Virus record (IMG/VR): IMGVR_UViG_3300022188_000015
Coordinates: 1-52,841 of that record
Strand: one strand, 5' to 3'
Length of the DNA stretch: 52,841 nt
From: a virus
The position numbers and the translations under genes are program-made. Shown one piece after another: positions 1-52,841 of the stretch; within the stretch, counting starts at the first letter, position 1, and each line of letters starts with the position of its first letter. The notes under the pieces are model-generated. The model was not told the origin of the DNA and did not search any database. It worked only from the letters and a program-made list of their open reading frames with translations.

Positions 1-142
1 TCCGAAAGCTCAACATAACTATCTTTTCTTCCATCAAGAAGATTTTGTAAATCATCAATTTTACTAGACCAGTCCACCCATGAGCTGCCGTCCCAGTATT
101 CAGCAGAAACAATCGTCTTTCCCTGGAAGACATCGCTCCACT
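1..142. repeat. Terminal direct repeat, left copy (circle closure)
   Basis: Bases 1-142 are repeated at 52700-52841 with one difference, A at 127 against C at 52826. Both copies lie inside one open frame that continues across the join. The simplest reading is that the contig is a circular or circularly permuted genome of about 52,699 bp with an assembly overlap. A true 142-bp terminal repeat is less likely because it would sit inside a coding sequence. Confidence 0.9.
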
Positions 143-449
143 CCTCAAAAATTAGCGGAAGCAATGATGACCCTTCCTCTGTCATCAGAGCCCTATTTCC
201 ATAGCTGAAAGCGGATGTATCGCCAAGGCCAAGAGTTAATGTCTCGTCCCCACCGTCATTGTTTTCAGTGAGGGTAAGCCCATCATCTACATCTAGCTTA
301 CCATTCAAATAACCTTCTGTGGTATCATTAGAGGAAACACACACGCTTCCGATCTTATCAAAAAGCTCAGCTATATCATCGTTTACCTTAGTTTTTAGCG
401 CATCCCGTACTGTATCAGTGCCTAATATTTGATCTTGCCCAGTTCCCAT
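1..449 (-). CDS. Fibre/tail-like structural protein, N-terminal part (continues at 52841-51877)
   Basis: This is the first 149 codons of a gene split by the window ends. It starts with ATG at 449, overlapping the stop of the upstream 766-residue gene as TAATG, and remains open to base 1. Removing the duplicated 142 bases joins it in frame to 52699-51877, giving 423 residues. The start MGTGQDQI and the following Asp/Gly-rich stretch look structural. Its place directly after the large tail gene suggests a tail appendage. I recognise no named domain in this half. Confidence 0.85.
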   Translation of the reverse strand, partial: MGTGQDQILGTDTVRDALKTKVNDDIAELFDKIGSVCVSSNDTTEGYLNGKLDVDDGLTLTENNDGGDETLTLGLGDTSAFSYGNRALMTEEGSSLLPLIFEEWSDVFQGKTIVSAEYWDGSSWVDWSSKIDDLQNLLDGRKDSYVELS

Positions 450-2749
450 TAATGACTAAGCCTCCTATACCTCAAAATTAATCCATTAACATGAATCGGA
501 TAACCACTAAGTAAAATATTGTCCAATGCAAACATAACAGCCCTGGCATTAAAATTCACCTGCCTAAATAGCTCTGTCTGTGCTATGTCCACGCTGAAAT
601 AAGCATCATCCACGTCAACCACAGCCTCATCCACTGTCAATGTGTCATATACAGCAAGGCTAAAATCAACGCTTGCAGTTTCAGTCTGCATTTGGCCGTC
701 CGTAAACAAGCCCACAGAAACTTGCCCCCCAATGATAGAACTAGCAACCAATTGTACCTGAGTAAAGTTAGCGTATACAAATGGCATTTCCATGTAAGCG
801 CTTCGTAATTTCGGGGCGATCTGCAAGATACCCAAATCTTTGTAATCACTTGAATCTATTCTGTATAAATATCCGTCACTGCCGCCTATCAGAAAATCTT
901 CCCCAGTAGAAGCCAAAGCAGTCGGAATAAGAATAGAACGTATCTCAACGCCAGAAGTCCCTGGGTTACCACTAGCATCAGCAATGTAAATAGTATTAAA
1001 TCCCAAGCCATCATTATCGCCATATCCCCATTGATGATCAGCAAGAGAACCCAATGTTCCTTCAGTCAGCACTACGCCGTCCATAGAAACAGCGTCCGGT
1101 TTTGCGGCAATAGAAGGATCACCGCCCCCAGCTAACTCAAGGTAATACTCGTTAGTGCCAGAGCTTGAAAGCGTCCACTGGTAGGCATCCCGTGTAAAGA
1201 TATCACGGTAATACTCGTGCTCTGTCCATGGATACCGCATCCCCTGATTGTAGGGGTCAGCTACCACTAGTTTGGTATGGCAAACTAACACTCTGTGGTA
1301 TGGCGGCATAACTAGCCAGTATTGGCCTTCTTTTGGGTAGTACGCCGCAAATGCAGTGTCACTATCCCAGTAACTGTCAAACTTATCTTTCACAGGGTCA
1401 GAAGCAGAGAACGTCCTCAGATCCCCGTATTCCTGAACGCCGGTTACAGGGTCTACGCCATCGGCAGATCCTGCCCAAAGATCATTAGTAGCGTTCACTA
1501 ACGTTTTGTGTGTAGTCCATGCTCGCTGAAAAGTAAGCGGCAATGCATAATCAGACGGGCTAGAACCCTGCAATCTAGAAAGATACGGTTGTTTTTCTGT
1601 GCCATACACAAGCAAATCGCCATACAGAACATCTATGCCGCCCACTTCAAACGTGTCTTTATTGCCGTCAATGACGCCTATATAACCGCCACCGCCAGGC
1701 GTTGACCAGTCCAAATGCGTCAAATTGCTAAACCATACATACCCTGGATTATCAGGGTCGCCAGCCACGAATAAGCGCAAATCTTTTACAGCGCCAAAAC
1801 TAGCTTTAGGTGGTTTGCCAGGCCGTAAAGACATCAAAGGCGTTTTAGTAGAATCGTTTGACCATGAAGAAGTATAGTAATAAGCTGCGCCACCAGAAGA
1901 AACATCACAGCAATGTACGTCAATGTAATTACTTCCATCCCCACTGGAATATTCCAAGCTCAGGTAGTACTCTGTATTAGGGGACATCTCGGTAGTGATA
2001 TCACTATCACTGAACGTAACATCATAGAGGGTCGCTATGGTAGTAAGCTCGGACACATCAGAAAGCATCACCTTGCTAGCCAGCACAGAATCATCAGATA
2101 CTTTTCTTAATCTAACTGTCAACTGGCCTGTAGGCGAACCTGTCTTACTTAGATAAACAGAAACAGTAGTTGGCGGAATAGTATACCCGCTTGTCCAGCT
2201 CTGGCTTGTAAACTTGGTAGCCACCCTTACATTTGTGCCGTTCCCTAACGCAATAGTTGAGTCCTGACTTTCTGCTGTGTAGTCAAACTGGTATCCGCTC
2301 GTTCCTGTCCCGTCATCATAGGCTATCTTTATAGAGTTTAGATCACTATCAACATACTTGATATAATCGCCATCAAGTAGTATTGCTACGCCGTTATAGC
2401 TGACTATCTCACACCGGGCCGAAAGCGTACCGATCAGCACAGGCTTAGGATCACTGTCCAGGTAATAAACGTTATAGTTCTCATCCTGGACGATAATATA
2501 CATTTCATCGCCAATCTTAGCAAAACCAATAGAGATAATAGGGCCAGAAGCAGCATTAGTTGTGTAACGACTAATAGGATCACGGGTTACAAGTCTACCG
2601 CCCTTCCTGATATTCCAGTTGACAAGCTCGGACAATTCCGTCTTCTCAATCTGGAATATCGGAAGATACGTATTAAGCCCATGAGGAAAACCCATGAAGG
2701 ATAATACCTCATTGGCTTTCTTGTATTTTGGCCGTACCCGTCTGATCAA
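449..2749 (-). CDS. Large tail tube/hub-like structural protein (766 aa)
   Basis: A 766-residue beta-rich protein full of Gly, Asp, Ser, Thr and aromatic residues, with short strand-and-turn units such as DGYLYRIDSSDY that suggest propeller-like or tail-hub folds. It starts with MIRRVRPKYKK and overlaps the preceding adaptor gene by four bases. It follows capsid and adaptor genes, the position where podophages encode the tail tube or stabilisation protein. Structural role is inferred from context and composition; no signature motif is visible. Confidence 0.8.
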   Translation of the reverse strand: MIRRVRPKYKKANEVLSFMGFPHGLNTYLPIFQIEKTELSELVNWNIRKGGRLVTRDPISRYTTNAASGPIISIGFAKIGDEMYIIVQDENYNVYYLDSDPKPVLIGTLSARCEIVSYNGVAILLDGDYIKYVDSDLNSIKIAYDDGTGTSGYQFDYTAESQDSTIALGNGTNVRVATKFTSQSWTSGYTIPPTTVSVYLSKTGSPTGQLTVRLRKVSDDSVLASKVMLSDVSELTTIATLYDVTFSDSDITTEMSPNTEYYLSLEYSSGDGSNYIDVHCCDVSSGGAAYYYTSSWSNDSTKTPLMSLRPGKPPKASFGAVKDLRLFVAGDPDNPGYVWFSNLTHLDWSTPGGGGYIGVIDGNKDTFEVGGIDVLYGDLLVYGTEKQPYLSRLQGSSPSDYALPLTFQRAWTTHKTLVNATNDLWAGSADGVDPVTGVQEYGDLRTFSASDPVKDKFDSYWDSDTAFAAYYPKEGQYWLVMPPYHRVLVCHTKLVVADPYNQGMRYPWTEHEYYRDIFTRDAYQWTLSSSGTNEYYLELAGGGDPSIAAKPDAVSMDGVVLTEGTLGSLADHQWGYGDNDGLGFNTIYIADASGNPGTSGVEIRSILIPTALASTGEDFLIGGSDGYLYRIDSSDYKDLGILQIAPKLRSAYMEMPFVYANFTQVQLVASSIIGGQVSVGLFTDGQMQTETASVDFSLAVYDTLTVDEAVVDVDDAYFSVDIAQTELFRQVNFNARAVMFALDNILLSGYPIHVNGLILRYRRLSH

Positions 2750-3357
2750 AAGTCCAACCTCGGTTTCTTATATGTAAACTTCCGCCTCAAGGCGTTCGCA
2801 AAAAGCTTATTGGCAAACCAGTTGTAAATCTCTGAGTCTGAAGCTGGCTCGTTTTCATTTCTCTTATCGGCCAGCATGATTATTACTTCTCTGATCATTC
2901 CGTTGAACTCGTCATTGTAAGGCATATCATCGCCAAGGCTCAACGGATCATGCCTTTTGTCGTAATAAACTTTAATGGTATAGGTATCGTCAGGAACACA
3001 CTCAAAAAGGATCTGTGTTCCTTTTAAGGCGCAATAGCGAGGCTGATACGAAGAACTTACGTACTTCCGCCGTTCATAGAGATATTCAGGTGTAACCTTT
3101 AGCAATTCATTGGTGTCAATCCATGCCGATCTGAGCAGCATACAGTTGTCAGGGGCGTCAATGTAGTCATTGGAAGTAGAAAGCGTAGTCTCGTACTCGT
3201 TGTACACCCAGTCTGAGTGCAAAACAGAAAGCACATTGTCCAATTGCACCAATGCCCTGTTAGCGTATGCCAACAGTTCTGCATCAGTGTAAAGGCTAGA
3301 ATTGGTATCTCTCAGGTCATAACGAGCCTCAGCTATGATACTGTCTATGGTAGCCAT
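2746..3357 (-). CDS. Phage adaptor / head-tail connector-like protein (203 aa)
   Basis: A helical N-terminus (MATIDSIIAEARYDLRDT) is followed by an aromatic and charged body ending in KFTYKKPRLDF. The N-terminal pattern, with Asp-rich segments and a helix preceding YTDAELLAYANRAL, is typical of adaptor proteins that dock on the portal ring (DUF6682-like). I chose ATG at 3357, preceded by GAGG, over a TTG fifteen bases upstream. It lies between the capsid block and the large tail gene, which fits a connector. Confidence 0.7.
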   Translation of the reverse strand: MATIDSIIAEARYDLRDTNSSLYTDAELLAYANRALVQLDNVLSVLHSDWVYNEYETTLSTSNDYIDAPDNCMLLRSAWIDTNELLKVTPEYLYERRKYVSSSYQPRYCALKGTQILFECVPDDTYTIKVYYDKRHDPLSLGDDMPYNDEFNGMIREVIIMLADKRNENEPASDSEIYNWFANKLFANALRRKFTYKKPRLDF

Positions 3358-3416
3358 GAGAAAGAACCTCAAAGAGGGGTAAAGGCATCATGTGTGCCCT
3401 CACCCCGTCTTAGCGG

Positions 3417-3860
3417 TTAATAAACATCTTTGCTCTTCAGGCAAAGAGCGCACACTTCAACCTTGGCGCCGTCAATATCGACATCTGCGGTGTCAGTGGT
3501 AGCAGTAATATCAATAGTGTCATCACTAGCGAAGTACACCGGCGCAAACAAAGCGCCTACTATGGCATTGGCGCTATCAATCGCTACGCCATCACCCCAT
3601 TTATCTGCGTCACCACCATAGCCAAGGTCAACAGTTCCATTAGCAGTCTCTGCGGTAATCACCCTTATCCAAGCAGTAAGAACAGTAGTACCAGCAGGAA
3701 TATTAAGTACTTGTGCTACATCGCCGTTACCTGCATCAAGGGTCTGCTTGGAAAAATCGACAATGTTTCGCATAATAGTCAAACGGTTCTCGATCAGAGT
3801 AACCTCAGTGGGAACCATCTGGCCTTTTATGCTTCCGTCGGTAAAATTGTAAGTAGCCAT
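3417..3860 (-). CDS. Virion-associated protein, possible head decoration (147 aa)
   Basis: The protein is rich in Ala, Thr, Asp and Val, with MATYNFTDGSIKGQMVPTEVT at its start and alternating hydrophobic beta-strand patterns. It sits just after the major capsid gene, with an AGGAGG site ahead of the ATG. Small beta-rich proteins here are often head decoration or stabilisation proteins, but no family motif proves it. Confidence 0.7.
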   Translation of the reverse strand: MATYNFTDGSIKGQMVPTEVTLIENRLTIMRNIVDFSKQTLDAGNGDVAQVLNIPAGTTVLTAWIRVITAETANGTVDLGYGGDADKWGDGVAIDSANAIVGALFAPVYFASDDTIDITATTDTADVDIDGAKVEVCALCLKSKDVY

Positions 3861-3922
3861 TAGCCTTACCTCCTATCTATCTTCAGGGAACACCGCAATG
3901 TAGCGGCATCCCCTGATCTAGC

Positions 3923-4990
3923 TTAGTTGTGGGTTGCATTGGACCTGCAGGTTATCACCATACAGCCAAAGTTTTTGCTGTTAAAGCGGCAAGCCTTCAT
4001 GCCAAAGATCATGCCAGCCGCTATGCCTTTCTTGTCTCTGTAGTCTTCCATGTCCTCAACCCAGGACATAGGCAGACCGTCCAGCCTATGGCGGTCAATC
4101 CTGTCATAGGCGTTGCCTATGGCAAACACGCCAGCCTGAGCGCCCAGGAACAGGTTGCGTCTTACATTGGTCTGTGGGCTATACACACGGGAATCCTCGT
4201 AAATGATCATCCCGTTGTACACACCCTCTGCCCCTGTAAAGATAGGGTTCTTCAGGCCACGCACATTGGCGTATTGCTGTATCTCGTGCCATTTGATAGT
4301 GGTGTTCTGAGTAGACACCCTGATGTCAGTCAGGGAATAAGTGTGCAAGACCACCACGTACCATTTGCCACCCTCAATCTGGGTCTGCCTAATCATAGGA
4401 TCAATGGTCTTGGCCTTTTCCTTGGCATAGTCTAGATCAAGCAGGCTGATCTGGTCATTAGAGCCGATATTGTTCTCATCGGTTTCAATATCCCCAGAAA
4501 AAGACACATCCCCTGCTACAATGTAGTGGTCGCTGTCAGGGTTGACACCAGCCTGCCCGTGATTAATAGAAGTGTCCCCACCAAGATACCTGAACATATA
4601 AGTATCAAGAGTGTTCCTCCACCAATCGGCCAAGTTTTCCCTGGCATCCTGCCTTAGATCGTGCAGGGTCCTTTGTTGGGATTCCCGGTCAAACATATGA
4701 GCTTGCCTCAACTGCTTGATAACCACCGAGTCCTGATGGTAGACAAGCGGGGCTTCATTGTACTTCATCCAGCTATTTCCGCTTACGCCCTCACCTTGAG
4801 TCTGCATGAGTAGGTCATACTTGATAGTATCACCTGCGTCTTTTTCCAGATCAAGCAAGCGCATAATAATGTTGTTCTTGGAAGCCCCCATAAACTTATT
4901 GAACAGGGTCGGCTTGAGCGCTTCCCTGAAAGTCAGCTTACTGTAAAGCTTTACAGCTTGTGGGTCGTTTACACCAAATTCGGTTAACAT
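3923..4990 (-). CDS. Major capsid protein, N4-gp56-like family (355 aa)
   Basis: The N-terminal pattern MLTEFGVNDPQAVKLYSKL followed by a Thr/Lys/Phe-rich arm, FMGASKNNIIMRLLDLEKDAGDT and a QGEGVSGN-like segment matches the N4-gp56 (DUF4043-like) capsid family with an HK97 fold. Length is in the family range. A strong CAGGAGGTG site precedes the ATG, and the scaffold gene lies directly upstream, the usual order. Expected role: the main shell protein. Confidence 0.85.
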   Translation of the reverse strand: MLTEFGVNDPQAVKLYSKLTFREALKPTLFNKFMGASKNNIIMRLLDLEKDAGDTIKYDLLMQTQGEGVSGNSWMKYNEAPLVYHQDSVVIKQLRQAHMFDRESQQRTLHDLRQDARENLADWWRNTLDTYMFRYLGGDTSINHGQAGVNPDSDHYIVAGDVSFSGDIETDENNIGSNDQISLLDLDYAKEKAKTIDPMIRQTQIEGGKWYVVVLHTYSLTDIRVSTQNTTIKWHEIQQYANVRGLKNPIFTGAEGVYNGMIIYEDSRVYSPQTNVRRNLFLGAQAGVFAIGNAYDRIDRHRLDGLPMSWVEDMEDYRDKKGIAAGMIFGMKACRFNSKNFGCMVITCRSNATHN

Positions 4991-5009
4991 CTTCTACACC
5001 TCCTGTATA

Positions 5010-6029
5010 TCACTTACCCGCCCGCAAAGCCCTCTCTATCCTGGCAATATCCGCATCGCTCAAGTTCAGAAAATCATCCACGCTTATTTCAGCAACGTCA
5101 GCTAAACTTCTGCCACCACTGCCTTTTCGATTGGCCTTGCCGGACAGGTTGCTTGGTTTATTACTGAGAAACTTGAGCTTATCAAGCTTCTCTTTACCCT
5201 CAGACGAAACCTGCGAGGCCATTTTGAGCGCCTTGCGGTATTTCCGCTTGCTGATAAGGCCATTGGTATTGCGCGTAAACGCATCTATTACGGCCTCGTA
5301 ATCAAGCCCAGGGAACTTTTGCTCGAACTCAGCCACAAGATCGCTGTCTTCCAGAATCTCAACGGCATCGTCTATGCTGCCAATAGCGCTAGGATCAATG
5401 CCTTTCTGGGCCAGTACCCTGTCAAAGCCCTTGTCGAGAAAAGTCCATGCCTGGTTGAGCCTCTGCGCAGCAACAACATAGTTGGGGTCCTCAGATACCA
5501 GAGAGTTGATTATCTCTGCATTCTTGGCCTCTATCTGCTGCGCTAGGGTGTTTTCAGCAAGGTTAGTTACAGCCTCGTTGACCGGCTTGATCTTGGGTTC
5601 CAGGATCTTCACCAAGTCTTCAGGGTCGATATAGGGGTTGTCATCGGCATCAAACTTGACCGGTACCCCTTTCAGCGTAGGCTGCTTTTCGCCCTTGCCG
5701 TAAGCACCCTCGGCCTTCTGCTGCTTGATCTCAGCAAGCACCGAGTTTATAGCATCAAGCTGGCTTTTGAGTTCTTGGCGGGTCTTCCGCTCATTGATCA
5801 TCTCACGGTATAACCCGTCCTTTTCCTTCTCAATCTTTTCCAGCTTCGCCATTAGCTCGTCTACCGTAGGCTGCTTGTCAGAGACATCCTCATTCTTAGG
5901 CTTGTCCTGATCAAGGGCAATGCCTTCATCATCATTGCCGGCATCATCCTCGACAGGTTCTTTGACGCCTTTGTCTTGAGTTTTGTCGTCCATGTCCTCG
6001 TTCAGAATTTCGTCAATCTTGTCACCCAT
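5010..6029 (-). CDS. Scaffolding-like protein (339 aa)
   Basis: Strongly acidic N-terminus, a long central coiled coil (about residues 75-130, rich in Glu, Lys, Leu and Gln) and a basic C-terminal region ending in IARIERALRAGK. This acidic and coiled-coil composition with position directly before the capsid gene is characteristic of phage scaffolding proteins. ATG at 6029 is chosen because AAAGGAGGAG lies just before it; the longer frame to 6095 lacks such a site. Confidence 0.8.
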   Translation of the reverse strand: MGDKIDEILNEDMDDKTQDKGVKEPVEDDAGNDDEGIALDQDKPKNEDVSDKQPTVDELMAKLEKIEKEKDGLYREMINERKTRQELKSQLDAINSVLAEIKQQKAEGAYGKGEKQPTLKGVPVKFDADDNPYIDPEDLVKILEPKIKPVNEAVTNLAENTLAQQIEAKNAEIINSLVSEDPNYVVAAQRLNQAWTFLDKGFDRVLAQKGIDPSAIGSIDDAVEILEDSDLVAEFEQKFPGLDYEAVIDAFTRNTNGLISKRKYRKALKMASQVSSEGKEKLDKLKFLSNKPSNLSGKANRKGSGGRSLADVAEISVDDFLNLSDADIARIERALRAGK

Positions 6030-6128
6030 ATCTTCTCCTCCTTTACACCTCGTTTTTTTCGCCTCGGGTGAAGGCGTAGCACCGTTGGTTATCACGGCCC
6101 AAACCGGTGAAAGCCGTAGCGGGCGTTA

Positions 6129-6317
6129 TTACCCGAACTTCTTAACCTTTGCCTTTCCAAACACTGTCTGCCTAGTAGGCAGCTTTTCCCATTCCTCGTC
6201 ATTCCTGTGCCAGTTGATCTTGTCGTAATTCTCTTTGTATTTGTCGCTCAGAACCCTCTGATTCACCCCATACGTCAATGACCAGCCGTAAGTCTTTCGG
6301 TTAAGCCTTCGTGGCAT
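6129..6317 (-). CDS. Small basic protein of unknown function (62 aa)
   Basis: Short Lys/Arg/Trp-rich protein (begins MPRRLNRKTYGWS, ends KAKVKKFG) between the leader region and the scaffold gene. Two starts are possible: GTG at 6332, which overlaps an AAAGGAGG site, and ATG at 6317, which is 14 bases after it. I used ATG. No family recognised. It is the first gene after the promoter and terminator at 6350-6515. Confidence 0.6.
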   Translation of the reverse strand: MPRRLNRKTYGWSLTYGVNQRVLSDKYKENYDKINWHRNDEEWEKLPTRQTVFGKAKVKKFG

Positions 6318-6349
6318 ATTGAGTTTGACCACCTCCTTTCACAGGCCAA

Positions 6350-6398
6350 ATAAAAAGGCCGAGCAGGTCCGTCTGTTAAACGAAACCCACTCGGCCTT
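6350..6398 (-). terminator. Intrinsic terminator or attenuator ahead of the capsid operon
   Basis: On the minus strand, AAGGCCGAG pairs with CTCGGCCTT (plus positions 6355-6363 and 6390-6398) with a 26-base loop, followed by TTTTTA. It lies downstream of the promoter at 6488-6515 and upstream of the first gene, so it may act as a partial terminator or attenuator. Confidence 0.65.
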
Positions 6399-6487
6399 AA
6401 ATAGTGCTCGTAGTGGTTAACTTAGTCTAACTTGTAAGAGATCGTAAGGGTTATTCTCTTTAACCCTGGTTTATGCTCTTTTTCTAA

Positions 6488-6515
6488 AGTATACCACGCA
6501 TTTGTATTTTTGCAA
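6488..6515 (-). promoter_or_regulatory. Sigma70-type promoter for the scaffold/capsid operon
   Basis: On the minus strand TTGCAA (6515-6510) is separated by 16 bases from TATACT (6493-6488). Start of transcription is expected near 6481. It lies in the 250-base non-coding stretch between 6333 and 6568, which also has a small hairpin at 6447-6467 (AGGGTTA/TAACCCT). Confidence 0.6.
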
Positions 6516-6568
6516 ATCTTTATGATCTGTGCAATAGCTTTTAGCGTTTTTAGTTTTTCTTTCATAGC

Positions 6569-6772
6569 TTACGCAGACACCGCTATGTCAGGATATCGCC
6601 TTTTAACAGCCGCTCGGACTCGTCTCTTTTCTGCAGAGGTCCCCCACCGTGAAACTCTAGAAAGGGCCGCAATAGCCCTGTCTTTTGTGTCAATTGGATA
6701 TGCTCTCTTCTCAGGAATCGCAAATGCGCTACGTGGCAACCTCTTCTTGGCCAAATAACTAAGCTTACCCAT
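6569..6772 (-). CDS. Small conserved phage protein (67 aa)
   Basis: Contains the pattern FAIPEKRAYPIDTKDRA, then ALSRVSRWGTSAEKRRVRAAV and a final KRRYPDI. I recognise this as a small protein common in phage structural operons, near portal or capsid genes; its exact function is not established. It overlaps the end of the portal gene by 8 bases, indicating translational coupling. Confidence 0.7.
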   Translation of the reverse strand: MGKLSYLAKKRLPRSAFAIPEKRAYPIDTKDRAIAALSRVSRWGTSAEKRRVRAAVKRRYPDIAVSA

Positions 6773-8819
6773 TTAATCCCCCTTGCACTTCCTGTAACGG
6801 CACATTGTTCACTTGTTCCGCCGCTATCCTCTGTGCTATATCGTAAATCTTTTCTCTGGCCTGCTGATCCAGCTTAGCAAGCTCTATGGCAAACTTCATG
6901 TCATCTGATTTAGCATCCTGATCAGTCTTGTACTTGTCCAGAGCAAGCTTGCTATGGATCTTCTCTTTCTCAAGCTGTAGCTTGCCTTGCTGTAAAGCCG
7001 CCTGAGCTTGTTGAGCAGCCAAAGCAGTTTGTATCCGTAATTGCTGAGCACTCTGGACATACTGTTTCCACTTAGCCTTTTCTGCCGCTGTAAGATCGAG
7101 TTTGTCAATGATAACCAGCGGATCAACCGGAAAGCCTTTGCTCATCATTTCAAGGAAGATAGCAAGCTGGCTCATGGTCTTGGTCATGTTGGCCGGTGAG
7201 TCAATCACGTCAATATTGTACTTGAGATCCTTCAGGTTTCTCAGAGGCGCAACGGTCTTGTTTTCTAGATTGGCAACCAAGTTACCTCTGAACACGTACT
7301 TCTCGCCGCCGCCCAGGATTCGCTTGATCTGGCTCTCAGGCATGTATGCCGCTATAATTGCGTATACCCTCTCTGCTAGCCTTTTGATCAGCCTCTTATG
7401 CGCTCTGAACAGATTGTTGAGCAGTGTCAGTCCTTGCCTCTGCCTCAATTGAAGCACAATCCCAGGCTCTTGTCTGCCTCGATCATAGCCTAGCAGGTCA
7501 GGGTTTACGCCGGATATTTTCTTGGCAAGGTCTTGAGCGAACTCATTAAGGTGTAAAACACCAGAAGGCAACTGCGGCACGTTTTTCGGCATAAGCCTAC
7601 CTTCAGCCAATGCGTTGTTCGCCACTATGGTATCGGCCCCTGGCGCCGACCTTGTTTCATCCCAGTGTTCTACATCCTCAATAGCGTCTTTCTCAACAAA
7701 GTATCCCCCCTGCGTCTGTGCAAGGATAAGATTCAAGGTCTGAGACCACCTCTTGTTGATTTCCCTTTGTGGGTCGATCATATCTTTGACGATACCAAAA
7801 TACGTAGTCTTCTTGCCCGACTTGTCCTTGTATGCCACTTCGGACACTATTGAGAAGCCATCAAAAGGTAATGGCGAATCACCGTCATACAGCACCTTGT
7901 GCCCGATAAACTGGAACCATTTCACCTTCCGATCCTTTACCACGGTGTACTCAAAGTTCGGTATCCGCTCTTTCAGAGCCTTCAGGTGCTTCGGGTCAAA
8001 TTCCTCTAACTGGCCTGTAAACGGATTCACGCCATAGTAGCGATCATAAGGCGCCCAGTATTCCTTGTGGACTATCTTGATCATGCCATTTTGCAAATCG
8101 TAAAATCCATCGTCCAGCACATTGGAATAGTCCTCATCGCTAGGCGTATCGCCGTAGCCCAGGTCATAGTCCTCATCCTCAATGTCAGGGTCCCAGGCGT
8201 CCAGATCCCCGTTGCTCTCACCGTGCAATATCTCATCTAATTCATCCACCATCTCAGGATACTGCACAGCGAAATCCTCAACGCTGATCCATTTTTCCCA
8301 GAAGACATAACGCCCATTGGGGTCCTCATACACCTCGTCAACTGGTATAGACGTAATCGGTATGCGTATTTCCCCAGGCCTTTTGGGATCGGGCGCCAGG
8401 TCAACAGCAATGTAGCCTTTTCCGGTGATCAGTAGGTTCTCAAAAGCGTCATCCTCGGCATCGTCAACGTTCTCGATGTTGCGAACCTTGCCATAGGTGT
8501 CGTTGAGAATATCAGCCAGGAACTGATCATTAGGCTCGGTAGGAATGGCTTTGGCTTCAACCCGGTTAAGATCATTGACACCCTTCACCAATTCTACCGT
8601 AGCCTTAATGATATTGGCTACAAGCGCCGGCCTGCCTGCCTCTTCAAGCGCCCGTAGCTCTTCAGTGGTATACTGATGACCAGCGTAAAACTTGTATGCC
8701 TTCTTGGCCTGTCTGAGAAAAGACCTGTTGATGTCTACAGCATTCCGGTACTCTTGGCGTGCAGCTGTAAGCTTCTCAGACTTGCTAAGCTGGTCGAAGA
8801 ATTTGTATCTACTTCTCAA
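6765..8819 (-). CDS. Portal protein, P22/T7-like (684 aa)
   Basis: A 684-residue protein with a helical N-terminal region (YRNAVDINRSFLRQAKKAYKF), a central portal core with acidic stretches, a PQREINKRWSQTLN segment, and a long Gln/Ala/Lys-rich helical C-terminus ending near VPLQEVQGGLNG. This layout is that of P22-like portal proteins, which form the dodecameric gate at the capsid vertex. It starts within the end of the upstream 168-residue gene and lies downstream of the large terminase, as expected. Confidence 0.85.
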   Translation of the reverse strand: MRSRYKFFDQLSKSEKLTAARQEYRNAVDINRSFLRQAKKAYKFYAGHQYTTEELRALEEAGRPALVANIIKATVELVKGVNDLNRVEAKAIPTEPNDQFLADILNDTYGKVRNIENVDDAEDDAFENLLITGKGYIAVDLAPDPKRPGEIRIPITSIPVDEVYEDPNGRYVFWEKWISVEDFAVQYPEMVDELDEILHGESNGDLDAWDPDIEDEDYDLGYGDTPSDEDYSNVLDDGFYDLQNGMIKIVHKEYWAPYDRYYGVNPFTGQLEEFDPKHLKALKERIPNFEYTVVKDRKVKWFQFIGHKVLYDGDSPLPFDGFSIVSEVAYKDKSGKKTTYFGIVKDMIDPQREINKRWSQTLNLILAQTQGGYFVEKDAIEDVEHWDETRSAPGADTIVANNALAEGRLMPKNVPQLPSGVLHLNEFAQDLAKKISGVNPDLLGYDRGRQEPGIVLQLRQRQGLTLLNNLFRAHKRLIKRLAERVYAIIAAYMPESQIKRILGGGEKYVFRGNLVANLENKTVAPLRNLKDLKYNIDVIDSPANMTKTMSQLAIFLEMMSKGFPVDPLVIIDKLDLTAAEKAKWKQYVQSAQQLRIQTALAAQQAQAALQQGKLQLEKEKIHSKLALDKYKTDQDAKSDDMKFAIELAKLDQQAREKIYDIAQRIAAEQVNNVPLQEVQGGLNG

Positions 8820-9315
8820 CCTCAGTTACCTCTTCAGGTTTGTTCTCGTCCTCTTCAGTGACCTCAACCCCAAATTCCGCCCAGCGCTCTTTAGGTAAGA
8901 AGCGCTTTACCACGGCATCAGAGAATTCCTTTGAAATGCGGCCCTCTTTCAGCGCTAGCCTCAAAGCCTGGAATGAATACCCTATCTCACCCGCAAACTC
9001 GGTGGGTTTAAGCCCTGAATCGTCTAACAAGGACTTCAACATGCCCACAGGAATCTTTTTCTCGTCCTGCGTAGGCTTCGTAACCTTCTGCGGCTGCATG
9101 CCCTGCGGTTGTCGCTCAGGCTCTAGCTGCACTCTCTTCGGATCGCTAGGTGGCGCACCGAAGTCTATAGCAGCTACATTGGCAAAATTAATCGCCAATC
9201 CAGAAGGAAGCAACCTAAACGGCAGCGTCCCCCTGGTAACCGCCCGAAACACCCTAGCCTCGTCCTCTTTCTTTAGCTTTAATTCGCTTCCGTCTAAAAA
9301 CTTTACCTTCGCCAT
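8809..9315 (-). CDS. Unknown protein between terminase and portal (168 aa)
   Basis: Begins MAKVKFLDGSELKLKKEDEARV, has a Pro/Gln-rich middle (about residues 55-85) and an apparent helical DNA-binding-like block (KSLLDDSGLKPTEFAGEIGY, then ALRLALKEGRISKEF) resembling a helix-turn-helix. The C-terminus is acidic. Overlaps the portal start by 11 bases. It may be a packaging-associated or regulatory protein. Function not assigned. Confidence 0.65.
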   Translation of the reverse strand: MAKVKFLDGSELKLKKEDEARVFRAVTRGTLPFRLLPSGLAINFANVAAIDFGAPPSDPKRVQLEPERQPQGMQPQKVTKPTQDEKKIPVGMLKSLLDDSGLKPTEFAGEIGYSFQALRLALKEGRISKEFSDAVVKRFLPKERWAEFGVEVTEEDENKPEEVTEVEK

Positions 9316-9327
9316 AAATCCCCCTTT

Positions 9328-10953
9328 TCATAACGTCATCCAGTTTTTCCTGGTGTGCCTAAAACAGCTAGGCAGCTTCCCATAGCTAATACCCTCTTCA
9401 GACGTGCCGATCTTCGTGGCTGCTAGCCAGGCATAGTTAGTGGCATGCCTAAAGTGGTCGTCACCCGTCCTCATGTACACGTATTTCACCACCTTGGTCT
9501 GCTTGTCGGTCTTCTCAGCTTTCACCAGATTGCACATATGTTCAATGTACTCTTCCAGTCTCTCGTTCAACCGAGGTAGTTCAAACCTACCCACTTCCTT
9601 CACAAGATTATGCGTCTCGTCGCATATCTCGGTACGATTCACGTACACTTCGTAATTGTGTTCATCCCAATGGCTAAAGCCGTGCGTGCTTTCTCGATAT
9701 TCGCATAGCCATGTAGGCCAATCGGCTTCTTGCCCCCATCGCCTGGCTTCCCTAGTCTCAGGGTATTTGTCCACGACGGCAGCTCGTACACCGAATTTTC
9801 GCCCTATGTCATGAGCCTCTTCGAACGTCTCAATAGCCCCGCACCATAGCAGCCTGAACTTGCCATCGCCTGGCTTATCAATAATGACCACATGCAGCCT
9901 CTTCCCAATGTCGATCCCCATTGCGCTAGGGCCTTTGGCGCTCAATCTCATTGGGTGGTGACTACACAGCCGGTACAGGTCAGACGGTTGAAGACCTTCT
10001 TTGGCGCCCAAGTACGGAATCCCTAGCTTGAGCCGGTAAAAGTTGGCAACGTCAAAGTCGCCGGATTCCCAGGTGTCAAGCAGGTCAGTCAAGTTGACCG
10101 TGCTCGCAATTAGGTGGCTCACCCAGTACCCACGGTATCTGTCACTCTCTCGTTGCTGCACCCATTCACCTTTGGCAGGATTGAGCGCTTTCCCACATTT
10201 CGTGCATGCCAGATATGCCTGGCCGTCCTTCCTGCGCTGTAAGCAATCAGGGAACGTCAGATCAGGCGCTATATACTTCCCGCAGCCCTCGCACCGTATG
10301 TGCCATACATGTTGGTCTGAGCGCTGCCATAGTGCGTCTATGCCGTAGTTAGGGATCGTAGGGTTCGCCAGGTACACTTCGTGTTTGTGTTCGCTATGCT
10401 GCATACGGCCCAAAGCTAACGGCTGCGCACCAGGATCCATCTCGTCCCATTCATCGAAGATGCACTGGTCTACCGGGATACTCTTCAGCTTCGAGCTTGT
10501 CTTTTCGCCTTCAACTTCCTGGCCTAGCCGGCCGCTACGGAAGTACAGGTAGCCGTGATTGACTCGTTTGAGATTCGCCCGGTTGGTATCCTGAACCCAT
10601 GATCCGATCAGCTCTGGATTGTCCTTGATTAACGGGTTGAAACGGCTCGTACTAAAGTCCGTTACATCGTCCCTGGTCGGAAAGAGATAGAGGATACCGA
10701 GTCGGTACATGCCGGTGATCAGTCTGTGCAGAGATCGCAATACGAAGACCTCGGTGATCCCTACCTGCGTCCCTTTCCGGACCACAATCCGAGGTGACTC
10801 GTCCCGCATGATACCCGCCTGGTACTCGTGGCCTCGAACTCTGAACGTACCAGCTACTAGCTGTATCCCGTTCAACGTGGCCCAGAGAAACGGGTCCACA
10901 GTGCAGACCATGGCTAGGTAATCGGGATCATGTTGTACAGATAGTTGTTGCAT
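9328..10953 (-). CDS. terL: Terminase large subunit, GpA-like (541 aa)
   Basis: The ATPase half has a Walker A-like RKGTQVGITE (about residues 59-68) and a Walker B CIFDEWDE (164-171). Next come two CxxC pairs (CEGCGK and CTKCGK, about 220-255) typical of GpA-type terminases. The nuclease half begins with MGIDIGKRLHVVIID. Together these mark the motor that cuts and packages DNA. The gene starts at ATG 10953, divergent from the regulator operon at 11025. The small subunit is probably at 11819, separated by two opposing genes. Confidence 0.9.
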   Translation of the reverse strand: MQQLSVQHDPDYLAMVCTVDPFLWATLNGIQLVAGTFRVRGHEYQAGIMRDESPRIVVRKGTQVGITEVFVLRSLHRLITGMYRLGILYLFPTRDDVTDFSTSRFNPLIKDNPELIGSWVQDTNRANLKRVNHGYLYFRSGRLGQEVEGEKTSSKLKSIPVDQCIFDEWDEMDPGAQPLALGRMQHSEHKHEVYLANPTIPNYGIDALWQRSDQHVWHIRCEGCGKYIAPDLTFPDCLQRRKDGQAYLACTKCGKALNPAKGEWVQQRESDRYRGYWVSHLIASTVNLTDLLDTWESGDFDVANFYRLKLGIPYLGAKEGLQPSDLYRLCSHHPMRLSAKGPSAMGIDIGKRLHVVIIDKPGDGKFRLLWCGAIETFEEAHDIGRKFGVRAAVVDKYPETREARRWGQEADWPTWLCEYRESTHGFSHWDEHNYEVYVNRTEICDETHNLVKEVGRFELPRLNERLEEYIEHMCNLVKAEKTDKQTKVVKYVYMRTGDDHFRHATNYAWLAATKIGTSEEGISYGKLPSCFRHTRKNWMTL

Positions 10954-10963
10954 CCTAAGACCG

Positions 10964-10992
10964 TTGACGAATCTTAACTTTTACGTTATAAT
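10964..10992 (+). promoter_or_regulatory. Consensus sigma70 promoter for the paralogous regulator pair
   Basis: TTGACG (10964-10969), a 17-base spacer and TATAAT (10987-10992). Transcription should begin near 11000, followed by CGGAGG and ATG at 11025. It lies in the short divergent gap next to the terminase start. Confidence 0.85.
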
Positions 10993-11024
10993 ACTCATAT
11001 TCCATCTTATCGGAGGTGTTTATC

Positions 11025-11339
11025 ATGAAAAAAAATACTAACATGCAAGATGTTATCTTGCCGTATGACCTTCTTGACAATGAATTTGCTCGCATTTCAG
11101 CCGCCGCCCGTGCTCTTTACATCAACATCAAATTCAGACAAGGTAACGATCCTAACCATATCCCATTTTCTTATACTGACTTGGTCTCACCAATGGCTAG
11201 ATCCACTTATTACCGAGCGCTCAAAGAACTATGCGATATTGGGCTCATCACTATTAAAGACCGAGGCAAATTCCCCAGAAAAAAGCACGTTCTCGCCATC
11301 ACCAAATACCAAGACCACGAATATCTGCAGGGCAAGTAA
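11025..11339 (+). CDS. Small winged-helix-like DNA-binding protein (104 aa), paralogue 1
   Basis: Residues pattern FSYTDLVSPMARSTYYRALKEL then GLITIKDRGKFPRKK is a helix-turn-helix followed by a wing, as in small phage regulators. It is a clear paralogue of the next gene (shared LP[YF]DLL.NE..RIS.AARA core and the GKFP[RN]KK wing). ATG at 11025 sits 8 bases after CGGAGG. A consensus promoter lies directly upstream. It probably regulates early or late switching, which is inferred. Confidence 0.75.
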   Translation: MKKNTNMQDVILPYDLLDNEFARISAAARALYINIKFRQGNDPNHIPFSYTDLVSPMARSTYYRALKELCDIGLITIKDRGKFPRKKHVLAITKYQDHEYLQGK

Positions 11340-11344
11340 ACATT

Positions 11345-11659
11345 ATGCCAAACAACCAGTTTGTCAGACTACCGTTTGACCTTTTGTACAACGAGTGGGG
11401 CCGCATATCCAATGCCGCTGCTAGGGTTTACGTTAGCATCCGAGCCATGCGGGGCCGCAAAGACTCAAGAGGTCATCCTCTATGTACATCCTGGGACCAT
11501 ATCCCTTTCGGGTACTCTGATATGCTAAGCCCCATATCCAAACCAACATTCGTCAAAGCCATCGAAGAACTGCGTAAAGCGCAACTTATTAAGTTAATAG
11601 AACCTGGTAAGTTCCCGAATAAAAAAGCAATTTACGCTCTGTGCAAGTATCGGAAATGA
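11345..11659 (+). CDS. Small winged-helix-like DNA-binding protein (104 aa), paralogue 2
   Basis: Paralogous to the gene 5 bases upstream: LPFDLLYNEWGRISNAAARV, then FGYSDMLSPISKPTFVKAIEEL, LIKLIEPGKFPNKK. It carries an insertion of about ten residues (RGRKDSRGHPLCTSW) relative to the first copy. The tandem pair suggests gene duplication and divergent operator specificity. A short intrinsic terminator overlaps its stop codon. Targets may be the triplicate repeats at 11691-11775; not shown. Confidence 0.75.
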   Translation: MPNNQFVRLPFDLLYNEWGRISNAAARVYVSIRAMRGRKDSRGHPLCTSWDHIPFGYSDMLSPISKPTFVKAIEELRKAQLIKLIEPGKFPNKKAIYALCKYRK

Positions 11660-11675
11660 CCAGGTGGTCATTTTT
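11656..11675 (+). terminator. Intrinsic terminator of the regulator pair
   Basis: ATGACC-AGGT-GGTCAT followed by five T residues. The stem includes the stop codon of the second paralogue. Short stem, but well placed between convergent genes. Confidence 0.55.
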
Positions 11676-11690
11676 GCGCCTTCATAGTGC

Positions 11691-11775
11691 AAATTTTTTG
11701 TACTATTCTGCAGAATAGGTTAAATTTTTTGTACTATTCTGTAGTGCCATAGTATAAATTTTTTGTACTATTCTG
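11691..11775 (+). repeat. Three 20-bp direct repeats in a convergent intergenic region
   Basis: AAATTTTTTGTACTATTCTG occurs exactly at 11691-11710, 11722-11741 and 11756-11775. The first copy runs into a perfect 16-bp palindrome CTATTCTGCAGAATAG (11703-11718). This fills most of the 160-base gap between the regulator pair and the probable small terminase. Tandem operators, a packaging (cos/pac) element or an AT-rich bent site are all possible. Confidence 0.85.
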
Positions 11776-11818
11776 CATCTGCTATCTATATATCTATATA
11801 GTGCTACTGTTTTCACCC

Positions 11819-12202
11819 TCACTTTTCGCCCTCTCTCTCAGCCTCGATCACAGACCGTGCGATCTCTTCCGCTGCTTCCCTCAGCCTCGCCCTAGTCTCA
11901 TCATCCAGCTCATGGTAGTCCACTACGCCCATCCGTGCAGAGACTTCGTGTTTCGTAGCAGGGTAATGGCCCAGTAGCCGGTGAGCATCCTGCCGAGCTT
12001 TCTGCCGGATGTCCCATGCAGGTAATTTCTTCGAGTATACGATTTCACCTTTTTTAGGGTCGTAGTGGGTTTTGACTATCTTCGCGTTGAGTTCTTGTTT
12101 GAGTTTGCGGGCGAGGTATTCTTCGGTGATTCCGTAGGCTTCCAAGGCCTTTTCCATTGGCCTCAAAGCAGCATCAAGTATGTCGTCATTGGTCACTGGC
12201 AT
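11819..12202 (-). CDS. Probable terminase small subunit (127 aa)
   Basis: Pattern of a small terminase subunit: helical start (ILDAALRPMEKALEAYGITEEYLARKL), a middle with KKLPAWDIRQKARQDAHRLLG, and an acidic helical C-terminus. In known small subunits the [PA]DW..R.KA segment follows a helix-turn-helix-like N-terminus. It is leftward like the large terminase but separated from it by the two rightward regulators. Identification is by pattern, without a search. Confidence 0.6.
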   Translation of the reverse strand: MPVTNDDILDAALRPMEKALEAYGITEEYLARKLKQELNAKIVKTHYDPKKGEIVYSKKLPAWDIRQKARQDAHRLLGHYPATKHEVSARMGVVDYHELDDETRARLREAAEEIARSVIEAEREGEK

Positions 12203-12227
12203 TGATATTTGTCTCTACCTCTAGCCA

Positions 12228-12437
12228 TTAAATTCTTTCCCCTTGTGCTGCTTTTTTTGCTGCCCATGCCCTGAGCAGCGAGGGGAAGGCGCAGACTCTC
12301 TTCTGTTTTGGGCAGCCAGTTAGGACATAAAAGATTACGCCAGCTTCTTGTAGCTCTTTACGCCGTCGGATCATTGACCGAGGCGAAAGACCGAACACTT
12401 TGGCTATGTTGTCCCATCCCTGAATTGCCTGTTCCAT
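12228..12437 (-). CDS. Small helix-turn-helix protein (69 aa), possibly leaderless
   Basis: MEQAIQGWDNIAKVFGLSPRS followed by RRRKELQEAGVI forms a helix-turn-helix of the kind in small packaging or excisionase-like proteins. I used ATG at 12437 rather than the longer open frame because a promoter (TTGACA, 17 bases, AATACT) ends 7 bases before it; transcription would then start at the ATG itself. It is immediately upstream of the probable small terminase. Confidence 0.6.
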   Translation of the reverse strand: MEQAIQGWDNIAKVFGLSPRSMIRRRKELQEAGVIFYVLTGCPKQKRVCAFPSLLRAWAAKKAAQGERI

Positions 12438-12444
12438 ACCACAG

Positions 12445-12473
12445 AGTATTACCGCAACATATTGTATTGTCAA
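12445..12473 (-). promoter_or_regulatory. Leftward promoter ending 7 bases before the ATG at 12437
   Basis: Minus strand TTGACA (12473-12468), 17-base spacer, AATACT (12450-12445). The -35 box is perfect; the -10 box matches 4 of 6. If used, the mRNA would have almost no leader. Confidence 0.5.
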
Positions 12474-12501
12474 GCATTTTTTTACACAAGATACGGGGTA
12501 G

Positions 12502-12595
12502 GTGGTTAAATCTAGCCAACTGCGTGATAACATACTGATATTATTACAAAAAGTTATTGGTTATATTTAGCCAATGTTGGTTAGATTTAGCCAAT
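12502..12595. repeat. Three 19-bp operator-like imperfect palindromes
   Basis: Copies at 12502-12520, 12557-12575 and 12577-12595 follow TTGGTTAnATTTAGCCAAT. Each is an imperfect dyad (TTGG...CCAA). They lie in the gap between the leftward helix-turn-helix gene and the rightward gene at 12757, as expected for operators of a divergent control region. Confidence 0.75.
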
Positions 12596-12756
12596 GGGTG
12601 GGTATGGTGAGGTGTGAGAGGGATATGGTTAGAGAGGGAGGTAGGCACAAGATATTGTGGTGTAGTGGTGAGGGGATCGCAAAATACGGGATTTTGGGGT
12701 TTTTGGCATGGGGCGTGCAGTATAAGAGGGTAAACGAAAACAGAAAGGAGGAGAAA

Positions 12757-13497
12757 ATGAAGACAAAAACCAAAACAGGATTAAAGGTTGAGCTCAAGGC
12801 TGTCAAAGGTCAAATCCGTGCGACCTTTGATCACCCCAAGGTGGGTCATCTATCTTTACCCGTCACCTGGGGAACATACAAGGGAAATGAGGGGCTAATA
12901 GGGATGACAAGGATCAACGGCAAAGAAACTCGTGTTGTTCTGACCATCCCAAAACCAGATTGGGATAGTTTTAAAAGCGGATTGCGAGAGCGAGTGACCA
13001 ACGCCCCCATCATCGGCGTCACCTATATCATGGGGTGTGACACCAGCGACACATACAGCATCAAATATGGCGGAATAGACGACATCCCACACAAGTACGT
13101 ATGGGAGCGAGAGGAAAAAGAGGTCAACCTCTTGAAAGAGTTCCTTCGACACCCACCAGAGGAAATATTCCTTCATGCCGAAAAAATACCCACTACGTTT
13201 GCCAGTTATGGCGGATGGAAGTGGGAAGGGAACGCTTTAACCGACCTACTGGAAGCTCTCAGAGTTTACCAGGAAAATGAGGCGTGGAAAAAATTGCAAG
13301 CTCAGGCGGAAAAAGAAAACCGCCTCAAAGATTTGCTACGAAAAGCCAAAGAAACTGGCGAACCGCAGATTATTAGCCGGCAGATCGCTGACTGCCAAAA
13401 TCCGGCTGAGACTGGATATGAGTGCAGTTTTGACGAGGTCGTCAAGTTAGCTATGCCTGACGGCACGATTAAAACAATTTCAAACCACTGCTATTAG
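12757..13497 (+). CDS. Unknown protein (246 aa)
   Basis: Begins MKTKTKTGLKVELKAV, with a beta-rich N-terminal half and a C-terminal helical, Lys/Glu-rich section (about residues 165-210) before a Cys-containing tail. Start at 12757 is set by AAAGGAGGAG directly upstream; the frame to 12574 has no ribosome site. First of four rightward genes in an otherwise leftward block, so probably separately regulated from the operator region at 12502-12595. No family recognised. Confidence 0.7.
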   Translation: MKTKTKTGLKVELKAVKGQIRATFDHPKVGHLSLPVTWGTYKGNEGLIGMTRINGKETRVVLTIPKPDWDSFKSGLRERVTNAPIIGVTYIMGCDTSDTYSIKYGGIDDIPHKYVWEREEKEVNLLKEFLRHPPEEIFLHAEKIPTTFASYGGWKWEGNALTDLLEALRVYQENEAWKKLQAQAEKENRLKDLLRKAKETGEPQIISRQIADCQNPAETGYECSFDEVVKLAMPDGTIKTISNHCY

Positions 13498-13592
13498 GGC
13501 TAAGGCCCGGGCCGCATGGGGCGGCTGGTCGGGAGCTACACTGGCCCTGGAATCTCAAGCCGAGGCCCTGAAAGGGGCAAGGGAGGGAGAAA
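13498..13592 (+). other. GC-rich intergenic spacer 1
   Basis: A run rich in G and C (GGCCCGGGCC core, then GGGGCGG) between two AT-richer coding regions, ending in an AGGGAGGG ribosome site. It may fold into a structured RNA element. No known motif recognised. Confidence 0.4.
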
Positions 13593-13958
13593 ATGACAAC
13601 ATTAGCCAAAGAATTTAAGAAGTGGTATAATGATCCAGATTTAGACAAATCTCCTGCTGATTTGTTCCACGAGTTTTGCCAAGTGAAGAAAATCAATCCT
13701 CGTGTCATTGAGGATTGCCCCGAAAGTGCAGACAGCTCCTGGAAGATCATATTCCCAGATGGGAGCTGGATGTACTTAGCCAACCCACATGAAGCATACT
13801 TTCACTCATTCGCTTTCTTCCATTCTTGTCCGGAGAACACAGACTGGTTAAAAACCAGACGCCGGATTGAGGACCGCTTACGAAAAGACGATCAGTTCCT
13901 TGAAGCGGTTGCAGAGATGTTCATCGAGGAGTTTGGCGGTAAGATAGCCACTAAATAA
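13593..13958 (+). CDS. Unknown small protein (121 aa)
   Basis: Starts MTTLAKEFKKWYNDPDLDKS after a GGGAGGG site. Trp/Phe/His-rich middle (DGSWMYLANPHEAYFHSFAF) and a helical end. Single-domain soluble protein. Neighbour genes are also unassigned. No motif that supports a function. Confidence 0.65.
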   Translation: MTTLAKEFKKWYNDPDLDKSPADLFHEFCQVKKINPRVIEDCPESADSSWKIIFPDGSWMYLANPHEAYFHSFAFFHSCPENTDWLKTRRRIEDRLRKDDQFLEAVAEMFIEEFGGKIATK

Positions 13959-14019
13959 TTAACCCGCCACCGCACCGCCCCACGGCCCTCGGCGTGCCAG
14001 AGCGGCCAAGGGGCACAGC

Positions 14020-14060
14020 AAGGGCACATTTCCCAAACGGGAGGTGTGCCCTTTTATTTT
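14020..14060 (+). terminator. Hairpin with T-rich tail ahead of the gene at 14080
   Basis: AAGGGCACA (14020-14028) pairs with TGTGCCCTT (14045-14053), with an inner TCCC/GGGA pairing, followed by TTATTTT. It is a strong intrinsic terminator between two rightward genes and may attenuate the downstream pair. The preceding 13962-14019 is GC-rich like the spacer at 13498-13592. Confidence 0.7.
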
Positions 14061-14079
14061 GCGAAAGGAGGAATAAGTT

Positions 14080-14277
14080 ATGACACAAGCTAAAAGAGAC
14101 AGGTTAAGGAGATTGCAAGATAAATTCCTAGTCCATCCAAAGGTAGAAAAGTGGGTTAAAATTTATGGGCCTAATGAGCTTTTTGGCCCTAATACTCCTA
14201 GCTATGAAGATCTAAAGAATTATCTTTACCCCGAATATGAAGAGAGAATAAGGGCTTTTTTAGGTAAGGAGGACTAA
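14080..14277 (+). CDS. Unknown small protein (65 aa)
   Basis: Begins MTQAKRDRLRRLQDKFLVHP, ends AFLGKED. Preceded by GAAAGGAGG. Helical and charged. It is 1 base from the next gene (TAA A ATG), so the two are one operon with translation coupled. No family recognised. Confidence 0.6.
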   Translation: MTQAKRDRLRRLQDKFLVHPKVEKWVKIYGPNELFGPNTPSYEDLKNYLYPEYEERIRAFLGKED

Positions 14278-14278
14278 A

Positions 14279-14464
14279 ATGGAAAAGAAACTAGAATCAA
14301 TAACCTGGAAAACATTCCGCCCCGACTCATTTCCTTGTATCGTCTGCGGGGAAGACGAGGCGGTGTACATCAGAATTGAAGACGATTTCCATTTGCCTGT
14401 CTGCCCCAGATGCGCACAGAGACCGTGGGGCGAAATCATAGAAGCGATAAAACTAAAACCTTAA
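14279..14464 (+). CDS. Small zinc-ribbon protein (61 aa)
   Basis: Two cysteine pairs, CIVCGEDEA and CPRCAQ, separated by about 25 residues form a zinc-ribbon. It ends 27 bases before an intrinsic terminator. Probable nucleic-acid- or protein-binding accessory factor; specific role unknown. Confidence 0.65.
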   Translation: MEKKLESITWKTFRPDSFPCIVCGEDEAVYIRIEDDFHLPVCPRCAQRPWGEIIEAIKLKP

Positions 14465-14490
14465 ACCAACACTTCAACTTTAACCTACAA

Positions 14491-14513
14491 GGGGCCGTAA
14501 AGGCCCCTTTTTT
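14491..14513 (+). terminator. Intrinsic terminator
   Basis: GGGGCC-GTAAA-GGCCCC followed by TTTTTT ends the rightward four-gene block. Confidence 0.85.
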
Positions 14514-14534
14514 ACGTTGTGTGACCTACACGGA

Positions 14535-14867
14535 CTAAAATTCTTTCCACCAGCTAGGCACGCTAGTGTCCCCATCCTCTTCCGGAATGCACCTATCTAC
14601 CAGCGCCTTTGCCACCCCTTTCCACTGTTTAGGGTCAGGAATGTATTCCAGGGCTTTAAAAGTTTGTTCTCTGAGGCATGCCGGATCAATGCCTAATACC
14701 CAGCATATCCAGAGGTAAGAACCAAGATCCTGGTCCGCAGAGGTGAACCAGGCGTATGTGCCCTTAGGGATCGTTCCTGTCTTCCTCGTGCGCAGGTCTC
14801 TTACCGCCTGCACTAGCACCGCTCGCCATAGCCGCAGGTAAGGGCGTTGGTCTGCTTTGGTTGCCAT
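14535..14867 (-). CDS. Unknown protein (110 aa)
   Basis: Arg/Trp-rich start (MATKADQRPYLRLWRAV), then VRDLRTRKTGTIPKGTYAWF and an acidic end with SVPSWWKEF. Leftward, last gene of the replication operon. It resembles small late-regulator or packaging-accessory proteins only by position; no recognised family. Confidence 0.6.
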   Translation of the reverse strand: MATKADQRPYLRLWRAVLVQAVRDLRTRKTGTIPKGTYAWFTSADQDLGSYLWICWVLGIDPACLREQTFKALEYIPDPKQWKGVAKALVDRCIPEEDGDTSVPSWWKEF

Positions 14868-14965
14868 TATGACACCCTCTCTTTTTTCTGCCGTTTTAAA
14901 CGTCTGATTTTGGCGTGCTTGCTTTACCTCTTGTTTTTGTATTCATTTGCCTAAAAAATCGATTC

Positions 14966-15193
14966 TCATTTTTGAGGACCACGTTTTTCTCGGGGTTCAA
15001 GATTTTGCCGTACCCATTCACGGTCACGATATGGGCTATACTGATATAAGGGGCACGAATAACCCTTACAATCAATTCGCGATTCTTCCAAGCCATTGCA
15101 TTGATAGCACATAGCTAACATGGCCTCTTTTCGAGTTAAGCCTTTGCCTTTCTTAAACTTTGCATATTCTAGTTGTCCTTTTATTTGTCCCAT
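14966..15193 (-). CDS. Small phage zinc-binding protein (75 aa)
   Basis: Pattern MCYQCNGLEESRIDC, then KGYSCPLYQYSPYRD: the CxxCxG...DC...CPLY...PYR arrangement is shared by small conserved phage proteins and forms a zinc site. Three bases before it is the preceding gene. Function not established. A second frame (14896-15096) overlaps and is rejected. Confidence 0.7.
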   Translation of the reverse strand: MGQIKGQLEYAKFKKGKGLTRKEAMLAMCYQCNGLEESRIDCKGYSCPLYQYSPYRDREWVRQNLEPREKRGPQK

Positions 15194-15195
15194 CT

Positions 15196-15618
15196 TTACC
15201 TCCTCTTAGGGTAAGCCCTAAACCACATTCTAGGCACTTCAATCGGCTCTCGCTGTTGCCATGTGTCACCGGGTGCATATTCATACACTCTAAACCACCA
15301 TCGCTTTTTCCTGGAATCCGAGGGGTCTTCTGTCTGGACTAGCTGCAACAGCAGGATCGTATCAGCCCCGCACCAGGGGTATTCCTCGAGTTTACGCCGT
15401 CGCCTTCGGGCAGCTTCGGCCCCGCCTGCTGTAACCTGAATCCAAACATAGGTTCCGTCTAGTTTCTTCCCGAGCACATCGCAACCAAAGAGGTCCTGGT
15501 ACTGCCATTTGGTACGCACAGCCCGAATGGTATGAATACATCCTTCGATCTCATGCGCATACCATTCAGCGGCTCGTTCTGCCTCTGCTCTTTTAGTTCT
15601 AGGATTTTGTTTTGGCAT
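15196..15618 (-). CDS. Restriction-like nuclease-fold candidate (140 aa)
   Basis: An N-terminal helix with ERAAEWYAHEIEG, then VRTKWQYQDLFGCDVLGKKL and TYVWIQVTAGG resembles the PD-(D/E)XK core (E in the helix, D in GCDV, then strand IQVT). The usual E-x-K is Q-x-T here, so either a variant active site or an inactive fold. Position after SSB and HNH and next to the array locus makes a resolvase-like role possible. Moderate support. Confidence 0.55.
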   Translation of the reverse strand: MPKQNPRTKRAEAERAAEWYAHEIEGCIHTIRAVRTKWQYQDLFGCDVLGKKLDGTYVWIQVTAGGAEAARRRRRKLEEYPWCGADTILLLQLVQTEDPSDSRKKRWWFRVYEYAPGDTWQQREPIEVPRMWFRAYPKRR

Positions 15619-15639
15619 GGTAGCCGCGCACCCTCCTTG

Positions 15640-15920
15640 TGGGTTTCATGTGTTTGTTTGGCTCGCACCTTCCTAGTGGGTGTCACGTGTTTTTTGGCTC
15701 GCAACAATATATTGGGTTTCATAGTTTAATTGGCTCACATTTTAGTTATGGGTTGCACCTATAGCGTGGCTCGCATATACATTCTGGGCTTCAATTCGTT
15801 ATTTGGCTCGCACTCTCTTAATGGATTTCATTAATAAATTGGCTCGCATTTGTGATATGGGTTCCACCACTGTTCTGGCTCGCACATCTATCATGGGTTC
15901 CGTTTAACAAATGGCTCTCA
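15640..15920 (-). repeat. Array 1: TIGR-like tandem interspaced repeat, 8 units
   Basis: Plus-strand words TGGCTCGCA (A) and TGGGTTTCA (B) alternate with variable spacers. A words start at 15659, 15695, 15731, 15767, 15804, 15840, 15876 and 15912 (the last degenerate); B words start at 15640, 15677, 15713, 15749, 15785, 15822, 15858 and 15894. Spacers are 9 nt except two of 10 (15649-15658 and 15794-15803). The unit is 36 bp (two words plus two 9-nt spacers). On the minus strand, the direction of the neighbouring genes, the words read TGCGAGCCA and TGAAACCCA. A decayed A word may exist near 15622. Matches TIGR array architecture; not a CRISPR array because repeats are far too short. Confidence 0.88.
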
Positions 15921-16694
15921 CTGCCAAACTTCGTAAGGCACGCCTTTACCCTTCTTAAACCAATCTGCCCACAATGCCTCTTGTGGTGCAATATAATCCT
16001 GATGCCCGCCATGCTCAATCACCCAGGGCTTGGTTATCGGCAAGCCATCTAATTCCCGCCACCGCACCCACAGGTGGCTAAGGAATATCTTCACCGCATA
16101 GCGTCTAGCCATATTATGGATATGACCATCCGTATACATGTACACAGTCTTGCCTTTTTTTGTCTTGAGTGGCACTTTCTCAGGGTATTTTTCTTTGTAA
16201 TATAGCTTCTTTGAATCGTACAAGGCCCGATAAAAGCACCGCTCAGGCTTTTGTTTAATAAAGCTATCCCCGATCTTAAAACATGTCATCCTTAAAAACG
16301 GGTCCCAGTTGATTTTCTTGCCTCGCTCTCTTCGAGGCGCACGGCCATTGACAACGTGCATACCACAGTATTTCCAAAGACTGGATATATAACGAAACCG
16401 TCCTATATCCACTATCCCCGCGATAAGTGATCCTGCCAAGCAGGGGCCTATACCCTTGACTTTTTTAAAGAATTCTTCCCAAACAGGAATGCCCTTCAGT
16501 AACCCCTCAATCTCTTTCTTAGTTTTCTGCTCTACCTTGGACAACACTTCGTCCATCCAGAAATGCAATGCTTCTGCCTGCTCAGTGGTTAACCTGCCGT
16601 CTTTTACGTATGCTTTTATGCGTAATTGGGTTTGGATTCTTTGCTTTTGTAAAGAGTAATAAGTCTCTGTTTTTATTTTTAATTCCTCAATCAT
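15918..16694 (-). CDS. Tas-like protein (TasA type): IS110-family C-terminal/Nop-like domain (258 aa)
   Basis: N-terminal coiled coil (about residues 1-75), then KGIGPCLAGSLIAGIVDIGRF (80-100) and SLWKYCGM (105-112), the helix-hairpin-helix hallmark of the IS110/IS116 Transposase_20 domain, then a basic region (118-130) and ARRYAVKIFLSHLWVRWREL. The IS110 DEDD RuvC-like catalytic half is absent, and no nuclease motif is visible. Arrays of 36-bp units lie on both sides, and its stop codon is inside the last repeat of array 1. Published Tas proteins share this Nop-like relation to IS110, with or without a fused RuvC (TasR) or HNH (TasH). ATG at 16694 follows AAAGGAG. Confidence 0.78.
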   Translation of the reverse strand: MIEELKIKTETYYSLQKQRIQTQLRIKAYVKDGRLTTEQAEALHFWMDEVLSKVEQKTKKEIEGLLKGIPVWEEFFKKVKGIGPCLAGSLIAGIVDIGRFRYISSLWKYCGMHVVNGRAPRRERGKKINWDPFLRMTCFKIGDSFIKQKPERCFYRALYDSKKLYYKEKYPEKVPLKTKKGKTVYMYTDGHIHNMARRYAVKIFLSHLWVRWRELDGLPITKPWVIEHGGHQDYIAPQEALWADWFKKGKGVPYEVWQ

Positions 16695-16715
16695 GCCTTC
16701 TCCTTTCTGCGCTAG

Positions 16716-16960
16716 AGGGTTACATGAATCGCTTGGCTCGCAAAAACAACGTGGTTTTCATCCTTTTCTTGGCTCGCATTTGGGGGCTGGTTTCCATTTC
16801 TCTCATGACTCGCACATATTTTTCTGGTGTCCACAGTGTCCTATGGCTCGCACTTGTGCGATGGTTTCCAGAGATAGTATGGCTCGCAACGTATCAGTGG
16901 TTTGCATTTTGCCCGTGGCTCGCAATTCACCATTGGGTTACAGGTATTAATTGGCTTCCT
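16716..16960 (-). repeat. Array 2: TIGR-like tandem interspaced repeat, 7 units
   Basis: A words start at 16734, 16770, 16806 (TGACTCGCA), 16844, 16880, 16916 and 16952 (decayed TGGCTTCCT). B words start at 16716 (AGGGTTACA), 16752, 16788, 16825, 16862, 16898 and 16934. Most B words here read TGGTTTCCA or close variants, unlike TGGGTTTCA in array 1. Spacers are 9 nt except 16815-16824 and 16834-16843 (10 nt). The last unit overlaps the end of the 98-residue gene. It lies between that gene and the ribosome site of the Tas-like gene. Confidence 0.88.
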
Positions 16961-17243
16961 CGTCTCTATCCCGGATGTTCCATCCTTCACGCCTCAGCTC
17001 TGCTTCGCTCCAATTACGATGCTCTTTCACCAAATACCGCTCTGGTCCACGCTCACCAGGCCTTTCCCATACTTCGTATGGCACATCCCTTTTTTTAAAG
17101 AATTCCGCCCAGTTCTCAATTATCCAGTATTGTGATCGAGGGCAGCCCCTCACATATTCAGCCGTTTTCTTGTCTTTAAGTGATCCATATTTTTCGATCA
17201 ACCTCATGTCAAAAAACCTCCCTAATTTTTTGTTGTTTGCCAT
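16947..17243 (-). CDS. Array-associated small protein (98 aa)
   Basis: Basic N-terminus (MANNKKLGRFFDMRLIEKYG) and charged C-terminus. Its WAEFFKKRDVPYEVWERPG closely resembles the C-terminal ADWFKKGKGVPYEVW of the neighbouring Tas-like protein, so the two may share a module. No clear ribosome site precedes the ATG, and the C-terminal codons run into array 2. Could be a genuine accessory gene or a remnant of a second Tas gene. Confidence 0.5.
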   Translation of the reverse strand: MANNKKLGRFFDMRLIEKYGSLKDKKTAEYVRGCPRSQYWIIENWAEFFKKRDVPYEVWERPGERGPERYLVKEHRNWSEAELRREGWNIRDRDEEAN

Positions 17244-17246
17244 GCT

Positions 17247-17296
17247 CTGCCTAGCTAAGCCCCGCCTCGCCCTGCCTAGCCAAGCCGAGCCACGCC
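17247..17296 (-). repeat. 25-bp tandem repeat of GCC-rich pentamers
   Basis: CTGCCTAGC[T/C]AAGCC begins two 25-bp units at 17247 and 17272, each made of five-base blocks ending in GCC. It lies immediately upstream (in the minus direction) of the 98-residue gene. Confidence 0.7.
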
Positions 17297-17312
17297 ATTT
17301 ACTAAAATCTTC

Positions 17313-17762
17313 TTACCTCCTTTCGGTTAGAGATACTTCATAAGCTTTTTTACCATGCCTTTCTAAATGATGTTTTCTGCACAACCAAGTCACTTTTAAT
17401 GGCTTATTATAATCTTCATGATGAGCCTCAACAAATGGGCTGCCACAAATTTCACAAACGCCCCTCTTTAATTTCCCATCTCTTATTGCGTTATTCGTGA
17501 TAATATGTGCTCTATATTTCTCTACATTCTTTTTTCTTCTTCTCCTTTGGTATTCAATAGCTTTCTGCCTTCTTTCTAGCTTCCTAGAGCGTTCCCTTTC
17601 ATATCCTGCATAATATGCTCGTCTTTTTTGGTAATTTTGTTTTACATCCTGTTTCGTACATTCCTTGCATTTATTGAGATGTCCATCCCCCATCTTTGGA
17701 TGCTTATAAAATTCTGTAATAGGTTTTTCTTGCCCGCATTTAAAACAAACCTTTATCTTCAT
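17313..17762 (-). CDS. HNH endonuclease (149 aa)
   Basis: The C-terminus has CEICGSPFVEAHHEDYNKPL then VTWLCRKHHLERHG, a full HNH ββα-metal motif (H-H, N, H-H with a structural CxxC). The N-terminus has a second zinc site (CFKCGQEK and CKECTK) and a long basic linker. This is the size of a homing-type or DNA-repair HNH nuclease. It lies two genes before the Tas-like gene; a stand-alone HNH near a nuclease-less Tas is worth noting, though coincidence is possible. Follows SSB. Confidence 0.85.
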   Translation of the reverse strand: MKIKVCFKCGQEKPITEFYKHPKMGDGHLNKCKECTKQDVKQNYQKRRAYYAGYERERSRKLERRQKAIEYQRRRRKKNVEKYRAHIITNNAIRDGKLKRGVCEICGSPFVEAHHEDYNKPLKVTWLCRKHHLERHGKKAYEVSLTERR

Positions 17763-17780
17763 TTCTATCTAACCCTCCGA

Positions 17781-18167
17781 TCAAAAAGGTATTTCCGAGT
17801 CATCGTCATATTCATCACCTCCTTCAGCAGCGGTCGGCTGCTCTTGCTTTCGCTGATACACTGGCTTGCTCACCTGATACGCTGTGAGTTCCCAACTTTC
17901 CCGTCCTTGACCTTCCTTGTCCGTCCACTTACGCGATCGGTACGGCCCCTCAACCTGGATAGCATCGCCTTTTTTGAAATTATCCGCCACCGCTTCTGCC
18001 AGATCACCCCATACCACCACTCTGTGCCACTGTGTCTGTCGGTTCTCTTTTTTGCCGTATGCCTCGGCAAGGGAAAACGTACAAACCGCTGTGCCGTTTG
18101 GGGTGTAGCGCAAATTAGGGTCTTGACCGAGGTGGCCGGATAGTATGCAGTTATTTTTATTGGGCAT
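17781..18167 (-). CDS. ssb: Single-stranded DNA-binding protein (128 aa)
   Basis: OB-fold SSB: MPNKNNCILSGHLGQDPNLRYT, then QTQWHRVVVWGDLAEAVADNF and KKGDAIQVEGPYRSRKWTD. The acidic disordered tail ends in DDDSEIPF, the SSB interaction tip. AGGGAGG precedes ATG at 18167. Coats single strands during replication and recombination and recruits partners through its tip. Sits between the loader and HNH genes. Confidence 0.95.
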   Translation of the reverse strand: MPNKNNCILSGHLGQDPNLRYTPNGTAVCTFSLAEAYGKKENRQTQWHRVVVWGDLAEAVADNFKKGDAIQVEGPYRSRKWTDKEGQGRESWELTAYQVSKPVYQRKQEQPTAAEGGDEYDDDSEIPF

Positions 18168-18178
18168 TATTTACCTCC

Positions 18179-18760
18179 CTAAAACGGAATTTCACTTTCA
18201 TCTATGAGTCCCCATTCCTTTCTCACTTGTCCGGCAATCTTTTCTTTCGCCACAATAGCTTGTAGATCCCTAAATCGCTGTGCTATCTGTTCATCAGTGA
18301 GACCCGTATAACATTGTCTACATTGCCATCGGCCGGCTTCGTAGATACATAGCGCTATTTTTCCGCATTTTTGGCATCGAATATTCGGCTCAATCCTAGG
18401 TGAGCGTTCTATTTCCATCAGGTCCGGCTTGATTTTCGGTCTCGGGATCGACAAAGGCATCTTGGCTCTACAGTATTTGCATTCCCCGTCAATCAGTAGG
18501 CTTACATGAGCACCGCATTTAGGGCAGGTAAACCGGTCTCGTAAATTGGTTACGTCCAGGAATTTTTTGAGATCCGCCGGTTTCGGGAAATACTCCAGCT
18601 CGTCTATAGCTTTATAACCTGCTTTGCGCACTTCATCGTCACTATATTTGCGTAATGCTTGATAATACGCCTCTGTCATCACTGCTGAATCAGTGTTCTT
18701 TCTAGGCCAGATGCTCAGAAAAAGCTCAATCATGCTTTTAATAATCTTCTTGCTCGCCAT
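18179..18760 (-). CDS. Helicase-loader-like zinc-ribbon replication protein (193 aa)
   Basis: The N-terminus (ALRKYSDDEVRKAGYKAI, then FPKPADLKKF) resembles phage replicative helicase loaders of the lambda P / DnaC-support group. Two zinc ribbons follow (CPKCGAH...CKYCRAK and CQKCGK...CRQCYTG). The last residues are DESEIPF, matching the tip of the adjacent SSB. ATG at 18760 follows CCGGAGG. The gene overlaps the end of the initiator gene. Confidence 0.6.
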   Translation of the reverse strand: MASKKIIKSMIELFLSIWPRKNTDSAVMTEAYYQALRKYSDDEVRKAGYKAIDELEYFPKPADLKKFLDVTNLRDRFTCPKCGAHVSLLIDGECKYCRAKMPLSIPRPKIKPDLMEIERSPRIEPNIRCQKCGKIALCIYEAGRWQCRQCYTGLTDEQIAQRFRDLQAIVAKEKIAGQVRKEWGLIDESEIPF

Positions 18761-19526
18761 CTTCTTCAACCTCCGGAAAAAGGAATATGTTTTTTTTGAC
18801 ATCGTTTTGAGGGATCTCAATCTCGTCTTCCCACCTACCTTGATTTAACCAAGTAGTTGGATGAGGAATAAACCGCCCATTTTCCCGTGTCCACGCCTCT
18901 GAACGTTTTTGTTTCTCAATAATTTGGATTAACTCATCTAAGGGAGGCAATTCTTTCTTTACTCTTTTCCAGCTACGAAAAGCTGCTTTTTTAGCCTTTT
19001 TAACAGGATAAGCATTCCAAAACTTCTCAAAATCTTGCGGGTAAGTGGAAGATTTTTTGTTACCATTTTGGGTAACAGGCGCACATATATTACTGTCTTT
19101 TGTATTATTGTCTTTTGTATTATTGTCTTTTGTGGGTACCTTTTTTGGTAACAACGCTTTACCATTTTTGGTAACACTCGTTACCATTTTTGGTAATGTT
19201 ACCTTTTTTGGTAATACCTTCCAAGACTCAAAATCCTTATTGATTTCGTATACATGCGGCCCTTTGTTACCATTTTTGGTAATACGTATTACCTTTTTTG
19301 ATAACAACTCATTGAGCGCTCGAACAACATGTGGTTTAACAATTCCAGTCATTTCAACAAATTGGCTAAGAGAGATTGCATCAGCTTTCTTGTTATAGCC
19401 ATATGTTTTGCGGATTATAACATCAAGACACTGCCTCTGTTCGCCAGGTAAACGATACCTGATTAGAGCATCAAAAAGCTTATTTGCTATTTTTACATAA
19501 CCATTTTCAATTTGAGGCGAGGCCAT
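18738..19526 (-). CDS. Replication initiator, lambda O-like (262 aa)
   Basis: The N-terminal winged-helix (MASPQIENGYVKIANKLFDA, then GEQRQCLDVIIRKTYGYNKK, LSQFVEMTGIVKPHVVRALNEL) is the phage replication protein O family that binds origin iterons. The middle (about residues 85-160) is low-complexity and encoded by the iterons at 19059-19305. The C-terminus (FEKFWNAYPVKKAKKAAF) matches the domain that meets helicase loaders. A loader-like gene follows. The start is ATG 19526; ribosome site weak. Confidence 0.85.
   Translation of the reverse strand: MASPQIENGYVKIANKLFDALIRYRLPGEQRQCLDVIIRKTYGYNKKADAISLSQFVEMTGIVKPHVVRALNELLSKKVIRITKNGNKGPHVYEINKDFESWKVLPKKVTLPKMVTSVTKNGKALLPKKVPTKDNNTKDNNTKDSNICAPVTQNGNKKSSTYPQDFEKFWNAYPVKKAKKAAFRSWKRVKKELPPLDELIQIIEKQKRSEAWTRENGRFIPHPTTWLNQGRWEDEIEIPQNDVKKNIFLFPEVEEDGEQEDY
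19059..19305. other. Candidate replication origin: seven iterons inside the initiator gene
   Basis: Seven near-copies of GTTACC[A/T]TTTTTGGTAAY at 19059-19076, 19136-19152, 19158-19175, 19180-19197, 19198-19215, 19266-19283 and 19288-19305. Each is an imperfect palindrome (TTACC...GGTAA). Spacing in clusters is about 18-23 bp, near two helical turns. A further TGTCTTTTGTATTAT repeat (three 15-bp units, 19094-19136) sits between. Lambda's O gene carries ori iterons in the same place, so this is the origin by analogy. Confidence 0.8.
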
Positions 19527-19584
19527 TCTTGTCACGCACTTGTTTAAGAGTTAACTTTTGCATTGGGCAGCATCCTAGAAAGAA

Positions 19585-19667
19585 AAACCCCAGAGCGGCC
19601 TAATCGCCACGGAGTAAGGTGGGATTCTAGTCACGGCTTGTTATAGCCTACTAGATCTCTGGGGTTT
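19585..19667 (-). ncRNA. Structured RNA / terminator with three-way junction
   Basis: AAACCCCAGAG (19585-19595) pairs with CTCTGGGGTTT (19657-19667), an 11-bp closing stem. Between, on the minus strand, CTAGT-GGCT...AGCC-ACTAG forms a nested hairpin and CCAC...GTGG another, so a three-way junction is possible. A T-run follows in the minus direction. It sits between the zinc-finger gene and the initiator. It may be an attenuator or a small RNA; no known riboswitch class recognised. Confidence 0.6.
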
Positions 19668-19726
19668 AGCTTTTAGGCGGTTTATCAAATTCCGACCTCC
19701 GCAACAATTAGGCTGCTTTCACTATA

Positions 19727-20428
19727 TCATTTTTCCTCATTTTTGTCAACCCCAACAATGCCGTCCGCCTCAAGCCCCTCCACTATGTAGGCAAGGGCCT
19801 GCATGTCGGGGCTTCTAAAGGATCGCCTAGCTGCCTTTTCTAGCCTTTCTCTGAGCTGTAGCTTTTCGCAAATAGCTTTATCGAATACAAGCTTTACCTT
19901 GCCATTCCTGCGCCTACGTGCAGGTTTTTTGATTGCGCCACCACTTTCCCTTTGCTGGTAGCTTTTCGCCACACGCTTGCCCAGGCACTCAGGGCAGCAA
20001 TTTCTTACCGTTATAGCGCCTCTGACGTACGGCTCGAATTCTTTTCCGCAATCCTGGCATATACTTACTTCTTTTTTCTCATTCATTTCTCTAATTTTCC
20101 TTCCTATCTCTTTGTTTTTATTATAATACCATTGGGCATAATGGCGCTTGCACATACCCTTGACCTTGGCTGCTTCATTGCAGCCGTCCACCTTGCAGAC
20201 GCCTAGCGGCTTGCTAGGCTTAGTTCCCTGCAGGCTTGCTATCTTCGCTTGCCACTCAGTGCAATTTTCGCACTCTCGTGGCATGACAGGGACCGAGACA
20301 GATAGGTTTAGCGTTTCGTCAAACCTTGGCCGTTTCCGCAACGCCTCGCATTGTTGTGGTGATACTCGGCCAAGGGCACACTGGAAGGTATTGGCTTCGA
20401 GCCATTGGTCAGCCTGTTCTTTCTTCAT
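19727..20428 (-). CDS. Zinc-finger protein of the early leftward operon (233 aa)
   Basis: Several cysteine clusters: CENCTEW, CKVDGCNEAAKVKGMCKRHYAQW (a C-C-C-H type zinc unit), then CQDCGKEF and CCPECLGK. A basic segment (KKPARRRRNGKVK) follows, then a helical C-terminus. Start ATG 20428 is 5-6 bases after TTAGGAG. Second gene of the repressor operon. Probably nucleic-acid binding; specific role unknown. Confidence 0.7.
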   Translation of the reverse strand: MKKEQADQWLEANTFQCALGRVSPQQCEALRKRPRFDETLNLSVSVPVMPRECENCTEWQAKIASLQGTKPSKPLGVCKVDGCNEAAKVKGMCKRHYAQWYYNKNKEIGRKIREMNEKKEVSICQDCGKEFEPYVRGAITVRNCCPECLGKRVAKSYQQRESGGAIKKPARRRRNGKVKLVFDKAICEKLQLRERLEKAARRSFRSPDMQALAYIVEGLEADGIVGVDKNEEK

Positions 20429-20436
20429 TTGCACTC

Positions 20437-20631
20437 CTAAACCAAAAGATCTTTAGGGTCCAGATCAAGGGCCTTGGCAATAAGATTAACCGTCTTCAAG
20501 CTCACTCTATCAGCCCGCTTGTAATAAGCGTAGATCGCCGTGCGTGGCTTGTTCATGGCTTTTGCCAAGTCCTCTTTTGTCCAACCCAACCTCTTTAACT
20601 CTTTTTCGATTTTTGCCTTATTCAACTTCAT
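20437..20631 (-). CDS. XRE-family repressor (64 aa), probably leaderless
   Basis: A single helix-turn-helix (MKLNKAKIEKELKRLGWT, KEDLAKAMNKPRTAIYAYYKR, VSLKTVNLIAKALDLDP) of the XRE type. The promoter TATAAT ends 7 bases before ATG 20631, so transcription should start at the ATG, as in lambda cI from PRM. Its position, divergent from the early promoter, suggests it controls the genetic switch. It is only one domain, without a dimerisation C-terminus. Confidence 0.85.
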   Translation of the reverse strand: MKLNKAKIEKELKRLGWTKEDLAKAMNKPRTAIYAYYKRADRVSLKTVNLIAKALDLDPKDLLV

Positions 20632-20638
20632 GGGGCGC

Positions 20639-20667
20639 ATTATACTTACTTTTCGCTTGTCCGTCAA
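20639..20667 (-). promoter_or_regulatory. Repressor promoter (consensus, leftward)
   Basis: Minus strand TTGACG (20667-20662), 17-base spacer, TATAAT (20644-20639). Seven bases then lead to ATG 20631. Confidence 0.85.
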
Positions 20668-20743
20668 GCAAATTCGACTATCAGCTAAGTTATTGATATT
20701 CTTAGTATGAGCAAAAAAGTGACAAGCCCGTGTCTTTTTTTAG

Positions 20744-20772
20744 TTGACACCGCTCCGCCCTTATGCTATGCT
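20744..20772 (+). promoter_or_regulatory. Early rightward promoter
   Basis: TTGACA (20744-20749), 17-base spacer, TATGCT (20767-20772). Transcription would start near 20780 and run through a roughly 470-base structured leader to the first clear gene at 21255. The leader holds GGGAGGTGAT (20881-20890) with a possible 29-codon GTG frame at 20886-20975, and a 9-codon frame at 21151-21180 after AAAGGAGG. Confidence 0.8.
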
Positions 20773-20979
20773 CCCCCCAAACTCTGGCCCATGCGTGATC
20801 GGGTGCCGGTTCAAAAAAGACGGTATGGGAATGACAGGCAGGACACGGTGGGCCGGATGGCAAGTTTTAGGTTCTTAGAAGGGAGGTGATACCCGTTCCA
20901 AATCGTTCAGATTGGAAATATGAGTTGTTTTGGGTGGTTGGTTGGGTGATGCGGAGGGATGGAAAAGGTCTTTGAAATT

Positions 20980-21103
20980 GCTGGCAGCGGACTGGTGGGA
21001 TGGCACCGACAGTCATAGGGAACAAACCTTCCATGGCCGGAAACTCGGAAATGAGTAGCCGGCTATCATCAAACGGTAGCGGGTTCGATTCCCGCCTGCC
21101 AGC
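20980..21103 (+). ncRNA. tRNA-like structured RNA in the early leader
   Basis: GCTGGCAG (20980-20987) pairs with CTGCCAGC (21096-21103) as an acceptor-like stem. Inside is GACTG...CAGTC with GGTG/CACC (D-arm-like), GGAA/TTCC (small hairpin), GCCGG...CCGGC with ACTC/GAGT (long variable-arm-like), and a canonical T-arm GCGGG-TTCGATT-CCCGC (21079-21095). No valid anticodon loop is evident and the total is 124 nt, so it is not a normal tRNA; it may be a mimic or a decayed tRNA. Confidence 0.45.
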
Positions 21104-21108
21104 ACACA

Positions 21109-21231
21109 GCCTGCGTTGCGGGCTTTGAATCTCAAGAGAAAGGAGGATCCATGGGAGGCAATTTCGTGGTGGCAGGATAACCGGCTATATAGACGGTGTG
21201 GCCCCGAGCCCTTCTTGGATAAACTCGGGGC
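21109..21231 (+). promoter_or_regulatory. Early leader hairpins and a 9-codon peptide frame
   Basis: GCCTGC-GTT-GCGGGC (21109-21123), then AAAGGAGG with ATG 21151 and TAA 21178-21180 (MGGNFVVAG), then an 8-bp stem GCCCCGAG/CTCGGGGC (21201-21231). A strong ribosome site, short peptide and hairpin in order suggest an attenuator-like leader. Function is inferred. Confidence 0.4.
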
Positions 21232-21254
21232 GATAAAAAGATAAGGAGGTAATA

Positions 21255-21359
21255 ATGTTACGTTGCCCAGCTTGCGGTTATTGGGATTTTGATGGGACTC
21301 AGTGTTGGGCTTGTGGTTATCGTGTATCAAATCCATGGCCTTGGTTTCTTATATGGTAA
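21255..21359 (+). CDS. Tiny zinc-ribbon protein (34 aa)
   Basis: MLRCPACGYW then CWACGYRVSN forms a CxxC...CxxC zinc ribbon followed by a Trp-rich tail (WPWFLIW). AAGGAGG lies 6 bases before the ATG. First clear gene of the early rightward operon. Too short for conventional annotation, yet the cysteine spacing and ribosome site are convincing. Confidence 0.65.
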   Translation: MLRCPACGYWDFDGTQCWACGYRVSNPWPWFLIW

Positions 21360-21425
21360 AAAATAGACGCCCTAGCCCGTGGCTGCTTTAGGCGAAAACG
21401 GGGCATATAAAAAAGGGATATTTAC

Positions 21426-21791
21426 ATGGCTAAAGAAAAAGAAAAAAGTAATGTAATAATGGCACAAGACGTAACAAATTTTAAACTAGAGTTATTTCAG
21501 AGGCTAGAAAAGTCTTTGACCCCAAAAGACTGGTTTGATGCTGTGGTATACGGTAAAGAACCCACTTTGACCACCATCGTGGTGTCTGTAATAATTCCAC
21601 AGCAGGTGTTATACATAATTCAGAAATGTAGAGTTGATATACCAGACGATGTTACGGTTTTAGGTGTGGGTACTCTATTTTCGGAGTTTGTAGCTATGGG
21701 CTACAATCAAGCTGTCCATAACCCAGATTTTGAGACGTTTTTACGTCAGCAATGGGAACATGCGCAAGGGACTTTTAAATCTTTACATTAA
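21426..21791 (+). CDS. Unknown early protein (121 aa)
   Basis: Begins MAKEKEKSNVIMAQDVTNF, with a hydrophobic middle (TLTTIVVSVIIPQQVLYIIQ) and an aromatic C-terminus. Position in the early operon suggests host takeover or regulation. No family recognised. ATG 21426 has only a weak site (AAAAAGGGA). Confidence 0.6.
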   Translation: MAKEKEKSNVIMAQDVTNFKLELFQRLEKSLTPKDWFDAVVYGKEPTLTTIVVSVIIPQQVLYIIQKCRVDIPDDVTVLGVGTLFSEFVAMGYNQAVHNPDFETFLRQQWEHAQGTFKSLH

Positions 21792-21819
21792 GGTGCTTAT
21801 TGGGTTAAAGGAGATAGTT

Positions 21820-21993
21820 ATGCGACCCGACAAGATAATCGACAACGCCCCGCCCTATCTCTACCAGATCGAACACCACAAGCCCAAGCCGAAATGGGCA
21901 TGGCGAGCCTTCTGGTGGGGATTTTGGTGGGGAGTAATTTTTGCGCTTCCCTTTGGTTACATTTGGGCATGGGGAGCAGGGAGAGGCATATGA
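21820..21993 (+). CDS. Small Trp-rich membrane protein (57 aa)
   Basis: PPYLYQIEHHKPKPK precedes a Trp-rich membrane segment (WAWRAFWWGFWWGVIFALPF) that continues to WAWGAGRGI. AAAGGAG precedes ATG 21820. The stop TGA overlaps the next ATG (ATGA). Probable inner-membrane protein of unknown role. Confidence 0.6.
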   Translation: MRPDKIIDNAPPYLYQIEHHKPKPKWAWRAFWWGFWWGVIFALPFGYIWAWGAGRGI

Positions 21994-22403
21994 AACCAGT
22001 TGATCAAACTAAATTCGGGTTTGAGGATGGAAATTGTGGGGCTGCTTGTATAGCAAGTATTTTGGAAATCCCACTAGAAAGTATTCCAAACTTTCATGGA
22101 GAAGACCCTTCTGATCCTAAATTATATTGGAAAAATGTGAGAAAATGGTGCGCAGATAAACCTTTCATACTTATAAGCATCTCAATATCTGAAGGTTATG
22201 ACCCAAAAGAATTTCTAAAAGATTGTTGGGTAATTGCATCAGGTCCTTCACCTAGAGGAACAAAAGAATGGCATCGCCACGCTGTGGTCTGGCGAAATGG
22301 CGAGATTGTTCATGACCCTCACCCTTCTAGGGAAGGATTGAAAGAAATAGATATGTATGATCTGTTTATCATAAAAGATCCTAGTTTAGTAGGGAGGTTC
22401 TAA
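21990..22403 (+). CDS. Papain-like cysteine peptidase-fold protein (137 aa)
   Basis: DGNCGAACIASIL (Cys16), HAVVWRNGEIVHDPHP (His97, Asp109) gives the Cys-His-Asp triad spacing of C39-like or transglutaminase-like peptidases. This early gene might process or cut a host protein or serve as an anti-defence factor; substrate unknown. The start at 21990 is coupled to the upstream stop. The longer open frame to 21894 is a shadow of the preceding gene. Confidence 0.6.
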   Translation: MKPVDQTKFGFEDGNCGAACIASILEIPLESIPNFHGEDPSDPKLYWKNVRKWCADKPFILISISISEGYDPKEFLKDCWVIASGPSPRGTKEWHRHAVVWRNGEIVHDPHPSREGLKEIDMYDLFIIKDPSLVGRF

Positions 22404-22404
22404 C

Positions 22405-22635
22405 ATGCTACACGATAGCGATTTCAACATGCGTAAGCAGTTTTACGAGGCAAGCAAAAAGAGTGCGCAACTTCGTGACCTCGGCTATGCCAACGGCTGG
22501 GCAGACACGCCTGATATAGTCAAGGCGTGCCGAGCAAAAGGGCATGTTCCTGAAAAAATAAACAAGGGAAGATGCTTAAACGAATACAGGTGCTTGGATT
22601 GCGGGTATAAATACCTTGTGGATTCGAGCGGGTAG
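22405..22635 (+). CDS. Small protein with C-terminal zinc ribbon (76 aa)
   Basis: Starts MLHDSDFNMRKQFYEA after GGGAGG. A Cys near the middle (CRAKGHV) and the C-terminal CLNEYRCLDCGYKYLVD suggest a zinc site. Just after the peptidase-like gene. No known family. Confidence 0.6.
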   Translation: MLHDSDFNMRKQFYEASKKSAQLRDLGYANGWADTPDIVKACRAKGHVPEKINKGRCLNEYRCLDCGYKYLVDSSG

Positions 22636-22652
22636 GAAGCGAGGGGATTAAA

Positions 22653-23465
22653 ATGGTAGAAGCTATTCACCAAAGCACTTTGAATATGGCTCTTCGTTGC
22701 GGGGAGCAGTTCCGTAGGCGCTACATTGAAGGCGAAATTATCCCGCCTTCCATTGCTGCGGGGCGTGGAACTGCCGTTCACAAAGCAAACGAAGTCAACC
22801 TTAAACATAAAGTGGTCAAACAAGAGGATCTGCCCCTTGAAGACCTTCAGGATGCTGCGAGGGACGCTTACGTCCACACCTTTAGTAATGGTGTTTATAT
22901 CCCAAAAAAAGATTTACCAGCAAAAAATAGGTTGCTCAATGATGGTTTGAATGATGCTATCCGATGCACCAAGGTCTATCGGAGAGAAGTGGCTCCGCAT
23001 ATAAAACCTATTTCAATTGAACAACCTTTTCAAATTGACGTAGGACTTGAATTGCCTTTAGCCGGAAGGATGGATTACCAAGAAGAGCCAGTGGTAGGTG
23101 ATCTTAAAACAGCAAGTATGAAGTGGCAAAAAGACAGAATCAATAGAGAGATCCAGCCTGCTTTTTATTCTTTTGTGCATGAACAAGAGCGGGGTATTAG
23201 GCCGTTATTTCGCTACCATGTATTAATAGCTAGACGGAACAAAGAGGGGCAGCCTACAAGCGAAGAATACCAACCATTGGAATATACGCCTTCGGAAAAA
23301 GATTATAAGGCGCTTTTCGCTAAGCTTCAGCTTTTTATCCAGATGCTGAAGTCTGGTGTTTTCCCACCGGCTAACCCTACCGCTTGGTGGTGTAGCGAGC
23401 GATTTTGCGGTTACTGGTATACGTGTCCTTATGTTGGAAATAATTTGCCTAAAAAATGGTTTTAA
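22653..23465 (+). CDS. Cas4/RecB-like PD-(D/E)XK nuclease with Fe-S cysteines (270 aa)
   Basis: The core has GRMDYQEEPVVGDLKTAS (residues 138-155; D141, D150, K152) and QPAFYSF (168-174), the RecB-nuclease motif set. One Cys near the start (LRCGEQF, 16) and three near the end (WCSERFCGYWYTC) match the Fe-S cluster of Cas4/AddB-type enzymes. It is followed by a recombination-associated gene, so they likely act as a phage exonuclease plus annealing pair. Confidence 0.8.
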   Translation: MVEAIHQSTLNMALRCGEQFRRRYIEGEIIPPSIAAGRGTAVHKANEVNLKHKVVKQEDLPLEDLQDAARDAYVHTFSNGVYIPKKDLPAKNRLLNDGLNDAIRCTKVYRREVAPHIKPISIEQPFQIDVGLELPLAGRMDYQEEPVVGDLKTASMKWQKDRINREIQPAFYSFVHEQERGIRPLFRYHVLIARRNKEGQPTSEEYQPLEYTPSEKDYKALFAKLQLFIQMLKSGVFPPANPTAWWCSERFCGYWYTCPYVGNNLPKKWF

Positions 23466-23477
23466 AGGAGGAAACCC

Positions 23478-24776
23478 ATGGAAGAAAAGAAAACATTAGA
23501 GCCTGAAATCCTAGACGGAATCAAACCTTTTTCCGGTTTACCTGATGAAATGTCGGCAGGAGAAAAAATGTTGATCGAAGGGAAATCCCTTCAAAAAATC
23601 CAAACTACCTATACTACAGCTATTGCAGTCCAAAAGCCCAGATCAATTGCTCGAGTAGCCCATAATGTTCTTGAAGAAGCAAAGCTAGCAGGCGCTAGCT
23701 TTTATTACGGATGGACCGCAAAGACCAAAAATGGCCCTGTACGGATAGAAGGGCCGAGCATTGATCTAGCTATGTGTCTTGCTAGACATTATGGAAATTG
23801 TGCTATTGACATAGAGGGTACGGAAACACCTACTCATTTTATGTTGAAGGGTATTTTTATTGACTTGGAAAGCGGTTTTACTTGCCCTCGACTGTTCCGC
23901 CAGAGAAAAACCCAAAGCCTTGGCGGGAAGATGGAAAAAGACGCTGATAGGCAAGAAGACATTGTATTCCAAATCGGCCAATCAAAAGCAATTAGAAACG
24001 CGATTATTAGAGCGATGCCTGCATGGTTGATTGAGCAAGCTATTGAGATGGCTAAACAAGCAGAGCTAGGAAAAATCAAACCTGAAAACATTCATCTGGC
24101 ACGCACTAGGGTTTTAAATTTCTTCGCCCCTTACGGTATAACACCTGAGAGAATAGAGGCGAAAATGGGCCGTAAAGTAGATGACTGGACAGCACAAGAT
24201 ATTGTGGATTTACGTGGTATGGCGACAGCTTTGAAAGAAGGCCGGGTTTCGGCTGAAGAATTGTTTCCGCCAATACCCATGGAAGAGAATCAAGAGCAGC
24301 CTAAAGAAGAACCTGTAAAAGACACAAAGCAGCAAGACGAGGCCAAGCCCCAACCCCAAGAACCGTCAAAAGACGCTGAGATCGACCCCTTCCGCAAGGA
24401 ATACATCAACCTGCGCTCAAGCGGATTCTCAACATGGGCATACAAAAACCTAGAGCGAATTAAACAAGCAGACCCTGAGCATCAGGAAGAAATCAGGGCA
24501 AAGTGGGAAAAGCTGTATAAAGACGTTAAGTTCCCGCTTGATCCCGAGCCAAACGGTGAAACAAACGAAGAGCCTGTTGAGCAGGAAGAAACACCGCAAC
24601 AAAATGGTAATAATAGTGGCGCTGCTACAGTATTCTGCCCGGTTAAGCAGTCTAGGGTGTTTCTTTCTGTCTGCGAGACCAAGTGTGACAAGAAAGAGAA
24701 TTGCGTAGCGTATCGAGAGGCCGTGATGTTGCTGGAGGCCGAAGAGGTAGAGAAAGAAGAAAATCAGGGGGTGTAA
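23478..24776 (+). CDS. Phage recombination-associated protein family (432 aa)
   Basis: An N-terminal conserved segment (SIARVAHNVLEEAKLAGASF, then EGPSIDLAMCLARHYGN, SGFTCPRLFRQRKTQSLGG, and FQIGQSKAIRNAIIRAMP) matches a phage family usually found beside Cas4-like or RecB-like exonucleases and thought to act as a single-strand annealing or DNA-binding partner. The C-terminal third is Glu/Gln/Pro-rich and ends with a Cys cluster (CPVKQSRVFLSVCETKCDKKENC). AAAGGAGG precedes ATG 23478. Confidence 0.6.
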   Translation: MEEKKTLEPEILDGIKPFSGLPDEMSAGEKMLIEGKSLQKIQTTYTTAIAVQKPRSIARVAHNVLEEAKLAGASFYYGWTAKTKNGPVRIEGPSIDLAMCLARHYGNCAIDIEGTETPTHFMLKGIFIDLESGFTCPRLFRQRKTQSLGGKMEKDADRQEDIVFQIGQSKAIRNAIIRAMPAWLIEQAIEMAKQAELGKIKPENIHLARTRVLNFFAPYGITPERIEAKMGRKVDDWTAQDIVDLRGMATALKEGRVSAEELFPPIPMEENQEQPKEEPVKDTKQQDEAKPQPQEPSKDAEIDPFRKEYINLRSSGFSTWAYKNLERIKQADPEHQEEIRAKWEKLYKDVKFPLDPEPNGETNEEPVEQEETPQQNGNNSGAATVFCPVKQSRVFLSVCETKCDKKENCVAYREAVMLLEAEEVEKEENQGV

Positions 24777-24778
24777 AA

Positions 24779-25093
24779 ATGAACCTATTAATTGGCATAT
24801 TGATAGCGATTTGGTTAGTTGCTTTCTACTTAGGGGTGAGAAATGAGGTGGCATTTCGGATAACTGGGCGAGCGCTTGATATGGCTTCTACCTTGGCAAG
24901 ACATGCTATGACGCAAGACGATCCTGATTGGGATCGCTATTATCGTATGTATGGCAAAAAATCCTATAATCAAATTGTGCTCAGCTTTTGCTGGACGGTA
25001 AAAAAGGCGTATCCCGAACTGTACCGAGAATATAAAGCGCTTTTAGAGAATACAAAAGCGGAGGATAAAGGAAATGAAATCCCCAAGAAATAA
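24779..25093 (+). CDS. Small membrane-anchored protein (104 aa)
   Basis: An N-terminal hydrophobic helix (MNLLIGILIAIWLVAFYLG) is followed by a soluble, charged domain. Start ATG 24779 lies three bases after the preceding stop; the longer frame to 24701 is unsupported. It overlaps the next gene by 20 bases. Probably inner-membrane; role unknown. Confidence 0.6.
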   Translation: MNLLIGILIAIWLVAFYLGVRNEVAFRITGRALDMASTLARHAMTQDDPDWDRYYRMYGKKSYNQIVLSFCWTVKKAYPELYREYKALLENTKAEDKGNEIPKK

Positions 25094-25334
25094 AAAGCTA
25101 ACCATTGACGAGGAATGGTATCAATCTCAAATCCCTCATTTTTGCAAGTATCGTACTGTGCAGGAGCATATAAACTATCTAATGGGGTGTTGGTCTTTAT
25201 TTTTGGGAAGAGTTGGAAGAGCAAACATCGGAGATGTTGAAGGCCCCCATTTTTGCCATAATTGCGACCTTTCAGTACGGACAAAAAGATGGGACAAAAA
25301 ATGGCATGAGAAATTTTTGAAGAAGGAGGCGTAA
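25074..25334 (+). CDS. Unknown small protein (86 aa)
   Basis: Begins MKSPRNKKLTIDEEWYQ, has HFCKYRTV and later HFCHNCDLSV, a possible Cys/His metal site. Overlaps its upstream neighbour by 20 bases and is preceded by AAAGGA. Early operon; no family recognised. Confidence 0.55.
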   Translation: MKSPRNKKLTIDEEWYQSQIPHFCKYRTVQEHINYLMGCWSLFLGRVGRANIGDVEGPHFCHNCDLSVRTKRWDKKWHEKFLKKEA

Positions 25335-25337
25335 GCT

Positions 25338-25529
25338 ATGAGTTTCTTTGTAGGCATTCTTACAGGCTTGGTTATTGCCTTTATCGTGGGGCAATTTGCC
25401 TTAAAAAAGGGCTACAAGGATTCCAACGATGAGCTAATCAAGTTCTGGAAGGAGCGAAACGAGCAAGGGCAAGAGATAGTTGATGCGCTTTGGGAAATAC
25501 GGAAAGCTTTGATTGATTTAAGGAGATAG
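25338..25529 (+). CDS. Small membrane protein (63 aa)
   Basis: One N-terminal membrane helix (MSFFVGILTGLVIAFIVGQFAL) followed by a charged coiled coil (NDELIKFWKERNEQGQEI). AAGGAGG precedes. A typical small phage membrane protein of unknown role. Confidence 0.6.
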   Translation: MSFFVGILTGLVIAFIVGQFALKKGYKDSNDELIKFWKERNEQGQEIVDALWEIRKALIDLRR

Positions 25530-25548
25530 TAAAAAGGAGGGAATACAA

Positions 25549-25728
25549 ATGCGACAAGCCTTAGGTGGCTGGGAATTAGGGTTGACCCCGGAAAACATCA
25601 GTGGCTACTCCCCTGAACAGGTTCAGGGGCTTCTAGGGATTGAACCCAGAGACTGTAGCCCCAGTCTCAAAATATTAATAGCGGCATTAACATCTCTGTT
25701 AAGCGAAAGACCACACACAGGACAATGA
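25549..25728 (+). pseudogene. 5' remnant of an early gene interrupted by the TnpB element
   Basis: AAAAAGGAGGG and ATG 25549 start an apparent coding frame (MRQALGGWELGLTPENISGY) that runs into the right end of the element near 25610 and continues only by chance to 25728. On the far side, the frame QLEAIKGKKGEI ends with TAA 26886-26888 overlapping the ATG of the next gene, as other early genes do. The element therefore seems to have split one small gene. Confidence 0.5.
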
Positions 25729-25760
25729 TAGACACGGTCATCCAAGTTAAGTTTGTGCCT
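25608..25760 (-). ncRNA. Probable omega (reRNA) guide scaffold region of TnpB
   Basis: In this family the guide RNA comes from the 3' end of tnpB and the right end, with the guide supplied by the flank beyond. The expected place is the last ~130 bases of tnpB plus the right-end hairpin here. Region assigned by family knowledge, not by a fold. Confidence 0.45.
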
Positions 25761-26741
25761 ATTACCACACCGACTGCATGTTTGAGATGTGTAGGCAGGG
25801 TTAATTTCAATACAGTGAGACCCAGCCCATTCTGCCTTGTATCTCACGCAGTTCAGAAATTGACCCCACGCTACGTCTCCTATACTTCTGTTGATACTGC
25901 GGAAATTACCTTGTCGCATGTCATTGATAGACAAGTCTTCAACGACAATAGTGTTAAACCGATTAACAAGCTTGCGAGCCTGTTGGTGCGCAAAATCGTG
26001 GCGTTTCCAGTTGATTCTTTCATGAATACGGGCCACTACTTTACGGGCCTTTTCTCTAGCTTTAGAACCTTTTTCTTGCAGAGAAAGCTTTCGCTGTGCT
26101 TTTGCAAGAGCTTTTTGTTCCTGTTTAAAAAACCTGGGGTTTTGAATCTGTTCGCCGTTAGACAAAGTTGCGAAAGATTCAAGCCCCATATCAATGCCAA
26201 TGGCTGGTTCAATAGGTTTTTTGGTAGGATTATGGTCAACTTCACAGACAAAAGTCACAAACCATTTGCCAGTTGGGGTACGTTTGATAGCGCAAGTTTT
26301 TATTTTGCCTTGGATAGGTCGATGAAGTTTGATTTTAACGTCACCAATCTTGGAAAGTTTGACAGTTTTCTCAAAAAGCTTAAAACCACTTTGAGGATAA
26401 GTGAAGCTATTGTAATGGGATTTACTTTTAAATCTCGGATAGCCAGGTTTTTCACCAGCTTTCAAGCGCCTAAAAAACGCCCTAAATGCAAGATCAAGGC
26501 GAACGGCAACTTCTTGGAGGCATTGACTGTAAGCATCATTGAGAAACTCGTATTCTTTTTTAAGCTTAGGAATAGAATTAACTTGATCGTAGCGAGAAAT
26601 GGATTTTTTCTCTTTTCCCCACGTTGTTTTACGTTCTTCAAGGAAATGATTGTAAAGCCAACGGCAGGCGTTAAGGACTTTATTCAGTTTTTTTACCTGG
26701 CTTTTGGTTGGGAAAATTCTATATTTGAAAGTTTTTTTCAT
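25623..26741 (-). CDS. tnpB: RNA-guided nuclease TnpB (372 aa)
   Basis: Full-length OrfB. RuvC residues are seen in GIDMGLESF (D184), VVEDLSINDM (E268) and LNRDVNAAINILR (D350). The zinc finger CSRCG...CPVCG has Cys322, 325, 340 and 343. N-terminal RNA-binding domain is intact (FPTKSQVKKLNKVLN). All catalytic residues are present, so it may be active. It runs against the early operon and carries its own end hairpins. Confidence 0.92.
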   Translation of the reverse strand: MKKTFKYRIFPTKSQVKKLNKVLNACRWLYNHFLEERKTTWGKEKKSISRYDQVNSIPKLKKEYEFLNDAYSQCLQEVAVRLDLAFRAFFRRLKAGEKPGYPRFKSKSHYNSFTYPQSGFKLFEKTVKLSKIGDVKIKLHRPIQGKIKTCAIKRTPTGKWFVTFVCEVDHNPTKKPIEPAIGIDMGLESFATLSNGEQIQNPRFFKQEQKALAKAQRKLSLQEKGSKAREKARKVVARIHERINWKRHDFAHQQARKLVNRFNTIVVEDLSINDMRQGNFRSINRSIGDVAWGQFLNCVRYKAEWAGSHCIEINPAYTSQTCSRCGNRHKLNLDDRVYHCPVCGLSLNRDVNAAINILRLGLQSLGSIPRSP

Positions 26742-26887
26742 AGCATTTATACTGTAATGGCGATTATTCTAAAAATCAAGGATTTTTTAAAGCCATTTAT
26801 CTCCCCGTTTTAACGGGGTTTTTCTGGTTATTTCCCATAAAAGGGAAACCAGCTTGAAGCGATAAAAGGTAAAAAGGGGGAAATTTA

Positions 26888-27136
26888 ATGGCAATGTATA
26901 TACCTACACTACCAGAGATGTTTCTAGCTGAAATGGTACACTACCGACGGTGTATCCAATCCAAACTTTTAGTTGTAAAACATATGAAAATTGGTCAGCG
27001 ACGGCATCTATATCTTTTTAGGGATAATTCAATTTTAGTAAGCGAATATACACCTAAAAATGAAAGGTATACTACAATGTACATTCTTCCTGAAGATAGT
27101 CGCTATGAATATTATTTAAGGAGGATTAAGCCATGA
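26888..27136 (+). CDS. Unknown early protein (82 aa)
   Basis: Begins MAMYIPTLPEMFLAEMVHYRR, then KMKI-type basic and aromatic sequence ending YEYYLRRIKP. Its ATG overlaps the presumed end of the gene split by TnpB. Overlaps the next gene by 4 bases. No family recognised. Confidence 0.55.
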   Translation: MAMYIPTLPEMFLAEMVHYRRCIQSKLLVVKHMKIGQRRHLYLFRDNSILVSEYTPKNERYTTMYILPEDSRYEYYLRRIKP

Positions 27137-27435
27137 TTAAAAAAGTATATCTCTTCACAAACCGAAACTTGTTTGTTTTCGATGAAAAAGGCGAGCAAGT
27201 GATTGATGTTCAAAGGACGATAGGATGGGGAACTAGATGGTTTGAATTTGACAAAGAAGAAGAGGCTTTAGAAAAAATTGTTCAGGATGGCCCTACAATT
27301 TACTTGGCAAACTGGACTGAGCAATGGAGGCACGAGATCACCATTGACGAGTTTTGTTCTTTGCTAGGTCATGGCCCTTGGTATTGGGAAAACTACAAGA
27401 AGAAACTAAACGAAGAAAACACTGATGTTGAGTAG
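27133..27435 (+). CDS. Unknown early protein (100 aa)
   Basis: Starts MIKKVYLFTNRNLFVFDEKGEQ, a beta-rich small protein, with a C-terminal acidic helix. Coupled to the preceding gene (ATGA overlap) and overlapped by the small zinc protein at 27425. Function unknown. Confidence 0.55.
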   Translation: MIKKVYLFTNRNLFVFDEKGEQVIDVQRTIGWGTRWFEFDKEEEALEKIVQDGPTIYLANWTEQWRHEITIDEFCSLLGHGPWYWENYKKKLNEENTDVE

Positions 27436-27577
27436 CCCTAAGATCGAATTTGTGATACCTAAGCATGAGTACATTCACTGCCCTAAGCGAAAGGATAAGG
27501 GTATGGTGCCGATTGAGAGGTGCAAGCAGTGTAAATACAGAGAGAAGTGTTCGGTTTTTAATAGGAAGAGAGGGTGA
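27425..27577 (+). CDS. Tiny cysteine-rich protein (50 aa)
   Basis: Pattern YIHCPKRKDKGMVPIERCKQCKYREKC holds four cysteines (C, C, C, C) in zinc-finger spacing. ATG 27425 lies inside the end of the previous gene and its TGA is one base before the next ATG. Too short for standard gene finding, but the composition fits the early zinc-protein set. Confidence 0.55.
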   Translation: MLSSPKIEFVIPKHEYIHCPKRKDKGMVPIERCKQCKYREKCSVFNRKRG

Positions 27578-27578
27578 C

Positions 27579-27740
27579 ATGAAAAAACAAGAAGAGAGTG
27601 AAAAGCTCGGTTTTAATGAAATGATTAAAAAAGCTCTGCGTGAGTACTTTGAAAGAGAGATTGACAGGCTAGTGTTTGAGTTTTTGTGTCGCGAGCAAGA
27701 AGACATGCAAAAAGAAAAGGTTGATGATGAACAAAGATAA
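27579..27740 (+). CDS. Small coiled-coil protein (53 aa)
   Basis: Charged, helical protein (MKKQEESEKLGFNEMIKKAL, then EYFEREIDRLVFEFL). Start at 27579 follows AGAGAGGG. No recognised family. The longer frame to 27465 lacks a site. Confidence 0.5.
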   Translation: MKKQEESEKLGFNEMIKKALREYFEREIDRLVFEFLCREQEDMQKEKVDDEQR

Positions 27741-27763
27741 TACCAAAAAAAGGCAAAACAAAA

Positions 27764-27913
27764 ATGACCTTGGCTGAGCTTTACATCAGGCAGGCAGTCA
27801 CAGAAGCACTGAGCAGGCCGCCTGAAGAACTCGACCGGATGCTCGAAAGGGCCGAAAAGTTTACCCAAGAATTTGCAGAGCGTATCCGGCGTTTAGAAAA
27901 GGGGGGACGCTAA
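27764..27913 (+). CDS. Tiny helical protein (49 aa)
   Basis: MTLAELYIRQAVTEALSRPP then LDRMLERAEKFTQEF is an amphipathic helical protein. Its stop TAA overlaps the next ATG (TAATG). No clear ribosome site. Moderate to low support. Confidence 0.45.
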   Translation: MTLAELYIRQAVTEALSRPPEELDRMLERAEKFTQEFAERIRRLEKGGR

Positions 27914-28488
27914 TGGTTAATACTTTATATCGCATTCGACAGTTAAAGAAAAAGATTAGAAACCTAAAAAAGCGCTTAGAGGAAGAAAGAGCGCGCAGTT
28001 ATACACTGCTTACCTATTACAAGAACAAAGCCCATGAGTACCAGCAAATGTATATGGAAATTGTTGAGGCTCTGGATAGACTAAACAAGTATAATGCTTT
28101 TGTGAAACCCTACAAAAAAGTGCTAACAGATCATCTTCCTATTAAGATTGAATTATTTACGCCTATTCCTACCTTTTCTTCTGAGGTTCTTGATAGCCAT
28201 TTAGCTGCTGATTACCATATGAAACTATTGGACTGGCTTGAAGCATATGGCCGGTATGATGAAGACCCTCTAGGGATGCGGGACGCCATAATGATAGATG
28301 TAGAAATGTCTCAGCCACCTGGTTGTATCCGTAAAGCTATATCTTTCACGAAAGAGGGTCTTTACGTGGCAGGTGGTAATAGATATATAAGGCATTTTTT
28401 GCAAAACCTGGCTAACGACCTGATAGCAGCAATCTTAAAAGAACGGGAGGATAACAATCCGTGGAAGCACGAAAAGAACGACCGATAA
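27913..28488 (+). CDS. Coiled-coil early protein (191 aa)
   Basis: A long N-terminal coiled coil (YRIRQLKKKIRNLKKRLEEE and on to about residue 60) with a C-terminal globular part of mixed sequence. GGGGGGAC lies upstream. It overlaps the ASCH-like gene by 28 bases. Function unknown. Confidence 0.6.
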   Translation: MVNTLYRIRQLKKKIRNLKKRLEEERARSYTLLTYYKNKAHEYQQMYMEIVEALDRLNKYNAFVKPYKKVLTDHLPIKIELFTPIPTFSSEVLDSHLAADYHMKLLDWLEAYGRYDEDPLGMRDAIMIDVEMSQPPGCIRKAISFTKEGLYVAGGNRYIRHFLQNLANDLIAAILKEREDNNPWKHEKNDR

Positions 28489-29174
28489 TTTTTAGCGGTG
28501 AGATGGTAAAGGCCATTTTGGATGGCAGAAAAACGCAAACGAGGAGGCCGATAAAGCCACAGCCAGAACTTGATGTATGTAGAGGTTGGTGGTGGAAAGG
28601 GAAATGTTACGGGATAATAGCTAGCCTTTATGGAAATAAACTTCCTGTAGCCAAATTAGCCCAGGATATGAGAACAGCATGCCCTTATCAAATAGGAGAT
28701 ATTCTGTGGGTAAAAGAGACTTGGCGTGTTGTCTCGGAAGGAAATTATTGCGTAGAAGGTAAAACCGTAAGAATTCTACATATTGAATACAAGAGCGGGT
28801 GGGACGGGAAAAGATACTCACAAAAAACCTTTCAATTCGTCCTGCCCGATGATAAAGATAAGCTATGTAACTACAAGGTAGGAGAGTGGCGTTCCCCTAT
28901 CTTCATGCCTCGCTGGGCATCAAGGATCAAGTTGGAGGTAACAGATATTTGGGTTGAACGGGTACAGGAAATATCCAGCGAAGATATTCATAAAGAAGGC
29001 ATTGATAGGTGGGAAGATTACCAAAATGGAAAACATATTTCGGTTTATCAAGCCAGGGGAAGATTTAAAGCCTTATGGGATTCCCTTTGGGCCAAGAAAG
29101 GCTTTGGCTGGAACGTAAACCCCTGGGTATGGGCAATTGCGTTTAGGAGGATAGAAAATGAAAGTCAAGATTGA
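28461..29174 (+). CDS. ASCH-domain-like phage protein (237 aa)
   Basis: IIFSGEMVKAILDGRKTQTRRP (about residues 9-30) is the signature of a widespread phage ASCH-like family; VKETWRVV and MPRWASRIKLEVTDIWVERVQEI follow. ASCH domains bind RNA or cleave modified nucleosides in known relatives. GTG start at 28461 is set by GGGAGG. Its C-terminus overlaps the next gene. Confidence 0.75.
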   Translation: MEARKERPIIFSGEMVKAILDGRKTQTRRPIKPQPELDVCRGWWWKGKCYGIIASLYGNKLPVAKLAQDMRTACPYQIGDILWVKETWRVVSEGNYCVEGKTVRILHIEYKSGWDGKRYSQKTFQFVLPDDKDKLCNYKVGEWRSPIFMPRWASRIKLEVTDIWVERVQEISSEDIHKEGIDRWEDYQNGKHISVYQARGRFKALWDSLWAKKGFGWNVNPWVWAIAFRRIENESQD

Positions 29175-29391
29175 CAAAGATGGTTGCTTATGGATACAGA
29201 GAAAAGGGACATGGAAAAGGCAAAAATGTAGATTTTCCTATCATCCAGAGGGCGGGTGTTATTGTGGAGATGAATGCCCACTCTTTAAAGAACCAGCCAA
29301 GAATGGACACCTAATATATCTTGTTCTCTGTAAAGGAATGCATGTTTTAGAGGACAGTGATTTCACTGACGAAAGAGAGGTATCAAAGTGA
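29158..29391 (+). CDS. Small Cys-rich protein (77 aa)
   Basis: MKVKIDKDGCLWIQRKG then CRFSYHPEGGCYCGDECPLF has several Cys in metal-site spacing. Overlaps the ASCH-like gene by 17 bases. Function unknown. Confidence 0.55.
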   Translation: MKVKIDKDGCLWIQRKGTWKRQKCRFSYHPEGGCYCGDECPLFKEPAKNGHLIYLVLCKGMHVLEDSDFTDEREVSK

Positions 29392-29588
29392 AATGGATAA
29401 ATGTTAAAGAGAGGTTGCCTGATAAGCTTGGAAAGTATTTAGTTTGGGTAGCCACTTTTAATAATGATTTATCTTGGGGTCAATGGGCTACAAATTATTT
29501 CTATCCTGAAACTGGATGGCTTGCGTACCCTTCTTCCAATATCACCCATTGGCTTGAGATAGAGCCGCCAGAGGAGGAGAACAAATGA
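29388..29588 (+). CDS. DUF551-like small protein (66 aa)
   Basis: MKWINVKERLPDKLGKYLVW with a later WATNYF...GWL...ITHWLEIEPP is the DUF551 pattern, common in phages and prophages, of unknown function. Coupled by overlap to both neighbours (ATGA). Confidence 0.7.
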   Translation: MKWINVKERLPDKLGKYLVWVATFNNDLSWGQWATNYFYPETGWLAYPSSNITHWLEIEPPEEENK

Positions 29589-29767
29589 CGCCAATGGAAA
29601 AGCTAACTGAAAGCCAATTCAAAGAAAAATACTTCAATAATAGATACGGTGTTTTCCATTCTGAAATGTTGCCAAATGGAAATATAGAGGTAACACTGAT
29701 TGACTATGCTTCAGAATGGCATGATGAATTGTTTACAGTTGAAGTTGAACCAGACGGGGAATCTTAA
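29585..29767 (+). CDS. Unknown small protein (60 aa)
   Basis: MTPMEKLTESQFKEKYFNNR, then VTLIDYASEWHDEL and an acidic end. Overlaps its upstream neighbour by four bases. No family recognised. Confidence 0.5.
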   Translation: MTPMEKLTESQFKEKYFNNRYGVFHSEMLPNGNIEVTLIDYASEWHDELFTVEVEPDGES

Positions 29768-29780
29768 AAAGGAGGCAAAG

Positions 29781-29960
29781 ATGAACCAAAGGGTTGCTAA
29801 GGCATTAAGGAAAGAAGTGTACGGCGACTTTTCTTTGAGAGAGCCAAGGCGGTACGTAGTGGATGCTCATGGAACCATTCGTGTCTTGGGGAGGAGAGCG
29901 CTGTACCAGGAAATAAAAAAGAAAAGGAGGAATCGTCATGGCAACGATCCTGGTATGTGA
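29781..29960 (+). CDS. Unknown small basic protein (59 aa)
   Basis: AAAAAGGAGG precedes ATG 29781. Basic protein (MNQRVAKALRKEVYGDFSL, then RRALYQEIKKKRRNRHG) that may bind nucleic acid. Overlaps the next gene by 23 bases. Confidence 0.5.
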   Translation: MNQRVAKALRKEVYGDFSLREPRRYVVDAHGTIRVLGRRALYQEIKKKRRNRHGNDPGM

Positions 29961-30210
29961 TATGTGCGACACAAGGAAGGGTGTAGAGAGGCACTCATGG
30001 GCAATTGACCGGAGGGCAGACGCAGCCGGCGGCATGGAAGACGTGACGGTAGCTGTGGATCTGTGCTTGAAATGTGAGAACCGGCTGCTTAAAGAAGCGC
30101 TTAACACTATCCTGGGCGAAAAGATAATGAACAAGCCTGCAAGAGAGTTGGCATTTGGCAAAAGGATGTGGGACGAATATAGAAAAGCAACAAACCGATG
30201 GGACGCTTAG
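29938..30210 (+). CDS. Small CxxC zinc protein (90 aa)
   Basis: MATILVCDMCDTRKGVERHS and later DLCLKCENRLL give two CxxC pairs. AAAAGGAGG precedes. A short zinc-binding protein typical of phage early genes; role unknown. Confidence 0.6.
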   Translation: MATILVCDMCDTRKGVERHSWAIDRRADAAGGMEDVTVAVDLCLKCENRLLKEALNTILGEKIMNKPARELAFGKRMWDEYRKATNRWDA

Positions 30211-30362
30211 TGATAAGAGAGCTTTTCTTTTTTCTTAGGTGTATAGCTAGAAACGAGCGTAAGATCATGTGGCATGAAATGCTTGTGAGGGTGCTAGGGG
30301 TGTTGAAGATGAAAGCATGGTGGTGGCAATGCGAGAAAAGGAAATTGACTTCATTGAGCTAA
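30198..30362 (+). CDS. Possible small basic protein (54 aa)
   Basis: MGRLVIRELFFFLRCIARNE then MWHEMLVRVLGVLKMKAWWWQ. No ribosome site is evident and it overlaps both neighbours. It fills an otherwise empty gap, so it is offered at low confidence. Confidence 0.3.
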   Translation: MGRLVIRELFFFLRCIARNERKIMWHEMLVRVLGVLKMKAWWWQCEKRKLTSLS

Positions 30363-30553
30363 TAGTAAACGACATCCTAAGCCTAGCCAAAAACTGGTCT
30401 GCAAGTGACGAAGTTGCCGCTATCCACGGGGTGTGGATGGAAATAGGTAGAAGGCTAGGGGTGGTAATGCGAGAGGTGAGAGAAAAAGAAAAAACAGAAA
30501 ATTTAAGCAAAAGCAGGAGGGAAGCAAATGTCATCAATAGAAATCAAAATTGA
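30317..30553 (+). CDS. Small charged protein (78 aa)
   Basis: Helical, Glu/Lys-rich protein (MREKEIDFIELIVNDILSLA, then IGRRLGVVMREVREKEK). Overlaps both neighbours. Start could also be ATG at 30329. Weak support; no family. Confidence 0.45.
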   Translation: MVVAMREKEIDFIELIVNDILSLAKNWSASDEVAAIHGVWMEIGRRLGVVMREVREKEKTENLSKSRREANVINRNQN

Positions 30554-30923
30554 TTTAGACAAACCAGATGTCAATGTTACATGGTCGGACTTGCCCGGGC
30601 ACCCGCTGTTTTATCAATACCTTGGCAAAATGGCTCTGATCCATGCGCTTAAAAACTTGGACTATGGCGATGGCGATCCTTTGGGTAACTTCAAATTTTC
30701 TGAGGAAATAACGGGCATACCTGCCTGGAAAGGAGCCTTGGTTCGGCTTACGGACAAGTGGGGACGGATCAAGTCTTTGCTGAAGAAAGAAAAAGCCTAT
30801 GTTCAAGACGAAACGCTTGAGGATACCCTGCTTGATAACGCTGTGTATAGCTTGCTTGTGTTGGTGTTGTTAACCATATGGATGGAAAACTTCAGCGAAG
30901 CCAGATCTGAAGATTACAAGTAG
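30528..30923 (+). CDS. DUF1599-like nucleotide-modification-associated protein (131 aa)
   Basis: LTDKWGRIKSLLKKEKAYVQ then ETLEDTLLDNAVYSLLVLVLL matches the DUF1599 (Nmad1-type) signature found near phage nucleotide or DNA modification genes. The N-terminus has MSSIEIKIDLDKPDVNVTW. Function in this genome unknown. ATG 30528 follows AGGAGGG. Confidence 0.6.
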   Translation: MSSIEIKIDLDKPDVNVTWSDLPGHPLFYQYLGKMALIHALKNLDYGDGDPLGNFKFSEEITGIPAWKGALVRLTDKWGRIKSLLKKEKAYVQDETLEDTLLDNAVYSLLVLVLLTIWMENFSEARSEDYK

Positions 30924-30925
30924 TA

Positions 30926-31015
30926 ATGAACAATTTGTGTTTAAGTTGTGAAAATTTTACGGACGCAAAAATAGGCAAAATGCGTCCGCAGGATATTCTC
31001 AAAAAGGAGGGATAA
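30926..31015 (+). CDS. Possible tiny CxxC peptide (29 aa)
   Basis: MNNLCLSCENFTDAKIGK has one CxxC. The stop TAA is 4 bases before the DHH gene's ATG and includes its AAGGAGG site. A hairpin GGACGCA/TGCGTCC (about 30961-30986) overlaps the frame, so the segment may instead be regulatory. Confidence 0.3.
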   Translation: MNNLCLSCENFTDAKIGKMRPQDILKKEG

Positions 31016-31018
31016 ACT

Positions 31019-31885
31019 ATGAAATGCTTTTATCATTCGAGCGATTCAGATGGTCATTGCTCAGGCGCAATCGTTAAGTTTCATTACCCTGAGTGCGAAA
31101 TGTGGCCTATTGACTATGGAGACACGTTCCCTATGAACAAGATCAAGGACGGTGAGACGGTTTACATGGTGGACTTTGCCTTACAGCCTTTTGATCAGAT
31201 GATTGAGTTGACTAAGAAATGCAAGCTCATCTGGATAGACCACCACAAGACCGCCTTGGAAGAAGCAGAGAAGAGAGGCTTTGTTGTGCGTGGCCTGAGG
31301 CGTATAGGTATAGGGGCATGCTCTTTGGTTTGGGAATTTATAAATCCACATTTGCCTATACCTAAACCTGTAAAACTTCTTGCTGAATACGATGTTTGGG
31401 ATCATAGCGATCCTGACACCTTGCCTTTCCAGTATGGCATGAGAATGAGAGAAACCGACCCTGCTACAGAGGAAGGGATGAAATTATGGGAAAAGTTATT
31501 TGAAAGCTATGGGAGGGTTGTCTTTAATGTGATATTGCGCCAGGGTAAAATCATTCTTGAATACCAAAAGCAGATAGACGCCAAATATTGTTCTAGGTAT
31601 GCTTACCCTGTTACTTTTGAGGGGTACAAAGCCCTTGTTTTAAACAGGGGTATTGCCAATAGTATGACGTTTGAAAACGCCCCAGGCGCAAAAGATGCGG
31701 ACATTTTTATTACTTATGCTTTTACTGGTAGAAGCTGGATAGTTTCTCTGTACGCCAACAAACCAGAAGATATAGACGTTAGCGAGATGGCCAAGAAATA
31801 CGGCGGTGGCGGCCATAAAGGGGCGGCAGGATTTACCTGTTCAGATAGACAGTTTCCGCCTGAATTGAAAAACACCAAAGACTAG
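31019..31885 (+). CDS. DHH-family phosphoesterase (288 aa)
   Basis: YHSSDSDGHCSGAI (motif I-like), VYMVDFALQ, KLIWIDHHKTAL (DHH motif), EYDVWDHSDPDT, and a C-terminal DHHA1 glycine-rich GGGGHKGAAGFTC. This is the RecJ/NrnA-type fold cleaving short RNA, DNA or cyclic dinucleotides. In phages such enzymes may degrade oligonucleotides or signalling molecules. AAAGGAGGG lies just upstream. Confidence 0.85.
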   Translation: MKCFYHSSDSDGHCSGAIVKFHYPECEMWPIDYGDTFPMNKIKDGETVYMVDFALQPFDQMIELTKKCKLIWIDHHKTALEEAEKRGFVVRGLRRIGIGACSLVWEFINPHLPIPKPVKLLAEYDVWDHSDPDTLPFQYGMRMRETDPATEEGMKLWEKLFESYGRVVFNVILRQGKIILEYQKQIDAKYCSRYAYPVTFEGYKALVLNRGIANSMTFENAPGAKDADIFITYAFTGRSWIVSLYANKPEDIDVSEMAKKYGGGGHKGAAGFTCSDRQFPPELKNTKD

Positions 31886-31900
31886 AAAGGAGACAACGAG

Positions 31901-32077
31901 ATGAATTTTGAACTTTTTACTGACTTTAATATTTCACATAGTCCTCAATATTTTTATGTCAGAGGCGCAATTTGGGGGATTGTTTTTACTACTTGTTTTT
32001 ACAAATTTTTCTTGCCATGGTTAAAGAAAAAGATATTTGCATGGAAAAAGTATAGACAAATCCTAGATCGGTCATAA
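31901..32077 (+). CDS. Small membrane protein (58 aa)
   Basis: AAAGGAGA leads to ATG 31901. A hydrophobic stretch (AIWGIVFTTCFYKFFLPW) is followed by a basic tail (LKKKIFAWKKYRQ). Last early gene before the bidirectional terminator. Confidence 0.6.
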   Translation: MNFELFTDFNISHSPQYFYVRGAIWGIVFTTCFYKFFLPWLKKKIFAWKKYRQILDRS

Positions 32078-32089
32078 CAATACAAAAAA

Positions 32090-32125
32090 GACTCCTACCT
32101 CATTGGCAGGAGTCCTTCATTTTTT
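32090..32125. terminator. Bidirectional terminator between early and late operons
   Basis: GACTCCT...AGGAGTC (32090-32114) is flanked by A-run and T-run on each side, giving a good T-tail on both strands. It ends the rightward early operon and the leftward late operon, which converge here. Confidence 0.85.
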
Positions 32126-32182
32126 GTTTAAGCCGTTTTGCTTATCCCCTTCTTGTTTTTTAGCTGGGGGCAATCTGAATCT

Positions 32183-32755
32183 TTAACCCTTCTTTATGGC
32201 ATTAATAACCCCTGCAACCACGCCCTGGGAATTATCACCAGCTTGAGCCCGCTGCATACGGCCACGATGCCAGGTGGTCACCCCTAGAATGCAGAGCCAG
32301 CCCATCCATACCCACTCGGGCACATTGGGGACAGCCTTTCCTAGTAAGGGTAGTACAAAGTATATAGTGATTACAGCGATTGGAAATGCGAACCCGTTTA
32401 CCGGTCGCCAGGAATACTGAGGCCAATGCTCGCTTTTGCTTTCACTCTGCATGGTGGCGTTGACTGCCTGAAGCCTAACTGTTTCCTGCTGGGATTCCTG
32501 GATAGCCAATTGCACATTGAGCCTATGGATTTCTACTTTTGCATTTGTTTCGATTTCCCTGAGTTTTACAGCGGCCTGGGGATCTTTTTCAATAGCTGCT
32601 ATGATCTCCTCTGGTTTGGCATCAGGGGTTAATCCAAAGGCCCCGGCTACAAGCGAAGCTAATGTGCCAATAGCAGCCCCTCCAGGGCCGCCAAAAGCAG
32701 CGCCTAGCTCTGGCGCATATTTGGCGATTCTCTTACCCAAGTCCTTCCAATTCAT
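32183..32755 (-). CDS. 3TM (GTA-type) holin (190 aa)
   Basis: An N-terminal helix (MNWKDLGKRIAKYAPELGAA, FGGPGGAAIGTLASLVAGAF) is followed by KDPQAAVKLREIETNAKVEI, then a Trp/Pro-rich membrane region (WRPVNGFAFPIAVITIYFV and VWMGWLCILGVT). The KDP.A..KLRE and RPVN patterns match the GTA_holin_3TM family. It lies in the lysis block with an M15 peptidase. Confidence 0.8.
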   Translation of the reverse strand: MNWKDLGKRIAKYAPELGAAFGGPGGAAIGTLASLVAGAFGLTPDAKPEEIIAAIEKDPQAAVKLREIETNAKVEIHRLNVQLAIQESQQETVRLQAVNATMQSESKSEHWPQYSWRPVNGFAFPIAVITIYFVLPLLGKAVPNVPEWVWMGWLCILGVTTWHRGRMQRAQAGDNSQGVVAGVINAIKKG

Positions 32756-32925
32756 TTCAATTTCCTCCCCTGACCTATCATCCTTCTTAACCTGTCCAGT
32801 TCATGCTTCATAGCATCTACGTTTCTCTTAGCTTCCCTCTCAATCTTCTTGGCATTGTTACGATAAACCAATACCCCTATTATTGCGCCTACGCCTAATC
32901 CTGCCAAAAAGCTAATGATACTCAT
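32752..32925 (-). CDS. Small membrane/coiled-coil lysis-cassette protein (57 aa)
   Basis: One membrane helix (MSIISFLAGLGVGAIIGVLVY) followed by a charged coiled coil (RNNAKKIEREAKRNVDAMKH). It overlaps the holin start (TGA/ATG) and the preceding gene (ATGA). Resembles small spanin-like or anti-holin proteins; function not proven. Confidence 0.6.
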   Translation of the reverse strand: MSIISFLAGLGVGAIIGVLVYRNNAKKIEREAKRNVDAMKHELDRLRRMIGQGRKLK

Positions 32926-33032
32926 TGCTTATCCCCCCTTTCTTTGAGTAATGCTTTAAGTTCATCGTATCTTTTGTATTTTTCTTTGAGCAGCTTGATG
33001 AGGACTTGACAATCCACCCTGATAGCTGCCAT
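32922..33032 (-). CDS. Tiny charged protein (36 aa)
   Basis: MAAIRVDCQVLIKLLKEKYK then ALLKERGDKQ. AAAAGGAA precedes ATG 33032; its TGA overlaps the next ATG. A longer frame (32912-33109) in another register is rejected because it lacks this coupling. Confidence 0.5.
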   Translation of the reverse strand: MAAIRVDCQVLIKLLKEKYKRYDELKALLKERGDKQ

Positions 33033-33048
33033 TTCCTTTTCAATCTCT

Positions 33049-33297
33049 CTACAGTTGACCGCCCCATGCTTTGTTCCCCTTTCTTTTCCGGCAATTTTCT
33101 TTTGTGCATTCCTGCCCTGATAATCTACAAAGAAATTTGTCAGATATCCATCCTACACCCTCTTTGCGCCATCCTTCATAGCGATACGGACACTTGTAAT
33201 TGGGTAAGGGGACTAATACAGTCCAGGTTTCCTCGTCAAGAGGCCGGTATTTTACGGCTATGCTATTCTCTGCGTATACCGCTTGTTCTTCTGACAT
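33049..33297 (-). CDS. Unknown small Cys-containing protein (82 aa)
   Basis: MSEEQAVYAENSIAVKYRPL, then NYKCPYRYEG, KFLCRLSGQEC, ENCRKRKG gives four cysteines in possible metal-site spacing. Lysis-region gene of unknown role. AGAGAGG precedes the ATG. Confidence 0.55.
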   Translation of the reverse strand: MSEEQAVYAENSIAVKYRPLDEETWTVLVPLPNYKCPYRYEGWRKEGVGWISDKFLCRLSGQECTKENCRKRKGNKAWGGQL

Positions 33298-33311
33298 ACG
33301 AACCTCTCTTT

Positions 33312-33626
33312 CTATTCAGGATCGTATTCTACGTGGATATGGTTAGACTCGAGCACTACATCATACTTGGGGCCTAACTTTTGTCTAAGAGCCGAGACTA
33401 CTTCTGTAGAGCTAGCCCTAGAAACCATCCCGTGCGACCCAGGCAGGCCCACGTCTACCGCTTCCCCCGCATAGTGCAAAGAGCCTGGCGAATGGTTTCC
33501 TTCATCGCCTGATGTCAACACTGATTCATGCCCTGCCACTTCCCTGTAAACTCGGTCAATAATAGGTAAAGCCCTTCTAATTTCCCTTTTCAGGCATCTT
33601 ACCGACACCCCCATTTTCAGTAACAT
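33312..33626 (-). CDS. Endolysin: M15-type D-Ala-D-Ala peptidase-like (104 aa)
   Basis: SLHYAGEAVDVG (H51, D58) and NHIHVEYD (H98) give the metal-binding set SxHxxGxAxD plus HxH of the VanY/Peptidase_M15 family, which cut the cell-wall peptide stem. The protein has no signal peptide, so it would need the holin. AAAGGAGGTGAG precedes ATG 33626. Confidence 0.8.
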   Translation of the reverse strand: MLLKMGVSVRCLKREIRRALPIIDRVYREVAGHESVLTSGDEGNHSPGSLHYAGEAVDVGLPGSHGMVSRASSTEVVSALRQKLGPKYDVVLESNHIHVEYDPE

Positions 33627-33813
33627 GCTGTCTCACCTCCTTTCCCCATTTTTCCTCAAACGCATTGAGCGCATCGGTCATAGTCACCGTACATTCGACA
33701 ATGCGCTTAATTGATCCCATTATGATCTGGCAGTTATTACGCAAAATATCTTTTAGATATTCTAGGTCTTTGGTGCGCTCAGAGCAGTTGATACGCTCTA
33801 GTGGGTCTATCAT
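33577..33813 (-). CDS. Unknown small protein of lysis block (78 aa)
   Basis: Helical protein (MIDPLERINCSERTKDLEYL, then RNNCQIIMGSIKRIVECT) with an acidic helix. Overlaps both neighbours by tens of bases or a few bases. No family recognised. Confidence 0.5.
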   Translation of the reverse strand: MIDPLERINCSERTKDLEYLKDILRNNCQIIMGSIKRIVECTVTMTDALNAFEEKWGKEVRQHVTENGGVGKMPEKGN

Positions 33814-34181
33814 CGTACTCTCTCCTGCAAAAGCTTCTTAATATCTTTTTGCATTTCAAGTTGGTTCTCTTCAATCCTGTGCAGGATCGCCCTAAGCTCT
33901 TGGTCCTTATACTCTAGCAGATTGATCCTGCTAGTCAACTCTGCCACCACAGGTTTTGCCGCGTACATCAAGTCTGACGCTCTGGTCTTGTAGTAGACCG
34001 AGGCTGTAAAACTTCCTGCGGGAACAATCGAAACTGCTAATAGCGCCCATATCCACTTCTTAGGAACCTTATCCTTTAGGCATCCCACGATCCCGCTTTT
34101 GCCGTCTTCCCCATAAATAGCCTTTTTAAGGCCTTGAAGTTGCTCATGACATTCAGGTGCAGGACATCCACCGTTAGGCAT
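33810..34181 (-). CDS. Membrane-anchored coiled-coil protein, possible i-spanin-like (123 aa)
   Basis: A Cys-containing N-terminus (CPAPECHEQLQGLK), one membrane helix (WIWALLAVSIVPAGSFTASVYY) and a C-terminal coiled coil (LLEYKDQELRAILHRIEENQ). This arrangement in a lysis block resembles Rz-like spanins. Overlaps the next gene by four bases. Confidence 0.55.
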   Translation of the reverse strand: MPNGGCPAPECHEQLQGLKKAIYGEDGKSGIVGCLKDKVPKKWIWALLAVSIVPAGSFTASVYYKTRASDLMYAAKPVVAELTSRINLLEYKDQELRAILHRIEENQLEMQKDIKKLLQERVR

Positions 34182-34943
34182 TTATCCCTCCTTGTCGTGG
34201 TATGTTACAGGATGAGATACGAGTTTATCCCACAAGTCCTTTTGGCCGCTGTATAGCTCTAATGCTTGCCTGGCTGTGGGATCGCCTATCTCTATGGCCC
34301 TCAGTATCCATCCTTCCTTTATGTCGTTTATAAGCCATTGCGATTGTGAGAAATTTATCTCATTCAAGCAGAACAGATCGTCCAGTTGCCATTCAAGCTG
34401 TCGCTCTTCTTCAGGCCAATCGTCCCATTGATCAGAAGACTTGAGCATTTCCATCTCGGTACAGCCCCGTTTCAGGATCACTTCCACATCTTTACTGATA
34501 GCCATGTCAACGGCATCCCGCACTTGGCGATAATACTCTTTGCCTTCTTCCAGGCTATCGGCATACACAAAACCTGCCCAGGCCCCGTATGTGTAATTCC
34601 TTCTGTCCGCCCCGCACTTGGAAGGCAGGTTAAGAAGCGTCAACACATCGGCCAGCTTGAATAGTTCAAGGACGTTCCGTGGTTTGATAACTGTTTTCCA
34701 GCAATGAAAGCGGCACACCCTGGGGATAAGGCCAAATTTGCCACAGTAAATAGCGTTCCAAATCTGGCAGTGCTTTCGCCTGGCCTGCGGCCCCATGAAC
34801 ACCCAGGGCGAGTTCAACACCCCTTTAGGGTCTGCCGGTTCCAGCTTGCCGTTAGCGTTTATTTTGAACTGTCCGTTATTTACCAGTTCTCTGATTACTT
34901 TTCTGTACTTTTCATCAAAATGCAGCTTTTGATACATACTCAC
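34182..34943 (-). CDS. Unknown late protein with Cys/His cluster (253 aa)
   Basis: Region HCQIWNAIYCGKFGLIPRVC followed by RFHCWKTVIKP has four Cys and two His in possible metal-binding positions. The rest is helical and acidic. It abuts the preceding membrane-protein gene. No family recognised; might be a host- or virion-modifying protein. Confidence 0.6.
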   Translation of the reverse strand: MSMYQKLHFDEKYRKVIRELVNNGQFKINANGKLEPADPKGVLNSPWVFMGPQARRKHCQIWNAIYCGKFGLIPRVCRFHCWKTVIKPRNVLELFKLADVLTLLNLPSKCGADRRNYTYGAWAGFVYADSLEEGKEYYRQVRDAVDMAISKDVEVILKRGCTEMEMLKSSDQWDDWPEEERQLEWQLDDLFCLNEINFSQSQWLINDIKEGWILRAIEIGDPTARQALELYSGQKDLWDKLVSHPVTYHDKEG

Positions 34944-34952
34944 CTCTTTTGT

Positions 34953-35408
34953 TTATGAAAAAGTAAAGATACCCGCAGGCGAAAACTCTAAGCTCAACGA
35001 GCCGGTTGTATTGCCTTTGTTAGAGCCAAAGTCATAATAGGCAATGACCGGCGCCGAGGCGTCAGCGGCTGCTTTTTTGAAAAGCAGGGCATATCTAGCA
35101 TCATCAAACCCGCTTGCATCCTGCGCATAGGCGGTAGGATCTGAAGCATCGACGGTTACCGTACCGCTTGATAAAGTAACAGTAAGGCCGGTCAAATCTT
35201 TTCTAGCGTAGTTAGTACCTACTACCTCTGCACTCGAAGCCACTGCATCTGCCACGTCTTCCCATGTCGCCACGTTTCCCGCAGGATTAGCGGTAGACTT
35301 GAGCAATAGCAGCGCAATACTGTCGTTGTTAAAATCTACAGGCGCATTTGGCTGTGACTGCCCGTCAAGCTGTGCTTGTTTCCATTTATGAAAAGCTACC
35401 CAGGCCAT
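34953..35408 (-). CDS. Probable tail appendage protein (151 aa)
   Basis: Short beta-rich protein: MAWVAFHKWKQAQLDGQ, then NNDSIALLLL and alternating Thr/Val strands (LTVTLSSGTVTVDAS), ending in SLSLEFSPAGIFTFS. Such proteins in late operons are structural. Close to two beta-helix spike genes. Confidence 0.65.
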   Translation of the reverse strand: MAWVAFHKWKQAQLDGQSQPNAPVDFNNDSIALLLLKSTANPAGNVATWEDVADAVASSAEVVGTNYARKDLTGLTVTLSSGTVTVDASDPTAYAQDASGFDDARYALLFKKAAADASAPVIAYYDFGSNKGNTTGSLSLEFSPAGIFTFS

Positions 35409-35411
35409 CTT

Positions 35412-35675
35412 TTACACCTCCCCTTTCTTTATTTTGATAAGCATTTCAAGCTTATTCTTTATCCTGGTGAATTGTTCATGCTTTGCGCTTCCTTCAGGAA
35501 TTACACCGCTTTCAAGAACTTGTGTCACCCTTCTAAGCCTGGCCTCTAGCCGTTTGAGACTGGCAGCTTCAGAAGGGTTGACGTGGACCTCCCCGCCCTT
35601 GAAAGTGGTTTTTGCTACGGTGCTTTCTTCTGTTTCCTTTGGCTTCTTTTTTCCTCTAAAAATTGATAGTCGCAT
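35412..35675 (-). CDS. Small charged late protein (87 aa)
   Basis: MRLSIFRGKKKPKETEESTV then a coiled coil (EAASLKRLEARLRRVTQVLE). Between the appendage protein and the large spike gene. Possibly a chaperone or linker; function unknown. Confidence 0.55.
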   Translation of the reverse strand: MRLSIFRGKKKPKETEESTVAKTTFKGGEVHVNPSEAASLKRLEARLRRVTQVLESGVIPEGSAKHEQFTRIKNKLEMLIKIKKGEV

Positions 35676-35697
35676 TGCTTTTCCCCCTCTTACCTCT

Positions 35698-37248
35698 TTA
35701 CTTAATTTTGAGCCATGTAGATAGCTCGCTTCTTACGGTTCTGCCTAATCCTCTCAAGGATTTGCCTATAAACTTGAGCGTCCCTTTTGCCAGAGTTATT
35801 ACCTCATTGGTACTGATCGCATTGCCAGCCCACGTTAGCACGCCTTTTGCCATACTGACCATTTCGCCTGTAAAAGCAGCAAGGCTCTTGCCTGTAAAGG
35901 TTAGAATTCCCCGGGCTAGGCTATACGTCTCGTTAAGGTGTAGCGTCCTGCCTGCCCATGAAAGCACACCAGCGGCAAGAGTAACGACATAACCTTGAAT
36001 AGCCTCTAGCTCTTTCCCCGCCCAGGTTAGCGCTTGCTTTGCAAGTCGTAGAGCCTCATTGAAAAACAGGGTTTTACCAGTAAAAGATAGCGCCCCTCTA
36101 TCAAGAGATATTGATTCGTTCAAAAACATGTTTTTGCCACTAAAAAAAAGACTTTTTCTCACCAAGTTGAATGCTTCACTGGTAAACAGGGTTTTGCCGG
36201 TAAATGACAGCGAAAAAGGGTCTAGATTGAAGGTTTCGTTCGTAAGTAAAGATTCCCCTGCATACTGTAAGCTCATGGCTGCCAGGGTAATAGTTTCGCC
36301 CCCACCCCCACTCACATACTCATCCGCCCCAATATCCCAAGGAGCAGAACGAGTTTCGCCGTCGATGTCGTCGGTGAAGGATAGGTATGGATCGGATGAG
36401 AGGTCTGTACCATAATCTTTTGCGCCAGTGTCTGTTGAATCAAGATGATAGTCATCGTTAGCTACGTCAACAAAGGTAAAAGTCTGGTTGGTCCTACTGT
36501 TGGCTCCAGGAGCAGTCGTATCACTAGATGCGTTGTAATCGCTATCAGAATCATATGTTCCGGTAAAATCTGATAATATACTTCCTGAACTTAAATTGTT
36601 TGTACAATATGTAGGCTGATCTACACCTTCGTTGTATACACCATAATAACAATTTATGACTGTGTTGTTATAGCACACAAATATAGGATATGAAGACGCC
36701 ATAAATATTCCATAAGAATAATCTCTCTTAAAATTATAAATAATATTATTCCATATGTATACAGTTTCTCCGTTAATATTCTGAGAATGTATGCCCTTCT
36801 GCCTATATAATGTTTGATCTTTATCACCTTTTATGATGCAATAAGCAATTTTTACACCATTTCCACCATTATTGTATATACCGTACTGGTCATGTGCGTT
36901 TGGATTTTGATATACTTGTAAACCAAAAATAAATACGTTATCTTCTAAATTATTAATAGCATGTGCTCCACTCACTTCTAATCTGTAAGCACTCGTATTC
37001 CACTTTCCATCATGCCTATATCCCTGATCTGGATCAGTCCAAATCTTGATGTATCTGGTGTCATCAGTTGTCCAACCATCAATAGTCATAGCAGTAGTAT
37101 CTGCCGCTCCTGTAGTACACCTGCAATCAGCAACAGCTATCTCGTCAGCGGTAACGAGGTCTTGTTGTTCGCCTGCTTCCCAAGCAGCCAGAGACGAATA
37201 ATCCCCTCCGCCTCCTGTGTCTACTATTTTTACAACTTCGGTAGCCAT
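35698..37248 (-). CDS. Beta-helix tail spike candidate with C-terminal repeats (516 aa)
   Basis: Right-handed parallel beta-helix-like body (about residues 1-310) with Asn/Gly/Ile-rich turns typical of pectate-lyase-like folds. A Gly-rich linker (VSGGGGE) leads to about eight 24-residue repeats with the form LSFTGKTL, NEAFNL, which probably form a C-terminal extension for assembly or binding. Likely a host-recognition appendage. Confidence 0.7.
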   Translation of the reverse strand: MATEVVKIVDTGGGGDYSSLAAWEAGEQQDLVTADEIAVADCRCTTGAADTTAMTIDGWTTDDTRYIKIWTDPDQGYRHDGKWNTSAYRLEVSGAHAINNLEDNVFIFGLQVYQNPNAHDQYGIYNNGGNGVKIAYCIIKGDKDQTLYRQKGIHSQNINGETVYIWNNIIYNFKRDYSYGIFMASSYPIFVCYNNTVINCYYGVYNEGVDQPTYCTNNLSSGSILSDFTGTYDSDSDYNASSDTTAPGANSRTNQTFTFVDVANDDYHLDSTDTGAKDYGTDLSSDPYLSFTDDIDGETRSAPWDIGADEYVSGGGGETITLAAMSLQYAGESLLTNETFNLDPFSLSFTGKTLFTSEAFNLVRKSLFFSGKNMFLNESISLDRGALSFTGKTLFFNEALRLAKQALTWAGKELEAIQGYVVTLAAGVLSWAGRTLHLNETYSLARGILTFTGKSLAAFTGEMVSMAKGVLTWAGNAISTNEVITLAKGTLKFIGKSLRGLGRTVRSELSTWLKIK

Positions 37249-37249
37249 C

Positions 37250-37792
37250 TTACTTGGCCAGCTCCGCTAAAGTTGCTGTTATCTTTTGTGGTTTATCTGT
37301 TACGCTAATCTTGTCACTGGTTATTTCAGCAACCACCTCATTCTGTAGAGCATCCTCAATCTCCTCAACGTTAATCCTGTGCCTACGTCTAGCTACAACA
37401 TGTCTGATAGGCTCCGCTCTTGTTACAATCTGATAACTAGGTGTTAAACCGTAGTCTTGTAGCCTCTTCAAGACGGCGTTGGCTAAAGCCTCGCAGGCCT
37501 TAGATGCTGTCTCTGCGTCGGGACCTTCAGCCATCACCCCCAATTCAGGGGACTCAGCAATGTAACGATTGCCTAGCTCGATTTCGTCTTCTTTTGTCAA
37601 AAACTCTAATTCATCTACTTCTTTATCTGGCACACATAAAATGTAAAATTTCTTCTTGTTCAACTCCTCTTTGCCCCACTTCCAGCCATCAGGCTTACGA
37701 ACAACAACGTCGCCTTTCTTGTAGCATCCTCGCAGGTCTTTGACTGGATCAGGGTTTGTTGTATCTGAAGATTTGATTAGCAGTTCAGCCAT
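37250..37792 (-). CDS. Unknown late protein (180 aa)
   Basis: Begins MAELLIKSSDTTNPDPVKD, then EVDELEFLTKEDEIELGN and a C-terminal stretch (ISVTDKPQKITATLAELAK). Between the two spike-type genes and 1 base from the first. May be an assembly chaperone or baseplate part; no recognised family. Confidence 0.55.
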   Translation of the reverse strand: MAELLIKSSDTTNPDPVKDLRGCYKKGDVVVRKPDGWKWGKEELNKKKFYILCVPDKEVDELEFLTKEDEIELGNRYIAESPELGVMAEGPDAETASKACEALANAVLKRLQDYGLTPSYQIVTRAEPIRHVVARRRHRINVEEIEDALQNEVVAEITSDKISVTDKPQKITATLAELAK

Positions 37793-37802
37793 TCCCTACC
37801 TC

Positions 37803-39374
37803 CTACTCATAAGGTGTCCACCTGTTCTTTTTCCATTTTCCTATACCCCAGGGCGCACTTGTCCATCCGTGCTGTCCGCCCCATTTAGCCCTAAAATCAG
37901 TGTTGCGCTCATAGCACCCGATGTCAGGGTTGGTTCCGTATCTTTGTCTGTTCCCTGCCAAGTCTTGCCAGTCGCTGTCATGAATAGACAACTTCGTGCC
38001 TGCGTCGATGCAGGGGGAGTTGCGGGAGAGGTGGTAGGTAGAAGTGAGGAGAGGGTTAGATGTAAAACTGTGTGTATCTTGATTTTCAGTCGATTGATAA
38101 GACGCAAACTCAGACATTGAATAAGCATTACCTTTAAACCAAATAAAGTTATTAGTATTTTGACTGCGATACCAATCGTTATAATCAGAATACAAATCAG
38201 TAATTCGATTTCCTGGGTCATAAACCATCAATTCCCAACAACCTGACGTATCGGAGGGCATATCAGCATAAACAATATTATTTTCAACATAAATATGATC
38301 ACAAGCTAATTCTCCATCATCTGCACAAGCAATAACAATTGCTCCTCGACTATGTGTTGAGTCTTCAGCATCAATACCGTAAATAGTATTGTTCACAAAA
38401 TAGATATTAGTTGCTGTAGTACATTCTGTACAACCTCCTGTGCTGTTTCCGAGTTTCAATACACCTGCCAAAGAAGGCTGATCTTCATAGAAAATACTGT
38501 TATAGACAAGGTTATATGCTACATAATTGTCTTTGCAGTTTGTCCCTACTTGAATAGCCCTGGCACTACCGTTGTAGAAGACATTACGTTGAATTATTAC
38601 ATCTTCAGCATTGTAGGATGACACAATAGGATTTGGCTCAGCGTTTCCACAAGTATCAAAATTATTGTTTTCGATAACAACGTGTTTTATCGTTCGTGAA
38701 TACAGAGTGCCACCAGCCAATGCTATAACATGTCCGTCTCCATTGCTAGTTGTGTTGTCACAACGAAGAAATCTGTTGTTTCTAATATATGAAATGTCTA
38801 CATCGTTAGTATTGCAGTAACCACTGCCATCATGGTTGAACAGTATAACATGCTGGGCACTTTGAAGATCATGAAAGTAATTACCTTCAATTATACAATT
38901 GTTTCCATCCCATCCAATAACCCACTTCATTGATGTGCCAGAAACGTTATTGTAAAACTCACAGTTTTTTACAACAAAGTTATCAGCACTATATGACCTG
39001 ATCCCATATTCGGAGAAACCAGTAATTCCAATGCTCTGGATAGTTATTCCATCGTGTCCATCGGAATTATCTATGCACGTTGAATTTCCATTGGCGTCGA
39101 TTACTCCCTGATTCCCAGGATAGTCACCTCTAATAATTACATTGTCGGAGCCAATAGTTAGCTGCTCTCCAACATGTGTACCAAGAACCCACAGTGTGTC
39201 TCCAGCCTGCACTCCACCCGCACCCCAGACAATATTAGAAGATCCAACCCACGGACTATCTTCAGAGCCATCACCGTTTATCCCTGTAGCCGCACAATAC
39301 CAATCTGCTGCCCATCCCACCACCGCAAACAACACCATTACCAAGAAAACTGCTGTAAAGAAAAACTTCCTCAT
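37803..39374 (-). CDS. Beta-helix protein with signal peptide (523 aa)
   Basis: A clear N-terminal signal peptide (MRKFFFTAVFLVMVLFAVVG, then WAADWYCA with an A-x-A-like cut). The body is a parallel beta-helix with many NN[TR]F-like turns (NNRFLRCDN, ENNNFDTCGN) and GI-rich coils, close to pectate-lyase-like or polysaccharide-active spike folds. Signal peptides are unusual for virion proteins. It could be an exported enzyme or spike. Confidence 0.7.
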   Translation of the reverse strand: MRKFFFTAVFLVMVLFAVVGWAADWYCAATGINGDGSEDSPWVGSSNIVWGAGGVQAGDTLWVLGTHVGEQLTIGSDNVIIRGDYPGNQGVIDANGNSTCIDNSDGHDGITIQSIGITGFSEYGIRSYSADNFVVKNCEFYNNVSGTSMKWVIGWDGNNCIIEGNYFHDLQSAQHVILFNHDGSGYCNTNDVDISYIRNNRFLRCDNTTSNGDGHVIALAGGTLYSRTIKHVVIENNNFDTCGNAEPNPIVSSYNAEDVIIQRNVFYNGSARAIQVGTNCKDNYVAYNLVYNSIFYEDQPSLAGVLKLGNSTGGCTECTTATNIYFVNNTIYGIDAEDSTHSRGAIVIACADDGELACDHIYVENNIVYADMPSDTSGCWELMVYDPGNRITDLYSDYNDWYRSQNTNNFIWFKGNAYSMSEFASYQSTENQDTHSFTSNPLLTSTYHLSRNSPCIDAGTKLSIHDSDWQDLAGNRQRYGTNPDIGCYERNTDFRAKWGGQHGWTSAPWGIGKWKKNRWTPYE

Positions 39375-39386
39375 AGTTGTGCCTCC

Positions 39387-39839
39387 TTAGTCCGAGCAGA
39401 GAACTGCGCTCAAGGAAGGGCTTCCAGTCCCACTCGTTTCAGTAGCCCTGATCTTCATCCACAGTGCAACGCCGTCGGGGTCAATGGTGATCCTGTCTGT
39501 ATCGCTAGACGTGATCCCTGTTGCTATGTCTGTTCCTGAATCCCATACGCTTGCATCGGGGAAGTTTGAGAAATAGACTGTGAATGTGAACGTCCCTTCG
39601 GTAACCTCTGGCTGCAAGGAAAGGATGCCGCCTGACCTTACCCGCCACAATGTGGTAACGCTGGCATTGTGAGCATAAGGCGAGAGAGCAATAGCGTTGG
39701 TCTCAACATAACTACCTGCCGTAACGCTCTGCTCATCCCAGATAAGCTTGCACTGCACTGATTGGCCTGCAAAGGCCGTTACTACCAAGAGCCACAAAGA
39801 TACCATTACGGTCAAAATAAACGCTGTTCCTTTCTTCAT
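39387..39839 (-). CDS. Secreted-type beta-rich protein (150 aa)
   Basis: MKKGTAFILTVMVSLWLLVV then TAFAGQS is a signal peptide with an AFA cleavage site. The rest is beta-rich (GGILSLQPEVTEGTFTFTVY). Start ATG 39839 follows GGGGGGAA; the longer frame to 39881 is not supported. Adjacent to the signal-bearing beta-helix gene, hence a possible partner. Confidence 0.65.
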   Translation of the reverse strand: MKKGTAFILTVMVSLWLLVVTAFAGQSVQCKLIWDEQSVTAGSYVETNAIALSPYAHNASVTTLWRVRSGGILSLQPEVTEGTFTFTVYFSNFPDASVWDSGTDIATGITSSDTDRITIDPDGVALWMKIRATETSGTGSPSLSAVLCSD

Positions 39840-39859
39840 TGCTACAATTCCCCCTTTCC

Positions 39860-40195
39860 TTAAAATGGTGTTCTGTCCCAATCCATCATTATCAGCGCTT
39901 CGCTAGGCGTAGTAAAAATGCACTCGCTGGCGTCTATGAACGGTATGCATCTCATGCCGTTGTACCTAGCCTCTCTAGCATCATTGGGATCAGCGACAGT
40001 ATCGCTATCGAAAATGATCCTGCCGTTTGCATCCCCGTCTCGCACCACAAGTCTGTCCCCCGCCTCGCTGGGATTGAACTGTATCCTGCGAAGCAAAACA
40101 AAATGCTTGTTGGTTTCCTGGTCAAGAATCCAATCTGTGGTCCCGTCTGGCACTATGCTTGCGCCATTAGGACTGGTAGTAGTTGTGTTAGCCAT
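39860..40195 (-). CDS. Small late protein (111 aa)
   Basis: MANTTTTSPNGASIVPDGTT then RRIQFNPSEAGDRLVVRDGD, IIFDSDTVADPNDAREARYN. Beta-rich and probably structural. Follows the giant virion protein gene by one base, so the two are one transcript. No family recognised. Confidence 0.6.
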   Translation of the reverse strand: MANTTTTSPNGASIVPDGTTDWILDQETNKHFVLLRRIQFNPSEAGDRLVVRDGDANGRIIFDSDTVADPNDAREARYNGMRCIPFIDASECIFTTPSEALIMMDWDRTPF

Positions 40196-40196
40196 A

Positions 40197-43100
40197 TCAC
40201 TCTTTACCCCCTTTCTTTTGTTTGGATCTGTAATACCTGATTTTAGCTATGCCTTTCGCATGAGGCAAAAACTTTTTCAGTTCTTGTTCGTTCATTTCTT
40301 TGAGCAGTGCGACTTGAATGTCAGCCGGAAGGCCTGCGAAAGCCCGCACATCAGAGCTAAGACGCAAGCTCTTTATAAACGTGGTTATGTTAGCCTTGAC
40401 TTGACTAGGTTTTGCAGCTAAGAACACGTCTTTATCAAATGCTTCTTTCCATGTCTCGTCTGATATTTTGCCAGTAGTGAGCCATTCAACCCGCATTTTG
40501 CGCTTTATCCTCGACCGCTCTGCCTCGTCTCTGGTCATGCGCTTATCTTTATACTCAGAGTAATATTTGAATATCTTTGACTGAAGAGGTGTAAGTCTTG
40601 CATAAGCAGGGGCCTTGGTAAAACCTATCTCGGACAGCAATAAGCTCTTTGCCCAGCCCATTGTTTCTGCGCCCCTTTTGGCAGACGACAGTGAAATAGG
40701 CGCAGCTTCCCCAGCTAGATACTCAAAGAACTGCTTGGTCTGAGTAAGTATCGGTGCATGAGGATCTCGTATATCTGTGCCATAAAAATCCTTGTTAGAC
40801 CATAGCCTCAAGATAGGCGCAATCATAGGATTGGCTTTGTTCCTGAACATATGAAGCATGCCAGTTGCAGGGCCTTCGGTCTTGATATGTTGCGCTATGG
40901 CCCCAAATTCCCTTGTGTAATACGGGGTGTTGAGCCTCGTCGGTGTTCCATCAGGTTCTTGATCGCCTGTCCTTGGATAAATGTAGTCGATCAGCTTTTG
41001 TGGCATAGAGCCTGTCAATGCCCAGGTAAGCAATCCGCCCAGAAGCAGCGATTGGATAGTGTAGTCCAGGACGAATACCATTCTACCTGTTATTTCTGGC
41101 TTACCTTCTTTCTTGGCAACCTTCTTGGCAAGTTCCTTGAAAAACCTGGCTGTATCAACTGCCGCCCCGCCGTACTCTCTCACAAACCCTAACTGCCAGC
41201 CCATAGACAGCATCGAGCCAATGCCCACGTCCTTCAGTATCGGTTTCCAGAACAGTGTCTTGTATGTCATTTCGCCAAACTGGTTATCTATGGACTTGCG
41301 TATCTTGGTAAACTCTTTCAATCTCTCGTTCGGCTTATCAGCAAGCTCGGGCCTTCTTGCCATCAAGTCTCGTACCCGCTTGAGATATGCCACTCTCTTC
41401 AATGCAGGGATATAATACTCAAATAGCCAGCTACCTGATAGCTCTACTACTCTTCTAACGCCATGTCCTAGAATGCCAGCAACATTCTTGCTAGCAAGAG
41501 CTTTGTCAAATGCTTCTTTAGCTTCCACCTTCCATTCATGAGGCATTTGCGTTGTAAAGCCGCCTTCAAGGATATACTGCACTGCTTGTCTATCAGCAGG
41601 TGAAAGCTCAGAAAGAGGCTTATCCAGCAGCTTGCCGAGGCGTAAGCCCTCTTTGACTTCCTTGATCTGTGTAAGTCCTGTGCTTACTTTGGCAAGCTCT
41701 TTTATAGCTTCGCCCCAGGATTTACCGCCTTCAAGAGCGTCAAGAATTATCCCTGTCCTGACAGCAGGCATCATGATTGTGCCAATGTGAGTAGCATGGA
41801 ATAAGCTCATGCCCAGCTTGATAGGGATAAACATATTCTTTGCTCGCATGAGCGTCCTGTAGCTCATACCAGCAGGCGTATCTTTTACCCACAGCGATTT
41901 AGGGCCTTCTAGCTTAAGCCCCGCATTTTCCATAAGAGGCACTATCTCTTTCTCCACGGCGTAGGCCTTGCCGTTAGGGGCGTCAATTACTTTCTTACCA
42001 GCAACGTCAGTCCCTTTCTCATATGGCTTTATATAGCCGTTTTTAATCAGGTTTTTGAGATATACCCGTTTGCCCGCATCACTCATTTTTTCGAGCTTTT
42101 CGGCACGGGCTTTACTGACCATATAGGTTTTGCCGTCTGGCATTTTGACAATAGTATCAAATTCTTTGGTAAGCTTAGTGCCTTTTTTATACGGCTCGGC
42201 CAGGCCATTTTCTACAAGCCAATCCATAAACTTCTGGCGTGTAATGGCTCTTAACCCCGAATTTATCCTGGCAATTACCATTTCTTCGGGGTTCGTGGTC
42301 TTTAGCTCTAACCCCAGCTCAAGCCCTTGCCTGATAGTGTCAAGTATTCTGCTACGGGTAAACGGGTCTTTACCCATTGTTTCTCTGAATTGCCTGAATA
42401 CTCTAGCTGCCTTATCAGGGTCTTTCCACAGGTGTACCCAGTAGTCTTTGATGTAATTTAGCTCTATACCTGCCTTTTTCTCTGCTTCGTATATCTTGTT
42501 GTACAGATCACGGTGTTCCGCCTTGATAGCTTGCAAGGTCTCGTAGACTTTCTTGTTGCCCCCTGCAAGTTCCATAAGGGCCTTGTTGTCGCCTTCCTCA
42601 AAGCTGATGATATACTTCAGTCTTGCCGATTCAGGCAGCTTGTCCCACCATAGCTTTCTCTCGTACAGGGCGTTCTTGATCACGTTCACCGCATGAAGCT
42701 CTTTAGCAACCAATTCGCTGGCCTTGGCTTCGGCTTCCTTGCCTTTCTCGTGAAGCAGCTCGGGGGCAAAAGCTTCTAGCAGTGCATTCTTGGTCTTGGC
42801 AAGAAAATCCTTGGCCTTGCTGTCCTTCACTTTTTCCATGAATGGCTTGATAGACTCAGGGGCTTCGGGTTCTTTTTCGGTTTCCTTTATGACCTCAGCG
42901 GCTTCCTTTAGCTGCTCGGTATCGGCAGCTTTGCCGAGGGCAAACCTTTTTTCACCTTCTACTGGTGAGCCATATTTTCTGTTTACCCCTGCTCTCAGCA
43001 TCCCTTTGATCTCATTTAAGGTGAAATTACCAGAATATCCTAGCTTCCTTGCAAACGCTTTTACCGCAAACACCAGCCTTTGCCAGATCCTCTTAGGCAG

Positions 43101-46100
43101 ACTGTCATCAGCTATCTGCTTGGCTATCCATTCGTCCACTGCCTGCCGTCTCTGCTCAGGCTTGGTAACATCCAGCTTGTAGTCCTTGGCGATAGGCAAA
43201 ATGTCGTCTTTGTGCTTGTTCCACAGGGTGTCAAGCGTCTGATCATACAGCTTGGAATCCAGAGCTTTCCTCAATCCTGCATGGCCTATCACTTCCTCGG
43301 TAAGGGTCTTCACCACGTCCTTATGCGAAGCAAGGTTTTCGGCTACAAGATAGACTTTGCCCTTGTAGAAAACGCCCTTGATAGGCTCTGGCCTCTGGAC
43401 CTCTTTAGGTAGATCGGATTGCTTCTCAACTACGGTGATCCCCGGGGTCTCTTTCCACTTAGCAGAAGCTTTCTTGACCATAAGGTCAACGAGGGGCTTG
43501 GTGAGGGGCTTCTCAGGGCGTTCACCTAGTGAGTATTGTTTGATGCCTGTTGGCTTTTTTGTAAGTTTGTCAATTACAACTAGTCTTGATGATGCGCCCG
43601 TTTGCCTAAAAGCTTCTTTCCCTGTAAATGATTTTGAGGGTAGTTTTTCGCTTGTGCCACCAACTTTTTTTAACCATTCACGAAACGCCTTTGCTTTCTT
43701 ATCGCTACGGAAAAATGGCCCTTCACTCATAATAGCAACCAAGCGGCCATGAGGTTTAAGTAGATCATAAGCATAGCGAACATGGTCAATATCTTGCCCT
43801 TTGCTAAAAGGGGGATTCATTATAATTCGGTCGTATTGACCTTTATGCTTTAGAAAGTCGCCTTGCTCCACATCATAGCCTTTTAGCTTAAGCAAATCAT
43901 TGAGTGCACTGCTAATTTCGACCGTCTTTAGTTTAACCTTTTTATATTTTTCTTTAATGCTATCTGCTATATCACCTTTACCAGCAGAGGGCTCAAGAAC
44001 CGACATGCCGGGCTTTATTTCAGCGATATTAAGCATTTTTTCAATAATAGGCTTAGGTGTAGGAAAGAAGTCTACCCCTACGTTTTTACCAACCAACTCT
44101 AGTTCGGCTTTTTTAATTTTTTCAGTGCGGATTTCTTCAGGCGTTTTTTTCTTTGACTTCCCAAGAGCTAAAAGATCTCTTTTTGCTTGTTGAAATTTGT
44201 TGTCATTATCAATTCCAGCTTTTACCAGTCTTTTGTTGTCCTGGACAGCGTGTAAGTTGCGAGCATTAAATTTTGGGAAATCTTGCCATCGCAACAACGC
44301 CTCTACTTGCGCCTTGTTTGTTATCCCACTTAGGCTGCTAGGTAAGATTTTGTTTTCAATAGCATCAGCTAAAGCATACAGCTTGGCTTGTATGTGCTCA
44401 AGATGTTCAGCATCTTGAGCCATACCTGCGGCAATGCGAGCACGTCTTGGGGTAAGTCTAAGTTGACTTATTGCAGGGTTGCGTTTTTCGTCAATTTGCT
44501 TTTGTAAATTATTTGCAAGTTCCCTAAATCTTGCAACCTTTTTTAGGTCTGTTTTTTTAGGTTTAATAGGTTTGCTTTTCTTCTCTTTTATCTTTGTTTC
44601 CTTTTTAATCCGCTCTTTGCCCTTCACCTCCACATCAGGAAAATTCCTCTTAAACTCCTCACTTCCATACTCTCCATAATCCTTGGCATGGAGCTTATTG
44701 TATTGTTCAGGGGTGAGCTTGTTTTCTTTGAGGGCACGGGAAATAAACTCTTTGCGCATATTTTCAGGACTAGGAGCTATCTTTTCAAGCAAATCAATTG
44801 CCGCCTTCTTCGCTTTGGTTTGCCTGCCTTTTTTTAAATCTAGCTTGGCTTGCTGTATTTCTTCTAGTGTCCACTCAATTTTATTTCGATAATGTGAAGA
44901 TTCATGGAACAATTTGTCTAATATTGCTCGCTTGGCAGGGACATCTCTAACAGGGAACAATCTTTTTCTTGCCTTCCAGTATTCTGCTTCAAATTCTCCC
45001 CTCGTCATCTCCCAAGGCTGTTTGGCTTCAGCTTGCTTGGGTGTGGGCTTTTGTGGTTCAGTTTTAGGTTGCTTTGATTGGACTGCTTCCTTTTTAGGTG
45101 CTTGTTCAGGTGTTTTTTCCAGTTGCTTCCATAGCCTATTTAGCTCAGGCATCGTCTCATTCTTCAAAAGGCCTAATATCGTCTCTTCTTCAACAGAAAG
45201 TTTTTTGTTTTTACCAAGTTTTGCTTGTAACTCATCTATAAGTTTTTGAGTTTTATTAATTCTTTTTTCTACAGTCGCTTTGTCTTTTACTTTGATTGGA
45301 ATTAAATTGCCGTATTTTTCAGAGCGAATATTGGTAGCAGAAGGATGACCAAAAACCTCCAAGGAAACAACGCTTTCCCCAGGTTTTTCTCTCCCTTCCA
45401 ATAAAGCTGTCCACTCGTTTAGCTTGTCATAGAGATGTTGAGGCACTTTCTGTTTATTAGCCTTCCTAGTGGCTATCTGGTCTTTTACTATCTGTATTTT
45501 GTCTTGAAGGCTAATTTCAGATTTGGCTGGCCCCGCCTCTTTTTCAACGGCACCGGGTGCTGCCTCCATACGTGGTAGAGCAGTCTCCTTCGGCTTCCCA
45601 ATCCACCCCTCATCCACCTTTACAGGCTCATGTGTATCAAGCAAACCTCGCTTTCTAAGCTGCAATACCAGCGCCCCTTTGATCTTGAAGGGCTTGCCTG
45701 ATTTAGTGGTTACCTCTTCAATCGTCTCTGCCTCTTGTCCGCCTCTACGAATTCCCTGCACACCTCTACCGGTGGGCATTCCTTGCCCTTCTTTTCCAGG
45801 AACCTCCTGAACTTCGGGTTTAGTCATGCCCTCATGAATCGGGCCTGCTTCTCGCTCTTGCTCGGCAAAACGGATCACCTCCCTCGGCCCCATAGTGCGG
45901 GGCGTCCAAATAGTTGGCTCTTCAGGTACGGCAGGCTGAACCTTTTCTTCTACACCTGGCTTACCACCTCCCCTACGTTTAGCTCTTTCAAGAAACGTCT
46001 CTCTAGGCGTAATAAGCCTTGGTTCTTCCCGCTCAGGTGCAGCAGGGGAAACATTTATAACCTCACCCCTCGGTAATCTGCCAAACTTGGCAACCTGTTC

Positions 46101-47360
46101 AGCTTCCTGCTCTGCCTTTGCAATGGTCTCTCTAGGCACGAACTGCGGCTTGATAGGCTGCTCGTAAACAGGCTTTACCCTGGTGGCCTGTCTTTCAGGG
46201 TAAGCCGCTTTCTCTTCTGCCCATGCGCTAGGTTGCGCCTGTCTTTCTGCTTCCCATTGTGCTAAATCAACCCCTCTCTTTTCTGCCATCTGCTGAAGCT
46301 GCTCGTCTGGCCTTGCCTCTTCAGGCTCAGGCTCAACCGCTGCCTGCTTCGCCTTTTCTACAGTAACCGCTACCTTCTCTTTGGTATCGTCCGAGACCTT
46401 GGGATTCTCAAAGAAATCGTCCAATACCGCTTTTACCTGCTCAACGTTGCCCTTCTTAATAGCCTCGTTGAGCTTTTTGCGAATCCTTGCAATTTCAAGC
46501 TTCTCTTTGCCTTTACCACTTAGCTTGCTGATGACAGGCATTATCTGGAAAGCGGCAAACATGCCAAGGCTATCGGCTATGCTTTGCTTCAACTCGTCCT
46601 CAGTAGGGGCTCGCCCCTGTTTGGCCGCCTCATACACAGTTTGCCCTACGCCTACCCCTGTAAACCTAGCAGCGTCAGCGGCTATCTTTTTATACACAGG
46701 CCGTAAAGCTCGTTTCATAGCTGCTTCTGGCTGCAATGCCATGCTAGGGCCTTCATATAGCCTTGCATACACCCCTTGCTCTACAGCGCCTTTTACCGCC
46801 CCAGGAACACCTTCTTCTCTAGCGCCCTTGACTGCCCCCTGCGCCATCGAGCCAACAACGAAGTCGCTCATATCGCCCAGCCATTTGGCAATCCTGGTGG
46901 AAGCAGTAGCAGCCTTTACCGTACTGCCTATGGCTAGAGCTTCGGGTATCTTTTCAAGCATATACCCAGCGCTCTGACTAAGCCTGTTCAAAAAATTCTT
47001 AGCTGCGCTTTTCGTCTCAGGTAATTCCAAGGATTGCGCTGCTGCTTCATAGCTCTTTGCCATCCTCTCTGTAAGAGGCTTTAGAGGCGGCACAAGGGTC
47101 CCTACATCTTCGGCAAGCGAACCATAGGCATGGTACAAGCCTTTAGCCAGGCCCTTGACAGCCGACTCAATATAACCAGGCTCTTGCTGCTGTTCCTGTG
47201 GCGGGGCTTGCTCTTGCACAAGCTTGTCCATTACAGGCGCAATGGCAGGCGCTACCACCTTTTTCCATTGCTCAGGATAAAGCTGTTTGAACCTTTCTAA
47301 ACGTTCTTGCAGAGAGGTATTTTTATCGCCATATATGCGAGGGTCTAGTAAGAGAGGCAT
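40197..47360 (-). CDS. Giant polyvalent virion protein (2387 aa) with methyltransferase and degenerate zincin domains
   Basis: Layout: N-terminal helical region with Ala/Gly-rich segments (about residues 60-290), a Pro/Glu/Gln-rich linker (330-560), helical linkers, a SAM methyltransferase at about 1115-1290 (MSVLEPSAGKGDIAD near 1123 and NPPFSKG near 1182), a zincin-like segment with EEVIGHAGLR near 1356 where HExxGH would be expected, and a long helical C-terminus of the large-polyvalent-protein (LPD38-like) type. These proteins are packaged and injected with the DNA; the methyltransferase may protect the entering genome. Confidence 0.75.
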   Translation of the reverse strand: MPLLLDPRIYGDKNTSLQERLERFKQLYPEQWKKVVAPAIAPVMDKLVQEQAPPQEQQQEPGYIESAVKGLAKGLYHAYGSLAEDVGTLVPPLKPLTERMAKSYEAAAQSLELPETKSAAKNFLNRLSQSAGYMLEKIPEALAIGSTVKAATASTRIAKWLGDMSDFVVGSMAQGAVKGAREEGVPGAVKGAVEQGVYARLYEGPSMALQPEAAMKRALRPVYKKIAADAARFTGVGVGQTVYEAAKQGRAPTEDELKQSIADSLGMFAAFQIMPVISKLSGKGKEKLEIARIRKKLNEAIKKGNVEQVKAVLDDFFENPKVSDDTKEKVAVTVEKAKQAAVEPEPEEARPDEQLQQMAEKRGVDLAQWEAERQAQPSAWAEEKAAYPERQATRVKPVYEQPIKPQFVPRETIAKAEQEAEQVAKFGRLPRGEVINVSPAAPEREEPRLITPRETFLERAKRRGGGKPGVEEKVQPAVPEEPTIWTPRTMGPREVIRFAEQEREAGPIHEGMTKPEVQEVPGKEGQGMPTGRGVQGIRRGGQEAETIEEVTTKSGKPFKIKGALVLQLRKRGLLDTHEPVKVDEGWIGKPKETALPRMEAAPGAVEKEAGPAKSEISLQDKIQIVKDQIATRKANKQKVPQHLYDKLNEWTALLEGREKPGESVVSLEVFGHPSATNIRSEKYGNLIPIKVKDKATVEKRINKTQKLIDELQAKLGKNKKLSVEEETILGLLKNETMPELNRLWKQLEKTPEQAPKKEAVQSKQPKTEPQKPTPKQAEAKQPWEMTRGEFEAEYWKARKRLFPVRDVPAKRAILDKLFHESSHYRNKIEWTLEEIQQAKLDLKKGRQTKAKKAAIDLLEKIAPSPENMRKEFISRALKENKLTPEQYNKLHAKDYGEYGSEEFKRNFPDVEVKGKERIKKETKIKEKKSKPIKPKKTDLKKVARFRELANNLQKQIDEKRNPAISQLRLTPRRARIAAGMAQDAEHLEHIQAKLYALADAIENKILPSSLSGITNKAQVEALLRWQDFPKFNARNLHAVQDNKRLVKAGIDNDNKFQQAKRDLLALGKSKKKTPEEIRTEKIKKAELELVGKNVGVDFFPTPKPIIEKMLNIAEIKPGMSVLEPSAGKGDIADSIKEKYKKVKLKTVEISSALNDLLKLKGYDVEQGDFLKHKGQYDRIIMNPPFSKGQDIDHVRYAYDLLKPHGRLVAIMSEGPFFRSDKKAKAFREWLKKVGGTSEKLPSKSFTGKEAFRQTGASSRLVVIDKLTKKPTGIKQYSLGERPEKPLTKPLVDLMVKKASAKWKETPGITVVEKQSDLPKEVQRPEPIKGVFYKGKVYLVAENLASHKDVVKTLTEEVIGHAGLRKALDSKLYDQTLDTLWNKHKDDILPIAKDYKLDVTKPEQRRQAVDEWIAKQIADDSLPKRIWQRLVFAVKAFARKLGYSGNFTLNEIKGMLRAGVNRKYGSPVEGEKRFALGKAADTEQLKEAAEVIKETEKEPEAPESIKPFMEKVKDSKAKDFLAKTKNALLEAFAPELLHEKGKEAEAKASELVAKELHAVNVIKNALYERKLWWDKLPESARLKYIISFEEGDNKALMELAGGNKKVYETLQAIKAEHRDLYNKIYEAEKKAGIELNYIKDYWVHLWKDPDKAARVFRQFRETMGKDPFTRSRILDTIRQGLELGLELKTTNPEEMVIARINSGLRAITRQKFMDWLVENGLAEPYKKGTKLTKEFDTIVKMPDGKTYMVSKARAEKLEKMSDAGKRVYLKNLIKNGYIKPYEKGTDVAGKKVIDAPNGKAYAVEKEIVPLMENAGLKLEGPKSLWVKDTPAGMSYRTLMRAKNMFIPIKLGMSLFHATHIGTIMMPAVRTGIILDALEGGKSWGEAIKELAKVSTGLTQIKEVKEGLRLGKLLDKPLSELSPADRQAVQYILEGGFTTQMPHEWKVEAKEAFDKALASKNVAGILGHGVRRVVELSGSWLFEYYIPALKRVAYLKRVRDLMARRPELADKPNERLKEFTKIRKSIDNQFGEMTYKTLFWKPILKDVGIGSMLSMGWQLGFVREYGGAAVDTARFFKELAKKVAKKEGKPEITGRMVFVLDYTIQSLLLGGLLTWALTGSMPQKLIDYIYPRTGDQEPDGTPTRLNTPYYTREFGAIAQHIKTEGPATGMLHMFRNKANPMIAPILRLWSNKDFYGTDIRDPHAPILTQTKQFFEYLAGEAAPISLSSAKRGAETMGWAKSLLLSEIGFTKAPAYARLTPLQSKIFKYYSEYKDKRMTRDEAERSRIKRKMRVEWLTTGKISDETWKEAFDKDVFLAAKPSQVKANITTFIKSLRLSSDVRAFAGLPADIQVALLKEMNEQELKKFLPHAKGIAKIRYYRSKQKKGGKE

Positions 47361-47369
47361 TTGTCACTC

Positions 47370-48647
47370 CTACGGGTAATGCGGTTCATTCTCAGGTCTT
47401 TTCTTTAGCCATTCCCAGAGCCCTTTGAGGCCGCTTACCAAGGGAAAGCTTACACCAGGGCCTTGCCCATATTGCCTGGATAGGCCTTCTACATATTCAC
47501 CAGCAGGCCTTATACCTTCGCTTTGAGCAATAGCGGACAAGGTCGATATTGCCGCATCAGGCATATTACCTAGTTGCTCTATAATCCAGCCTTGGGGATT
47601 CGTGGTCAATGCGCTTAGGTCAAGGCCTTGCTGTGGCTGTTCAGAAGGTGTAAAGCTACCGCCTTGAAATCCCTCTTGTGGCGCAGACGTGGCCGTCATT
47701 TCCCTTTGTGGTGCTTCACCTGTTTGGTTGATACGGTTCCGCACTTCCTCAATCAGTGCTTGGGCCGTATCATTAGCCATTTTCTCTTCTTGCTTGAAGT
47801 AGTCTTCCCCTAAGCCAAGCATGGCCGACATTTTCTGCACACGCTCATGTAATGCAAGATCTCTCTTTGCTTGTGGATCACCCTGTGCGGCCCGTTTTCG
47901 CATGTTTTCAACGGCAATACGGATTCCACTGCCTAATGCTAGAGCTTGAGGGTCGTCAATGTATTGTGGGTACACAAACTTATCAAGGTATCCCGACAGA
48001 TACCTAAGCACGTTTAAAACTTGTTTATTTGGTTTGCCCTTCCTTTCCTGCTCTTTTCGCCATTTATAAACCTCAAAAGGTTCATATCGACCACCTACCT
48101 GATCTTCAGGTACAGTCTTGGTTTCACCGGTGAGTTTATCTATTACAGTGACTTTTTTGGGTTCTTTCCATCTGTCTTCAGGAACCCAATCGGCAGAGCT
48201 AGGCACCTCATTCTTACTGAATAGCTTTCTTTCTCTTGTCTTCCTGTTTACGTAAACAACCTTTTCAGGCAAACCAGTCAATATTCTGCCTTGCTTTATC
48301 AGTTCGCTACGTCTTACGTACTTAGTGTACTTAGCACCTGTAGTAGGATCAACCTCTGTAACCTTTACTAACGGATCGGCTTGCTCTTTCCACTCGTTGA
48401 ACGCTCTAACCGCTTTAACGATATTGAACATTTCAGTAGGGGTAAGCCGATTCGCTTCAGCAAACCGCCTAATTCCTTCAGGCGTATAATCACCCTGCTT
48501 GATAAATTCCTCGCCCAGCTTTCTAACCTTTTCCTTGCGCTGTTCTTCGGTTATGTTGCTAAGCACCTGAGCAAGCTGAAAAGGTGCTTGCGCTCTTGCC
48601 TGATAGCTCGCTCTGGCAACCGGTGCTATCGCTGATAAAACGGCCAT
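47370..48647 (-). CDS. Internal virion protein (425 aa)
   Basis: Helical, charged protein: MAVLSAIAPVARASYQARAQ, EQRKEKVRKLGEEF, then MANDTAQALIEEVRNRINQT and a Gln/Pro-rich C-terminus ending near ENEPHYP. Its length, helicity and place before the giant virion gene fit internal ejection proteins. No enzyme motif seen. Confidence 0.65.
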   Translation of the reverse strand: MAVLSAIAPVARASYQARAQAPFQLAQVLSNITEEQRKEKVRKLGEEFIKQGDYTPEGIRRFAEANRLTPTEMFNIVKAVRAFNEWKEQADPLVKVTEVDPTTGAKYTKYVRRSELIKQGRILTGLPEKVVYVNRKTRERKLFSKNEVPSSADWVPEDRWKEPKKVTVIDKLTGETKTVPEDQVGGRYEPFEVYKWRKEQERKGKPNKQVLNVLRYLSGYLDKFVYPQYIDDPQALALGSGIRIAVENMRKRAAQGDPQAKRDLALHERVQKMSAMLGLGEDYFKQEEKMANDTAQALIEEVRNRINQTGEAPQREMTATSAPQEGFQGGSFTPSEQPQQGLDLSALTTNPQGWIIEQLGNMPDAAISTLSAIAQSEGIRPAGEYVEGLSRQYGQGPGVSFPLVSGLKGLWEWLKKRPENEPHYP

Positions 48648-48667
48648 TTCACTTGACCTCCGTCTTG

Positions 48668-49642
48668 TTAATACTGGTAACTATTAAACAGCCAATTTCC
48701 TTGATTTTGCTTATTGCCGCCCCAAGTCTCGCCTAGCCGCTTTGCTTCGTTGACAACGCTAAGCATGCCTGCTAATTGAGACAAAAGCGGCACTTCAGGT
48801 GTTTCCATAGAACCCGTCTCTGTTACGGTAGGCGTCCGATACCGTAGCGCATTGAGTTGTAATGCAAGGGGTTGAAGCATACTAAGATATTTTAGCATGC
48901 TCGTAGCTGGCGTAAATTCAACCTCTTCGGCCAATCTTTTTGCAGCCAATTCCTTGGCCTGATCAACGATACCGAGGCCATATTTGGCTATATCCTGAGC
49001 TATTTGCCGTTGTGACCTAGATACAATGGGCGTTGAAAAACTGCCGAGCGATACTTTCACATTAGGCGTAGTCGCTTTATAATAAGCCTTAGATAATTGC
49101 CTCTGAGCCTCTTTTACAAGCTGTTCTAAAGTGTTTAAATATTTCTCGCTTGCTGCTTGCTTGGCTTCGGTGTCTGTTTTAACAAGCTGACGCACAGAAG
49201 TTGCCGGGGGCGTCTCGCCCTTAGCCGCATACTCATTTGGCGCCATTCCCTCTTTTTTGCCATACTTGATGTAGTGCTCATAAGCTTTCTGTGCCCCAAG
49301 CTCATTGGGGTTTTCGACGTTCGTGATATTATAAGCTCTTGCTACGTCAGGGCGCTGCTTCAAATACCAAACTGGATCAAACCAGCCCGGCACAGAAGTG
49401 TATCTAGTTAAGTGCGGCTGCCCTGTCCACATCGAAATAAATTCATCCCATAAAGCCTTATCCTGGCTGCTCCATGCAGCAGGCGAAGTCGTTTGGGTTT
49501 GAGATGCAGATGTTTTTCCGCTATCACCGCCCAGTAGCGCACCGCCTGCCCCTATCGCTGCACCTATTTCAGGGTGACCAGCTATAGCCGCCACAGGCGC
49601 CGCTATGCTAGCCGCTTTCTTGAGAAAACTTCCTAAGCCCAT
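48668..49642 (-). CDS. Internal virion/pilot-like protein (324 aa)
   Basis: A Gly/Ala-rich hydrophobic N-terminus (MGLGSFLKKAASIAAPVAAI, AGHPEIGAAIGAGGALLGG) that could insert in membranes. Next is a short repeat-like unit FDPVWYLKQRPDVARA ... YEHYIKYGKKEGMAPN, a known FD..YYL..NPDV..A..HY..YG..EGR motif. The C-terminal half is helical. Likely ejected with the genome. Confidence 0.65.
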   Translation of the reverse strand: MGLGSFLKKAASIAAPVAAIAGHPEIGAAIGAGGALLGGDSGKTSASQTQTTSPAAWSSQDKALWDEFISMWTGQPHLTRYTSVPGWFDPVWYLKQRPDVARAYNITNVENPNELGAQKAYEHYIKYGKKEGMAPNEYAAKGETPPATSVRQLVKTDTEAKQAASEKYLNTLEQLVKEAQRQLSKAYYKATTPNVKVSLGSFSTPIVSRSQRQIAQDIAKYGLGIVDQAKELAAKRLAEEVEFTPATSMLKYLSMLQPLALQLNALRYRTPTVTETGSMETPEVPLLSQLAGMLSVVNEAKRLGETWGGNKQNQGNWLFNSYQY

Positions 49643-49654
49643 ATTTTCCCTCCT

Positions 49655-51370
49655 TTAAAGCAATCCAGCCATAAGTTGATATGGGGCAAGAGGATCTTGA
49701 TACATGCCCGTGCTCTTCGTTGTTGCAGTCGTCTTTTTACCTAGCGATCCTAATGCGCTAAGCAAACTTGCTGGATCTGTAGCCGTGCTAGTGCTTGTGC
49801 TTCTTGTTATCTTGCTTAGAGAGCCAATAGCGCTCAGCAAATCAGTTGGGCTTTTACTAAACGACTGAGAAGTGCTTGTCGTTTCCTTTCCGAGACCGAC
49901 AATATCTGCTAGCGCTGAAGGCACTTGCATCTTTGCTAGCTCGGATTGTAGCGCTGACTCATATGCCTTATTAGCTATATCGGTAGCAATTCCTTTCGCA
50001 GTAGCACCTAAAGCAGTTCCAGCTATAGAGCTATTCAATAGCCCTTTGCTTGCTAACGTATTTAGCGTTCCCTGAAACGCTTCAGGCTGCAATGCTTGGC
50101 GCATAAGGTTGGAATACCGTTGCTGTAATATCTGGCCGATGTTTTTCGCAACGCTAGGCAACCTCTTTGCAACGTTTGTCAAAATTGGGGCTACTTCAGA
50201 CACTACTGGCGCCCCCCAATTTATGGCCGCTTTAGACAGCGTGCTTGAGGTTGTGGTAGGTATTAAATCGGTTGCTCCTTTAGACACTAATTGCGGTATT
50301 AGTGCCGAAGCCAGAGGATTTTCCCAATCCATACCTGAGTAAGCTTCAGATCCTGATTGCTTGACTGGCGTTAAATCACCCGGACTTGATTTGCTCAAAA
50401 TATCAGCTACGTATTGGCCAGCCGCCCCAGACCAGTCAAACCCTGACTCAGTAAGGCCGCTGGAGCTAGATGTTTTTGTGGGGTACCGGTCTTCAGGGAT
50501 TTTAAATTCGTCTTTTGGTTCCTCTATTTGGTAAAAACTATAAGCATCTTCAGGGCTATAATTTGAACCAGTGGCAATATTATAGGCCGTTGCTATGTAT
50601 TCAGGCGGTATGCCATATTCGATTAAAATCTCACGCTGTTGGGGTAGCGGCACTGTCTCAACAAATTCCTTGACCTGTTCAGGTGTGAAGATTTGATTAT
50701 TGATCATTATACCGCCGTTTGGCAAAAGCCTGGCGCCAGCATTATTAGATTCTTCAATTGAACCGCTGCCACTAGAGGCAGAAGCCGACTGTGGCGGCTC
50801 CATCCCGTAAAATTTGTAAGCATCTTCAGGGCTATAATTTGAACCAGTGGCAATATTATAGGCCGTTGCTATGTATTCAGGCGGTATGCCATATTCGATT
50901 AAAATCTCTTTCTGCTGGTCTACTGGCACTGCCTCAACGAATTGCTTAACCTCTTCAGGGCTAAAAACCTGTCCATCAATTACAATTTCGCCTGACGGTA
51001 GTAATTCGGTAGCGTGCTGTATTGCGTTCGTTTCACTGGTCCCCACGTTAGATCCTGAACTAGAAGTTCCTGCTGATGAAACCCGCTTCACAGGCGGTAC
51101 ACTCTGTTCTGGTATAGCAGAAGCCGACTGTGGCGGCTCCATCCCGTAAAATTTGTAAGCATCCTTAACAGTATAATTTGAACCCTTAGCTTTGTTATAA
51201 GCAGCAACTATCATCTCAGGCGTAATACCATACTCCGACAGCAACTCTTTTTGTCGCTCTATTGGCACCGTTTCAACAAACCCCTTAACCTCTTCAGGGC
51301 TAAAAACCTGTCCATCAATTACAATTTCGCCTGACGGTAGTAATTCGGTAGCGTGCTGTATTACACTCAT
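49655..51370 (-). CDS. Virion protein with three ~95-residue repeats (571 aa)
   Basis: Three copies of a module (LLPSGEIVIDGQVFSPEEVK, then EYGI[TP]PE[YM]I, SNY[TS] and DAYKFYGMEPP) cover about residues 8-285, followed by Ser/Thr/Ala-rich and Leu-rich helical sequence to the end. DNA between copies is identical over long stretches (see repeats). The fold is unknown. Probably internal or tail-associated by position. Confidence 0.7.
   Translation of the reverse strand: MSVIQHATELLPSGEIVIDGQVFSPEEVKGFVETVPIERQKELLSEYGITPEMIVAAYNKAKGSNYTVKDAYKFYGMEPPQSASAIPEQSVPPVKRVSSAGTSSSGSNVGTSETNAIQHATELLPSGEIVIDGQVFSPEEVKQFVEAVPVDQQKEILIEYGIPPEYIATAYNIATGSNYSPEDAYKFYGMEPPQSASASSGSGSIEESNNAGARLLPNGGIMINNQIFTPEQVKEFVETVPLPQQREILIEYGIPPEYIATAYNIATGSNYSPEDAYSFYQIEEPKDEFKIPEDRYPTKTSSSSGLTESGFDWSGAAGQYVADILSKSSPGDLTPVKQSGSEAYSGMDWENPLASALIPQLVSKGATDLIPTTTSSTLSKAAINWGAPVVSEVAPILTNVAKRLPSVAKNIGQILQQRYSNLMRQALQPEAFQGTLNTLASKGLLNSSIAGTALGATAKGIATDIANKAYESALQSELAKMQVPSALADIVGLGKETTSTSQSFSKSPTDLLSAIGSLSKITRSTSTSTATDPASLLSALGSLGKKTTATTKSTGMYQDPLAPYQLMAGLL
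50541..51362 (-). repeat. Intragenic near-perfect repeats in the 571-residue protein gene
   Basis: Exact repeats: 92 bp at 50541-50632 and 50817-50908; 79 bp at 50945-51023 and 51284-51362; 47 bp at 50778-50824 and 51117-51163. The patchwork pattern shows recent duplication or gene conversion between modules. Confidence 0.9.
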
Positions 51371-51383
51371 TTTGCCGGCCCCC

Positions 51384-51899
51384 TTACCAGTAAATTATGC
51401 CCCTATCATTCATAGGAAACGGCACTGGAATGTAGGGGTTTTGTGGTTCTAGCCTTTTAAGGACGATCTTTTCATCTAATGACAAATACCAATAACAATT
51501 GTAAGCATGGTTCATAGAATAGTCTATGACCAGCCCGAGGGCATTTCCATACCCTTCATAAGCCAGGACAGCTTTAGCTATGATAGCAAAATCATCACAA
51601 TCTCTTTGTGTTCTGATATATCCCAGGGAAGCTGTAACCCCTCTTACCCATCGGAACAACAATGTCTCCTCTTCGGGGCTTGTAAGAATTATCTGCCAGG
51701 TATCCCAGTATACCTGAGTAAAGTTTGGCGGCCTTTCAAATTCTACCACTGAATGACTGCCTGTGCTATCTGCCTGAACGTCTGATGACTCTATCACTTC
51801 CCCTGTCTGAGGGTTAGCTATCATCCATGCCCCGCATGCAGTCCAGGCAAAAACGATAAAAAACAACGCTAAAATACTATGATATCTTTTCAATTGCAT
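51384..51899 (-). CDS. Transglutaminase-like cysteine protein with N-terminal hydrophobic segment (171 aa)
   Basis: N-terminal membrane or signal-type segment (YHSILALFFIVFAWTACGAW) with a possible lipid-attachment-like Cys22. RDCDDFAIIAKAVLA (Cys101) and MNHAYNCYWYLS (His131) match the transglutaminase/papain-like C...H core with a downstream Asp possible (LDEK). Location between tail proteins suggests a cell-wall or surface role. Coupled by overlap with the fibre-like gene. Confidence 0.6.
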   Translation of the reverse strand: MQLKRYHSILALFFIVFAWTACGAWMIANPQTGEVIESSDVQADSTGSHSVVEFERPPNFTQVYWDTWQIILTSPEEETLLFRWVRGVTASLGYIRTQRDCDDFAIIAKAVLAYEGYGNALGLVIDYSMNHAYNCYWYLSLDEKIVLKRLEPQNPYIPVPFPMNDRGIIYW

Positions 51900-52841
51900 G
51901 ACTATGAGGGACCTCCTTGCTTGTGCCTACCTTTCTAAACTTCCCAGTTAACGGGTCTAGCTCTACACCAGGCTTGATTTTGTATTTAGCCTTGGTTTTC
52001 TTTACCTTATATTGCTTAACTTCGCCAGTTTCTTCATCAAAGCAAAACTTGCTTTCTGTTTCAAACGTTGTAGTTATAGGGTTTGCCGTATCAAGCAATT
52101 CGCCTGATAATGACCTAAATTCGCCTTTTAACGGTAAAAAGAGTTCCATTGCCTGCGTTTCGCCGTTGAAAAACATGACTGCACCGCTTAATTTTTCAGG
52201 GGGGATTTCCTTTTTTACTTTAGCTACAATATCTTTTCGGGTTTGATAATCGTAAAGGACATACGGCGGGTCATTACCGCCATCACTCGTAAGCTTGCCA
52301 GTACAATGAATATCACCGGTGACATCTAAAGCATAAGACGGTGTAGAGTCTTTAATGCCCACATTGCCTTCCCAGTCCCAGTAAAGTGGCATCCCCCTGA
52401 AAACCCCTGTATGTAAGGCTGCCGAAAAACCACGCACCATATAAACAGCAATTGTCTCACCCGAAAAATCAAAATCAAATGTTAATCTCCAATACACCTC
52501 ATTGGCGTCATTAAGGTTTACGGGTAATATATGCGCTTGTACAGTAGAATAGCTTGCAGTCCCCCTCGTAGTCCAACTTGCTTGGTCGGCCGATGTTTCC
52601 ACTGTAAGGGTTAATGGCCGAGTCCAAGAGGATACCATAATAACACCCATAAGAAGATAAGCACCAGCATTAATAGTAATCCTAAACTTTTTATAAGTTT
52701 CCGAAAGCTCAACATAACTATCTTTTCTTCCATCAAGAAGATTTTGTAAATCATCAATTTTACTAGACCAGTCCACCCATGAGCTGCCGTCCCAGTATTC
52801 AGCAGAAACAATCGTCTTTCCCTGGCAGACATCGCTCCACT
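51877..52841 (-). CDS. Fibre/tail-like structural protein, C-terminal part (joins 1-449)
   Basis: The right-hand piece of the 423-residue gene, open at the right edge. The C-terminus has SYALDVTGDIHCTGKLTSDG, typical of tail-fibre or intramolecular-chaperone regions, then a Lys/Glu-rich tail (KYKIKPGVELDPLTGKFRKV). The 52826 C gives Cys where the left copy has Phe, at VF/CQGK. Ends 51877, overlapping the next gene by 23 bases. Confidence 0.85.
   Translation of the reverse strand, partial: WSDVCQGKTIVSAEYWDGSSWVDWSSKIDDLQNLLDGRKDSYVELSETYKKFRITINAGAYLLMGVIMVSSWTRPLTLTVETSADQASWTTRGTASYSTVQAHILPVNLNDANEVYWRLTFDFDFSGETIAVYMVRGFSAALHTGVFRGMPLYWDWEGNVGIKDSTPSYALDVTGDIHCTGKLTSDGGNDPPYVLYDYQTRKDIVAKVKKEIPPEKLSGAVMFFNGETQAMELFLPLKGEFRSLSGELLDTANPITTTFETESKFCFDEETGEVKQYKVKKTKAKYKIKPGVELDPLTGKFRKVGTSKEVPHSHAIEKIS
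52700..52841. repeat. Terminal direct repeat, right copy
   Basis: Matches bases 1-142 except at 52826. See the left copy. Confidence 0.9.

What the first reader, a model, noticed from the sequence alone, without database searches (positions are those of the whole stretch)
15640..16960. TIGR-Tas-like locus: two 36-bp-unit arrays flanking a nuclease-less IS110-related protein
Two arrays of alternating 9-bp words (TGGCTCGCA / TGGGTTTCA) with 9-nt variable spacers lie on both sides of a 258-residue protein with an IS110 C-terminal (helix-hairpin-helix, Nop-related) domain. The period of 36 bp with two 9-nt spacers per unit and a Nop-like effector is the architecture of TIGR-Tas RNA-guided systems, here in its TasA form in a phage. 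Spacer sequences are all different and not palindromic, as expected for guides.
Basis: partly seen in the sequence, partly recalled or inferred. Interest (0 to 1): 0.95.

Follow-up and report, generated by a model that had tools for sequence, protein, structure and literature searches.

The report
TIGR-TasA RNA-guided system in phage
A bacterial virus carries a compact, recently described type of RNA-guided DNA-binding system (TIGR-TasA), with about 15 two-part guides in two arrays around one small protein that has no cutting domain; it is a well-formed new example of a known kind, and what it targets is still unknown.

Summary
Two arrays (15622-15920 and 16707-16960) flank a 258-aa gene, all on the minus strand. 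On that strand the units read edge TGCGAGCCA, 9-nt spacer A, loop TGnAACCCA or TGnAAACCA, 9-nt spacer B, period 36. They are the two strongest 36-bp periodicities in the window. The protein matches solved TasR (1.5e-42) and TasH (3.7e-12), not IS110 transposases (alignment profile: TasR 1.2e-58, IS621 0.1). A confident fold model (pLDDT 88.7) has 11 Tas chains as its best PDB hits; no nuclease domain precedes the coiled coil. Of 84 loci examined (window included, near-duplicates not removed), 75 carry the same kind of array in the same orientation, and the edge repeat's box C/D pair covaries (A-T, G-C, G-T). So this is a TIGR-TasA locus as defined by Faure et al. 2025. New details: the module fills a variable slot between SSB and a 140-aa gene in the replication block; a relative (L120/L121) has other genes there. 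No other gene recurs next to tasA. Guides show no excess of matches to their own genome or to other viral DNA held. Function in vivo is inferred: guided, non-cleaving DNA binding, probably against other replicons.

The parts
15918..16694 (-). tasA: 258-aa Nop-domain protein without a nuclease domain (coiled coil, HhH core, C-terminal RNA-binding part, disordered 20-aa tail)
16707..16960 (-). TIGR array 2 (upstream of tasA): truncated first edge AGGAAGCCA at 16952-16960, 7 units, loop consensus TGnAAACCA; the last unit has loop TGTAACCCT and ends at the tasA ribosome-binding site
15622..15920 (-). TIGR array 1 (downstream of tasA): 8 units, loop consensus TGnAACCCA; ends in the divergent terminal edge TGCGCGGCT just before the ATG of the next gene
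15912..15920 (-). first edge repeat of array 1 (TGAGAGCCA); its TGA is the stop codon of tasA
15631..15639 (-). last spacer B of array 1 (CAAGGAGGG), which also looks like the Shine-Dalgarno sequence of the next gene; a relative has AAGGGAGGG upstream of the same gene
16947..17243 (-). 98-aa ORF just upstream of array 2; shares the WAxxFKK..VPYEVW motif with the TasA tail
   Evidence: (E 7e-6)
17313..17762 (-). HNH/endonuclease VII-like gene, part of the segment absent in the relative
15196..15618 (-). 140-aa gene bounding the module downstream; 80% identical in L120, where it follows SSB without any TIGR module
17781..18167 (-). SSB gene bounding the variable segment upstream

Best explanation
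This is a phage-borne TIGR-TasA locus of the dual-repeat type. A minus-strand transcript from the replication operon carries array 2, tasA and array 1. The precursor would be cut within the edge repeats to give roughly 36-nt tigRNAs (half edge, spacer A, loop, spacer B, half edge). A TasA dimer would hold each tigRNA by its UG (box D) and CCA (box C) motifs. It would bind DNA in which spacer A pairs with one strand and spacer B with the adjacent part of the other, opening and bending the DNA without cutting it. Shown here: array anatomy, box motifs and covariation, protein family and fold, lack of a nuclease, and strand conserved in relatives. Inferred by homology with published experiments on FpTasA (RNA binding) and on TaTasR and SpTasH (processing, guided DNA targeting): transcription, processing and guided DNA binding. 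Inferred only: the purpose, most likely blocking replication or expression of competing mobile elements or of host genes (about 45% for 'other replicons or host', against self-regulation or another role).
For: Periodicity and words. Sequence match to TasR/TasH (profile 1.2e-58 and 2.6e-36, next IS621 at 0.1). Fold model pLDDT 88.7, pTM 0.84, with 11 Tas chains as the only PDB hits at E <= 0.001. 75 of 84 loci have 36-bp dual-repeat arrays on the tas strand. Edge pair 2-7 is A-T 517, G-C 389, G-T 187, so about 93% of 1175 units are paired (1094 counting all standard pairs) against about 916 expected from base frequencies; pair 3-6 is C-G 1046, T-G 47, T-A 40; edge and loop boxes go together, TG..CCA with TG..CCA. 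The closest relatives L002/L003 (65% identity) have the same edge repeat and about 19 units with different spacers. No gene but tasA recurs widely in the neighbourhoods.
Against: No RNA data. No target was found: own genome, nine other tas-bearing viruses, relatives and two whole-collection pattern scans gave nothing above chance. No rho-independent terminator was seen after array 1 on the minus strand. The covariation counts treat related loci as independent.
Confidence: 0.94

Rival explanations
1. A TIGR-TasA locus whose guides regulate the phage's own genes or replication.
For: It lies in the replication module between SSB and a 140-aa gene, and array 2 forms the leader of tasA itself.
Against: Guides of ten tas-bearing viruses do not match their own genomes beyond the mismatched-pair control: in all 5 matches, each with two mismatches, against about 3.2. 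No hit in the window at 0-1 mismatch outside the arrays.
Confidence: 0.12
2. Decayed IS110 transposase remnant next to unrelated tandem repeats.
For: Pfam names the core Transposase_20.
Against: Closer to Tas than to IS110 by sequence and by fold. No DEDD catalytic domain, an intact frame, and the array is associated with the gene in 75 of 84 loci.
Confidence: 0.01
3. Iterons or protein-binding sites of the phage replication origin.
For: Direct repeats at 18-bp steps inside the replication module.
Against: Relatives with other neighbours keep related words, polarity and the 36-bp unit next to tas; 2-7 and 3-6 pairing in the edge repeat covaries as expected for tigRNA boxes.
Confidence: 0.02
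4. TIGR-TasA made into a nuclease in trans by a neighbouring protein (HNH gene 17313-17762 or the 140-aa gene).
For: The HNH/endonuclease VII-like gene sits in the same variable segment.
Against: Neither gene has a relative in the flanks of the other tas loci, and the 140-aa gene also occurs without tasA.
Confidence: 0.04

Closest known systems
TIGR-TasA, dual-repeat type (e.g. Flavonifractor plautii FpTIGR; Faure et al. 2025, PMC12045711)
   Different: Own repeat sequences; loop consensus differs between its two arrays; no terminator seen; 20-aa tail shared with the neighbouring 98-aa ORF
TaTasR (PDB 9mty) and TasH (PDB 9w04, 21kl; type example SpTasH of Salicola phage CGphi29)
   Same: Coiled coil plus Nop core; for TasR also the UG/CCA boxes and the extra pair in the edge repeat
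   Different: These carry N-terminal RuvC or HNH nucleases; the window protein has none
IS110/IS621 bridge-RNA recombinases
   Same: Distant Nop-like C-terminal half and guide-RNA use
   Different: DEDD domain, a single bridge RNA, mobile element ends; only distant similarity here (E 0.1 by sequence profile, 1.2e-3 by fold)

Membership tests
TIGR-Tas | Alternating 8-12-nt edge and loop repeats separated by two ~9-nt spacers, ~36-nt unit | tested here: met
TIGR-Tas | Adjacent Nop-domain Tas protein | tested here: met
TIGR-Tas | Box D (UG) and box C (CCA) at the ends of both repeats, on the tas strand | tested here: met
TIGR-Tas | Box C/D pair and extra pair in the edge repeat, with covariation | tested here: met
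   93% of edge units paired at 2-7 with three pair types; 3-6 C-G, T-G, T-A
TIGR-Tas | Arrays begin and end in truncated or divergent edge repeats | tested here: met
   AGGAAGCCA at 16952-16960; TGCGCGGCT at 15622-15630
TIGR-Tas | Rho-independent terminator after the array (typical in the paper, not defining) | tested here: inconclusive
   none seen on the minus strand by a simple scan; the array runs into the next gene
TIGR-Tas | Processing to ~36-nt tigRNAs | not testable with these tools
   needs RNA-seq
TIGR-Tas | Tandem-spacer RNA-guided DNA binding | not testable with these tools
   needs biochemistry; no natural target found
TasA subtype | No nuclease domain before the Nop part | tested here: met
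   258 aa; the match to TasR starts at TasR residue 114; the model begins with a long helix at residue 2, where the TasR match starts after its RuvC domain
IS110 transposase | N-terminal DEDD catalytic domain | tested here: not met
CRISPR-Cas | cas genes with 25-36-nt repeats and spacers of similar size | tested here: not met
   no PADLOC match for tasA or the four nearby genes scanned; repeats are 9 nt

The most novel reading that the evidence does not exclude
TIGR-TasA is a swappable cassette of phage replication modules: a nuclease-free RNA-guided roadblock that silences or stalls competing phages, with its guides replaced quickly between relatives. That would assign a biological role to TasA, which is still open.
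Probability: 0.25. Interest if true: 0.8.

Novelty: new member of a known kind. Interest (0 to 1): 0.42.

Why it matters
TasA is described as the commonest Tas type, and its role is less clear than that of the nucleases; natural targets, the origin of the spacers and the biological role are open questions (PMC12045711). This is an intact example on a nearly whole phage contig. Relatives in IMG/VR include one with a different array and one with other genes in the same slot, which makes comparative and laboratory tests possible.

Tried and rejected
Self-targets in the window: nothing above chance. 924 unique guides against 457 kb of viral DNA, both geometries, gaps 0-6, with re-paired controls: no excess. 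The one recurrent match there (a guide of L042 against five homologous contigs, one mismatch, gap 1) counts as a single event and is within chance. Exact pattern scans of IMG/VR for guides 2.2 and 1.2 gave one and zero hits; the single hit lies in an AT-rich, mostly unrelated phage contig and is chance-level. Self-targets in ten viruses: no excess. Guides against the relative lacking TIGR, and L002 guides against the window: none. A partner gene next to tasA: not conserved. Near-identical phage DNA for 15001-26000: none in the phage collection. Plasmids: no relative. Rfam: no match. Cellular genomes: only six distant relatives, all in metagenome-assembled genomes, so the host could not be named.

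Full report
OBSERVATION. The window is a 52,841-base virus record. A 126-bp direct repeat near its two ends (1-126 and 52700-52825) suggests a nearly whole phage genome. Two arrays flank the minus-strand ORF 15918-16694. Read on that strand, the units are edge TGCGAGCCA, spacer A (9), loop, spacer B (9), with period 36 and a few 37-38. These are the two highest 36-bp periodicities of the window, above all random controls. Array 2 (16707-16960) lies upstream of the gene and has 7 units; array 1 (15622-15920) lies downstream and has 8. All spacers differ. The stop codon of the gene is the TGA of the first edge repeat of array 1, and both arrays end at the ribosome-binding site of the next gene, so the last spacer B of each may not be a real guide.

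PROTEIN. The 258-aa protein hits the TasR structure 9mty at 1.5e-42 and TasH at 3.7e-12. A profile of 24 relatives hits TasR at 1.2e-58, TasH at 2.6e-36 and the IS621 transposase only at 0.1. The fold model (pLDDT 88.7, pTM 0.84) matches 11 Tas chains at E <= 5e-7, then IS110-type recombinases at about 1e-3 and Nop5 weakly. The match starts after the nuclease domain of TasR, and the model begins with a long helix, read as the coiled coil: this is the TasA form. The last 20 residues are mostly of very low confidence in the model, probably disordered, and resemble a segment of the neighbouring 98-aa ORF.

RELATIVES. Two IMG/VR contigs (L002, L003) carry a 65% identical TasA after about 19 units with the same edge repeat and other spacers. 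A wider search gave 80 loci. Of 84 loci examined, counting the window and not removing near-duplicates, 75 have 36-bp dual-repeat arrays, all on the strand of the tas gene. Over 1175 units the edge repeat pairs position 2 with 7 as A-T (517), G-C (389) or G-T (187), in all 1094 paired against about 916 expected from base frequencies, and position 3 with 6 as C-G, T-G or T-A; the loop pairs 2-7 as G-C but not 3-6. These correspond to the box C/D pair and the edge-specific extra pair described for tigRNAs (PMC12045711). Many related loci share some guides and differ in others, so guides turn over.

CONTEXT. The genes upstream on the same strand are an endonuclease VII/HNH-like gene, SSB and a replication O-like gene. 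In a relative (L120/L121, 82-85% DNA identity in the flanks) the same order SSB ... 140-aa gene has other small ORFs in place of HNH, the 98-aa ORF, the arrays and tasA, and no tas gene was found on that contig. The module thus fills a variable slot. No gene other than tasA recurs widely among the 26 tas neighbourhoods compared; the next clusters span three loci at most.

TARGETS. From the published cleavage rule (cut 5' of the nucleotide pairing with spacer base 5, 8-nt 3' overhangs) I derive the target as spacer A followed by the reverse complement of spacer B on one strand; both geometries were searched. There is no excess over re-paired controls in the window, in ten tas-bearing viruses, in the held viral DNA, or in the relatives. 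This weakens self-regulation but does not show what is targeted.

MECHANISM. Transcript, processing at the edge repeats, a TasA dimer with one tigRNA, and bipartite DNA pairing with a strong bend and no cleavage follow from published work (36-nt RNAs bound by FpTasA, TaTasR and SpTasH; targeting and structure for the nuclease types; PMC12045711) and are inferred here. The role, most likely interference with other replicons or the host, is inference.

VERDICT. A well-supported new member of a known kind, TIGR-TasA. The membership features that could be tested are met, except that no terminator was seen, which the paper calls typical rather than universal. What would be new is a target or a role, and neither was found.

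Noticed in passing
window 25623-26741 (-): TnpB/Cas12f-like protein of 372 aa (PADLOC Cas12f 1.3e-65) with apparently intact RuvC motifs by eye: a second RNA-guided protein type in the same phage.
   Followed up: partly
window 15919-15975 and 16947-17243 (-): The TasA C-terminal tail (WADWFKKGKGVPYEVWQ) resembles a segment of the adjacent 98-aa ORF (WAEFFKKRDVPYEVWE), E 7e-6; possible duplication or fusion when the module formed.
   Followed up: partly
L120/L121 1671-2982: A relative phage from the same sample as L002 has SSB and the 140-aa gene but other small ORFs between them: an alternative occupant of the TIGR slot.
   Followed up: yes
L007 3180-3560 and 5020-5055: Within one virus, spacer A ATGATTCTA occurs three times with three different spacers B (read): half-guides seem to be duplicated or re-paired independently.
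   Followed up: no
window 1-126 and 52700-52825: 126-bp direct repeat near the two ends, suggesting a complete or circularly permuted phage genome.
   Followed up: partly
window 19088-19220: Short tandem repeats (15-, 22- and 18-bp units) inside the replication O-like gene, possibly the replication origin.
   Followed up: no
window 22653-23465 (+): Weak Cas4-like match (PADLOC 1.6e-4), probably a phage recombination exonuclease-like protein rather than CRISPR.
   Followed up: no
L042 3491 against L076, L078, L079, L080, L082: One guide matches a homologous site in five related virus contigs with one mismatch and gap 1; within chance overall but worth a test.
   Followed up: partly

Follow-up and report, generated by a model that had tools for sequence, protein, structure and literature searches.

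In bacteriophage lambda (NC_001416), four iterons lie inside the gene of the replication initiator O as inverted repeats of the word TCCCTC with an A-tract centre, at steps of about 20-24-23 bp, and AT-rich 15-mers (ACAAAAGA) follow just past the last of them. In passages of PMC6022878 and PMC7466680 the AT-rich tract is named as the region that melts, and according to the latter passage O binds this tract as a single strand. O is believed to contact P through its C-terminal region, as stated in part of PMC6022878. The same paper lists ti12 (39122 C to A), r95 (deletion 39123-39134) and r96 (deletion 39139-39153) as mutations of the lambda origin; r95 and r96 prophages are described there as defective in replication initiation, and O proteins with the ti12, r95 and r96 changes as able to complement in trans.

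Related plans are found in other phages. Phage phi80 (NC_021190) has four annotated sites for its initiator gp15 inside an O-like gene, with 21-bp steps, a word read as TTCCCG in an ambiguous register, and His at residue 69 (numbering of the protein studied here); the motif ACNAAAGA was not found there. P22 (gene 18) and BTP1, SEN22 and mEp043, and HK97 carry four O-gene iterons (words TTTACC, GTCACC and TTAGCC) at steps of 20-24-23 bp, followed by ACNAAAGA; they have a basic residue at position 69 together with C at base 5 of the half-site, and a DnaB-type helicase or primase-helicase gene comes next. Among plasmids, the origin of RK2 is not known to lie inside its initiator gene, and its initiator, TrfA, belongs to a different family from the O proteins. 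At RK2 oriV the iterons adjoin AT-rich tandem repeats, and TrfA binds one single strand of the 13-mers in this unwinding element (passages of PMC4081077).

Here we describe a locus in the window, i.e., the whole IMG/VR virus record IMGVR_UViG_3300022188_000015 of 52,841 bases. It shares with lambda the initiator family, inverted repeats with an A-tract centre inside the O gene, ACAAAAGA 15-mers just past an iteron, and an adjacent downstream gene in the position of the helicase loader. It differs from lambda in its word (GTTACC), in having seven iterons and not four, and in the steps along the O gene (22, 68, 18, 22, 23 and 76 bp); moreover, its first two iterons fall in the coding sequence of the DNA-binding domain, one iteron stands past the AT-rich repeats, and the downstream gene is not recognisably P. 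With the P22, SEN22 and HK97 groups the locus has in common a 23-bp step before the AT-rich motif and a basic residue at position 69 with C at base 5; however, a zinc-ribbon protein gene occupies the place of their helicase or primase-helicase gene. With phi80 it shares His at residue 69, and with RK2 the juxtaposition of iterons and AT-rich repeats.

The initiator gene and its neighbourhood

Family profile searches matched the O gene of the window to Phage_rep_O (PF04492, E 2e-25) over its first 105 residues and to TIGR01610 (E 1e-18; 67.2 bits against a cut-off of 45.5), and PHROG replication initiation families were matched as well. PF04492 was the sole Pfam family for this protein at E up to 0.001, with no match to Rep_3 or RepA_N, the families of iteron plasmid initiators. 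The coordinates of the gene, its repeats and its neighbours are collected in Table 1. Downstream of O, a zinc-ribbon gene is followed by the gene of a single-stranded DNA-binding protein; family searches with the zinc-ribbon protein gave no confident match, either to P or to any other loader family. The genes upstream match zinc ribbon/HNH-like and Cro/C1-type HTH families; cII, which precedes O in the lambdoid gene order cro-cII-O-P, is not among the matches listed. Just upstream of the O gene, an intergenic 17-bp inverted repeat occupies positions 19579-19673, its arms being 88% complementary and 61 nt apart. Elsewhere in the record, a single open reading frame of 2387 aa extends over 40197-47360 on the minus strand.

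Close named relatives were not detected: distant blastn of positions 17300-21000 against 50,697 phage records matched an endonuclease stretch only, and all relatives found by tblastn against plasmids were below 60% identity. Cumulative GC skew turns at 20790 (~20.8 kb) and at 32055, which is where the gene strand switches, so that the skew is uninformative and provides no independent evidence of an origin.

Table 1. Positions of the initiator gene, its iterons and adjoining features in the window
Feature	Position	Strand	Position in O gene (nt)	Remarks
O-type replication initiator gene	19535..18738	minus		265 aa from GTG; ATG at codon 4 (19526)
His69 codon	19329..19331	minus		third residue of predicted recognition helix; covaries with half-site base 5
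Iteron a	19288..19305		231-248	within DNA-binding-domain coding sequence
Iteron b	19266..19283		253-270	within wing coding sequence
Iteron c	19198..19215		321-338	68 bp from b
Iteron d	19180..19197		339-356	18 bp from c
Iteron e	19158..19175		361-378	22 bp from d
Iteron f	19135..19152		384-401	23 bp from e; adjoins AT-rich repeats
Three tandem 15-mers ACAAAAGACARTAAT	19089..19133	minus		between iterons f and g; putative DNA unwinding element
Iteron g	19059..19076		460-477	past AT-rich repeats, 76 bp from f
C-terminal 31 residues of O	18741..18833	minus		kept in contig L018 at 68%
Zinc-ribbon protein, 193 aa	18179..18760	minus		overlaps stop of O; candidate helicase loader (from its position only)
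Single-stranded DNA-binding protein	17781..18167	minus		PF00436, E 1e-27

Seven iterons inside the O gene

The 18-bp inverted repeat reads GTTACC-A/T-TTTTT-GGTAAY on the plus strand. Its seven copies differ from GTTACCWTTTTTGGTAAY by 0-2 mismatches, three of them being exact, and all lie inside the O gene; no further copy exists elsewhere in the 52.8-kb record. Seven matches compare with 0.18 expected, and none of 100 shuffles reached this number, which bears out the claim of the sequence-only reading that seven 18-bp iterons occupy an O-like gene. Chance as their source was rejected on this excess and on the 0 loci obtained with the reversed pattern.

The other claims of that reading held in part. 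The proposed spacing of about two helical turns applies to half of the steps and fails for the rest. The iterons had been assigned to the low-complexity middle of the gene; two of them (19266-19305) instead fall outside the linker, where the wing and the last part of the recognition helix are encoded. Nor do the repeats force one repetitive peptide: they are read in two phases in the window, three copies giving VTKNGN-like and four LPKKVT-like peptides, and the KDNN peptide that had been attributed to the iterons is encoded by the separate 15-bp tandem repeat. One DNA word carried across two reading phases indicates that the DNA is conserved, not the peptide alone.

Repeats kept as DNA among relatives

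A DNA-first scan of public collections looked for motif pairs and used no protein. It returned 28 distinct loci, i.e., 23 viral contigs with a relaxed pattern (among them the 3 found with a strict pattern) and 5 prokaryotic genome contigs; the motif read backwards gave 0 viral contigs. An O N-domain was detectable in 23 of the 28 loci, and in each of these 23 at least two pattern matches lay inside that gene. Contigs labelled delta proteobacterium and Ignavibacteriales are among the prokaryotic genome matches that have an O gene. No O domain was detectable in the remaining five loci (L025, L028, L033, L037 and L048). The gene at L037:2697-3320 encodes a non-O protein and contains two GTTACC-type palindromes in one phase, which may reflect another initiator or chance.

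A protein-first set comprised 123 loci from viral contigs, including lambda and the window; an N-domain match was obtained for 117 of them, and removal of redundancy left 90. Of the two peptide patterns used to gather this set, one is itself encoded by iterons, and the set is therefore biased. A fresh set was gathered by N-domain patterns only; its 155 loci contributed 82 new non-redundant genes. The 80 near-identical copies returned by the lambda O query were left out of every count. In the repeat test, inverted hexamers recurring within a gene were scored, whatever their word, against 20 synonymous-codon shuffles. All 20 shuffles were outscored by 75 of the 90 O genes in the protein-first set and by 63 of the 82 in the fresh set, while 34 of the 172 non-redundant genes (15/90 and 19/82) failed.

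Among the 138 genes that passed, 123 carry iterons in at least two reading phases. The words vary (GTTACC, GTTATC, GTTGCC, GTCATC, GTTCCC, GTTGTC and more) and the steps are kept: the series 68-18-22-23 recurs without deviation in 17 genes, which use five different words and whose N-domains have a median identity of 59%. Selection at the peptide level alone was rejected as an explanation, given the several reading phases and the disappearance of the repeats in synonymous shuffles.

A shared AT-rich element after the iterons

The 15-bp AT-rich repeat ACAAAAGA recurs from the window phage to lambda at ~10 nt beyond the last iteron. AT content is highest within the 40 nt that follow the last iteron, with excesses of 0.10 and 0.13; among the 27 genes whose GC content exceeds 50%, the excesses are 0.23 and 0.21. 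Base counts at fixed offsets, made without use of the motif, place ACAAAAGA at offset 10-17 from the centre of the last iteron. We found ACNAAAGA after at least two iterons in 106 of the 138 genes; it stands 9.5-10.5 nt from the centre of the nearest (last) iteron in 70 of these, and the last iteron step is 22-24 in 80 of them. This motif is found in each of the three reading phases. For exact ACAAAAGA, 215 occurrences compare with 54 (maximum 64) once the genes have been shuffled synonymously.

In lambda the motif lies at 39121 and again at 39136, directly after iteron 4. Comparison of coordinates (39122 and 39121) places ti12 at base 2 of the motif; r95 deletes the greater part of the first motif unit and r96 that of the second, in lambda coordinates. 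The relevant part of PMC6022878 puts ti12 in the iteron-4 interval, whereas the coordinates of the annotated record put it just outside. The motif is not named in the passages of PMC6022878 and PMC7466680 drawn on here. Neither ACAAAAGA as a shared element nor the residue-base rule for O proteins described below was found in the titles and abstract openings of the literature, a search that covers older lambda work thinly and is not proof of absence.

Predicted fold and a residue that covaries with base 5

An AlphaFold2 model of the O protein of the window, built from 62 aligned sequences, predicts with confidence a winged-helix N-domain (block means mostly above 90 across residues 21-100), with helices at 56-63 and 67-79, the latter being the recognition helix, and wing strands at 83-86 and 95-98. 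Its fold matches in the PDB are generic winged helices at Z 8.5-10.0 and do not point to a family. They include 4pql and 4pt7, titled 'DNA binding protein' and 'initiator', which we take to be plasmid initiators and which resemble the model by fold only (Z ~9, rmsd 7.6-7.8). Sequence search retrieved no solved structure, either for lambda O or for the window protein and its sequence relatives.

Setting the recognition helix beside the iteron word first suggested a rule: a basic residue at window position 69 goes with C at half-site base 5, and any other residue with T. The codon of residue 69 lies outside all iterons, and the link between residue and base is consequently not trivial. Genes that failed the repeat test were dropped before the covariation counts. 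Mutual information between residue 69 and base 5 gave a z of 20, against 5.2 for the next-best N-domain column, and the first 59 even-centre words were distributed as basic/C 36, basic/T 0, other/C 3 and other/T 20.

The rule was fixed before the fresh scans, for even-centre words only; the odd-centre words are a later addition. The clean fresh set, freed of redundancy, gave basic/C 20, basic/T 1, other/C 4 and other/T 20 (Fisher 7.5e-8), with 11 genes left out whose base 5 is neither C nor T. In the same order, even-centre words alone, as pre-stated, gave 10/1/2/12 (p 2e-4), and non-redundant odd-centre words 10/0/2/8. L247, which shared sequence with the training set, was removed from the fresh test and retained in the tree test and in the 138-gene counts. 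The fresh exceptions are L235, L254, L236 and a family with the word GTCTCT (L360, L358, L355 and L364), whose Asn at 69 breaks the rule in the register used; this register may be off by one. Genes with Ser, Gln, Glu, Val or Asp at 69 have G at base 5 in 7 of 8 cases, the words being few and their register uncertain.

Twelve records of named phages were compared with the rule, the word being unreadable in Acba_1 and Jinkies. The rule holds in SEN22, mEp043, BPM-V3, BTP1, P22, HK97 and Paraburkholderia phage IPK. With the register used it does not hold in lambda and ES18 (Arg at 69, word TCCCTC), and phi80 agrees with it in one of two registers.

Residue 69 might merely mark lineages, without reading base 5, even if the origin lies here. 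On a tree of 121 genes built without column 69, base 5 changes 29 times. Of 29 branch-disjoint pairs, 25 agree with the rule, 1 opposes it and 3 show no change of residue (the commonest outcome of 200 random pairings). Close pairs such as L012 and L019, 90% identical, differ in the predicted direction. The lineage-marker explanation gains from the misfit of lambda and ES18 and from the small number of pairs left when only well-supported branches are used, namely 8 independent pairs, of which ~6.7 agree and 0 oppose (median p 0.016). Against it stand the lead of column 69 over every other column, the repeated switches and the agreement of most pairs, and we consider it unlikely.

Apparent exchange of the initiator with its repeats

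Contig L018, from a sister phage, encodes a zinc-ribbon protein 90% identical to that of the window, and from there into the SSB gene the two share 85% DNA identity. Its initiator-like gene differs from the O gene of the window and carries in-gene repeats of its own, only the last 31 residues of O being kept. Within L018:314-1099 we noted four direct repeats of GGAACAACCAA at 11-bp steps (682, 693, 704 and 715), rotating through the frames and followed by an AT-rich repeat. As the initiator has been swapped while the tail and the loader-like gene are kept, initiator and origin appear to move together and the tail to stay with the putative loader.

A putative origin of the lambda type

An O-family protein, a fixed-step array of iterons conserved as DNA and AT-rich tandem repeats that keep a constant distance from the array are features of the sequence itself. 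The array is very probably the replication origin of the phage, built on the lambda plan inside its own initiator gene. The earlier suggestion of a lambda-like origin is thus supported by the placement in the initiator gene, the symmetry of the iterons, the adjoining AT-rich repeats and the comparison with lambda, P22, HK97 and phi80, all at the level of sequence. It had also called the iteron sequence unrelated to that of lambda; this is correct for the word and misses the likeness in the inverted-repeat plan with its A-tract centre, the 23-bp last step of P22/HK97 type and the ACAAAAGA that comes after.

In the mechanism that we propose, each iteron would be bound by a dimer of the O winged-helix domain, to which the covariation of residue and base lends indirect support, and His69, near the beginning of the recognition helix, might contact the G opposite base 5 of the half-site GTTA[C]C, the exact contact being a guess. 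Wrapping of the iteron array would strain and melt the ACAAAAGA 15-mers, and the C-terminal tail of O together with the overlapping zinc-ribbon protein may then recruit the host replicative helicase.

The iterons could alternatively be operators through which O represses its own operon, with the origin elsewhere. O binds DNA and has its sites within its own gene, and when bound it could block transcription; furthermore, the residue-base rule demonstrates recognition and not function. However, all sites are well inside the gene, the AT-rich 15-mers keep a fixed distance from the array, and the matching lambda elements are needed in cis for replication according to the cited part of PMC6022878, so that we regard operators as improbable. 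Hairpins in the O transcript, controlling translation or binding a protein, are more doubtful still: every palindrome could fold in RNA besides acting in DNA, but its half-site varies together with a residue in the recognition helix of the predicted winged-helix domain, and near-helical-turn spacing and a fixed AT-rich neighbour suit DNA. That the repeats are a low-complexity Lys-rich linker or a product of slippage with no role as DNA, which the poor conservation of the linker as protein would allow, is hardly credible in view of the reading phases (two in the window, at least two in most relatives) and the same spacing with different words, and as sole cause it is already refuted by the synonymous shuffles.

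Beyond the origin assignment, we favour, with moderate confidence, a broader reading in which O-type origins form an interchangeable and mutually specific set. The word would be read mainly by residue 69, with His, Lys or Arg specifying C, Asn, Ala or Thr specifying T, and possibly Ser, Gln, Glu or Val specifying G. The constant ACAAAAGA, repeated every 15 bp and placed roughly a helical turn beyond the last iteron, would be recognised as a single strand by the initiator or by the helicase-loading step, and ti12, r95 and r96 would be lesions of ACAAAAGA.

The specificity of lambda-type replication has so far been based on a few laboratory phages. The O genes collected here offer a natural series of more than 100 initiator-origin pairs, in which a one-residue rule predicts origin sequence from the protein. 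The in-gene plan of O and its origin is already known from lambda; the residue-base rule and the shared ACAAAAGA element are the parts that a specialist may not expect. The shared element is a candidate reason for the failure of the lambda AT-rich mutants despite a working O protein, and mutually specific origins, if confirmed, would provide plasmid parts without cross-talk.
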